Positions 1 to 38,224 of a stretch of 38,224 nt of DNA are shown here, piece after piece. This DNA is from Flavobacteriales bacterium (lineage in GTDB: Bacteria; Bacteroidota; Bacteroidia; Flavobacteriales_D; Crocinitomicaceae), in assembly GCA_009885545.1 (NCBI GenBank), contig VFKM01000017.1:1-38224 (forward strand), written 5' to 3'. Under the pieces are notes generated by a model. The model made no database searches, was not told where the DNA came from, and saw nothing but the letters and a program-made list of their open reading frames with translations. Each line of letters starts with the position of its first letter. Position 1 is the stretch's first letter. Both the position numbers and the translations under genes were made by a program.

Positions 1-1
1 T

Positions 2-1234
2 AATGGCACTTGTAGTTCTGGAGGATGCAATAAGCTTGAGGTATATGATTGGTTGGCAAATATTGCTTTACCGAACGGTCAAATAGCCTACGATATAGTT
101 GAAGTTCGATTTAAAAATAGTCGAAAAAGTTTCTTTAGAAACGCAAAAGGATTTAGTTTACAAGTTGGCGATGTAGTTGCCGTCGAAGCTAGTCCTGGAT
201 ATGACGTTGGTGTTGTGTCTGTTGTGGGAGAGCTTGCCAGAATTCAAGTGAGAAAGAAAGCTTCTGGTTTTAAACCAATGGAAGCAAAGAAAATTTTGAG
301 AATTGCTACTCAAGATGATATCGATAAATGGGTGAAAGCGCGATCGCTTGAAAAAGAAGTAATGTACGTTTCGCGCACATTAGCTGTTAACTTAAATTTG
401 GAAATGAAAATTTCTGATGTTGAATACCAAGGCGATTTAACTAAAGCAACATTTTATTATACTGCAGAAACACGTGTTGATTTCCGACAATTGATAAAGG
501 ACATGTCCGAAAAATTCAAAGGAAGAGTGGAAATGCGACAAATAGGATCTCGTCAAGAAGCCTCTAGACTCGGTGGAATAGGCTCGTGTGGGAGAGAATT
601 GTGCTGCTCAACATGGTTAACTGATTTTCGTTCTGTTTCTACTTCAGCGGCTCGTTACCAGCAACTATCATTAAATCCTCAAAAGTTAGCTGGACAATGT
701 GGTAAATTGAAATGTTGTTTGAATTATGAATTGGACATGTACTTAGATGCGTTTAAAGCGTTTCCAAAATCTGAAATTAAACTTCAAACAGAAAAAGCTA
801 ACGCTTACCATGTAAAAACAGATGTGTTTAAACGCCAAATGTTTTATGGTTATGAAGGAGGTGTAGGCGGTTTAATAGGATTAACACCTGAGCGTGTTAA
901 GGAAATAATTAAAATGAATTCTGAAGGGAAAAAACCAAAAGAATTGAATGAATATGTAGCTGAAATAGTTATAAAAGAACCAGACTACGATAATGTTGTT
1001 GGACAAGACAGCTTGAATCGTTTTGAGCATGCGTTTAAAACGAAAAAGAAAAAGAAAAAACCAGGCAACAGACAGGCTGATGGTCAACCAAGAGACCAAC
1101 AAAAAAATCAGCCTAACAATCAAGTATCTGGGGAAAAATCAGAAGAAGAGAATAAAACCCGACCAAAAAATAAGCGAAGAAACAATCGACCAAAAGTAAA
1201 TCCTAATGCTGCGAACAATGAAGGTAAAGAATAA
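2..1234 (+). CDS. ricT: RicT/PSP1-family regulatory iron-sulfur protein, 5'-truncated by the window edge
   Basis: The reading frame is open from the first base of the window, so the true start lies upstream; a TTG at 53 is only an internal codon. The visible N-terminal part carries a Cys-rich stretch (C-S-S-G-G-C). The body is the PSP1 C-terminal domain, with two diagnostic clusters: SCGRELCCSTWL and GQCGKLKCCLNYE. In this family (YaaT/RicT) such cysteines bind Fe-S clusters in a complex that affects RNA maturation in Bacillus; the role in Bacteroidota is less clear. From about base 1040 the protein ends in a Lys/Gln/Asn-rich, probably disordered tail. The 3' end overlaps gldH, and RicT next to GldH is a familiar Flavobacteriia arrangement. 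Family assignment is firm; function here is inference. Confidence 0.9.
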   Translation, partial: NGTCSSGGCNKLEVYDWLANIALPNGQIAYDIVEVRFKNSRKSFFRNAKGFSLQVGDVVAVEASPGYDVGVVSVVGELARIQVRKKASGFKPMEAKKILRIATQDDIDKWVKARSLEKEVMYVSRTLAVNLNLEMKISDVEYQGDLTKATFYYTAETRVDFRQLIKDMSEKFKGRVEMRQIGSRQEASRLGGIGSCGRELCCSTWLTDFRSVSTSAARYQQLSLNPQKLAGQCGKLKCCLNYELDMYLDAFKAFPKSEIKLQTEKANAYHVKTDVFKRQMFYGYEGGVGGLIGLTPERVKEIIKMNSEGKKPKELNEYVAEIVIKEPDYDNVVGQDSLNRFEHAFKTKKKKKKPGNRQADGQPRDQQKNQPNNQVSGEKSEEENKTRPKNKRRNNRPKVNPNAANNEGKE

Positions 1235-1688
1235 ATTAGGCCTGATCATTTGCACCGCATTTTTAGCTTCTTGTGGAAGCACGCCAATTTTTGAAAAATC
1301 ATACGTTTTTGAAAAGGGAGAATGGAAACAAAACACCAAACCGTCTTTTATTGTAGAAATAAAAGACCCTACGAAGGAGTATGATTTTGTGCTTACTTTA
1401 AGAACAACAACAGAATATAAATACAGCAATTTGTGGATTTATATGAGCACAAAAACACCAAATGGCGAGAAGGCAAGGGAACCATTTGAATTAAAAATAA
1501 CAAATCCAGATGGGTCTTGGATAGGAAAAAAAACAGGTACGATAGTTGAAAACTCCTTAAACTTTAAAAGAAGAAAACTTCCTTTGAAGGGGAAATATAC
1601 CTTTGTTTTAGAACAGGGAATTACAGATTCTAATATCGATCAAATATTGGATGTTGGGTTGGTTGTTGAAGAAGCTAAAACACCTTAA
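1218..1688 (+). CDS. gldH: Gliding motility lipoprotein GldH
   Basis: About 156 residues. A short signal peptide ends in a lipobox (FLASC, Cys19), so the mature protein is a lipoprotein. The body matches GldH: an Y-x-F-x-L-x-LRTTTEYKYSNLWIY block, then PNG, then NPDGSWIGKKTG, and a C-terminal G-I-T-D-x-x-I-D-x-I-L-D-V-G-L segment. GldH is needed for Bacteroidota gliding and is found with T9SS components; its exact biochemical role is not settled. An in-frame ATG also occurs at 1206; 1218 gives the more typical signal peptide. The start lies inside the end of ricT, suggesting translational coupling. The stop overlaps the stop of the convergent DUF2490 gene within TTAA. Confidence 0.88.
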   Translation: MKVKNKLGLIICTAFLASCGSTPIFEKSYVFEKGEWKQNTKPSFIVEIKDPTKEYDFVLTLRTTTEYKYSNLWIYMSTKTPNGEKAREPFELKITNPDGSWIGKKTGTIVENSLNFKRRKLPLKGKYTFVLEQGITDSNIDQILDVGLVVEEAKTP

Positions 1689-2362
1689 TCTTTCTTTTTA
1701 AAACCTAAGTTATAAGCGTAGCTAATCGAAAGAATATGTTTTGTTTCTGGTAGGGGACGATTTATTTGTTGGTCAAATAAATAACCCACTGAAATTTCAT
1801 GAGGATTATCAAACTCAAGGTCTACACCAATAAAAGCACGGTATTTTGTAAACATTTGTCCGAAAGGACCATAAGTCGGGTTATAAAATAATTCGATATT
1901 AATAACCGGTGTTATAAAACTCTTTTTTATATCATAAGAAATTTGTGGTTTCCAACGAATGGCTTGATCGTATTCAGGATCATAATTTGCTGATGCAACT
2001 AATCTTTCAAAAGAAGCCTGATACCTTATTCTAGCAGACAAAGAAAATCGTTTAATTATATGCTTAAAATCAGCATTTATATTTAAACGATTAGTGAAAG
2101 AATAATTTCCATATTGGTCTAACGAGAAAATAGCTCTGTAATCAAGCGAAGGACGAAACCACTTTGTTACTTTATATTTAAAAGAAATTTGTGGAAAATA
2201 AATTTGGTCATTTGAACCGCCAATTCTTGCTGTAAAAGAAGCCCCCCAATCTAAATTTTTTATAATACTTCCTTTAACGCCAATTGAAGTCCAACTTTTA
2301 CCAGTCCCCTGACAAAGGCCAAACATTGGAAGAAAAAGGAATAAAAAAATGTATTTTGACAT
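1685..2362 (-). CDS. DUF2490-family outer-membrane protein
   Basis: 225 residues with a signal peptide cleaved before Gln (GLC-Q). The rest alternates hydrophobic and polar residues in aromatic-rich strands (KYKVTKWFRPSLDYRAIFSL, SLSARIRYQASFERL, HILSISYAYNLGF), as in a small outer-membrane beta-barrel. The layout matches DUF2490, a Bacteroidota family without an assigned function. It is convergent with gldH, with overlapping stop codons, and lies 27 bp downstream of a co-directional lipoprotein gene, so the two may share a transcript. Role unknown. Confidence 0.75.
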   Translation of the reverse strand: MSKYIFLFLFLPMFGLCQGTGKSWTSIGVKGSIIKNLDWGASFTARIGGSNDQIYFPQISFKYKVTKWFRPSLDYRAIFSLDQYGNYSFTNRLNINADFKHIIKRFSLSARIRYQASFERLVASANYDPEYDQAIRWKPQISYDIKKSFITPVINIELFYNPTYGPFGQMFTKYRAFIGVDLEFDNPHEISVGYLFDQQINRPLPETKHILSISYAYNLGFKKKD

Positions 2363-2389
2363 CTAAAAATAGAGCTAATTGTGAAAAAA

Positions 2390-2800
2390 TTATTTTCTAA
2401 TTATTGTGATATCCCCTAAATCGATAGTTGATTTTTTCTCAGTAATTTCTGCGGTCACTAAAACCACTTTTTTATTATCTGCATTGTTAGGCTCAGGTAA
2501 AACATCTTCATAAACATAAATTGAATACTTACCATTTTGAAGATAATTAAACTCAAAAGTACCGTCATAACTTGTTTTAATTCTATCATTATAATAAGTA
2601 TTTCCCTCACCATAAATAATATAAACATCCTCGTCAGCACCAACATAAGAGCCCTCTAGAATGCTCCCCCCTATGTTGTAATTATCTACGGTTATTCGCC
2701 CAATAATTTTTGAAGACCCACCTTCTCCCTCGTATTTTTTACAAGAATTAAGAAGTAAAAAGGACACTAAAACCACAAAAACTGAAATAATTTTTTTCAT
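2390..2800 (-). CDS. Small lipoprotein with a carboxypeptidase-regulatory-like (prealbumin-type) fold
   Basis: 136 residues. The signal peptide ends in LLLNSC (Cys20), followed by KKYEGEGG. Lys and acidic residues directly after the Cys resemble lipoprotein export signals that place lipoproteins on the cell surface in Bacteroidota. The central segment (ITVDNYNIGG... TSYDGTFEFNYLQNGKYSIYVYED) has the G-x-F-x-F-x-x-L-x-x-G-x-Y pattern of SdrD B-like or carboxypeptidase-regulatory beta-sandwich domains. No catalytic residues are seen. It is probably co-transcribed with the DUF2490 gene. Function unknown; the fold call is inference from pattern only. Confidence 0.65.
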   Translation of the reverse strand: MKKIISVFVVLVSFLLLNSCKKYEGEGGSSKIIGRITVDNYNIGGSILEGSYVGADEDVYIIYGEGNTYYNDRIKTSYDGTFEFNYLQNGKYSIYVYEDVLPEPNNADNKKVVLVTAEITEKKSTIDLGDITIIRK

Positions 2801-2965
2801 ATAATTTTAAAATATTTATTTAAATACTGCACAACAGGAATACAACCTTACGCGTATTTTTTATATGACTAAAGTAAGAATTTATTTAAGATTTGGTAAT
2901 ATTATGTTAATTTAAGGTAAATTTCAGCTTTGTATAACAGAATACAATGAATAAAACACTTGAAA

Positions 2966-5900
2966 ATGAAAACTCAAATTCTCTCTATTTTATTTTTTAT
3001 AATTTCCTTCAATTCATTTTCTCAGATAATTATAAATGAATATTCCTGTTCAAATGTTAATGGAATCACGGATGCTTATGGCAATAGAGAGGACTGGGTT
3101 GAGTTGTATAATATGGGTGCAACCTCTGTAAATTTAACGGGATACTATCTTTCTGATAAAGCAACAAATATCCAAAAATGGTTAATTCCAAGTGGTTCCA
3201 TTGCGGCTAACAGTTACAAAATGGTTTACTGCTCAAAAAGAAACACTGTGAACGGAGCACAATATCATCCTAATTTTAATTTGAAACAAACGGAAGGAGA
3301 CTGGATAATTTTAGCAAACCCGTCAGCATCAGTATTGGACTCAATAAAAATTGTCCATATGACCAAAGCCGATCATTCTGTTGGGAGGTCAACCAATGCA
3401 GCAGCGGACTGGAAACTATTTACTACACCAACGCCAAACGCAGCGAATACCGGAGCCCAAAATTTTTATACTCCTACACCAGTTATTAGTCTTGCTCCCG
3501 GTTTTTATCCTGGTGCACAATCAACAACAATAACTTGTTCAGACCCAACAGCGACAATACGTTATACAACGAACGGTCAAAATCCAACAGCCACATCAAC
3601 ACTTTACTCAGGACCGATATCAATAACTGCAACGATGGTGCTTAGAGCTGCTGCTTTTAGCACGAGTCAAACATCATTTATTGAGACAAATTCTTATTTT
3701 ATTAATATAACACACACAATACCAGTTGTTTCTGTTTGTAGCCAAGGTGTTTTTAACCTCGTCGCTAATGGCAATCAAACCCCGGTTGTAGGGGCATTTG
3801 AGCTATTTGAACAGGACGGCACCTTCATCGATGAGGGGCAGGGAGACTTTAATAAACACGGGAATGATTCTTGGTCATATGATCAAAGAGGTTTTGATTA
3901 CATTACAAGAGATGAATTTGGATATTCAGCCCAATTGGAACATCAGATATTTCCGGACTCACAAAGAGACAAATTCCAGAGAGTTATTTTAAAACCAGCC
4001 GCAAGTGATAATTATTCATTTGAAAATGGAGCACACATTCGTGATGCTTTTGTTCATACGCTTTCTAAACGAGCTGACATGAATTTAGATGAAAGAAGCT
4101 GGAGACCTTGTGTTGTTTATTTAAATGGTGTTTATTGGGGTGTATATGAAATTCGTGAAAAAGCTGATGACCATGATTATACAGATTTTTATTTTGATCA
4201 AGATAAATTCAACCTTCAATATTTAAAAACATGGGGAGCAACCTGGGAGGAATATGGGGCTCCAAATGCTCAACCGGCTTGGAATTCATTGGTGAATTTT
4301 ATCAATACGAACAATATGGGTGTGCCTGCGAATTTTGCGAATGTGGACACTCTTTTAAGTTGGAGATCATTGTGTGATTATTTTGTGTTTAATTCATATG
4401 TTGTAAACCAAGACTGGTTGAACTGGAACACAGCATGGTGGAGGGGTAGAAATCCAGCAGGTAATCATAGAAGATGGAGGTATACACTATGGGATATGGA
4501 CGCGACCTTTGGACATTATATCAATTATACTGGTATTCCTGACCCTTCTGCAAATGCCGACCCTTGTAATGTTGAAAATCTTCCCGACCCAGGAGGGCAG
4601 GGGCATACTGATATTTTAGAAAAGCTCATTGCCGAAAACCCCGTTGTAGAACAGTATTATATAACACGATATATTGATTTAGTAAACACCTATTTTTCGT
4701 GCGACTATATGCTCACTTTGTTAGACAGCATGGTGGCAGAAATCGATCCAGAAATGCAAGCCCAAGTGTCGCTTTGGGGCGGAACATATACCGGTTGGCA
4801 ATCGAGGGTTACTCAATTAAGAAATTTCATTATTTTGCGCTGCACAGCTCTGGAGCAAGGATTGATTGATTGTTATAATTTAACAGGGCCTTTCGTAACA
4901 ACGTTTGATGTCTCACCAGCACTGTCGGGGGAGATAAAAGTAAATTCCGTTTGGGCTCCCACATATCCATGGGCCACATCATATTATGGTGGAATCGAAA
5001 CTAATATTATAGCCCAACCTTTGCCCGGATATATGTTTGATCACTGGGAATATACAACTGGTCCTTTGTCAGACGTAATTACTGAAGATACAAATAGTAT
5101 AAATATTAACGGCATAGAAAATATTGTAGCATTTTTTGTTCCTGATATTCCAGATTTAGACGGGGATGGATGTTTAAATGTCGATGAAGTTATTGCGGGC
5201 ACAAACCCAAACAATCCTGATACAGATGGAGATGGTGAAAATGATTGCGCTGAAATTGGAGCAGATTTCACAAATCCTTTAGACACAGATGGAGACGGTA
5301 TTATTGACGCCTTAGACTCTTCAACAGCAGATACGGATGGAGATGGTGTAAACGACGAAACAGATCCAGCAAATATTGACCCTTGTATTCCAAATGTAAA
5401 CGCAGGTCCTTGCGATCAAGATGGAGACGGCTTAACAAACACAGAAGAAGGAACTGAAGGAACTAATCCAACAAATCCAGATTCTGATGGAGATGGGATA
5501 AACGACGGTACAGAAGTAACAAATGGTTCCGACCCTATGAATCCGTGTGACCCTGACGATTTCTTCCCTGGATGTCAAACGGACACAGATGGAGACGGTT
5601 TATTTGACGCTCAAGAAGGTGTTTTTGGAACTGACCCAAACAACCCAGATACTGATGGTGACGGAGCGACTGATGGTGAAGAAGTAACCGGAACAGACGA
5701 CCCTGCAACAACTTATAATCCGGCTACCGCAACGAGCGATCCGCTGGACCCTTGCGACCCTGTTGGGTTAAGTGTTTTAGATACGGATGCAGATGGACTT
5801 ACAGATTGTGATGAAATTCCTATTGGAACTAATCCGCTAAATCCAGATACAGACGGAGATGGAATATCTGATGGAGATGAAGTTGTTCTAGACTCTAATC

Positions 5901-6226
5901 CTCTTGATCCATGTGACCCATCTGCTACTTCTGTTGATTGTATAATGGGGATTCATATCCCTTCTGGTTTTTCACCAAATGGAGCTGGAAACGGGTTAAA
6001 TGAAAATTGGACCATCATTGTAGGGAATGACGTGAAATCCTTTACGATATCTGTTTACGATCGTTGGGGTAATTTGATGTTAACCACAGATGATAAGAAT
6101 TTTAAGTGGGACGGAACATACAAAGGTCAACTATGTAATGCAGGTGTTTATGCCTATATTCTTGAAGTAAATTATGTAAACGGAACAAGTGAAACACGTT
6201 CTGACAACGTCACTTTAATTCGATAA
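2966..6226 (+). CDS. Secreted CotH-domain protein with lamin-tail, thrombospondin-3 repeats and T9SS type B sorting domain
   Basis: 1086 residues from ATG 2966; a TTG six bases upstream is less likely as start. Order: signal peptide cleaved before Gln (SFS-Q); lamin-tail domain at about 20-130; chitobiase/hexosaminidase C-terminal-like module at about 175-245 (PGFYPGAQSTTITCSDPTAT); CotH-like domain at about 290-600 (HGNDSWSYDQRGFDYITRDE, RDAFVHTLSKRADMNLD, YLNGVYWGVYEIREK, LWDMDATFGHY); an InlB-B-repeat-like stretch at about 660-725; about ten DxDGDG calcium-binding TSP3 motifs at about 730-980; and a gliding-motility-associated C-terminal domain (FSPNGAGNGLNENW, YDRWGN, WDGTYKGQ). The last is the T9SS type B signal, which exports and attaches large surface proteins. 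CotH domains include protein kinases in spore coats; kinase activity here is unproven. The PorP/SprF gene starts 3 bp after the stop. Confidence 0.88.
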   Translation: MKTQILSILFFIISFNSFSQIIINEYSCSNVNGITDAYGNREDWVELYNMGATSVNLTGYYLSDKATNIQKWLIPSGSIAANSYKMVYCSKRNTVNGAQYHPNFNLKQTEGDWIILANPSASVLDSIKIVHMTKADHSVGRSTNAAADWKLFTTPTPNAANTGAQNFYTPTPVISLAPGFYPGAQSTTITCSDPTATIRYTTNGQNPTATSTLYSGPISITATMVLRAAAFSTSQTSFIETNSYFINITHTIPVVSVCSQGVFNLVANGNQTPVVGAFELFEQDGTFIDEGQGDFNKHGNDSWSYDQRGFDYITRDEFGYSAQLEHQIFPDSQRDKFQRVILKPAASDNYSFENGAHIRDAFVHTLSKRADMNLDERSWRPCVVYLNGVYWGVYEIREKADDHDYTDFYFDQDKFNLQYLKTWGATWEEYGAPNAQPAWNSLVNFINTNNMGVPANFANVDTLLSWRSLCDYFVFNSYVVNQDWLNWNTAWWRGRNPAGNHRRWRYTLWDMDATFGHYINYTGIPDPSANADPCNVENLPDPGGQGHTDILEKLIAENPVVEQYYITRYIDLVNTYFSCDYMLTLLDSMVAEIDPEMQAQVSLWGGTYTGWQSRVTQLRNFIILRCTALEQGLIDCYNLTGPFVTTFDVSPALSGEIKVNSVWAPTYPWATSYYGGIETNIIAQPLPGYMFDHWEYTTGPLSDVITEDTNSININGIENIVAFFVPDIPDLDGDGCLNVDEVIAGTNPNNPDTDGDGENDCAEIGADFTNPLDTDGDGIIDALDSSTADTDGDGVNDETDPANIDPCIPNVNAGPCDQDGDGLTNTEEGTEGTNPTNPDSDGDGINDGTEVTNGSDPMNPCDPDDFFPGCQTDTDGDGLFDAQEGVFGTDPNNPDTDGDGATDGEEVTGTDDPATTYNPATATSDPLDPCDPVGLSVLDTDADGLTDCDEIPIGTNPLNPDTDGDGISDGDEVVLDSNPLDPCDPSATSVDCIMGIHIPSGFSPNGAGNGLNENWTIIVGNDVKSFTISVYDRWGNLMLTTDDKNFKWDGTYKGQLCNAGVYAYILEVNYVNGTSETRSDNVTLIR

Positions 6227-6229
6227 AAG

Positions 6230-7264
6230 ATGAAAAAAATAATTTTATTGATCTCTTTGTCTATTGAATTTGGAGTTCTTGCACAAGATTTACACTTTAC
6301 TCAAACAGCACAAACGCCCTTATTAATAAACCCTGCAGCGGCTGGTGTTTATGACGGATGGGAACGGGTGATTATTAATCATAGAAATCAGTGGTTAGGT
6401 TCAGGTACACAGTTTATGACGACTGCTGTTGCAGCTGATATAAATTTTGGTAAAACTAGACTGAATGACAAGGCTTATGTTGGATTAGGTTTAATGTTTT
6501 ATAACGATATTGGCGGCAGATCTAAATTTGGTAGCCAAACAGGTTCACTAACATTAAGCGGTGTTTTGCCAATGGGAGGTTCTGGACATTCATTATCTGC
6601 TGGAATACAAGGTGGATTTGGAAATAGAAAAGCAGACTTTTCGAATTTGTCATTTACCTCACAATGGAATGGTACAATCTATGACCCAACCATTGCCACA
6701 GGAGAAGCAAATGGAATAAACTCATTTCAGTATTTAGATGCTTCGGCTGGAATCTATTATGTGTATGACGGAGGACAGTCATCCTTTAGTAGAAACAATG
6801 ATTTTAAATTTCAACTAGGAGTGGGTGGTTTTCATTTAAACAAGCCAGAAATGAAATACACAACCATTACCGTAGGAAATTTATACCGAAAATTTGTAAT
6901 TCATACAAGTGTAATATCGGACATTGTTAGTACAGATTGGTCGATTGATGCAAATGCCGTCCAATTTATTCAAGGGCCACATTTGGAAACAATTCTTGGC
7001 TTGATGGTGAGAAGACGATTCATGAACGGAACAAAAATCACTGGACATACACAAGATTCTTATTTTGGCTTTGGCGCATATTACCGCTTTAAAGATGCAA
7101 TAGCACCTTCTATAATGGTAGATTTTAAAGGGTTTAAATTCGCGGTTTCGTATGATGTTACTGTTTCAACCATGCGAAAAGCGTATACTGGAGGCTCGCT
7201 AGAGTTTTCACTGTCATATACGAACCTAAGTCATGCATTATTTAAATCGAGAGGAAGATTTTAA
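6230..7264 (+). CDS. PorP/SprF-family T9SS outer-membrane protein
   Basis: 344 residues with a signal peptide cleaved before Gln (VLA-Q). The opening of the mature protein, DLHFTQTAQTPLLINPAAAG, is the family hallmark (Q-x-P-x-x-x-N-P-A-x-A-G), followed by repeated beta-barrel strands ending in an aromatic C terminus. PorP/SprF proteins serve the T9SS; in Flavobacterium the SprF paralogue is needed for secretion and anchoring of the type B adhesin SprB. Placement 3 bp after a type B cargo gene strongly suggests a dedicated partner for that CotH protein. A rho-independent terminator follows directly. This is probably one of several paralogues, so I give no gene symbol. Confidence 0.92.
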   Translation: MKKIILLISLSIEFGVLAQDLHFTQTAQTPLLINPAAAGVYDGWERVIINHRNQWLGSGTQFMTTAVAADINFGKTRLNDKAYVGLGLMFYNDIGGRSKFGSQTGSLTLSGVLPMGGSGHSLSAGIQGGFGNRKADFSNLSFTSQWNGTIYDPTIATGEANGINSFQYLDASAGIYYVYDGGQSSFSRNNDFKFQLGVGGFHLNKPEMKYTTITVGNLYRKFVIHTSVISDIVSTDWSIDANAVQFIQGPHLETILGLMVRRRFMNGTKITGHTQDSYFGFGAYYRFKDAIAPSIMVDFKGFKFAVSYDVTVSTMRKAYTGGSLEFSLSYTNLSHALFKSRGRF

Positions 7265-7268
7265 TTGA

Positions 7269-7300
7269 ACCCCATCTAGCAAAAAGCGGATGGGTTTTTT
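7269..7300 (+). terminator. Rho-independent terminator of the CotH-PorP operon
   Basis: CCCATC (7271-7276) pairs with GATGGG (7289-7294) across a 12-nt loop, followed by six T. It starts a few bases after the PorP/SprF stop codon. Confidence 0.85.
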
Positions 7301-7343
7301 ATTGAGATTGAATTTATTGGAAGGAAACAATCATCGAGCTTCG

Positions 7344-7366
7344 GACATCGAGCTTGTCGAGATGTC
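7344..7366. repeat. Palindromic dispersed element, copy 1
   Basis: GACATC (7344-7349) and GATGTC (7361-7366) flank GAGCTTGTCGA, with further CGAGCTT/TCGAGA echoes on both sides (7331-7376). It lies between two convergent genes. Related sequences occur at 13336-13354, 26473-26484 and 33921-33945, all in convergent gaps. No T tract follows, so it is not an obvious terminator. Confidence 0.6.
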
Positions 7367-7376
7367 GAGACGGAGC

Positions 7377-7619
7377 CTACCTTCTTACAAGAGATTTAAA
7401 AAACCTGAATATATATTTCCGGAATAAAAACATAATCAAAAGATATGGAATCAACATTAGGTATAATATCCCAGTGTTAATACTGGACCCAAAAGACGCC
7501 TCGTCTAATTCACTTGCTTGTTCTGCCATTAATTTACATTGAGAACAACCTTGTGCTAAAAGTTCATTATCCCCACAAATGAAGAAAAACAATACGGCTA
7601 AAACAATCCACTTTTTCAT
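7377..7619 (-). CDS. Small membrane protein with CxxC after the signal peptide
   Basis: 80 residues. A hydrophobic signal segment is followed by LLA-QGCSQCK, so cleavage would leave Gln at +1 and a CxxC pair close to the N terminus. A second hydrophobic span (GILYLMLIPYLLIMFLF) is followed by a basic tail (RKYIFRFFKSLVRR). This suggests one transmembrane helix with a short extracytoplasmic CxxC segment. I do not recognise a named family. A perfect TATTTTTG element ends only four bases before the ATG, so the mRNA may be leaderless. The gene is convergent with PorP/SprF. Confidence 0.65.
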   Translation of the reverse strand: MKKWIVLAVLFFFICGDNELLAQGCSQCKLMAEQASELDEASFGSSINTGILYLMLIPYLLIMFLFRKYIFRFFKSLVRR

Positions 7620-7623
7620 AGTA

Positions 7624-7657
7624 CAAAAATACCAATTTTAATAATCGAAGATTCAAA
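7624..7657 (-). promoter_or_regulatory. Promoter of the small CxxC membrane protein gene
   Basis: Read on the minus strand: TTTG (7657-7654), 22-bp spacer, TATTTTTG (7631-7624), four bases, then ATG at 7619. It fits the Bacteroidota TTG/TAnnTTTG consensus, and the transcript would begin at or next to the start codon. Confidence 0.65.
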
Positions 7658-7727
7658 AACAGCAAAGTTTTATAGGGAACGGTAGTGATCAATGAGTCTC
7701 TAATAATTTCTAATCAGGAAATTCAAT

Positions 7728-7735
7728 TAACTTTG
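7728..7735 (+). promoter_or_regulatory. -7 element TAACTTTG of the TPR lipoprotein gene
   Basis: An exact TAnnTTTG match, 22 bp before the ATG at 7758. No clear -33 TTG is seen at the usual distance. Confidence 0.55.
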
Positions 7736-7757
7736 TGACTAGAGTAAAAAATCCGAT

Positions 7758-8738
7758 ATGAAGTATTTAGTTTTTCTAATTCCTTTTTTCTTTGTTTCCT
7801 GTTCTGACTTGAAACCAACAAAATCTCTTCCGAAAGATATTGATAGTTTATTGGTAATGTTTCCCGATAGCCTTGAAATTATTATCCTTCATGGAAATGC
7901 AATGATTAAAGAGTTGAAGTTTGATAAGGCTATGGCGGATGGGGCAAAAGCTTTTAGATTGGACAAAAATCGAATAGATGCTCGTATGCTTTACGCAGAT
8001 GTCTTAAACAATCGTCCTACTCGTACACCAGATGACATTGCAACTGCTCAAACTCAATACAAGTACATAATAAAAAAACAATCAAAAAACACGAAAGCGT
8101 TTATTGGATTAGCATCTACATATAGCCAGCAAATGGATTTCGAAAAGTCGTTTAAGTATATTAATATGGCCTTAAGAATTGATCCAAGATACAGAGATGC
8201 ATACGTTATGAAAGGGTCGAATTATTTGTTTTTAGGGAAAACAGATTTAGCAAAATCGTCTTATGAAACGGCCGTGCAGCAAGACCCAAGTTTTTATGAA
8301 GCCTATATAATGCTAGGTTCGCTCTATCAGTCGGAGAACAATAAAATTTGTATTGAATATTATAAAACAGCTGTTCAATTACAGCCTAAAAACCCAGAAG
8401 TGTTATTTTCTCTAGCATACGCAGAACAAACATTTGAAGAACCAGAAAACGCATTAGAAATCTACCGTAGAATGATACGTATTGACACTTCCTTTTATCA
8501 AGCTTTAAATCAAATAGGGGTAATCAAGCAATACAATTACAAAGATTTGGATAGTGCGATTTATTATTACAATTCAGCATTGAAAACAGAACCACGCTTT
8601 GTAGAAGCATGGCACAACTTAGGGACGTGTTACGAAGAACAAAACAATATTACAAGAGCACTCCAATCTTATGCGAAAGCGCTGAAATATAACCCAGAAT
8701 TCAAATTGTCTCGCGATAGAGCGAATGCATTGAAATGA
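7758..8738 (+). CDS. TPR-repeat lipoprotein
   Basis: 326 residues. The signal peptide ends in FFVSC (Cys15), so this is a predicted lipoprotein. The remainder is a run of tetratricopeptide repeats with the usual A-x-x-x-Y-x-x-A and P pattern (KYINMALRIDPRYRDAYVMK, SYETAVQQDPSFYEAYIMLG, YYNSALKTEPRFVEAWHNLG, SYAKALKYNPEF), about six to seven units. TPR arrays mediate protein-protein contacts, so it is probably a periplasmic scaffold. Its stop overlaps the ATG of the next gene (ATGA), indicating coupling with the small membrane protein. Partner unknown. Confidence 0.85.
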   Translation: MKYLVFLIPFFFVSCSDLKPTKSLPKDIDSLLVMFPDSLEIIILHGNAMIKELKFDKAMADGAKAFRLDKNRIDARMLYADVLNNRPTRTPDDIATAQTQYKYIIKKQSKNTKAFIGLASTYSQQMDFEKSFKYINMALRIDPRYRDAYVMKGSNYLFLGKTDLAKSSYETAVQQDPSFYEAYIMLGSLYQSENNKICIEYYKTAVQLQPKNPEVLFSLAYAEQTFEEPENALEIYRRMIRIDTSFYQALNQIGVIKQYNYKDLDSAIYYYNSALKTEPRFVEAWHNLGTCYEEQNNITRALQSYAKALKYNPEFKLSRDRANALK

Positions 8739-9331
8739 AACGTTTAAATCCAAAAATTATTCAGCTTATTGGCGATGCGGTTATTCCTCTTTTGGGTTTT
8801 TTCTGGTGGAATTGGAGTTTGTATTTTATTGTAATTTTCTACTTACTTGATTATTTGAGCAACGAAGTAATTCTTAACCTGAAATCTAAAAAAATCACAA
8901 CTTATCAAGAAATCGATTCTAAAATCTGGATCAAAAAAGCATCTCTGAGTTTCTTGTTATTTATTTTAGGGATTGTATTAGTGCACCTTTCAATGAAAAT
9001 GCTGCATCCACAAATTGAATTTTACAAAGAATTCATTCAGTTTTTAAGTTATAAAGACATGGGAATTGCACAAGGTTATTTCTTGATTCCACTAATCGCT
9101 TTGGTAGGATATCAACGCTATAAAATGGAATTTTTAATGCCAGCGAGATTCAAAACACAAACTATTCCCACACTTTGGGCCTCCCATTTTAAAATGCAAT
9201 TTACGCTGATTGGTTGTGTGGCATTTACAATTGGTTTTCAATCGTTGATAGCGCTTCCAGAAACAGTTTACATTATTGCGATTGTTGTGGTAACGAGTGT
9301 ATATCAGTTATTGGAAAGGAATGGGTATTAG
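8735..9331 (+). CDS. Polytopic membrane protein, DUF6498-like
   Basis: 198 residues with about five hydrophobic helices. The first segment (VIPLLGFFWWNWSLYFIVIFYLLDYL) resembles the start of DUF6498 membrane proteins, but that likeness is from memory and weak. No catalytic motif is visible. It overlaps the TPR lipoprotein gene by 4 bp, so the two are probably translated together. Its stop overlaps that of the convergent flippase-like gene. Function unknown. Confidence 0.55.
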   Translation: MKRLNPKIIQLIGDAVIPLLGFFWWNWSLYFIVIFYLLDYLSNEVILNLKSKKITTYQEIDSKIWIKKASLSFLLFILGIVLVHLSMKMLHPQIEFYKEFIQFLSYKDMGIAQGYFLIPLIALVGYQRYKMEFLMPARFKTQTIPTLWASHFKMQFTLIGCVAFTIGFQSLIALPETVYIIAIVVVTSVYQLLERNGY

Positions 9332-10497
9332 CGATTCTTCCTCAACCACCTCGGTAACAACACCGCCCCAATAAACAAGTACGGAAAATAAGAAATCAAT
9401 CGCCAGAGAATTGCTAAGGCTGCAAGCAATAAAGCGGATTGACTAAAAGTCACCATCAATTCTCCAAAAGCATATTCTGCAATGCCGCTTCCTCCTGGGG
9501 TTGGACTAACACGCATCAAAAGCCATAAAACCAATTGCTTTCCGAGGATGAGGAGATGATCCATGATTCCCAAATTCAAAAAGGCTTGTAAAAGTGCGTT
9601 GATCACAAGAAATCTGGAAGTCCAACTAGCACAGGTTGCTCCAAACACTTTTAACCAAAAGACAAACGATTCTTTTTTAAAGATTTTAGAAGATGCTTCA
9701 ATGTCTTTTCCTGTTTTGATGGCGTGCTCCTTCTTCTTGTTTAAGAATGGAAGACTAAATACAATTTTTAAAAACCCTGTTGCCAGTTTTGGAACGATGA
9801 AAAGTGTTGTAAACATGAACAAACAAATTCCCACAAAAACGGAATAACCGATCCAAAACACCCATTGAACACCAGACGAATTGAACGCTTGATGGGGAAA
9901 GAGTTGAGCTGCATCAACGAATACAAACACGAATGGAATCAATAAGATGTAAAACAAATTATCCATCAAAGCTGTGATAAAGATAATTGCTGTTGACCGA
10001 CCCAAATCAATCTTTTCTTTGTTGAGGATAAACATCGCAACCGCTGCTCCTCCTAAAACTCCGGGGGCTAATGCAGACGCAAATTCCCACAACATAATAA
10101 CGTGAAAACTTGACTTCCAACTGAGTTCTGAATGCGTCAACAGTCGAATGCGAAGCATGTAAAAGAAGTCGCGGCCAACCATAAAAACGATTGCAAAGAA
10201 AATCCATAAAATAGAAGTATTGCTCCACTGAATCTCAGTTAATGAATCCGAAAGCGTTTCTTCTCGATAGTTTCCATTTTTCGCAGGGAAAAATTCTGCA
10301 GCTAATTTTGTGTCAACAAGACCGTTGTGATTGCTGTCTTTCCAAGAATATGCTCCGGTATTATCTGCAACTTTTATAAATCGAACTTCAGAAATACTGC
10401 TGAACAACATCCAACCCGCAACACTCAATCCAATCAAAATGCTCAACCACATTTTCCATCCTTGAAAGGACCGTTGAATGATGGAAGGTTCTTTCAT
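9328..10497 (-). CDS. Lysylphosphatidylglycerol synthase TM-domain/flippase-like membrane protein (UPF0104)
   Basis: 389 residues with about eight or nine transmembrane helices. Typical features of the LPG_synthase_TM family are present: an early loop with RDFFYMLRIRLLTHSELSWK, the F-A-S-A-L-A-P-G-V-L-G-G-A motif, and the late S-P-T-P-G-G-S-G-I-A-E segment. Members include the flippase half of MprF and many stand-alone proteins of unknown substrate. An inserted extracytoplasmic region of about 60 residues follows the first helix. The start codon directly abuts the stop of the Ig-like lipoprotein gene upstream, so they form an operon. The transported lipid is not inferable. Confidence 0.8.
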   Translation of the reverse strand: MKEPSIIQRSFQGWKMWLSILIGLSVAGWMLFSSISEVRFIKVADNTGAYSWKDSNHNGLVDTKLAAEFFPAKNGNYREETLSDSLTEIQWSNTSILWIFFAIVFMVGRDFFYMLRIRLLTHSELSWKSSFHVIMLWEFASALAPGVLGGAAVAMFILNKEKIDLGRSTAIIFITALMDNLFYILLIPFVFVFVDAAQLFPHQAFNSSGVQWVFWIGYSVFVGICLFMFTTLFIVPKLATGFLKIVFSLPFLNKKKEHAIKTGKDIEASSKIFKKESFVFWLKVFGATCASWTSRFLVINALLQAFLNLGIMDHLLILGKQLVLWLLMRVSPTPGGSGIAEYAFGELMVTFSQSALLLAALAILWRLISYFPYLFIGAVLLPRWLRKNR

Positions 10498-12057
10498 TTA
10501 TTTGATAGGTGTGAGTTGAACTTCCATTTCCCAATTAGCTCTTACTGTTGTTGGTTTTGTGAAATTGTATACCTTTTCAGGTTGAATATTTTGGGTTCTA
10601 TTTCCTGGATCCCATTTGAAATTGGCATTCAAATCTTCTATTACACGAAATTGATAAATTCCTGGTTCAAGATTCAAAAAAGAAACTTTACTCCCGTCAA
10701 AATTGAACACTTTTTGAACGATATTGTTGTTTTGAAGAAGCTCAACAATCACATTTTGCTTGAATTGAGAAACGTCAACATGAACGATTCCATAATCCTT
10801 TTCCTCTTTTAAAGTAAGAATGAGAGAAAGAGAATCAGACAAGGTGTTTTGTTGTCCTAGAGCGACTCCTTTTTGAAAAACAACCTGGACTTTGGAACTA
10901 TTTTTTCTATCAAAATCAAGCGTAAGTGTGTTTAAATCAATTTTTGTTTCGAATGGAATTTCAAGTGAATCCTTTAGATTAATGAGTTTAATTTTAAAAT
11001 TATCCACGTTTACAATTCTATCATTCACCGTAAAGGAAAACTGTTCGTGACTTCCTAGTTGGTTATTCTTGAATTTAGGAGTTAAGCGCAAAACACTAGT
11101 TTTTTCCTTTTCTGTTATTCTTAATTCTAATGTGTCTGTAACATTTCCCCCTTTTACTATAAGTTCAAATTGTGTTTCAGCTTGTGGTGCATAAAAAAGT
11201 AAAACACTGTCTTCTTCAAAAATGTGGATGTTTTCTTTTTCAATTACCGAGTTATTCAGCGTTAATGTAGCATCAACAATAGGATAGTTAGCATCAACGG
11301 TAAAACTTCCTGGCGCGTTATAATTAAAACGATGGGTTTTTTTTGCTCCAGAAGGGGTTGAAATTAATAAAGGAATAGTATCAACTTGAGAAGTTGAAAG
11401 CTCAAAAGATTCTGAACGAAAAGCAATTGATTCACTTGGTTGAATTTGCATATCCATGTTTGCATCAACGAACGCCGCTAAATTGTAGGTGCCTTCTTTT
11501 AAATACGAGAACGTTGCTAATCCCGAAACATCTGATTTGGCAAAATAATAGGGCTTTAAAGAGTCTGCAAGAGAAAACAATCCAACGGTTGCCCCTTTAA
11601 TAAGTTGGTTGTTCCAAGCATCTGCAACTTGAACAGAATAGCTTAATGAATCAATTGTATTACCCGTGGAAAAAACATACGTCATTAAAGAGTCATTACT
11701 TTCTGTGACATCTTTAATCGCACCATTCATGTAAATTACATAGGTTGTGTTTTCTTTGAGTTGTTCATCCCACTTGATTGAAAGCGTTTTGCTCTTGATA
11801 GAAGCAACTGGTGTTGCGTGATTTGGAACAAAGAAAATGGTCTGAATAGGATTGTTTAATTGAATGAATTCATCAAATGTAATTTCCACTTCATTTGAAT
11901 TAAATTCAATAGTTTCATTTGGAGGAATTGTTTTTCCCGCAACAGGCTGAGGTGCAATTTCGTCTTTTTCTCCCCCTGTTAATGTACCAACTTGAGCACA
12001 AGAGAGTATGATAAGTGGAATGAATAGTATTATAATTTTTCTGAAAACCATTGACAT
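10498..12057 (-). CDS. Lipoprotein with N-terminal bacterial Ig-like (Big_5) domain
   Basis: 519 residues. A lipobox (LIILSC, Cys20) follows a short signal peptide. The mature start AQVGTLTGGEKDEIAPQPV leads into a Big_5-type Ig-like domain at about 30-140 (VEITFDEFIQLNN... LKENTTYVIYMNGAIKDVTESN... FSTGN). A carboxypeptidase-regulatory-like unit follows (GLATFSYLKEGTYNLAAFVDANMD), and a similar unit lies near the C terminus (LEPGIYQFRVIEDLNANFKWDPG). This architecture is common in Bacteroidota, where its function is unknown. The start overlaps the end of the methionine sulfoxide reductase gene by 28 bp; a Met two codons later is an alternative start. Confidence 0.75.
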   Translation of the reverse strand: MSMVFRKIIILFIPLIILSCAQVGTLTGGEKDEIAPQPVAGKTIPPNETIEFNSNEVEITFDEFIQLNNPIQTIFFVPNHATPVASIKSKTLSIKWDEQLKENTTYVIYMNGAIKDVTESNDSLMTYVFSTGNTIDSLSYSVQVADAWNNQLIKGATVGLFSLADSLKPYYFAKSDVSGLATFSYLKEGTYNLAAFVDANMDMQIQPSESIAFRSESFELSTSQVDTIPLLISTPSGAKKTHRFNYNAPGSFTVDANYPIVDATLTLNNSVIEKENIHIFEEDSVLLFYAPQAETQFELIVKGGNVTDTLELRITEKEKTSVLRLTPKFKNNQLGSHEQFSFTVNDRIVNVDNFKIKLINLKDSLEIPFETKIDLNTLTLDFDRKNSSKVQVVFQKGVALGQQNTLSDSLSLILTLKEEKDYGIVHVDVSQFKQNVIVELLQNNNIVQKVFNFDGSKVSFLNLEPGIYQFRVIEDLNANFKWDPGNRTQNIQPEKVYNFTKPTTVRANWEMEVQLTPIK

Positions 12058-12509
12058 AATTTTGTAAGGTGTTCAAGATCGATGTTGTCGAAATGATTTA
12101 AATGTTCACTGTCCACATCTAAAATCCCCACGACAACTTTATTTTTTATTAATGGAACGACAATTTCACTTTTCGAAATGGAAGAACAGGCAATATGCCC
12201 AGGAAATGCATCAACATCGGCAACAACTATTGCCTCTGCGTTCAACCAGGCTGATCCACAAACGCCTTTACCTTTTTGAATTCGGGTACAAGCAATTGGA
12301 CCTTGAAATGGACCGAGAACAAGCTCATCATTCTTAACAAGATAAAATCCTACCCAAAAGAAATTGAAAGCTTCTTTTAGTGCAGCGCTGATATTAGCCA
12401 TATTCGCAACAGCATCTTGTTCGTTACCAATTAAAGCTTCTATCTGAGGAAGAAGGCTTTGATAGATTTCACTTTTTGTGCCGGTTATTTGAGAGAGCGT
12501 TTCTGACAT
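12030..12509 (-). CDS. Free methionine-(R)-sulfoxide reductase, GAF-domain type (fRMsr)
   Basis: 159 residues from ATG 12509 (MSETLSQITG). A longer in-frame extension up to 12635 is rejected because it overlaps the divergent exonuclease gene and does not resemble the family. Nearly the whole protein is a GAF domain that reduces free Met-R-sulfoxide. The three family cysteines are present as C74 (IACTRI), C84 (GVCGSAW) and C108 (IACSSISKSEIVVPL). Their spacing of 10 and 24 matches the E. coli enzyme (YebR/MsrC). It heads a minus-strand operon with the Ig-like lipoprotein and the flippase-like protein; the functional link between these is unclear. Confidence 0.9.
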   Translation of the reverse strand: MSETLSQITGTKSEIYQSLLPQIEALIGNEQDAVANMANISAALKEAFNFFWVGFYLVKNDELVLGPFQGPIACTRIQKGKGVCGSAWLNAEAIVVADVDAFPGHIACSSISKSEIVVPLIKNKVVVGILDVDSEHLNHFDNIDLEHLTKLCQWFSEKL

Positions 12510-12591
12510 TTTATTTTTTGTACTAGCAAAATTGCCTTTTTTATGTGGATTCTGCAATTTTTTCCTTATCTTCAAATAACAAACGCTATTT

Positions 12592-13311
12592 ATGTTAGAA
12601 AAAGTATCCCTAGAAAAAGTTTTATTTCTGGACATTGAAACTGTCCCACAAACCTATCAATTTCCCGATTTAGAGGAAGACACAAAACACTTGTTTGAAT
12701 TGAAAACAAGGTTTCAACAGAGTGATGAAAAGTCCTTTGAACAATTGTACAACGAAAAGGCAAGCATTTTTTCCGAATTCGGAAAAATTGTATGTATTTC
12801 AGTTGGCTTTGTTCGAGAAACAACAACGGGTAAACAGTTACGAATGAAATCGTTTTATCACGATGATGAAGAAACGTTGTTAAACCAATTCAAAAAATTA
12901 TTGGACGAACATTATAATACGCCGTATCATATTTTGTGTGGACATAACGCCAAAGAATTTGATTTCCCATACATCTGTCGCCGAATGTTGATTAACGGAA
13001 TTAAACTTCCTGCGGTATTAGATATTGCTGGTAAAAAACCATGGGAAATTAGTCATTTAGACACAATGGAACTGTGGAAGTTTGGAGATTATAAAGCGTA
13101 CACTTCTTTAGCACTTCTTTGTCATGTGTTTAAAATTCCAACTCCAAAAGACGATATTTCAGGTGCTGATGTTGCACGCGTGTATTATGAAGAAAAGGAT
13201 TTGGAACGTATTAAGGTGTATTGTGAAAAAGATGTTGTAGCCTTAGTTCAATTGTTTCTAAGAATGAGAGGTGATGCTTTGATTGACGATGGAGAAATCC
13301 AGTTTTCGTAA
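12592..13311 (+). CDS. DEDDy-type 3'-5' exonuclease (predicted PolB-like exonuclease)
   Basis: 239 residues. Exonuclease motif I is FLDIETVP (D14, E16), motif II is GHNAKEFDFPYI (D124), and motif III is YCEKDVVAL (Y210, D214), giving the full DEDDy set. The architecture matches the stand-alone family-B-polymerase-like exonuclease (DNA_pol_B_exo2) common in Bacteroidota. The expected activity is metal-dependent 3'-5' degradation of DNA; the biological substrate is not known. It diverges from the fRMsr gene with an 82-bp gap and ends at a bidirectional terminator. Confidence 0.88.
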   Translation: MLEKVSLEKVLFLDIETVPQTYQFPDLEEDTKHLFELKTRFQQSDEKSFEQLYNEKASIFSEFGKIVCISVGFVRETTTGKQLRMKSFYHDDEETLLNQFKKLLDEHYNTPYHILCGHNAKEFDFPYICRRMLINGIKLPAVLDIAGKKPWEISHLDTMELWKFGDYKAYTSLALLCHVFKIPTPKDDISGADVARVYYEEKDLERIKVYCEKDVVALVQLFLRMRGDALIDDGEIQFS

Positions 13312-13317
13312 CGACAC

Positions 13318-13376
13318 AAAAAAGCCGCCCTTTGTCCCTGAGTTTATCGAAGGGTCGAGGAGCGGCTTATTTTTTT
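13318..13376. terminator. Bidirectional rho-independent terminator containing a dispersed palindrome
   Basis: AAGCCGC (13322-13328) pairs with GCGGCTT (13362-13368). A run of A precedes the left arm and a run of T follows the right arm, so it works in both directions for the convergent exonuclease and lipoprotein genes. The loop carries CCCTGAGTTTATCGAAGGG (13336-13354), itself an inverted repeat related to the GAGCTTGTCGA element elsewhere in the window. Confidence 0.85.
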
Positions 13377-13386
13377 GTAATATTCT

Positions 13387-13767
13387 TTATTGAATAAAAA
13401 CTGTTTCTGTAGAAGTTACTTCTTGTTCAACTTTAATAATCCCAAGCCCTTCAGCGCCATTTAAGTATGCCTCAATGTTTAAAACTGCAACTCCTGCTTG
13501 TCCTAATTGATAAACATCATTAAAGTTGAAATGCGCCTCACCAGAGGTATTACTTGTAGTCGTGTCATGTAAGACAACATTTGCTGGTTGATTTGTAGTC
13601 GATTGACCGTATAATACAACTTGAGCACCCGAAACCAATTGATTTGCAACGTCACGCACATAAATTATAGCGATAGTATCTTCTTTCTTACGACATCCAG
13701 AGGACATCGCCACTCCTAAAAGTGCTACAAAAGCAAATAAAAGAGTTCTTTTTACAGTAGTATTCAT
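13387..13767 (-). CDS. Small lipoprotein, paralogue of the neighbour at 13779
   Basis: 126 residues. The signal peptide ends at SSGC (Cys25), followed by RKKED, a Lys/acid-rich start that may act as a surface-export signal. The mature part aligns with the adjacent 126-residue protein: I-x-V-R-x-x-x-N-x-L, then V-x-x-G-x-x-x-x-N-P/Q-A-x, then D-T-x-x-T-N/S-x-S-G-x-A-x-F-N, and the end T-x-E/V-T-V-F. The S-G-x-A-x-F-x pattern suggests a prealbumin-like beta-sandwich. It lies 11 bp downstream of its paralogue and is probably co-transcribed. Function unknown. Confidence 0.75.
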   Translation of the reverse strand: MNTTVKRTLLFAFVALLGVAMSSGCRKKEDTIAIIYVRDVANQLVSGAQVVLYGQSTTNQPANVVLHDTTTSNTSGEAHFNFNDVYQLGQAGVAVLNIEAYLNGAEGLGIIKVEQEVTSTETVFIQ

Positions 13768-13778
13768 AGTTTGAATTT

Positions 13779-14159
13779 TTAGTTAAAAAAGACAGTTTCA
13801 ACTGTCGTTATATGCGCACTTCCGCGAATGTATTCTGTTCCTTGTAATCCGTTTTGTTTTACAATAACATCAAAATATCCTGTTTTATTATCTTCTCCGG
13901 CTAATTCAAAAAACGAATCCATATTAAAAAGGGCGTACCCCGAAGAGTTTGTAAAAGCTGTATCAACATAAGCCATCGTTGCAGGATTTGAATTAACATC
14001 ACCAACAATTACAACTTGCACATCTTCCAATAATGCATTGCTAGCAGATCTAACAAAAATCTTAATTATAGAAGCGTCTTTGTTTTTACAAGCCGAAAAA
14101 AGACCCAAAAATAATAAAATAGTAAAAGTGGTTAATATAGTTTTCATCAATTTACTCAT
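13779..14159 (-). CDS. Small lipoprotein, first of a tandem paralogous pair
   Basis: 126 residues, the same length as the downstream paralogue. The lipobox is GLFSAC (Cys24), followed by KNKD. Conserved blocks shared with the neighbour are IIKIFVRSASNALLEDVQVV, NPATMAYVDTAFTNSSGYAL and the C-terminal TTVETVFF. A start four codons later (MKTIL) is possible. A TATCTTTG promoter lies 22 bp upstream. The pair looks like an old tandem duplication, since the two have diverged strongly outside the conserved blocks. Function unknown. Confidence 0.75.
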   Translation of the reverse strand: MSKLMKTILTTFTILLFLGLFSACKNKDASIIKIFVRSASNALLEDVQVVIVGDVNSNPATMAYVDTAFTNSSGYALFNMDSFFELAGEDNKTGYFDVIVKQNGLQGTEYIRGSAHITTVETVFFN

Positions 14160-14181
14160 CTTTCTTTTAAAACTTTGCGAC

Positions 14182-14214
14182 CAAAGATAAACTATTTTTA
14201 AATTAATCCGACAA
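14182..14214 (-). promoter_or_regulatory. Promoter of the lipoprotein pair
   Basis: On the minus strand: TTG (14214-14212), 22-bp spacer, TATCTTTG (14189-14182), then 22 bases to the ATG at 14159. The -7 box matches the Bacteroidota consensus exactly. Confidence 0.65.
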
Positions 14215-14234
14215 CAATGTTATTCTTAATTTCT

Positions 14235-14242
14235 TACCTTCG
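14235..14242 (+). promoter_or_regulatory. Probable -7 element (TACCTTCG) of the pheS operon
   Basis: Matches TAnnTTTG except for one base. It implies a leader of about 100 nt before pheS. The leader ends in an 11-bp palindrome, GTAACGGTTAC (14332-14342), four bases before the ATG. No T-box or Phe-rich leader peptide is visible. Confidence 0.4.
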
Positions 14243-14346
14243 TGAACGATATAATGTGTTATCCAAACCTTAAACAAAAAAATGTGCTTAAAAGTTACAC
14301 GAATATCAAAAATAGTTAAAAACAGTTATGAGTAACGGTTACCAGA

Positions 14347-15369
14347 ATGAAAACACAAATAAATAAAAGTATTGCAGAAATAGAATCGTTTAAAATCGAA
14401 GACATTAAGACCCTGGAAGATTTTAGAATTTATTTTTTAGGATCAAAAGGAGTTGTGAAAAATTTATTTGGTGAACTTAAATCAGTCCCAAATGAAGAAA
14501 AACGGGAGGTTGGTCAACTACTTAATAATCTGAGAGCATTAGCTGAAGACAAACTAGCTCTTTTTAAGGATAGACTAGAAAGCACGTTGGTTGACTCTGA
14601 AAAAATTGACACATCACGTCCTGGAGACGATCAAGAAATTGGAGCACGACACCCACTTTCATTAGTGAGAAGTGAAATTATTGAGATTTTTAATCGCATC
14701 GGATATGCTGTTTCAGAAGGGCCAGAAATAGAGGATGATTGGCATAATTTTTCAGCTTTAAATTTTCCACCGGAACATCCTGCGAGAGATATGCAAGACA
14801 CCTTTTTTATAGATAAAGGAGATATTGAAATGGCACTTCGTACACACACGAGCTCTGTTCAAGTGCGTGTAATGGAAAATTCAAAGCCCCCAATTCGAAC
14901 AATTTCGCCTGGAAGAGTATATAGAAATGAAGCAATCTCTGCCCGTGCACATTGCTTTTTCCATCAAGTAGAAGGGTTATACATTGACAAAAACGTTTCT
15001 TTTGCTGATTTAAAACAAACGCTTTTGTATTTCGCTAAAGAAATGTTTGGCGAAAAAGCACAAATTCGACTACGACCTTCTTATTTCCCATTTACTGAAC
15101 CTAGTGCCGAAGTGGATGTTTCATGCACAATATGTAACTCTAAAGGATGTAATGTATGTAAATACTCAGGTTGGTTAGAAATACTTGGGTGTGGAATGGT
15201 TGACCCTAATGTATTAGAAGCATGTGGGATTGATTCGAAAGAATATTCTGGATTCGCCTTTGGAATGGGAATAGAGCGTATTACACAATTGAAATATAAA
15301 GTCAACGATTTGCGTTTATATTCGGAAAACGATGTGCGTTTCTTAAAACAATTTACAGCTGGAATTTAA
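14347..15369 (+). CDS. pheS: Phenylalanine-tRNA ligase alpha subunit
   Basis: 340 residues, normal for PheS. It has an N-terminal coiled-coil region at about 1-90 that contacts tRNA, then a class II catalytic core. Recognisable blocks are EIGARHPLSLVRSEI, GPEIEDDWHNFSALNFPPEH, R-T-H-T-S-S-V-Q (motif 2 area), RVYRNEAISARAHCFFHQVE and the motif 3 region GFAFGMGIERITQLKY. With the beta subunit, which is not in this window, it charges tRNA-Phe in the cytoplasm. It starts an apparent operon with ytxJ (2-bp gap), a glutaminyl cyclase and an S51 peptidase. Confidence 0.97.
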   Translation: MKTQINKSIAEIESFKIEDIKTLEDFRIYFLGSKGVVKNLFGELKSVPNEEKREVGQLLNNLRALAEDKLALFKDRLESTLVDSEKIDTSRPGDDQEIGARHPLSLVRSEIIEIFNRIGYAVSEGPEIEDDWHNFSALNFPPEHPARDMQDTFFIDKGDIEMALRTHTSSVQVRVMENSKPPIRTISPGRVYRNEAISARAHCFFHQVEGLYIDKNVSFADLKQTLLYFAKEMFGEKAQIRLRPSYFPFTEPSAEVDVSCTICNSKGCNVCKYSGWLEILGCGMVDPNVLEACGIDSKEYSGFAFGMGIERITQLKYKVNDLRLYSENDVRFLKQFTAGI

Positions 15370-15371
15370 TT

Positions 15372-15740
15372 ATGGGAATATTTTCATCAAGCCAAAAAAA
15401 GTTATTTCCTTGGATTCATATAACATCTGAGGAGCAATTAGAAACTGCTTTCGAAGGGGCTAAAAATAAACCTGCCCTTTTTTTTAAACACAGCACAAGG
15501 TGTAGTATTTCTTCAATGGCACTTAGTAGATTTGAACAAAACACCGAGTTATTAGACGGGAAATGTGATTTGTATTTTATTGATTTACTCGCTTATCGGC
15601 AGGTTTCAAATAAATTGGAAGAAATAAGTAATGTGATTCATCAATCACCTCAAGCAATTGTTGTTAAAGACAATAAAGTAATATACTCTGCAACGCACTC
15701 ATCTATTGACGCAAAAGAAATTGAAAGACAATTAAGTTAG
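15372..15740 (+). CDS. ytxJ: Bacillithiol system redox-active protein YtxJ
   Basis: 122 residues with a thioredoxin-like fold. The N-terminal part (FPWIHITSEEQLETAFEGAK) and the active-site block FFKHSTRCSISSMAL, with a single cysteine (C44, T-x-C-S type), match YtxJ. YtxJ is a monothiol bacilliredoxin-like protein linked to bacillithiol, the low-molecular-weight thiol of many Firmicutes and Bacteroidota. The likely role is reversible removal of bacillithiol from proteins in the cytosol. It is tightly packed between pheS (2 bp) and the glutaminyl cyclase gene (9 bp). No bsh genes are in the window. Confidence 0.88.
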   Translation: MGIFSSSQKKLFPWIHITSEEQLETAFEGAKNKPALFFKHSTRCSISSMALSRFEQNTELLDGKCDLYFIDLLAYRQVSNKLEEISNVIHQSPQAIVVKDNKVIYSATHSSIDAKEIERQLS

Positions 15741-15749
15741 AAAAGGAAT

Positions 15750-16823
15750 ATGAAAAAGTATTTAATAATTGGTTTAATTTTTATCGTTTTAGGAGCTTTG
15801 GTATTAGTACCTTTATTAAAGACTACCACACCAGTTGAAGACGAAGAAATTCCTGCAGTTTTTGCTTTCAATGATAATCTTGCCACCAGGTGGGATGAAA
15901 CGATTCAGCTAGAAATCAATATTAATAAAGACGATATTTCGAAACTAGAATTAATCTATAATGACAGTGTTTTTAAAACTTGGAATAATCCAAAAGGAAA
16001 AATTACTTTTCCATTTAAAGCAGGGTACTATGGTTTAGGGGCTAGAGACATTCAGCTTTTATCAACAATGAACGATGGTTCTACCTATTCGGACAACAGA
16101 ATGGTTCGGGTACTTTCAGACATAATTCCGGAAATATGGATAGCTGAAATTGCAGCTTCTTATCCGCATAATACAACTAGCTTTACACAAGGACTGGAAT
16201 TCAACGAAGGAATACTTTACGAAGGAACAGGTCAAAAAGGACAAAGCATGGTAGCCCAAGTTAATTTAAACTCAGGGGAAACTATAAAGAAAATGGGGCT
16301 TGACGGAACGTATTTCGGTGAAGGAATCACAATCTTAGGGGATAAGTTATATCAACTCACATGGAAAGAACAGAAATGTTTTGTGTACGATAAATCAACT
16401 TTGCAAATAGAAAAAGACATGCCTTATAATGGTGAAGGATGGGGGTTGTGTAACGATGGAACTTCATTAATTATGTCAAATGGTTCTGAAAGAATAACTT
16501 TTAGAAATCCAAAAACCTTTGAAATAGAAAGAACCATTGAAGTCTATACGCATCAGGGGGCTGTTGCTAACTTAAATGAATTAGAATATATTGATGGATT
16601 GATTTATGCAAATGTTTGGATGACTAATAAAATAGCAATCATTGATCCTTTAAACGGGAAGGTGTTGGCTGAAATAGATGGGTCTTCATTGGTTATTGAA
16701 GGAAAAGGAAACGGCGACGTGTTGAATGGAATTGCGATGAATCCAAAAAACAACAAGATTTATATGACCGGCAAAAATTGGATGAAATTGTTTGAGGTAA
16801 AAATTAAAAAAACAACCATATAA
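15750..16823 (+). CDS. Glutaminyl-peptide cyclotransferase (bacterial/plant type)
   Basis: 357 residues. An N-terminal hydrophobic segment (IIGLIFIVLGALVLVPLL) anchors or exports the protein. Residues of about 25-125 form an extra beta-rich module with no clear identity. From about 130 the glutaminyl cyclase beta-propeller is evident: SYPHNTTSFTQGLEFNEGILYEGTGQKGQS, GEGITILGDKLYQLTWKEQKCFVYD, EGWGLCNDGTSLIMSNGS, NELEYIDGLIYANVWMTNKIAIIDP and LNGIAMNPKNNKIYMTGKNW. These enzymes cyclise N-terminal Gln to pyroglutamate. Bacteroidota exported proteins usually carry Gln after signal cleavage, which is a plausible substrate pool. The next gene encodes one such protein. Confidence 0.9.
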   Translation: MKKYLIIGLIFIVLGALVLVPLLKTTTPVEDEEIPAVFAFNDNLATRWDETIQLEININKDDISKLELIYNDSVFKTWNNPKGKITFPFKAGYYGLGARDIQLLSTMNDGSTYSDNRMVRVLSDIIPEIWIAEIAASYPHNTTSFTQGLEFNEGILYEGTGQKGQSMVAQVNLNSGETIKKMGLDGTYFGEGITILGDKLYQLTWKEQKCFVYDKSTLQIEKDMPYNGEGWGLCNDGTSLIMSNGSERITFRNPKTFEIERTIEVYTHQGAVANLNELEYIDGLIYANVWMTNKIAIIDPLNGKVLAEIDGSSLVIEGKGNGDVLNGIAMNPKNNKIYMTGKNWMKLFEVKIKKTTI

Positions 16824-16833
16824 ATCAAGAATT

Positions 16834-18117
16834 ATGAAACTACTTACACTGCTAACTATCGTTACAAATTCAATTGTTTTTGGACAGAATTACACCTCTT
16901 ATTTTTCTGGAAGTCTTATTAACATTGCAACATCTCCAAAAGGTGGAGTTTGTTTAATGGGTGGAGCATCTGAGCACGATGAAGCGATGAAGTGGTTTTT
17001 GCAACAAGCTGATGGTGGGGACGTTTTGGTATTAAGAGCAACAGGTTCGGATGGTTATAACGATTATATGCTGAATCAATTGGGGGTTACAATAAATTCG
17101 GTTGAAACAATTGTGTGTAATAATGTCAATGCTTCACAAGAGGCCTATTTACAACAAAAAATAAATCAAGCAGAAGCTATTTGGTTTGCTGGTGGAGATC
17201 AATGGACTTATGTTTCTTATTGGAGAAATACCCCAGTGGATAGTTTGGTGAATAAGGCAATTGCAGAAAGAAATGTTGTGGTTGGAGGCACAAGTGCTGG
17301 AATGGTAATTATGGGGAAATATTATTTTTCAGCGGAAAATGGCACGGTAACAAGTGCACAAGCACTGGCAAATCCATATAATTCTTTAATGACAGTCAGT
17401 AACGAACCATTCATTGTTAACGAACATCTATCAAATGTAATTACGGATACACATTACGATAGTCCTGACAGAAAAGGCAGACACGTTACTTTTTTAAGTA
17501 GAATCATGCAAGATTATCAAGCTGTCGGAAAAGGAATTGCTTGTGACGAATATACAGCCGTTTGTATTGACACATTGGGTTTTTGTAAAATATACGGCGA
17601 TTATCCAACTTATGACGAAGATGTTTATTTCATTCAACCAAACTGTGAATTATCTGATTTAATGCCAGAAACATGTGTTGCTTCAACTCCTTTAACATGG
17701 AACAGAGGAGGTCAAGCATTGAAGGTATATCACGCAAAAGGTACAACGTTTGGGACACAAACATTCAACCTAACAGATTGGACAACTGGAACTGGAGGCG
17801 TTTGGGAATATTGGTATGTGGAAAATGGGGTACTCACTCAAACTGCTGGAACAGTAATTAATTGTGGGTTAGCAACAATTTTGGATACTGAAGAAAGTAT
17901 GATTTCAATTTATCCAAATCCTGTTTCGGGTAATGAAATTACAATAGAGGGATTGTCTCAGTTCAATTGGATTATCACTGATCTGCAAGGAAAAGAATAT
18001 TCAACACCATCAATTGGCAATCAAATTGATGTTTCAAAGTTATCAAATGGAGTTTATTTGATTAGAATTGAGACTGAATTAGGGAATACTATTGTGAAAA
18101 GAATAGTTAAGAATTGA
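16834..18117 (+). CDS. Secreted cyanophycinase-like peptidase (family S51) with T9SS type A sorting domain
   Basis: 427 residues. A signal peptide is cleaved before Gln (VFG-Q). The S51 domain spans about 35-280: GGVCLMGG start, FAGGDQ at 118-122, and the nucleophile elbow GGTSAGM with Ser154. Related enzymes cleave cyanophycin (CphB) or Asp-containing peptides. The C-terminal about 75 residues form a T9SS type A domain (ISIYPNPVSGNEITIEG, ITDLQGKEY, SNGVYLIRIETELGNTIVKR), so it should be secreted through the outer membrane. It is the last gene of the pheS-ytxJ-cyclase group (10-bp gap) and is followed by a weak terminator. The substrate is not known. Confidence 0.88.
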   Translation: MKLLTLLTIVTNSIVFGQNYTSYFSGSLINIATSPKGGVCLMGGASEHDEAMKWFLQQADGGDVLVLRATGSDGYNDYMLNQLGVTINSVETIVCNNVNASQEAYLQQKINQAEAIWFAGGDQWTYVSYWRNTPVDSLVNKAIAERNVVVGGTSAGMVIMGKYYFSAENGTVTSAQALANPYNSLMTVSNEPFIVNEHLSNVITDTHYDSPDRKGRHVTFLSRIMQDYQAVGKGIACDEYTAVCIDTLGFCKIYGDYPTYDEDVYFIQPNCELSDLMPETCVASTPLTWNRGGQALKVYHAKGTTFGTQTFNLTDWTTGTGGVWEYWYVENGVLTQTAGTVINCGLATILDTEESMISIYPNPVSGNEITIEGLSQFNWIITDLQGKEYSTPSIGNQIDVSKLSNGVYLIRIETELGNTIVKRIVKN

Positions 18118-18193
18118 AATTCGTCATTCTTCCTATAACAAGATAAATTTAGTACATCACATTACTTGTGATTAGTGATTCGACTCTAATAAT

Positions 18194-18227
18194 TCCACGA
18201 AATCCTTGTAAACAGTGGAGTTTTTTT
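18194..18227 (+). terminator. Probable rho-independent terminator after the S51 peptidase gene
   Basis: TCCAC (18194-18198) pairs with GTGGA (18215-18219) across a 16-nt loop and is followed by G and seven T. The stem is short, so confidence is moderate. Confidence 0.5.
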
Positions 18228-18251
18228 AATTTTTCATTGTGTTAAAATTGT

Positions 18252-18826
18252 TCGACGGCGAGAGCGACGAACATGACGGCAAGAGCAACGGACGCGACGG
18301 CAAGACCGACGACAACGACGGCGAGAGCGACGGACACGCCGTTCATACCTGCAGGTCAAAACGTGAAGTGCTACGCGTGCAACGGCGCATTCGTCGGGCA
18401 ATACGGCACTTGCTACGATTGTCACCGCAGGAGCGTCGCTTACCACGTGGACAACGTCGTCTATGCCGTGATACCCTGCAGCATTGAACGTGCTAAGCGT
18501 CGCATTAAACGGTGCGACCTGCAGGTATATTCCTCGTTCACTTTTAAGAATCTTTTAACCGATTTTCACTTTTCATAGTCATTTCAGACTTTCTCTTGAC
18601 CATTTTGGGATTATTGAGGACCACTTCGCACGATTCATGTGTCACGTTATAATAATCCTCAATCACTTTTAAGATGTTGTTGATCAATTTTCATTTTGCG
18701 TCGAGCTATTTTACTTTTTTGTGGAGCAATTCACGTATTTTCTCGGTCATTTTAAAAGAATTGCTTTCTAAATGATTGGTTGCGTTGAGCACTTTGAGTG
18801 ATTCCTCGAGCGCTTTCAAAAGTTAA
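18252..18826. repeat. Degenerate tandem repeat with a 21-bp period and a GC-rich core
   Basis: This fills most of an 888-bp gap (18118-19005) without a credible gene. Four clear 21-bp units lie at 18253-18336 (each close to CGACGGCGAGAGCGACGRAC). The phase continues through eight degenerate units at 18358-18526 that keep ACGKS near position 4 and a CTACG/CGTCG-like block near position 14. It then continues through about 14 AT-rich units (18534-18826) of the type TYGAGCAMTTTT. Small phase shifts occur near 18357, 18484 and 18595. 18252-18526 is strikingly GC-rich against AT-rich surroundings. Codon-aligned reading on the minus strand gives heptads such as VALAVMF, VALHVLT, ESLKVLN and ILKVIED, with frameshifts and several stops. 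It may be a decayed heptad-repeat gene or a non-coding repeat. The remaining part of the gap (18827-19005) shows nothing I can name. Confidence 0.7.
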
Positions 18827-19005
18827 TTAAATTCTCAAATGATGACTTTTGTATGCGATATGCCATCATATCCATGTCAACATTGTTATTTTATTTCAAT
18901 AGTCATCTTTTGATACTTTTTTAATCCATTACAATAAGAACAAGATAATACTCGTTTTATTCGTCTATATTGCAAAGTTGAAATACTTATCAATTACTAC
19001 ACTAT

Positions 19006-20751
19006 ATGAAAATAGCCTTTTTAGTACTTGCCTTTTTACACTCGATCAATGTCTTTTCCCAGATTACGCTGATTCCCGATCCAAACTTTGAACAAACCTT
19101 AATCGATCTTGGCTATGATACAGGTTCTCCGGATGGTCAGGTGCAAACTGCAAGCATTGACACTGTGACATCACTGAATCTGGCTAACGATCAAATCTAT
19201 GATTTAACAGGAATAGAAGATTTTACATCATTGACAGTATTTGATTGCACTTCAAACCCCATCATTGATTTGGATCTCTCGCAAAATTTGGCTTTGTCAG
19301 TATTAAAATGCCAAAACAATTTTCAGCTGACAACGATCAACCTAACGCAAAATAGCGCATTGACAGAACTTATTTGTTATTACAATCAGCAGCTAAGCAG
19401 TTTGGATTTAACCCAAAACACTTCTTTGATAAAACTGTATTGCTATAGCAATCCCCTGCTTTCCAGTCTGGATTTAACTCAAAATACTTCTTTGGAAGAA
19501 TTAAATTGTTACAACAATCCAATGCTTGGAAGTTTAAATCTTACCCAAAATACAGCCTTGGAAATTCTAAATTGTTCCGGTAATTCTTTAAATGTTCTGG
19601 ACCTTACAAATAATATCAACTTGAAGGAATTAAACTGCTGCGTTAATTCACTTACAGCATTGGACCTGTCCCAAAACACACAATTGGAAACTGTAGATTG
19701 CAACCGGAACTTTTTAACTACGCTGGATTTCGCCCAAAATACGATCCTCACAAAAATCATTTGCTGGGAAAATCTGTTAACGAATCTGGATTTAACAAAT
19801 AACACTTTACTAACGGAACTCTCATGTTATAACAATAATTTAAATTTTATAGATGTGAGCCAGAATATCCTTTTGGTTAAATTGTACTGCATGGGTAATA
19901 ATTTAACGAATTTAGATGTTGCTCAAAATGTTGCTCTTTTGGATTTGGCCTGTTCCGAGAATTTACTTACTGATCTTGATCTGTCTCAAAACAGTATGTT
20001 GCAGTCACTTTCATGTGGAAACAATCCTTTGGGGAATTTGGACTTAACCCAAAATATGCAATTAACACAATTATTCTGTATCGGTGATGAACTTACGTCA
20101 CTTGATATAACAAACAACCCCGCTTTAATTATCTTAGATTGTATTAATAACCAGCTTATAAATATTAATCTCGATAACAACATTGATTTAGAGAATATTT
20201 ACTGCGGTGGAAATTACCTAACTGTATTGGACGTTTCCAATAATATAAATTTACAATACTTAAATTGTACTAATAACCAATTAACAAATTTGGATGTACA
20301 AAACTGTATTGCACTGAAGATATTAAACTGCTCTTTTAATGAGTTGACAGAATTAGATGTACAAAACTGTCATATACTTAGGGAATTGTATTGCACAAAT
20401 AATCAATTGACCTGCCTGAATGTAAAGAATGGAATCAACAGTTCTCCAATGTCTTTAAACGCAACCAATAACCCGACGTTAACCTGCATTGAAGTGGATA
20501 ATGCTGAATGGTCAAATACCTATTGGATGCCGAATGGTATGCAGGTTGGGTATGTAGATGCACAATCTTCTTTTAGCACCGATTGTGCGAATGAATGCAG
20601 TGTAGGTTTAGCTGAGCTGTTTTCGTCAGAAAACAAAAAGATAGTTAAAATTACCGATATGATGGGTAGGGAAATACCTCTAGCGAAAAACGTGGTAATG
20701 ATCTATTTTTATCAAGACGGAACGTCAAAAAAAGTCTTTGAATTTGAATGA
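19006..20751 (+). CDS. Secreted leucine-rich-repeat protein with short T9SS-type C-terminal domain
   Basis: 581 residues. A signal peptide is cleaved before Gln (VFS-Q), followed by the LRR-cap-like start ITLIPDPNFEQTLIDLGYD. Residues of about 50-490 form about twenty tandem repeats of 21 residues: L-x-x-L-x-C-x-x-N-x-L-x-x-L-D-L-T-x-N. The Cys position is conserved in nearly every repeat, forming a cysteine ladder along the solenoid. The C-terminal about 40 residues (KIVKITDMMGREIPL... IYFYQDGTSKKVFE) resemble the compact T9SS sorting domains of marine flavobacterial proteins. Expected to be surface-exposed or secreted and to bind a protein or glycan ligand. It is monocistronic and converges on ftsE with a 24-bp gap. 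Ligand unknown. Confidence 0.85.
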   Translation: MKIAFLVLAFLHSINVFSQITLIPDPNFEQTLIDLGYDTGSPDGQVQTASIDTVTSLNLANDQIYDLTGIEDFTSLTVFDCTSNPIIDLDLSQNLALSVLKCQNNFQLTTINLTQNSALTELICYYNQQLSSLDLTQNTSLIKLYCYSNPLLSSLDLTQNTSLEELNCYNNPMLGSLNLTQNTALEILNCSGNSLNVLDLTNNINLKELNCCVNSLTALDLSQNTQLETVDCNRNFLTTLDFAQNTILTKIICWENLLTNLDLTNNTLLTELSCYNNNLNFIDVSQNILLVKLYCMGNNLTNLDVAQNVALLDLACSENLLTDLDLSQNSMLQSLSCGNNPLGNLDLTQNMQLTQLFCIGDELTSLDITNNPALIILDCINNQLININLDNNIDLENIYCGGNYLTVLDVSNNINLQYLNCTNNQLTNLDVQNCIALKILNCSFNELTELDVQNCHILRELYCTNNQLTCLNVKNGINSSPMSLNATNNPTLTCIEVDNAEWSNTYWMPNGMQVGYVDAQSSFSTDCANECSVGLAELFSSENKKIVKITDMMGREIPLAKNVVMIYFYQDGTSKKVFEFE

Positions 20752-20775
20752 GCTAATATTTGATGAATCCACCTA

Positions 20776-21489
20776 CTATTTCGCTTCAAATGTCGTAAAT
20801 GGATTAAAACGATCCATCGTATTTACTTCCTTGATTTGTTTGTTTTCAACTCGCGCAACGCGTCCAGGAAATTTCTCCACCATTGTCATATCATGCGTTG
20901 CCATTAAAACAGCCGTTTTTTCTTCTTTCGCTATAGCGATCAATAAGCGCATAATTTCTTCTGATGTTTCAGGATCTAGGTTTCCTGTTGGTTCATCTGC
21001 TAAAATTAATTCTGGACGATTTAACAATGCACGAGCTATTGAAACTCTTTGTTGCTCACCACCAGATAAAGCGTGAGGCATTGAATTAATTTTTTGCTCA
21101 ACACCTACCAATTGTAAAACGTCTTTTGCACGTTTCTCCATTAATTCCTTGTCTTTCCAGCCCGTAGCGCCTAAAACAAACAGCAAGTTTTGTAAAACAG
21201 TACGATCCATCAACAGCTGAAAATCTTGAAATACAATACCTATCTTTCTACGTAGTAACGGAATTTCTCGTTTTTTTAAACCTTTCAAATCAAAACCCGC
21301 AATACTTCCTTCCCCCTCAGTCAACAAAAGCTCTCCGTAAATCGTCTTTAGCAAACTACTTTTCCCACTTCCTGTTTTTCCGATGAGGTAAACAAACTCG
21401 TTATTATCTAGTTCGAACTGAACGTTTTCTAGCACAAGCGCTTGTTGTTGGTAGATATTAGCGTTTCTTATTTGTATGATTTTTCCCAC
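20776..21489 (-). CDS. ftsE: Cell-division ABC-transporter ATP-binding protein FtsE
   Basis: 237 residues. Walker A is GKTGSGKS (37-44), the Q-loop is VFQDFQLL, the ABC signature is LSGGEQQR (141-148), Walker B is LILADEP (161-167), and the switch His lies in MATHD. The R-I-G-x-V-F-Q-D-F-x-L-L and E-x-T-A-V-L-M-A-T-H-D blocks are characteristic of FtsE. FtsE works with FtsX, which is not in this window, to control peptidoglycan hydrolases at the septum in the inner membrane. It sits alone between the LRR gene and the TPR gene, so ftsX must be elsewhere, as is common in Bacteroidota. A C-terminal extension of about 15 residues is present. Confidence 0.88.
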   Translation of the reverse strand: MGKIIQIRNANIYQQQALVLENVQFELDNNEFVYLIGKTGSGKSSLLKTIYGELLLTEGEGSIAGFDLKGLKKREIPLLRRKIGIVFQDFQLLMDRTVLQNLLFVLGATGWKDKELMEKRAKDVLQLVGVEQKINSMPHALSGGEQQRVSIARALLNRPELILADEPTGNLDPETSEEIMRLLIAIAKEEKTAVLMATHDMTMVEKFPGRVARVENKQIKEVNTMDRFNPFTTFEAK

Positions 21490-21645
21490 GAGACAAATTA
21501 TTTATTGTAAAGGTCGATAATTCCCGCAAATGACTTTGACGGTTCCTTATAATAATCTTAACAGATTCACGTTTAAAACTTTTGTAAGCCCTCTCCCAAC
21601 GGGACGCTATGTCCCTTAATTTTACTCGATTAAAAGCAACGTGTT

Positions 21646-24600
21646 ATGAATAAGTTCCTGGTCGCCATATTAGTGTCCCTACATTATTTCTCCTATTCCC
21701 AAACTTCGGAGAAATATAATAGTGAGTACGAAAATTATTACCGTGGAGAAGAGTTGTTTGCCAAAGAGCAGTACGCCGCTGCTAGAATAGAATTCAGAAA
21801 TTTTATAACAGATTTCACAAAGAAAAACGATCCAATTTATGTGAAAGCACTTTATTATGAAGGGCTCTCCGCTCTGGAATTATTTAACAATGATGCAATA
21901 CCCTTATTAGAAGATTTTAATCGAAATTATCCTGAAAGCATTTTTAAAAATGAGATTCATTACAGATTAGGAAAATATTTTTACCAAAAGAAGGATTTTA
22001 AGGAAGCGTTGGTTTGGTTTAATCAAATTAAAATTCAAGATGTTGAGCAAGAGAATAAAGAAGAATATTACTTCAAAGTAGGGTATTCAAATTTTCAAGA
22101 ACAGAACTTTGTTGCAGCAAGAAGCGCTTTTCATGAAGTAAAAGATGGCGTGTCACAATATGCAACTCCTGGCTTATATTACTATTCGCACATTGCATAC
22201 ATGGATAAATCCTATCAAACAGCATTGGATGGATTCTTAAAACTTCAATCAGATGCTCAATTTGCTAGTGTTGTCCCTTATTATATTGCCCAAATTTATT
22301 ATTTGCAAGGAAAATATGATGAGGTAACGAAATTTGCCCCAAGCATAATGGACTCTGGAAACGTGGTCAATCAGAATGATTTGAATCATATAATTGGGGA
22401 TTCATATTACAGAACAAATAAATTTGATGAAGCAGTAAATTATTTAGAAAAATATAACGCTAAATCCAACACAACACGTGCAGATGATTATGAATTAGGA
22501 TTTGCTTATTATAAGAGTAAAAACTATGAGAAAGCAATAAAGTTATTTGATAAAGTTGCTCGTGAAAAGGACAACCTTGGTCAAGTAGCGTTTTATCACA
22601 TTGGAGAATCTTATTTAAAATTAGACAATCTAGTTTCTGCGCGATCTGCGTTTGATGCTGCGGCAGACATTGATGCAGATGTAAAGGTAGAAGAAGATGC
22701 TTTATTTAATTATGCGGTCTTATCTTATAAGCTTGATTTAAACCCTTACGATGAAGCCGTAATTGCATTAGAAGAATACTTGAATCGTTTTCCAACTTCA
22801 AAACGTGTCAATGATGTGAATCAATATTTGGTAAACGTTTACACTTCTACGAATAATTACGCAAAAGCTTTAGCTTCTTTGGACAAGCTGCCAAATAAAG
22901 ACGCAAAATTAAAAATGGCATATCAACTAGTTGCTTTTAATCAAGGTGTTGAAATGTTTCAAAAAGCTGATTTCCAAAAAGCAGTAAAATCTTTTGCGTT
23001 GGTTGATAAATATCCTGTTGATGCTGCTATTACAGGAAAAGCGAAATTTTGGACAGCAGATGCAAATTATCGTTTGAACAATATGGACTTGTCAATCAAG
23101 GGATATAAAGACTTTTTGTCTCTTCCAGCAACTCTTGCACCTGAATTAAAGGTAGACGCATATTACAATATAGGTTATGCGTATCTGAAAAAACAAGACA
23201 TTCCACAATCCATAGAGTCCTTCCGGATTTATTGCCAATCAAATGTAAAAGACAAAAATAAACTGGCAGACGCAAACATGCGAACGGCTGATGGTTATTA
23301 CATGACTTCTCAAAACGAAAACGCAATAAAGTATTATCAAGCAGTAGTATTATTGAAATCAGGATTTGAAGACCAAGCACTGTATTATATGGCAAAAGCA
23401 TATGGTTTTTCGGATAATGTGGATTTAAAAATCACTCATTTATTAGACATAATAAATAATTATAAAAACTCGAAATACACCATTTCATCAGTTTACGATG
23501 TTGCAATGAGTTATAAAGCAAAATCTGATTATGATAAAGCCTTGCGTTATTTTAATCAGATTGTTTCAGATTATCCTAGTTCAACGTTATTCGTAAATTC
23601 AAAAGTTGAAATTGCAGACATTTATTATAAGAAATGGGATTATCCCCAGGCAGAATTAAATTATAAACAAATCCTTACAGAATATGGTTCGGATAGAGAA
23701 GTTTGCGCAAAATGTGTAAGAGGCTTGGTTGATGTTTATGCAGCATTAAAACAACCAGAAAACGCAAGTCAATTGGCAAGTGAATATGCTTGTGCAAACA
23801 TCTCATTGGACGAACAGGAAGGATTATTTTTTAGCCCAGCTTTTGATGCCTATAAAGACAGTTCTTATATATCCGCGATTCCTCAATTTGTAAAGTATAT
23901 TGAGAAATTTCCTTCAGGACAATATTTATCTGAATCAAACTATTTCCTAGCAAACTCATATTATGCAACTGGGGATAAAGTAAAAGCAATTGAAACCTAT
24001 AAAATAGTTTTAGAAGAACAAAACAATTCATATACTGAATTTGCAGCATCACGTGTTTCGCAGTACTTGTATAACGAAGGAAAATATGAAGAGGCAATAC
24101 CTTACTATGATAGATTAGAAAAAATCAGCTCTAAACCAGCAACATTATTTAATGCAAAACTAGGGTTAATGCGCTGTAACTTCTTAATCGAAAACTGGAC
24201 AAATGCGGCAGTTTATGCAAAATCAGTAATTGGAAGCAGCCAAATCAACAATACGTTGAGATTGGAAGCTGAATATGCAAAAGGGATGTCTAATTTTTAT
24301 CTGAACAATTTCAATGAGGCGAAAGTAGCTTTGGAATGGATTGTTAAAAACACGACAACAGTTTGGGGCGCAGAAGCTAAATATTCATTAGCTGCAATAT
24401 GTTATAAACAGCAGGATTATGTAAAAGCGGATATAGAAATTCGAGCGTTGATTAAAATGAAACCAAGCTATAATTACTGGGTTGCAAAAGGATTAATATT
24501 ACAATCACGCGTGTTAATAGCTCAAGGAGATTTATTTCAAGCTGAGCAAACATTGAAGTCAGTTATTGATCATTACCCAGTTGAGGATGATGGAATAAAA

Positions 24601-24708
24601 TCGGAGGCGAATGAATTGTGGGATGAATTGATGCAGTTGAAAAATCAACCAAAATCAGTTGAAGAAGACGAGGAAACAATTATTGAAGTTAACGAAGAGG
24701 GAAATTAA
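21646..24708 (+). CDS. Large periplasmic TPR-repeat protein
   Basis: 1020 residues. A signal peptide is cleaved before Gln (SYS-Q). The whole mature protein is built of TPR and Sel1-like helix pairs (YYRGEELFAKEQYAAARIEF, YRLGKYFYQKKDFKEALVWF, YELGFAYYKSKNYEKAIKLF, VAMSYKAKSDYDKALRYF, NSYYATGDKVKAIETYK), about 20-25 units, ending in an acidic tail (EEDEETIIEVNEEGN). It is probably a long periplasmic solenoid scaffold. The gene is followed after only 2 bp by an outer-membrane barrel gene; this pairing, which I recall as recurrent in Flavobacteriales, suggests a joint role in envelope assembly. A small hairpin (GGGAC-GCTAT-GTCCC, 21601-21615) precedes the gene. Function not established. Confidence 0.85.
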   Translation: MNKFLVAILVSLHYFSYSQTSEKYNSEYENYYRGEELFAKEQYAAARIEFRNFITDFTKKNDPIYVKALYYEGLSALELFNNDAIPLLEDFNRNYPESIFKNEIHYRLGKYFYQKKDFKEALVWFNQIKIQDVEQENKEEYYFKVGYSNFQEQNFVAARSAFHEVKDGVSQYATPGLYYYSHIAYMDKSYQTALDGFLKLQSDAQFASVVPYYIAQIYYLQGKYDEVTKFAPSIMDSGNVVNQNDLNHIIGDSYYRTNKFDEAVNYLEKYNAKSNTTRADDYELGFAYYKSKNYEKAIKLFDKVAREKDNLGQVAFYHIGESYLKLDNLVSARSAFDAAADIDADVKVEEDALFNYAVLSYKLDLNPYDEAVIALEEYLNRFPTSKRVNDVNQYLVNVYTSTNNYAKALASLDKLPNKDAKLKMAYQLVAFNQGVEMFQKADFQKAVKSFALVDKYPVDAAITGKAKFWTADANYRLNNMDLSIKGYKDFLSLPATLAPELKVDAYYNIGYAYLKKQDIPQSIESFRIYCQSNVKDKNKLADANMRTADGYYMTSQNENAIKYYQAVVLLKSGFEDQALYYMAKAYGFSDNVDLKITHLLDIINNYKNSKYTISSVYDVAMSYKAKSDYDKALRYFNQIVSDYPSSTLFVNSKVEIADIYYKKWDYPQAELNYKQILTEYGSDREVCAKCVRGLVDVYAALKQPENASQLASEYACANISLDEQEGLFFSPAFDAYKDSSYISAIPQFVKYIEKFPSGQYLSESNYFLANSYYATGDKVKAIETYKIVLEEQNNSYTEFAASRVSQYLYNEGKYEEAIPYYDRLEKISSKPATLFNAKLGLMRCNFLIENWTNAAVYAKSVIGSSQINNTLRLEAEYAKGMSNFYLNNFNEAKVALEWIVKNTTTVWGAEAKYSLAAICYKQQDYVKADIEIRALIKMKPSYNYWVAKGLILQSRVLIAQGDLFQAEQTLKSVIDHYPVEDDGIKSEANELWDELMQLKNQPKSVEEDEETIIEVNEEGN

Positions 24709-24710
24709 TT

Positions 24711-26429
24711 ATGAAAAATTATATTCTAATATTGTTTGTAACAGCATCTTTGTTCTCTTTTTCACAAGGGAATACAGATCAAATTGTTATTGTAACAACT
24801 GTTGGACGAGAAGTTGAACCAGCTTATCGAATGACTGAAAGTCCAAAAATAATTGACACTGTAATTTCTACACCTGTTGTGGAATATCCATTATTGGCTT
24901 TGCAGTTCACTACAGAAATTGCAATTGAAAAAATTTCCCCCGCAACCATAAAAACAGAACCAAAATTATCTCAATTTTATAGTACGTATGTGAAATTGGG
25001 AATAGGAACTGAATTAATGCCACTCGGTGAAATTTATTTCGATTCAAAACGCTCTCGAAAATTTGTTTATGGTGTTCACGCCAAACATTTAAGTTCTTTT
25101 GGGAATTTTACAGGATACGCCCCTGCACAATTTGACCGCTCAAGATTTGGGGCCTATGGCGCATTAAATGAAAAAAGTTATTCTTTAAAAGGGGATGTGC
25201 ATTATAATAATCAAGGCTTGCATTATTATGGATGGAAGATTCCAACAGATTCTATAGATAGAAAAACGAACGCACAAAGGTATCATGATACTGGCGGGGC
25301 TTTTTCTTTTGAGTCACATAAAAAAGACAGCGCAACATTGAATTTTAAAATAGGGATAGAATACAACAATTTTTTATCTAAAAAACCAACCGAAGACAGT
25401 CTTGCAGACTGGAGAGCGAGAGAAAACCTGTTTGCAATAAAAGCATCTGGATGGTATAAACATGGAAAAGAAATTTTTGCTGCAGACTTTAATATTCGTT
25501 ATAATGGTTATAAATACGGAGCAATTGGCGACACAAATGTCTCAATGCTCGACTCGGGAATTGTTTTAAATAATACAATCGTTAATTTAAAACCAACCAT
25601 TACAACATTCTCGAAAGACAATAGGCTAAAAGCAAAAATTGGAGTTGATCTTGTGCTAGACGCTCATACTGTTGCCAAGGTGCATATTTATCCAGTTGCC
25701 GAAGTGAAATATTCTTTGTTTAACGACATTTTCATTCCTTATGTTGGTTTACGAGGAGGGCTAAAACAAACTACATTTAAATCTTTAACAACAGAGAATG
25801 AATTTGTATTGACAAATGTTTCTATGCTAAATGAAAATACAGTAATAGATTTATATGGTGGAATCAAAGGAACGCTAAGTAAAAGAATGAGCTTTAACTT
25901 ATCAGGAAGTTATGCTAGAGTTCAAAACAAGGCCCTTTTTGTAACAGACACTACTTTTTCAGTTGGTAATAAATTCAACCTCATATATGACACGTTAAAT
26001 TTAACGACAATAGAAGGATCCCTTTCTTATCAATTAAATGAGAAATTGAAAATCGATGGTATAGGAAGGTATTACTCTTATTATTTATTGAATAATACAT
26101 ATGCATGGAATTTACCTCAATGGCAAGCTGTAGTTAGAGGGTCTTATAATTTGTTTGACAAGTTTCTTGTGAATTTAGATTTGAATTTTGAGGGAGGAAG
26201 AAGATCTTTAGTTTATGCTCTAGAAGATGATGTAACAATTGAAAACAATCAATTTGCCAAGACATTAGGTTTAATTGCAGATGTAAATTTGGGAATTGAA
26301 TACAGATATAATAAAAGAATTTCTGCTTTTATTCAAATGAACAACATTGCATCTCAAAGATATAATCGTTGGTACAATCATCCGGTTCAAGTTTTCCAAT
26401 TTATGGGAGGAGTTACTGCACGTTTTTAA
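24711..26429 (+). CDS. Outer-membrane beta-barrel protein coupled to the TPR scaffold
   Basis: 572 residues. A signal peptide is cleaved before Gln (SFS-Q). A short N-terminal periplasmic part of about 80 residues precedes a long barrel of alternating aromatic/polar strands (KFVYGVHAKHLSSFGNF, LNFKIGIEYNNFLSKK, FAADFNIRYNGYKYG, RMSFNLSGSYARVQNKALFV). It ends with the outer-membrane signature FMGGVTARF, with terminal Phe. The strand style is that of TonB-dependent-receptor-like barrels, but no plug domain or TonB box is visible, so a true receptor role is doubtful. It starts 2 bp after the giant TPR gene, so co-translation is likely. Confidence 0.78.
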   Translation: MKNYILILFVTASLFSFSQGNTDQIVIVTTVGREVEPAYRMTESPKIIDTVISTPVVEYPLLALQFTTEIAIEKISPATIKTEPKLSQFYSTYVKLGIGTELMPLGEIYFDSKRSRKFVYGVHAKHLSSFGNFTGYAPAQFDRSRFGAYGALNEKSYSLKGDVHYNNQGLHYYGWKIPTDSIDRKTNAQRYHDTGGAFSFESHKKDSATLNFKIGIEYNNFLSKKPTEDSLADWRARENLFAIKASGWYKHGKEIFAADFNIRYNGYKYGAIGDTNVSMLDSGIVLNNTIVNLKPTITTFSKDNRLKAKIGVDLVLDAHTVAKVHIYPVAEVKYSLFNDIFIPYVGLRGGLKQTTFKSLTTENEFVLTNVSMLNENTVIDLYGGIKGTLSKRMSFNLSGSYARVQNKALFVTDTTFSVGNKFNLIYDTLNLTTIEGSLSYQLNEKLKIDGIGRYYSYYLLNNTYAWNLPQWQAVVRGSYNLFDKFLVNLDLNFEGGRRSLVYALEDDVTIENNQFAKTLGLIADVNLGIEYRYNKRISAFIQMNNIASQRYNRWYNHPVQVFQFMGGVTARF

Positions 26430-26472
26430 ATAGAACGTAGACCGCCTCTTTTTAAGAGCATAGACCGCTTAC

Positions 26473-26484
26473 TTCGACAAGCTC
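26473..26484 (-). repeat. Dispersed GAGCTTGTCGAA element, copy in the barrel-lspA gap
   Basis: The plus strand reads TTCGACAAGCTC. It has the same core as the palindromic element at 7350 and is related to those at 13336 and 33921. It is shorter here, without an obvious full hairpin. Confidence 0.45.
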
Positions 26485-26555
26485 ATTACAATCCGCTGAT
26501 AGAACATAGAGTTAATTTTGGGAAAGAAATTGATTCTTATTCTGAGAGACTATTT

Positions 26556-26749
26556 GGTTCACATGAACCAAGTCCTTTGTCTTTTGTCCAACATCACCTC
26601 GAAGAAATAGAATGGTTCACACGAACCAAGTCCTTTGTCTTTTGTCCAAAGTCACCTCGAAGAAATAGATTGGTTCAAACGAACCAAGTCCTTTGTCTTT
26701 TGTCCAACATCACCTCGAAGAAATAGATTGGTTCACACGAACCAAGTCC
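26556..26749. repeat. 58-bp tandem repeat, 3.3 copies
   Basis: Units start at 26556, 26614 and 26672, with a partial fourth at 26730-26749. Each unit opens with an inverted repeat (GGTTCACACGAACC and variants) and continues with AAGTCCTTTGTCTTTTGTCC and CACCTCGAAGAAATAGAWT. Units differ by only a few bases. The period is not a multiple of three, so it is not a coding repeat. There is no variable spacer, so it is not a CRISPR array. Confidence 0.92.
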
Positions 26750-26754
26750 ATGCT

Positions 26755-27465
26755 CTATGCTCCATGTTCTATGTTCTCCTCTTTCGGCTCAATTTCTATC
26801 TTAACATTCTTCTTCTTCGGAAAATACTTTCGTTGTCTAATAAAAACAAGAATTACACCTGAAGTAATTGAAGCATCGGCAACATTCCAAATAGCAGGAA
26901 ACACTTCTTTTCCTCCTAACCAAGGCATCCATTCTGGCCAATTTGCTTGGAATTTAAACATGTCAACAACATTACCTAAAAGAAAACCAGTATGGCGTGT
27001 TTCAATATCTCCAAAAAATCCACAATTGGTATGAATTCCAGATCCCTTTAAATGATTAAAGCCCATGCATGGGTCATATTTGAAAGCAAAATCATAAAAC
27101 ATAGAATCGATGAGGTTTCCTGTTGCGCCAGCTAAAATTAATCCAATTGCTACTAAAAACTCTGTACGAACACCTTCTTTGGCCTGCTTATACCAATAAT
27201 AACAAATTCCAAAAATAGCTACAACTCGAAAAATGCTTAAGGCTAATTTATGCCACATTTGATTACCAAAAGTAGTTCCAAAGGCCATTCCTTGGTTTTC
27301 AATATATTCTAATATTAACCAATCACCAAAAACAGCATATTCCTCACCTGGAGCGAAATGTGTCTTAATGTAAATCTTTACGATTTGGTCTAAAAACAAA
27401 ATGAGGGCAATCAAGGCCCCCACTATCAATAGATTCTTTTTCACAGAATTATTTGTTTTGTGCAT
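26755..27465 (-). CDS. lspA: Lipoprotein signal peptidase (signal peptidase II)
   Basis: 236 residues from ATG 27465; a TTG start at 27477 is less likely. Four transmembrane helices carry the family motifs: an early FLDQIVKIYI, the N-Q-G-M-A-F-G block, GATGNLIDSMFYD (D120), GNVVDMFKF (D168) and FPAIWNVADASIT (D197). D168 and D197 are the predicted catalytic aspartates. The insertion of about 40 residues between D120 and D168 is usual in Bacteroidota. The enzyme cleaves prolipoprotein signal peptides before the lipidated Cys, so it serves the many lipoproteins in this window. It overlaps the dksA-like gene by 17 bp. Its last codons run into 7-bp repeats near the 58-bp array. Confidence 0.95.
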   Translation of the reverse strand: MHKTNNSVKKNLLIVGALIALILFLDQIVKIYIKTHFAPGEEYAVFGDWLILEYIENQGMAFGTTFGNQMWHKLALSIFRVVAIFGICYYWYKQAKEGVRTEFLVAIGLILAGATGNLIDSMFYDFAFKYDPCMGFNHLKGSGIHTNCGFFGDIETRHTGFLLGNVVDMFKFQANWPEWMPWLGGKEVFPAIWNVADASITSGVILVFIRQRKYFPKKKNVKIEIEPKEENIEHGA

Positions 27466-27832
27466 TTTTTGCGTCAATACTCATTGTTGCGTGCGGAACT
27501 AATCTTAAACGTTCTTTAGGGATTAATTTACCAGTTACACGGCACAAACCATAGGTTTTGTTTTTAATACGAACTAACGCTGCTTGTAAGCTTTGAATAA
27601 ATTTTTCTTGACGTGCTGCTAATTGAGCTACCTCTTCTCTTGACAATGTTTCAGAACCGTCTTCCATCATGTTGAATGTTCTACCAGTGTCATCTGTACC
27701 ATGGTCATCATTATGAGACAATGAGCCCACTAATAGGGAATAATCAACATGTGCCTCTTCTAATTTTAACTCAATCAGATCTTTGAACTCTTCTAATTCA
27801 CTATCTGAATATCTTGTTTTTTCCTGCGACAT
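27449..27832 (-). CDS. TraR/DksA-family transcription regulator
   Basis: 127 residues. An N-terminal coiled-coil (SELEEFKDLIELKLEEAHVDY... SREEVAQLAARQEKFIQSLQAALVRI) precedes the C-terminal DksA/TraR block (YGLCRVTGKLIPKERLRLVPHATMSI). The usual four-cysteine zinc finger is reduced to a single Cys, as in typical Bacteroidota homologues, so zinc binding is unlikely. DksA-like proteins bind in the RNA polymerase secondary channel and tune stringent-response promoters. The gene is upstream of and overlaps lspA, a common Bacteroidota arrangement, and has a strong promoter of its own. Confidence 0.88.
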   Translation of the reverse strand: MSQEKTRYSDSELEEFKDLIELKLEEAHVDYSLLVGSLSHNDDHGTDDTGRTFNMMEDGSETLSREEVAQLAARQEKFIQSLQAALVRIKNKTYGLCRVTGKLIPKERLRLVPHATMSIDAKNAQNK

Positions 27833-27878
27833 AGTATTAAAATTTATTTCAACAAGACTTATTTTTCATCTTCTCGAG

Positions 27879-27908
27879 CAAATATAACTGAAAAAAATAA
27901 AGTATCAA
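27879..27908 (-). promoter_or_regulatory. Promoter of the dksA-like/lspA operon
   Basis: On the minus strand: TTG (27908-27906), 19-bp spacer, TATATTTG (27886-27879), then 46 bases to the ATG. It matches the Bacteroidota primary-sigma consensus in both boxes and spacing. Confidence 0.75.
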
Positions 27909-27960
27909 GCAAAAATGGGATTAACAAATAGACATTGTTTTTTGATGATACACTTTTCAG

Positions 27961-27968
27961 TATCTTCG
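27961..27968 (+). promoter_or_regulatory. Probable -7 element (TATCTTCG) directly before the DUF6427-like gene
   Basis: TTTG at 27941-27944 lies 16 bp upstream. The box ends four bases before the GTG start at 27973, so the transcript would have little or no 5' leader. Confidence 0.5.
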
Positions 27969-27972
27969 TCCT

Positions 27973-28926
27973 GTGGTAAAATTATTTTTAGGAAATAGAG
28001 CTGGTGTTTTGTTGTTGATTCCAATACTTATTTATGGGTATTTTCTATTGAATCAACAAACGAATTATTATACCTATAAGACTATTTCGAACTTCGGTTT
28101 TTGGGGAGAATCGTTGATTTTATTGCCAAATATAGCTGCAATATCTTCCGCAATTTTGATTTGTTTCAATGCTTTTGGAATTAGTTGGATATATAACACC
28201 AATGAATTTTTTGAACGAAACAGCTATATGTCATCTTTGCTGTATGTGGTTCTTTTGTCTTTTTATCATTCATTCTATAGTATAGATGGGTTGTTAATTG
28301 CACATTCTTGTATAATCGTTATGTTGTTTCAGTTTTTTAAATTGAATCAAAACAAGGATGGAAGACGAAATGTTTTTAATGGACTATTTTTCGCAGGAAT
28401 TGCAGCTACATTTCATCCTCCCATGATTGTTGTATTTCCTTTTATTCTAATCATGGTTTGGAACGTACGACCATTTGTTTTTAGAGAAGCATTGCTTGGT
28501 CTAGTTGCTTTTATAATTCCGTTGATCTATGCGGGAACATATCTATGGTATTCAGGAAATGTACTTGAATTCAAAGTTTTAGAACAAACAACAAACTATA
28601 CAAACAAACAAACGGATTTCTTGGTAACAGCAGTTTTGTTTACGCTTTTATTTTTGTTAAGCATAGTTAGCATAAGGGGAAGAATGCAAACATCATCTAT
28701 TCGATTAAAAAAGTTAGTAAGAATACTTTATTGGCTATTATTCATAGGATTGTTATTTGGCGTGGTTGACTTTTTAATTTATAAACAGATTGAACGCTTT
28801 AGTTTTTTGATGTTGCCCCTATCATTTTTCTTAGCATTCTCATTTATTCACAAAACGTTTGGAATGATGGCTTCAATTTTATTTTATTTAACCTTTGCCT
28901 ATTCTATTATAAAATTCTTCATTTAA
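27973..28926 (+). CDS. Polytopic membrane protein, DUF6427-like
   Basis: 317 residues starting at GTG; no upstream in-frame start exists between the promoter-like box and this codon. About eight to nine hydrophobic helices are present, with the segment FFAGIAATFHPPMIVVFPFILIMVWNVRPF FREALLGLVAF in the middle (written here with a gap). Pattern and length match DUF6427, a family of Flavobacteriales membrane proteins that I recall near glycosyltransferase genes. No enzymatic motif is visible. It diverges from the dksA-like gene across 140 bp. Function unknown. Confidence 0.7.
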   Translation: MVKLFLGNRAGVLLLIPILIYGYFLLNQQTNYYTYKTISNFGFWGESLILLPNIAAISSAILICFNAFGISWIYNTNEFFERNSYMSSLLYVVLLSFYHSFYSIDGLLIAHSCIIVMLFQFFKLNQNKDGRRNVFNGLFFAGIAATFHPPMIVVFPFILIMVWNVRPFVFREALLGLVAFIIPLIYAGTYLWYSGNVLEFKVLEQTTNYTNKQTDFLVTAVLFTLLFLLSIVSIRGRMQTSSIRLKKLVRILYWLLFIGLLFGVVDFLIYKQIERFSFLMLPLSFFLAFSFIHKTFGMMASILFYLTFAYSIIKFFI

Positions 28927-29055
28927 AGAAGGTGTGCCCTTTAGTTTAATATCAAGAACTTTTTCAAGAGTGTTAATAGAATTATTTTCGAACCAATACA
29001 GTAATATTCCTTTTGTTATTGGACTAAAATATATTTCTATTTAGTATAATTTGAC

Positions 29056-29063
29056 TAAATTTG
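29056..29063 (+). promoter_or_regulatory. -7 element TAAATTTG of the purQ operon
   Basis: An exact TAnnTTTG match, 45 bp upstream of purQ. No convincing -33 TTG at the standard distance. No purine riboswitch fold was recognised in 28927-29108. Confidence 0.55.
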
Positions 29064-29108
29064 TAGCGTTAATTTATATGTTGGTTTTACCAAAAAATTC
29101 TTGAAATA

Positions 29109-29795
29109 ATGAAATTTGGAGTAGTTACTTTTCCTGGCTCAAACTGTGATGAAGACATGGTTTATGTTTTACAAGATGTAATGGGTCAAAAAGTTGAACG
29201 ACTATGGCACAAAGACACAGACCTCAAAGGGGTTGACTTTGTTGTTTTGCCTGGTGGTTTTTCTTTTGGCGATTATTTACGTTCTGGGGCAATTGCAAAA
29301 CTTTCTCCGATCATGGGTGAGGTTATAAATCACGCAAATAAAGGCGGTTATGTTATGGGAATTTGTAATGGGTTCCAAATATTAACTGAGTCTGGGCTGT
29401 TAGAAGGAGCATTGTTGCATAACGATACACAAAAGTTTATTTGTAAAAACACGTATTTAAAGGCTGTTTCTACATCTTCTGCAATAACAAAAGGGTTAAA
29501 CGTAGAGAAAGCGTATAAAATTCCAATTGCACATGGAGAAGGGAGATTTTATGCTGCTGAAGATGTGATAAAGAAAATTGAAGATAACGATCAAATATTA
29601 TTTAAATATTGTTCAGAAAAAGGAACCGTCAATGATGTTGACAACCCGAACGGAGCGCTATTAAATATTGCAGGAATAACAAACGCAGGAAAGAATGTTT
29701 TTGGAATGATGCCTCATCCAGAACGTGCTGCGGATAGATTTTTAGCAAATGAGGACGGAAAGGCAATTTTAGAATCACTATTAAAACATTGCTAA
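29109..29795 (+). CDS. purQ: Phosphoribosylformylglycinamidine synthase, glutaminase subunit
   Basis: 228 residues, a class I glutamine amidotransferase. The opening KFGVVTFPGSNCDEDM, the block VVLPGGFSFGDYLRSGAIA, the nucleophile Cys86 in GICNGFQIL and the His203/Glu205 pair in MMPHPERA are all present. PurQ releases ammonia from glutamine for PurL in the fourth step of de novo purine synthesis. PurL and PurS are not in the window. It is followed after 15 bp by purD, so the operon is purine-related at its head. Confidence 0.95.
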   Translation: MKFGVVTFPGSNCDEDMVYVLQDVMGQKVERLWHKDTDLKGVDFVVLPGGFSFGDYLRSGAIAKLSPIMGEVINHANKGGYVMGICNGFQILTESGLLEGALLHNDTQKFICKNTYLKAVSTSSAITKGLNVEKAYKIPIAHGEGRFYAAEDVIKKIEDNDQILFKYCSEKGTVNDVDNPNGALLNIAGITNAGKNVFGMMPHPERAADRFLANEDGKAILESLLKHC

Positions 29796-29810
29796 AAGCA
29801 AAAAAGAAAA

Positions 29811-31085
29811 ATGAGAGTATTATTGCTTGGGTCCGGTGGGAGAGAACACGCATTGTCATGGAAAATGGCTCAAAGCTCAATGTTAGAGGAACTTTTCATT
29901 GCACCTGGAAATGCAGGCACCAAGCAACATGGGAAAAATGTTGACATCAATCCAACCGATTTTGAAAGCGTTAAAAAATTCGTTTTAGAAAACAATATCA
30001 CAATGGTTGTTGTTGGCCCAGAAGAACCACTTGTTAAAGGTATTCATGATTTTTTCTTAGCAGATGAAAGTCTAAAAAAAGTTCCAGTTATTGGCCCAAA
30101 CAAAGAAGCAGCACAACTAGAAGGAAGCAAGGATTATGCAAAGCAATTTATGCAAAGACATGCTATTCCAACGGCTAAATATGCAACATTTACAAAAGAC
30201 ACCTTAGAACAGGGTTATAAGTTTTTAGAATCAATGAATCCGCCTTTCGTATTAAAAGCGGATGGATTAGCTGCCGGTAAAGGGGTGTTGATTTTAGACA
30301 ATTTAAAAGAAGCCAAGGCAGAACTTAAAAACATGTTGGCTGATGCTAAATTTGGCGAAGCAAGTTCACGTGTTGTAATTGAACAATTTTTAAAAGGAAT
30401 AGAATTATCTGTTTTTGTTATTACTGATGGTGACTCTTTCAAACGTTTACCTGAAGCCAAAGATTACAAACGTATTGGTGAAGGTGACACAGGATTAATG
30501 ACTGGTGGAATGGGAGCCGTTTCTCCAGTTCCATTTGCAGATCCAGTATTCATGGATAAAGTGCAAAATCAAATCATTATTCCAACAATAAAAGGTCTGA
30601 AACAAGACAACATTCAATACAAAGGATTTATTTTCTTTGGTTTGATTAATGTTAAAAATGAGCCTTATGTTATAGAGTACAATTGCCGTTTAGGTGATCC
30701 GGAATCTGAAGTTATTATTCCCCGTTTAAAATCTGATTTACTTGATCTTTTTGAAGGGGTCGCTTCTAATACCTTGTCTGAACGTGATGTTCAATTTGTT
30801 GATAAATGCGCAACAACCGTTATGATGGTTGCTGGAGGTTATCCTGGTGAATATAAAAAAGGGAAACAGATTTATGGATTGAACACAATAACAGATAGTC
30901 TTGTTTTTCATGCAGGAACAAGTTCTGATGGTCCGGCTGTACTTTCTGCTGGTGGCCGTGTTTTAGCAATAACCTCTTATGGCAAAAACATTCAAATAGC
31001 ACTTGCTAAGTCATACGACTCGGCTGCTAAAATTGAATTTGAAGGGGCAAATTATCGCAAGGATATTGGGTTCGATGTTGTTTAA
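29811..31085 (+). CDS. purD: Phosphoribosylamine-glycine ligase
   Basis: 424 residues, normal length. The N-terminal domain starts MRVLLLGSGGREHALSWK and includes VVVGPEEPLVKGIHDFF. The ATP-grasp domain follows, with FVLKADGLAAGKGVLI, VVIEQFLKGIELSVFVITDG, GDTGLMTGGMGAVSPVP and YNCRLGDPESEVIIPRL, and then the C-terminal GARS domain. It joins glycine to phosphoribosylamine, the second step of de novo purine synthesis. It lies 15 bp after purQ and 36 bp before the CNNM gene; a TATCTTG box in that gap could be an internal promoter. Confidence 0.97.
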   Translation: MRVLLLGSGGREHALSWKMAQSSMLEELFIAPGNAGTKQHGKNVDINPTDFESVKKFVLENNITMVVVGPEEPLVKGIHDFFLADESLKKVPVIGPNKEAAQLEGSKDYAKQFMQRHAIPTAKYATFTKDTLEQGYKFLESMNPPFVLKADGLAAGKGVLILDNLKEAKAELKNMLADAKFGEASSRVVIEQFLKGIELSVFVITDGDSFKRLPEAKDYKRIGEGDTGLMTGGMGAVSPVPFADPVFMDKVQNQIIIPTIKGLKQDNIQYKGFIFFGLINVKNEPYVIEYNCRLGDPESEVIIPRLKSDLLDLFEGVASNTLSERDVQFVDKCATTVMMVAGGYPGEYKKGKQIYGLNTITDSLVFHAGTSSDGPAVLSAGGRVLAITSYGKNIQIALAKSYDSAAKIEFEGANYRKDIGFDVV

Positions 31086-31121
31086 TTACAATTTTGTATC
31101 TTGCAACAAGAATAATTTTTA

Positions 31122-32381
31122 ATGGATCCTTCTTTTTCTGTTTTTATAATTTCGCTTTCACTTGTATTTTGTGCCTTTTTTTCAGGTATGGAAATTGCCT
31201 TTCTTTCTTCCAACCGTTTAAAAGTTGAATTAGAACGAAATAAAGGAACATTCAATGGCCGAATTGGCGGGCTGTTTTACAGAAAAGAGTCATTTTTTAT
31301 AGCGTTGTTATTGCTTGGAAATAATATATCCTTAGTTCTTTTTGGAATCAATGCAGCAATAATTTTAGATCCAATAATTGAGAGTTGGGGAGTGTCAGGC
31401 CCTGGTTTAATTCTAGTTATCCAAACAATATTATCGACCTTGCTCGTTTTGATTGTTTCAGAATTTTTACCAAAGGCATTGGTTCAAATCAATCCAAATA
31501 GTTTTTTAAAAATTGCCACTTTTCCAATGCTGGTTCTTTTTGTCTTACTCTATATCCCAACTCAAATTGTGATGTTTGTAAGTGGATTAGTTTTGAGAAT
31601 TTTAAAAACGGATCGCTCAAATACGGAGAAAGTATTTTCTAAAATTGACCTCGAACATTTTGTTCAAGATTTGTCTTCTCGTATAAAAGAAGAGCATGAC
31701 TTTGGTAATGAAATGCAAATTCTTCAAAACGCCCTAGATTTTTCTAATATTAAAGCACGGGACTGTATGATTCCACGAACAGAAATAATTGCAGTTGATG
31801 TAGAAGAAGAGATTGAGACATTGAAAACCTTATTTATAGAAAAAGGCTTATCAAAAGTGGTGGTCTATAGAACGTCAATTGATAATATTATTGGATATGT
31901 ACACTCGTTCGAACTATTTAAAAGACCAGCTTCAATTAAACAAATACTTCTTCCGATCAGTTTTGTTCCAGCGGCAATCCCAGGAAAAGAGCTTTTAGAA
32001 ATATTTACGAAACAGGCAGGAAACATTGTTGTTGTTGTTGATGAATATGGCGGAACTGCCGGCATTGTGACAATAGAAGATGTAATAGAAGAAATATTTG
32101 GAGAGATAGAGGATGAACATGATGTGGAAGATTTAATAGAGCAGAAAATTAATGATTCTGAATATTTGTTTTCTGGCCGAGTAGAAATTGATTATCTCAA
32201 CGAAGAATATAAATTAAACCTGAATGATTCTGATGACTATGAAACGCTTGGCGGGATGTTAATTCATGAATTAGAATCTATTCCAGAAGCTGGGGCCACG
32301 ATTGAATTAGACGATAAAATGTTTATTATTGAGGAGGTCAGCGATAGGAGAATTGAAGTTGTACGTGTTATTTTGAATTAA
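31122..32381 (+). CDS. CNNM/CBS/CorC-domain membrane protein (hemolysin family, HlyC/CorC type)
   Basis: 419 residues. The N-terminal CNNM (DUF21) transmembrane domain spans about 1-190 (FFSGMEIAFLSSNRLKVELER, LLGNNISLVLFG, SEFLPKALVQINP). A CBS pair follows at about 200-320 (ARDCMIPRTEIIAVDV, VVVVDEYGGTAGIVTIEDVIEEIFGEIEDEHD), then the CorC_HlyC domain at about 340-419. Relatives export Mg2+ or other divalent cations; the hemolysin name is historical. The gliding protein GldE shares this architecture, but the sequence here looks like the generic family. It is 4 bp from the next gene, inside the purQ-hxpB transcription unit. Confidence 0.88.
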   Translation: MDPSFSVFIISLSLVFCAFFSGMEIAFLSSNRLKVELERNKGTFNGRIGGLFYRKESFFIALLLLGNNISLVLFGINAAIILDPIIESWGVSGPGLILVIQTILSTLLVLIVSEFLPKALVQINPNSFLKIATFPMLVLFVLLYIPTQIVMFVSGLVLRILKTDRSNTEKVFSKIDLEHFVQDLSSRIKEEHDFGNEMQILQNALDFSNIKARDCMIPRTEIIAVDVEEEIETLKTLFIEKGLSKVVVYRTSIDNIIGYVHSFELFKRPASIKQILLPISFVPAAIPGKELLEIFTKQAGNIVVVVDEYGGTAGIVTIEDVIEEIFGEIEDEHDVEDLIEQKINDSEYLFSGRVEIDYLNEEYKLNLNDSDDYETLGGMLIHELESIPEAGATIELDDKMFIIEEVSDRRIEVVRVILN

Positions 32382-32385
32382 TCTG

Positions 32386-33261
32386 ATGATTCGTTTTTGG
32401 TATATTTTGTTTTTCATAAGTGCCTACAACCCTGTTCTTTCTCAAGAAAAATATAAATTACCCAAGGAACTCAATGAAATTTCAGGACTTGAGAAACTAA
32501 ATGATTCTGTACTCATTGCAATCAATGATAGTGGTAATTCACCAGATATTTTATTTATCAATCTTAAAGGAAAAATTTTAAGAAAGTGCCATGTCATTAA
32601 CGCCCCAAATAATGATTGGGAAGACCTAACAATGGATGATAAAGGAAACTTATACATTGCAGATGTCGGAAACAATTTGAATAACAGGAAAGATTTGTGC
32701 GTACTCAAATTGAATGCAGAAGTCGCTTTTCATCTTGATTCAATAGAAGTTAAAAAGATATTTTTTTCATATATCGATCAGACTCAATTTCCTCCAAAAG
32801 CGACAGCTAGTAAATTTAATTGTGAGGCAATTTATTGGATGAACGACACGCTTCATTTGATTACTAAAAACGAATCTAAAAAATCAGAAAATCCAAATTG
32901 GAATCGTTTTCCGGAAGACTATGTCCTCTCTGATAAACCAGGAAATTACAGTGTGTATCAGAACACACAGCCAATTGAATATTTAAAAAAAGTAAATAAG
33001 CGAGGAATTGAAGACCTAGTAACTTCAATTGATTTCTATAACGGAATACTTGCTGTTTTAACTTATTCTCAAATAAGAACATTTCGTTTAAATGATAGTG
33101 ATTCTAATTCAAATGATTTAAAAGACTGGGGGACAAAAAAATTCAAAAAAATAGCACAGCGAGAGGCGCTTGTAATTTTCTCGGATAAAACAATTTATAT
33201 TGCAACTGAAAAATACCCCATACTCGGAGGACCATTTCTCTATAAAAAAACGTTTGAATGA
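32386..33261 (+). CDS. Secreted protein of unknown function, probable beta-propeller
   Basis: 291 residues. A signal peptide is cleaved before Gln (VLS-Q). The mature protein has blade-like repeats (ISGLEKLNDSVLIAINDSGNS, LTMDDKGNLYIADVGNNLNN, CEAIYWMNDTLHLITKN, SIDFYNGILAVLTYSQIRTF, REALVIFSDKTIYIATEK), as in NHL or SdiA-regulated-type propellers. No sorting domain is present, so it is probably periplasmic. It overlaps the phosphatase gene by 4 bp (ATGA). I do not recognise a named family. Confidence 0.65.
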   Translation: MIRFWYILFFISAYNPVLSQEKYKLPKELNEISGLEKLNDSVLIAINDSGNSPDILFINLKGKILRKCHVINAPNNDWEDLTMDDKGNLYIADVGNNLNNRKDLCVLKLNAEVAFHLDSIEVKKIFFSYIDQTQFPPKATASKFNCEAIYWMNDTLHLITKNESKKSENPNWNRFPEDYVLSDKPGNYSVYQNTQPIEYLKKVNKRGIEDLVTSIDFYNGILAVLTYSQIRTFRLNDSDSNSNDLKDWGTKKFKKIAQREALVIFSDKTIYIATEKYPILGGPFLYKKTFE

Positions 33262-33935
33262 AATTGGAAATAAATAATTTTGATGCAGTAATTTTTGATA
33301 TGGACGGTGTACTCATCGATTCGGAGCCGTTATGGAAAATTGCCATGGAACAGGTTTTTCATTCAGTTGGTTCAACCTTAACAAAACAGGATTTTCAGAA
33401 AACGGTCGGGCTTCGACTGGATGAGGTAATTCACTTTTGGCATCAGCACGAAGGGTGGAAAAATGTTTCACCACGAGAAGTTGAAATGATGATTGTAGAC
33501 CGAATGAAAGAGTTAATCAAACAAAATGGATTACCCCTAGTTGGTGTTGTTGAGATGTTGCATTTTTTGAAAAGTCAAGGCAAAAAAATTGGACTAGCAA
33601 CCTCCTCATATAGGGTTTTAATTGACACTGTATTGTCCGAATTGAAAATAACAGATTTATTTGACTTTACTCACTCGGCAGAAGACGAACAATTCGGGAA
33701 ACCACATCCAGCCGTTTATTTAGCGGTAGCAGAGAATCTCAATACACCATCACTTAAATGTTTAGTAATTGAAGACTCTCTAAATGGAATAATTTCAGCT
33801 AAAGCAGCGCGTATGCAAGTCGTATGTATTCCTGAAAAAACACATCATCCTGAGCCAAAATTGATTTTAGCCGATTACCATTTTGAAACAATGTCAGAAA
33901 TGTTGGAAACTATCAAAACGGACATCGAGCGTTAG
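33258..33935 (+). CDS. HAD-superfamily sugar-phosphate phosphatase, HxpB-like
   Basis: 225 residues. HAD motif I is IFDMDGVLIDSEP (D14 nucleophile, D16), motif II is the Thr/Ser in GLATSSY, motif III is the Lys in FGKPHPAVY, and motif IV is CLVIEDSLNGIISA. A helical cap of the beta-phosphoglucomutase/2-deoxyglucose-6-phosphatase type lies between motifs I and II. The block DSEPLWKIAMEQVF and the length match hexitol phosphatase HxpB (YniC), which dephosphorylates sugar phosphates. The final codons (DIER-stop) are encoded inside a dispersed palindrome (33921-33945). Exact substrate uncertain. Confidence 0.85.
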   Translation: MKLEINNFDAVIFDMDGVLIDSEPLWKIAMEQVFHSVGSTLTKQDFQKTVGLRLDEVIHFWHQHEGWKNVSPREVEMMIVDRMKELIKQNGLPLVGVVEMLHFLKSQGKKIGLATSSYRVLIDTVLSELKITDLFDFTHSAEDEQFGKPHPAVYLAVAENLNTPSLKCLVIEDSLNGIISAKAARMQVVCIPEKTHHPEPKLILADYHFETMSEMLETIKTDIER

Positions 33936-33945
33936 TCGAGATGTC
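33921..33945. repeat. Palindromic dispersed element, copy overlapping the phosphatase stop codon
   Basis: GACATCGAGC and GTCGAGATGTC flank GTTA. It is near-identical to the copy at 7344-7366 and lies between convergent genes that are only 14 bp apart. It could fold in the 3' ends of both transcripts. Confidence 0.65.
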
Positions 33946-33949
33946 AGCT

Positions 33950-34900
33950 CTACCCCAACGTATCCTCAACCCATTCTTTCCCCCATTCCTCGATTTCTTT
34001 TTCCGACCACAAAGCAGGATAAAAAACTCTTTTTTGAAATCTTGGAGGCAAGTATTTTTGCCAATTTGTTCCCCCAGTTGCAGCAATATCAGCCGATTGT
34101 TTATTGAGATAATGAACGGCCGATTTGTAATGAGCAAGTGGCCAATTAATATTTACATTGATATCGTTATGTCTAAGAACGTTGATTACTTTATCAGATT
34201 TTTGTTCTTCTGGGCTTAAGCGTTTGTATACTTGCCATAAATTTCTGTGAAGACAGGCTTTCCCCAATTTAAGAAATTCCTCTTGATATCGTTCTTCAAA
34301 CTGAATCAGTGTCAACGTTTTTTTACCAGTACTTAGTTCTGTTGCCCCAGCTTTCCAATAAATATGCTCATACATTTCTTCAATACTCGAAGTAGCCGAA
34401 TAATTTGAACGATGATCTTTTGCAACTAGATTAATAAAATCTGTGCTATACATTTCTATGAAACGATATTGGGCAGATTGGAAACCACTAGCAGGTAACA
34501 AGGACATTCTAAACTGCATGAATTGTTTTTGATCCATGCCTTTCGACATAATGTCAAAACTCACAATTAATGCGTCGAAATAACGATTGATACGAGAAAC
34601 ACGGTCCACAAAGAACTTTTCAGTCAATTCTTTTGTGTCTGCTAATTGCTCGAATTCCTTTAGAGCCAATTGAAAATATAATTCTGTTATTTGATGATAC
34701 ATGATAAAAATGTGCTCATCTGGAAAATTTGTGCGAGGCTTTTGAAGACTTAATAGGGTGTCTAATTCGATATAATCCCAATACTTTACAGTATCAGCAT
34801 ATAATAATCCGTCTAAGTAGGATAATAGATCTTGACCAAGTGAAGAATATTTTTCATTCAATTGTTCTAGTCGGTCTTTTATTTCTGGTGTGATTTCCAT
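33950..34900 (-). CDS. kynA: Tryptophan 2,3-dioxygenase
   Basis: 316 residues, all alpha. Family blocks are FIMYHQITELYFQLALKE (H69), RMSLLPASGFQSAQYRFIEM and the late ATGGTNWQKYLPP, with H257 and H263 shortly before it as candidate haem-ligand histidines. It opens the indole ring of L-tryptophan to N-formylkynurenine in the cytoplasm, the first step of the kynurenine pathway. No other kynurenine gene is in the window, and it appears monocistronic. A consensus promoter lies 18 bp upstream. It is convergent with the HAD phosphatase gene. Confidence 0.9.
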   Translation of the reverse strand: MEITPEIKDRLEQLNEKYSSLGQDLLSYLDGLLYADTVKYWDYIELDTLLSLQKPRTNFPDEHIFIMYHQITELYFQLALKEFEQLADTKELTEKFFVDRVSRINRYFDALIVSFDIMSKGMDQKQFMQFRMSLLPASGFQSAQYRFIEMYSTDFINLVAKDHRSNYSATSSIEEMYEHIYWKAGATELSTGKKTLTLIQFEERYQEEFLKLGKACLHRNLWQVYKRLSPEEQKSDKVINVLRHNDINVNINWPLAHYKSAVHYLNKQSADIAATGGTNWQKYLPPRFQKRVFYPALWSEKEIEEWGKEWVEDTLG

Positions 34901-34918
34901 GTTCAGTATTTAACACAA

Positions 34919-34948
34919 CAAAGGTACACAACGCTCAAACCTTTGCAA
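34919..34948 (-). promoter_or_regulatory. Promoter of tryptophan 2,3-dioxygenase
   Basis: On the minus strand: TTG (34948-34946), 19-bp spacer, TACCTTTG (34926-34919), 18 bases, then ATG. The -33 box lies inside the 41-bp repeat that also faces the opposite gene. Confidence 0.72.
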
Positions 34949-34968
34949 GTAGTTGTTAAATTCTTAAC
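34928..34968. repeat. 41-bp direct repeat, copy 1, in the kynA/T9SS-cargo divergent promoter region
   Basis: 38 of 41 bases match the copy at 36251-36291. Shared features are ACAACGCTCAAACCT, then CAAGTAGTTGTTAAATT, and a conserved inverted repeat GTTAA-N4-TTAAC (34955-34968). It lies about 85 bp upstream of the gene at 35053. Confidence 0.85.
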
Positions 34969-35022
34969 ACAAAAGTTAAATAGTATAACAAACTTCTATA
35001 TGGAATGAATATAAATGTAATG

Positions 35023-35030
35023 TATCTTCG
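35023..35030 (+). promoter_or_regulatory. -7-like element (TATCTTCG) of the T9SS cargo gene at 35053
   Basis: One mismatch to TAnnTTTG, 22 bp before the ATG, with an ATATGGAA block 19 bp upstream. The same pair (ATATGGAA and TATCTTGG) occurs before the gene at 36380. Confidence 0.5.
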
Positions 35031-35052
35031 TACCATACTAATATAAAAGACT

Positions 35053-36246
35053 ATGAAAAAAATTGCTCTGGCATTTTTAATTTTGCCTTTAATTTCTTTC
35101 GGGCAAGTTACAATAACTTCGATACAAAGTGGAAATGCCACTAATCCATTAATTTGGGATTGCACCTGTTTTCCAACGACCGATGACCACATTATCATTA
35201 ATCATGCTGTGAATATGGATGTAGATTGGGCAATTACTGCCGCTGGAAGCATAACGGTGAATAGCAGTGGTTCATTATTACAAGCTGGAGTTCATTCTAT
35301 ATTAATCGATGGTGCTGGTTCTCAATATTTGAATTATGGATCATCCTCCTTTTATAATGTTGCATATACCAATGGTGGTGGTGGAAATAATGCTGGAAAT
35401 TTCTTAATCACACGAGGTTTGTATGTTGGACCTCTATCAGCAGTGTCGAACTCAGGGGTTTTACATGGAATAGATAGCTTATTAGTAGAAGGCTCTTTGA
35501 ATAATTCAGGAACTTGTTATGCTGGGAATATATTAAACACAGGAGTTTTTACTCAATCAGGTCAAATTGTTGGTGATTCAGTTGGTAATACAGGAACATT
35601 TAACTCTACTGGAGGATATATGTATTTTAATGCTTTTGGAAATACAGGGACATTTAACATGACTGGCACTGGTTTTATGGATGTTCTTTATAATTGGGCA
35701 AATATTGGAGATTTTACGCTTGATCCAGGATTAGAAATTTTTGCGCATAATGATTTCTATAATGGAGATAGTCTAGGAGGATCTGCGAATTTACACAACA
35801 ATGGATTGATAGAAGTGGCAAACAATTTTCTAAATGGATATTTTGTTGACGGTACAGGGAGTTTTTGTATTTCAAATGACACGTATAATGTTGGATTAAT
35901 GAATGGAACATTTGATTTTTGTGATAATACTGGTGGCGGGATTGATTTAAATACTGGAACTGTAGCGCCTGGGATCACTTTTTGTTCAACAGGATGTAGT
36001 GTGGGGGTTGTGGAGAATATCGTTTCAACACTATATGTTTTTCCTAATCCATCAACTGGTATGTTTGAGATTGATTCACAAAATCATTATACAAGAGGAA
36101 GTGTGTTTTCTGTTTCTGGTAAATTAATTGAGCAAATTGTAATAGAGGAAAACACAATAAATTTAAATCATTTGACAATAGGAACTTATATTGTTACGCT
36201 GCAAAATCTAACGACTACAGAAAGAATAAAAATAATTATTCAATGA
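35053..36246 (+). CDS. Secreted beta-helix-like protein with T9SS type A sorting domain
   Basis: 397 residues. A signal peptide is cleaved before Gln (SFG-Q). The middle part (about 45-300) is rich in Gly, Asn, Ser and Thr with short recurring phrases (NSGTCYAGNILNTGVFTQSG, GNTGTFNSTGGYMYFNAFGN, GNTGTFNMTGTGF, ANIGDFTLDPG), as in right-handed parallel beta-helices. The last about 75 residues are a type A sorting domain (LYVFPNPSTGMFEID, VFSVSGKLIEQ, LNHLTIGTYIVTLQNLTTTERIKIII). It should be exported by the T9SS and attached or released at the surface. Monocistronic, flanked by the 41-bp repeats. No enzymatic residue recognised. Confidence 0.82.
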   Translation: MKKIALAFLILPLISFGQVTITSIQSGNATNPLIWDCTCFPTTDDHIIINHAVNMDVDWAITAAGSITVNSSGSLLQAGVHSILIDGAGSQYLNYGSSSFYNVAYTNGGGGNNAGNFLITRGLYVGPLSAVSNSGVLHGIDSLLVEGSLNNSGTCYAGNILNTGVFTQSGQIVGDSVGNTGTFNSTGGYMYFNAFGNTGTFNMTGTGFMDVLYNWANIGDFTLDPGLEIFAHNDFYNGDSLGGSANLHNNGLIEVANNFLNGYFVDGTGSFCISNDTYNVGLMNGTFDFCDNTGGGIDLNTGTVAPGITFCSTGCSVGVVENIVSTLYVFPNPSTGMFEIDSQNHYTRGSVFSVSGKLIEQIVIEENTINLNHLTIGTYIVTLQNLTTTERIKIIIQ

Positions 36247-36250
36247 GTAA

Positions 36251-36291
36251 ACAACGCTCAAACCTGCGCAAGTAGTTGTTAAATTATTAAC
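36251..36291. repeat. 41-bp direct repeat, copy 2, upstream of the lipoprotein gene at 36380
   Basis: Matches 34928-34968 at 38 of 41 bases, including GTTAA-N4-TTAAC (36278-36291). It starts 5 bp after the stop codon of the T9SS cargo gene and about 90 bp upstream of the next gene, nearly the same distance as copy 1. Confidence 0.85.
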
Positions 36292-36344
36292 GTGAAAATT
36301 TCCAATCGATAATAATTCATATGGAAAATGGTTTAATTTTATAG

Positions 36345-36352
36345 TATCTTGG
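36345..36352 (+). promoter_or_regulatory. -7-like element (TATCTTGG) of the lipoprotein gene at 36380
   Basis: 27 bp upstream of the ATG, preceded at 20 bp by an ATATGGAA block like the one before the gene at 35053. Confidence 0.45.
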
Positions 36353-36379
36353 TGTAACACGATACTATTTTCTATTCAC

Positions 36380-36949
36380 ATGAAAGCATACTTTATTTTC
36401 TTCACGATTATAAGTTGCACCCTTTTTCAGAGTTGTAACATGTTGCGCTATAATAAACTTAGCTGGGAAGTATCGAACTTAAATTTAGAACTTAAATCAA
36501 AACTGAATAAAAAGACAAAAGATCCTTTTGTTGTTATTCTTCACAATGCTTATCCGTACGACACATTGCACCAAACGATTGAAGTTCAAGTTGCAAAAAT
36601 AGAAGACAAAACCTTGATCGGTGCGGTATCGAAAATCGATCAATACAAGGTGATTGATCGATACTATCAACAACTTAAAAATAAAAGTGTGGACGGATTT
36701 GCTATAACCAAGATCGACAAGCAAGACAGGAAAAGTGAATTGAATCAATTTCATGTATGGTTGGATGACAGTATTTATCACTCAATAACTTCGGATGTGA
36801 GAATCAAAACAAATCAAATCCTAGCTCTTGAGAAAATAAAAAAGGTTAAGACAAAAATGTTTCTGATCATTTTAGGCGTTTTAGTTGTTTCCTTACTTGG
36901 TTTAATGCTTTTAAGTATTCAAAATATGCCCATAAATATTACATTTTGA
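36380..36949 (+). CDS. Hypothetical lipoprotein with a C-terminal transmembrane helix
   Basis: 189 residues. The N terminus has a signal peptide and lipobox (LFQSC, Cys19). The centre is polar and Lys-rich, with a small alpha/beta look (DPFVVILHNAYPYDTLHQTI, KIDQYKVIDRYYQQL). A clear hydrophobic helix (MFLIILGVLVVSLLGLMLL) precedes a short tail (SIQNMPINITF). Lipidation plus a C-terminal helix suggests retention at the inner membrane, which is unusual. I recognise no family. Its upstream region is related to that of the T9SS cargo gene at 35053, so the two may be co-regulated. Confidence 0.62.
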   Translation: MKAYFIFFTIISCTLFQSCNMLRYNKLSWEVSNLNLELKSKLNKKTKDPFVVILHNAYPYDTLHQTIEVQVAKIEDKTLIGAVSKIDQYKVIDRYYQQLKNKSVDGFAITKIDKQDRKSELNQFHVWLDDSIYHSITSDVRIKTNQILALEKIKKVKTKMFLIILGVLVVSLLGLMLLSIQNMPINITF

Positions 36950-37093
36950 GCAGAATGAAACTGGATTGGCGATATTTACGTAAAGTATTTTTATAATTTC
37001 GATAGTTTATGCGGATTATCGGATTTACCTTAAAACAGTTATAGTTAAAATAAATATTGAGTAAGTAAAACCGATTAAAGATTCTTGGTGTAT

Positions 37094-37101
37094 TATCTTT
37101 G
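37094..37101 (+). promoter_or_regulatory. -7 element TATCTTTG of the bestrophin gene
   Basis: An exact consensus match, 18 bp before the ATG at 37120, leaving a very short leader. It argues against the TTG at 37099 as start codon, because that TTG lies inside the promoter box. Confidence 0.6.
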
Positions 37102-37119
37102 TTTAAAATTAAAAGAACA

Positions 37120-37986
37120 ATGGTAGATTATAACCCTAAGAGTTGGATTAAATTAATTTTCGCATCTCATAAAAGTGACACTTTCCGAATCCTTCGGAAG
37201 GAAATTGCATATATTGGAATTTTTTCATTAATCGTTTCATTTATAGTCCTTCACTATTTTCCAAAGGCTGTCGTACTTGAGAAATTAATTGCAATGTATT
37301 CCTTGATTGGTTTTGTCCTTTCTCTTTTGCTCGTTTTTAGGACGAATACAGCTTATGATCGATGGTGGGAAGGACGAAAAAAGTGGGGGGAAATAGTCAA
37401 TGATACTCGAAATTTGGCAATCAAATTTTCCGCAATTCTAATTGATGACAAGGACAAGGACTTTTTTAAAAAAATGATTCCAAATTTTGCTTTTGCAGCA
37501 AAAGAACACTTAAGAAAAGGAGTTGTTTTCGAAGAGTTAGATTTGACAAAAGAGCAATTTGATGTATTGATTGGCAAAAAGCATGTTCCCATAGCAATTA
37601 GTGAAATGATGTACGCTAAACTAATTGAGCTAAAAAGATCAAACAAAATTACGCAAGAAGAATATTTTGTTTTAGACAAAAACATAAATGCTTTAATGGA
37701 CAGCTTAGGCGCTTGCGAACGAATAAAAAACACCCCGATACCCGTGTCATATAGTTTGTTTATTAAAAAATTCATCTTTATGTACGTGATAACATTGCCA
37801 CTTGCATTTGTCATTCAATTCGGGTATTTTTCAGCCTTAATTGCAACGTTTGTCTTTTATGTTCTTGTAAGTATGGAAGTTCTAGCTGAAGAAATAGAAG
37901 ACCCATTTGGTAATGATGAAAGTGATCTTCCAACTGACACATTGAGTGAAAGAATTAAAATTAACATAGAAGAAGTTTTGAGTTGA
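37120..37986 (+). CDS. Bestrophin-family anion channel
   Basis: 288 residues from ATG 37120. Typical features are an N-terminal SWIKLIFASHKSDTFR segment, a first helix pair (IAYIGIFSLIVSFIVLHYF, LIGFVLSLLLVFRTNTAYDRWWEGRKKWGEIVND) with the family signature R-T-N-x-A-Y-x-R-W-x-E-G-R, and a second pair (FIFMYVITLPLAFVIQFGYF, ALIATFVFYVLVSMEVLAEEIEDPFGNDESDLP). The E-E-I-E-D-P-F-G end is shared with bacterial bestrophins such as KpBest. These form pentameric channels in the inner membrane; ion selectivity varies between anions and cations. Monocistronic with its own promoter. Confidence 0.92.
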   Translation: MVDYNPKSWIKLIFASHKSDTFRILRKEIAYIGIFSLIVSFIVLHYFPKAVVLEKLIAMYSLIGFVLSLLLVFRTNTAYDRWWEGRKKWGEIVNDTRNLAIKFSAILIDDKDKDFFKKMIPNFAFAAKEHLRKGVVFEELDLTKEQFDVLIGKKHVPIAISEMMYAKLIELKRSNKITQEEYFVLDKNINALMDSLGACERIKNTPIPVSYSLFIKKFIFMYVITLPLAFVIQFGYFSALIATFVFYVLVSMEVLAEEIEDPFGNDESDLPTDTLSERIKINIEEVLS

Positions 37987-38075
37987 AGTTTGACTGAAGA
38001 TGTACATAAAAAGAAAAATAATTAATTTCTTTCATTAACACCCAACCTTTTAATAAACCCTTACGTCTATATAAT

Positions 38076-38102
38076 TGTTGAAGCAATAACGATTGTTCAA
38101 CA
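38076..38102 (+). other. Hairpin upstream of the terminal terminator
   Basis: TGTTGAA (38076-38082) pairs with TTCAACA (38096-38102) across a 13-nt loop. With the following terminator it could form a small structured RNA or the 3' UTR of the bestrophin mRNA. The rest of 37987-38224 shows no gene. Confidence 0.4.
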
Positions 38103-38124
38103 CTGGTTTTATTTCCTTGCAGGT

Positions 38125-38199
38125 ACCTGAAAAGAACTCCATTCTCTACTATCCTTTATTGGGTTTTAGTCTTCCAGAAGTTCTTTTCAGGTTTTTTTA
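38125..38199 (+). terminator. Strong rho-independent-type hairpin with a long loop
   Basis: ACCTGAAAAGAACT (38125-38138) is perfectly complementary to AGTTCTTTTCAGGT (38179-38192) over 14 bp and is followed by seven T. The 40-nt loop is longer than usual. It lies about 140 bp after the bestrophin stop and could end that transcript or belong to a separate RNA. Confidence 0.8.
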
Positions 38200-38224
38200 T
38201 GCCCTAATCACAATACAAGCAATA

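Follow-up and report, generated by a model that had tools for sequence, protein, structure and literature searches.

Sequence evidence for a lineage-specific copy of a conserved tryptophan 2,3-dioxygenase control region in a member of the Crocinitomicaceae

A repeated element near the tryptophan 2,3-dioxygenase gene

The DNA discussed here is a stretch of 38,224 nucleotides (the window) from a Flavobacteriales bacterium of the Crocinitomicaceae (assembly GCA_009885545.1, contig VFKM01000017.1), whose genome is denoted G000. Its tryptophan 2,3-dioxygenase (TDO) gene is followed by a first copy of a short element with a forward promoter (E1-P1), a gene for a secreted protein, a second copy with its own forward promoter (E2-P2), a gene for a probable lipoprotein, and a bestrophin-family gene, in that order. 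The individual features are listed below, with a strand where one was assigned.

33950-34900, minus strand: TDO gene (PF03301, E 2.3e-22)
34901-34914, no strand: O2, inner palindrome GTTCA-N4-TTAAC abutting the TDO start codon (from pattern and alignments)
34919-34926, minus strand: -7 box of TDO, TACCTTTG, of the TAnnTTTG type (consensus in PMC2483708)
34924-34968, no strand: E1, copy 1, upstream half of the TDO control region by BLAST and pairwise comparison
34945-34948, minus strand: -33-type box of TDO, TTGC, 18 bp from the -7 box and within the 41-mer
34955-34968, no strand: O1, outer palindrome GTTAA-N4-TTAAC, 54 bp from O2 (centre to centre)
34998-35030, plus strand: P1, ATATGGAA and the -7-like box TATCTTCG, aligning with P2 beyond shuffles
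35053-36246, plus strand: secreted protein gene with a type IX secretion C-terminal sorting domain (PF18962, E 3.6e-10)
36247-36291, no strand: E2, copy 2, truncated (positions 24-68 of the 69 in the control-region model, 27.7 bits)
36319-36352, plus strand: P2, ATATGGAA and the -7-like box TATCTTGG, aligning with P1 beyond shuffles
36380-36949, plus strand: probable lipoprotein gene (lipobox recognized by eye, no Pfam match)
37094-37101: TATCTTTG box before the bestrophin gene (by eye)
37120-37986, plus strand: bestrophin-family gene (PF25539, E 7.7e-70), the usual divergent neighbor of TDO in the genus

A first-pass annotation of this DNA had claimed 38 matches over 41 bases between positions 34928-34968 and 36251-36291, with the inverted repeat GTTAA-N4-TTAAC kept in both copies. 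Recomputation returned the same identity, and the inverted repeat lies at 34955-34968 and 36278-36291 and nowhere else in the window. With BLAST, the match runs further to the left (to 34924 and 36247, respectively), giving 45 bp at 91% identity (34924-34968 and 36247-36291). At the base composition of the window, the chance expectation for same-strand pairs matching at 38 or more of 41 positions is 1.2e-9, and a scan of direct pairs found, apart from E1 and E2, only the array at 26568-26751 at this level. The latter is a short tandem array between two reading frames, in which 41-mers recur 58 and 116 bases apart, either exactly or at 39/41. Another repeat pair (34/41, spacing 42) lies at 18253-18335 and overlaps a frame at 18273 with a Thr/Ala-rich start.

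The annotation had also proposed searching the genome for the 41-mer. A 39-base pattern (three positions free, at most 3 mismatches) found E1 and E2 in the assembly (3.16 Mb, 89% complete) and no third copy; the reversed control of the pattern gave 0 matches in the genome. Order-wide, the element was matched in 3 of 299 sampled genomes, namely G000 and the genomes G133 and G276, which each hold one copy, immediately 5' of TDO.

The TDO control region across the genus

TDO was found in 25 of the 26 genus genomes, and 25 upstream regions were compared. In G000 the whole control region spans 34901-34969 and corresponds to positions 1-69 (69 bp) of the model described below. As the first-pass annotation had stated, E1 covers the -33 box of TDO: on the minus strand, 18 bp separate TTGC (34948-34945) from TACCTTTG (34926-34919), and TTGC-N18-TACCTTTG thus matches a Bacteroidetes-type -33/-7 promoter on the TDO side. 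A TAnnTTTG box is found 14-21 nt before the TDO start codon at all 25 genus loci, and TTTG, TTGC, or TTGT stands 18-19 bp from it at 21 of them (the exceptions being G311, G228, G307, and G313). The palindromes are similarly widespread. O2, searched as the loose pattern GTTNA-N4-TNAAC at most 3 bases from the start codon, is found in 22/25 upstream regions, and O1, searched as GTTAA-N4-T(T/G)AAC, likewise in 22/25. Both occur together in 21/25, with a spacing of 54 bp in 19 regions and of 55 bp in the other 2.

The alignment consensus of the TDO upstream regions was made without G276 and E2, and loci L141 and L142 (too short) as well as L143-L147 lie outside the analysis. A model of the region (R1, 69 positions) was built from 17 of the 25 TDO upstream regions, omitting the near-copies G276 and G309, the divergent G311 and G228, and also G284, G306, G307, and G313. 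In 23 of the 26 genus genomes, R1 matches at most 3 bases from the TDO start; the match lies directly against the start in 19 and is separated from it by 3 bases in 4, and 6 of the 23 had no part in training the model. Among the best 150 candidates scored per genome, G228 and G312 gave weak matches located elsewhere and G311 gave none; since these 150 were taken from thousands of candidates in each genome, weak further copies may escape this search. Outside the genus the picture is patchy, the loose pattern being found within 130 bp in 9 of 50 extracted family upstream regions. Judged from these alignments, the region is conserved at TDO genus-wide.

To which gene does the element belong? The next gene is divergent from TDO at 15 loci (a bestrophin-family gene at 12, the secreted protein gene in G000, G159, and G303), and O1 is kept at all 15. 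At the remaining 10 loci the next gene is co-directional with TDO, leaving no divergent promoter, and O1 is kept at 7 of these. The loci were sorted by reading frames alone, with G276 scored as divergent on its visible bestrophin start and the forward frame 115-576 of G076, antisense to a 581-aa frame, treated as spurious. Because O1 persists at 7/10 loci without a divergent gene, the element belongs to TDO, and E1 is, by sequence comparison, the upstream half of TDO's own conserved control region.

This bears directly on the proposal that TDO, the secreted protein, and the lipoprotein share a single regulator acting at GTTAA-N4-TTAAC. In its favor, both copies retain O1, and its spacing to the forward -7 box downstream is nearly the same in each (65 and 64 bp between centres). 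Yet the retention of O1 where no divergent gene exists means that TDO alone explains E1, and across the genus the element goes with TDO rather than with the envelope genes. Moreover, neither the TDO core promoter nor the inner palindrome is part of the second copy, G159 and G303 carry the secreted protein gene with a single copy of the region, and the kynureninase genes lack the site (see below). We therefore regard such shared control as quite unlikely.

The second copy and the history of the locus

E2 begins with the base that directly follows the TGA of the secreted protein gene and is truncated, comprising neither the TDO -7 box nor O2. With the best 150 candidates scored per genome, G000 is the only one of the 26 genus genomes with a second R1 match at E <= 0.01, this match being E2 itself. 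After E1 and E2, the next R1 match in the G000 genome has an E value of 0.32 (best 150 of 4301 candidates scored). A third place, 17346-17389, reached E 0.0055 in a search of the window only; it has an E value of 0.44 against the genome and was taken as a chance match.

The similarity of the two copies does not end with the element. As the first-pass annotation had described, matching boxes follow downstream, with ATATGGAA at +70/+68 and TATCTT(C/G)G at +95/+94 from the element starts; when the second flank was shuffled 3000 times, an exact 8-mer shared at a matching offset (within 2) arose 64 times. The -7-like boxes of P1 and P2 each differ by one base from TAnnTTTG. The right flanks as a whole align with a score of 53, against 34.3 +/- 4.7 for shuffles (0/2000 as high), and a stricter local alignment is weaker (50/2000 as high). 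The left flanks, on the other hand, show no alignment (908/1000 shuffles as high). As the right flanks align and the left ones do not, about 120 bp were duplicated, with a sharp left end. When 19 other genus flanks (the close relatives G133, G276, and G314 among the sources) were compared with the flanks of E1 and E2, none was comparable (the best with 12/300 shuffles as high), which indicates that the forward promoter pair is peculiar to G000. The duplicated promoter cassette suspected in the first-pass annotation is thereby supported as an element plus forward promoter of about 120 bp. On these comparisons, a conserved TDO control region and its divergent promoter were duplicated together in this lineage, a real, if fairly ordinary, event.

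What the second copy does is harder to read. It may be a relic of a gene insertion, an exchange, or a tandem duplication between TDO and the bestrophin gene, with O1 playing no role for the lipoprotein gene. E2 starts exactly past the stop codon of the secreted protein gene and lacks O2 and the TDO -7 box, the secreted protein gene is at the locus in only 3 of 25 cases, and the palindrome is not enriched genome-wide, all of which would fit such a relic. Against it, the 41 bp are free of indels at 93% identity (38/41), whereas the flank alignment comprises 57 matches, 15 mismatches, and 21 gap columns (79% ungapped identity, 57/72), and the forward -33/-7-like boxes are preserved in both copies. 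The difference in identity gives a one-sided Fisher p of 0.048 with gaps ignored, a marginal test of constraint in which the flank identity is inflated by the optimization of the alignment. The better keeping of the element hints at constraint on E2. We consider a rearrangement relic somewhat improbable but a serious rival to a functional E2.

The neighboring genes bear on the history of the locus. G159 and G303 have full-length relatives of the secreted protein gene at the corresponding position, making 3 of 25 genus loci with G000. In both, the gene sits between TDO and the bestrophin gene, and only one copy of the control region was found (best 150 candidates scored per genome). At these loci (L060 and L061), the last four bases of the secreted protein gene are also the first four of the bestrophin gene. 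Unlike in the window, the two genes probably form one transcript there, judging from their arrangement. The lipoprotein gene was not seen at the TDO locus in the genus loci compared. It has two distant matches (28-29% identity) in G299, where no match of the TDO control-region model accompanies them, and a search for its relatives in genome contigs gave 86 pattern matches of which 0 were confirmed.

The secreted protein of G000 is 52-54% identical to those of G159 and G303, which are 69% identical to each other; for the bestrophin, the same comparisons give 72-73% and 89%. A recent transfer of the gene from G159- or G303-like strains is unsupported, as its divergence runs in step with that of the bestrophin. 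In a TDO tree of 23 genus rows and 3 outgroups, the carriers of the secreted protein gene do not form one clade; thus an ancient presence followed by several losses and an old transfer are both possible. The direct repeats E1 and E2 could themselves mediate loss of the gene.

A possible regulator and comparison with known systems

Taken together, we slightly favor the following account. The TDO control region would consist of a -33/-7 promoter placed between O2 (at the start codon) and O1 (upstream of the -33 box). This layout, with a promoter between palindromes that are separated by about five turns of the helix, suggests that a dimeric protein regulates TDO. Such a tryptophan-catabolism regulator would probably bind O1 and O2 and perhaps bridge them. 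The lineage of G000 then acquired a duplicate, in direct orientation, of about 120 bp that comprise the upstream half of the TDO region with O1 and the divergent forward promoter, and copy 2, now between the secreted protein and lipoprotein genes, would most likely serve as the promoter region of the lipoprotein gene through P2. With each forward -7 box about 65 bp downstream of it, O1 could also touch the forward genes. That the copied operator extends the reach of a tryptophan-catabolism regulator, so that tryptophan or kynurenine would control both the secreted protein and the lipoprotein, seems doubtful to us.

GTTAA-N4-TTAACA has 9 strand matches (6 places) in the genome against 11 in the reversed control, and the palindrome was found in 0 of 21 kynureninase upstream regions, searched within 220 bp of the start at the 21 loci over the family cut-off. 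As the palindrome is not enriched and the kynureninase genes lack the site, there is no sign of a wider regulon; enrichment upstream of functionally linked genes, the mark of a shared operator, was not found, and we reject both a genome-wide palindrome regulon and a kynurenine-pathway regulon. Besides E1 and E2, the palindrome occurs at four places: L148 and L156 inside long frames, L155 inside a 152-aa frame, and L153. At L153 (1502-1515, G000:C145), the GTTAA-N4-TTAAC site lies just past a frame that we take, by eye, to be enolase and before a frame for a small exported protein. No Lrp/AsnC gene was found among the four other neighborhood genes scanned, and a literature search of limited reach returned no report of a TDO regulator in Bacteroidetes.

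The locus is a clear case in which a promoter-operator region was copied before another gene while relatives display the single-copy state, and its two-palindrome TDO control region is conserved across one genus. If E2 is functional, it would offer a small example of regulatory rewiring through duplication.

Three known systems invite comparison. In Clostridia, the Rex operator has the consensus TTGTTAANNNNTTAACAA (PMC8457756), which the palindrome core TGTTAA-N4-TTAACA resembles, so that the palindrome could be read as a Rex-type redox operator. The systems differ in that the N-terminal domain of Rex (PF06971) was found in 0 of 26 genus genomes, with controls positive in 7/14 (6 over the cut-off). 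This largely refutes Rex as the regulator; we reject it and regard this reading as extremely improbable. In Pseudomonas, the Lrp/AsnC-type regulator KynR controls the kynurenine pathway (PMC4938989). It is alike in being a regulator of tryptophan catabolism and is a functional analogue, and the kynureninase genes studied here, unlike that system, carry no such palindrome upstream (0/21). Finally, the housekeeping-type promoter of Bacteroidetes is described as -33 TTTG and -7 TAnnTTTG (PMC2483708). The TDO promoter is alike, with TTTG, TTGC, or TTGT at 18-19 bp from TAnnTTTG at 21 of 25 loci, and the forward boxes, TATCTT(C/G)G, deviate from the -7 consensus at one base, whereas the forward -33 element is ATATGGAA instead of TTTG. 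The consensus has no flanking palindromes, unlike the TDO region, in which O1 and O2 frame the promoter.
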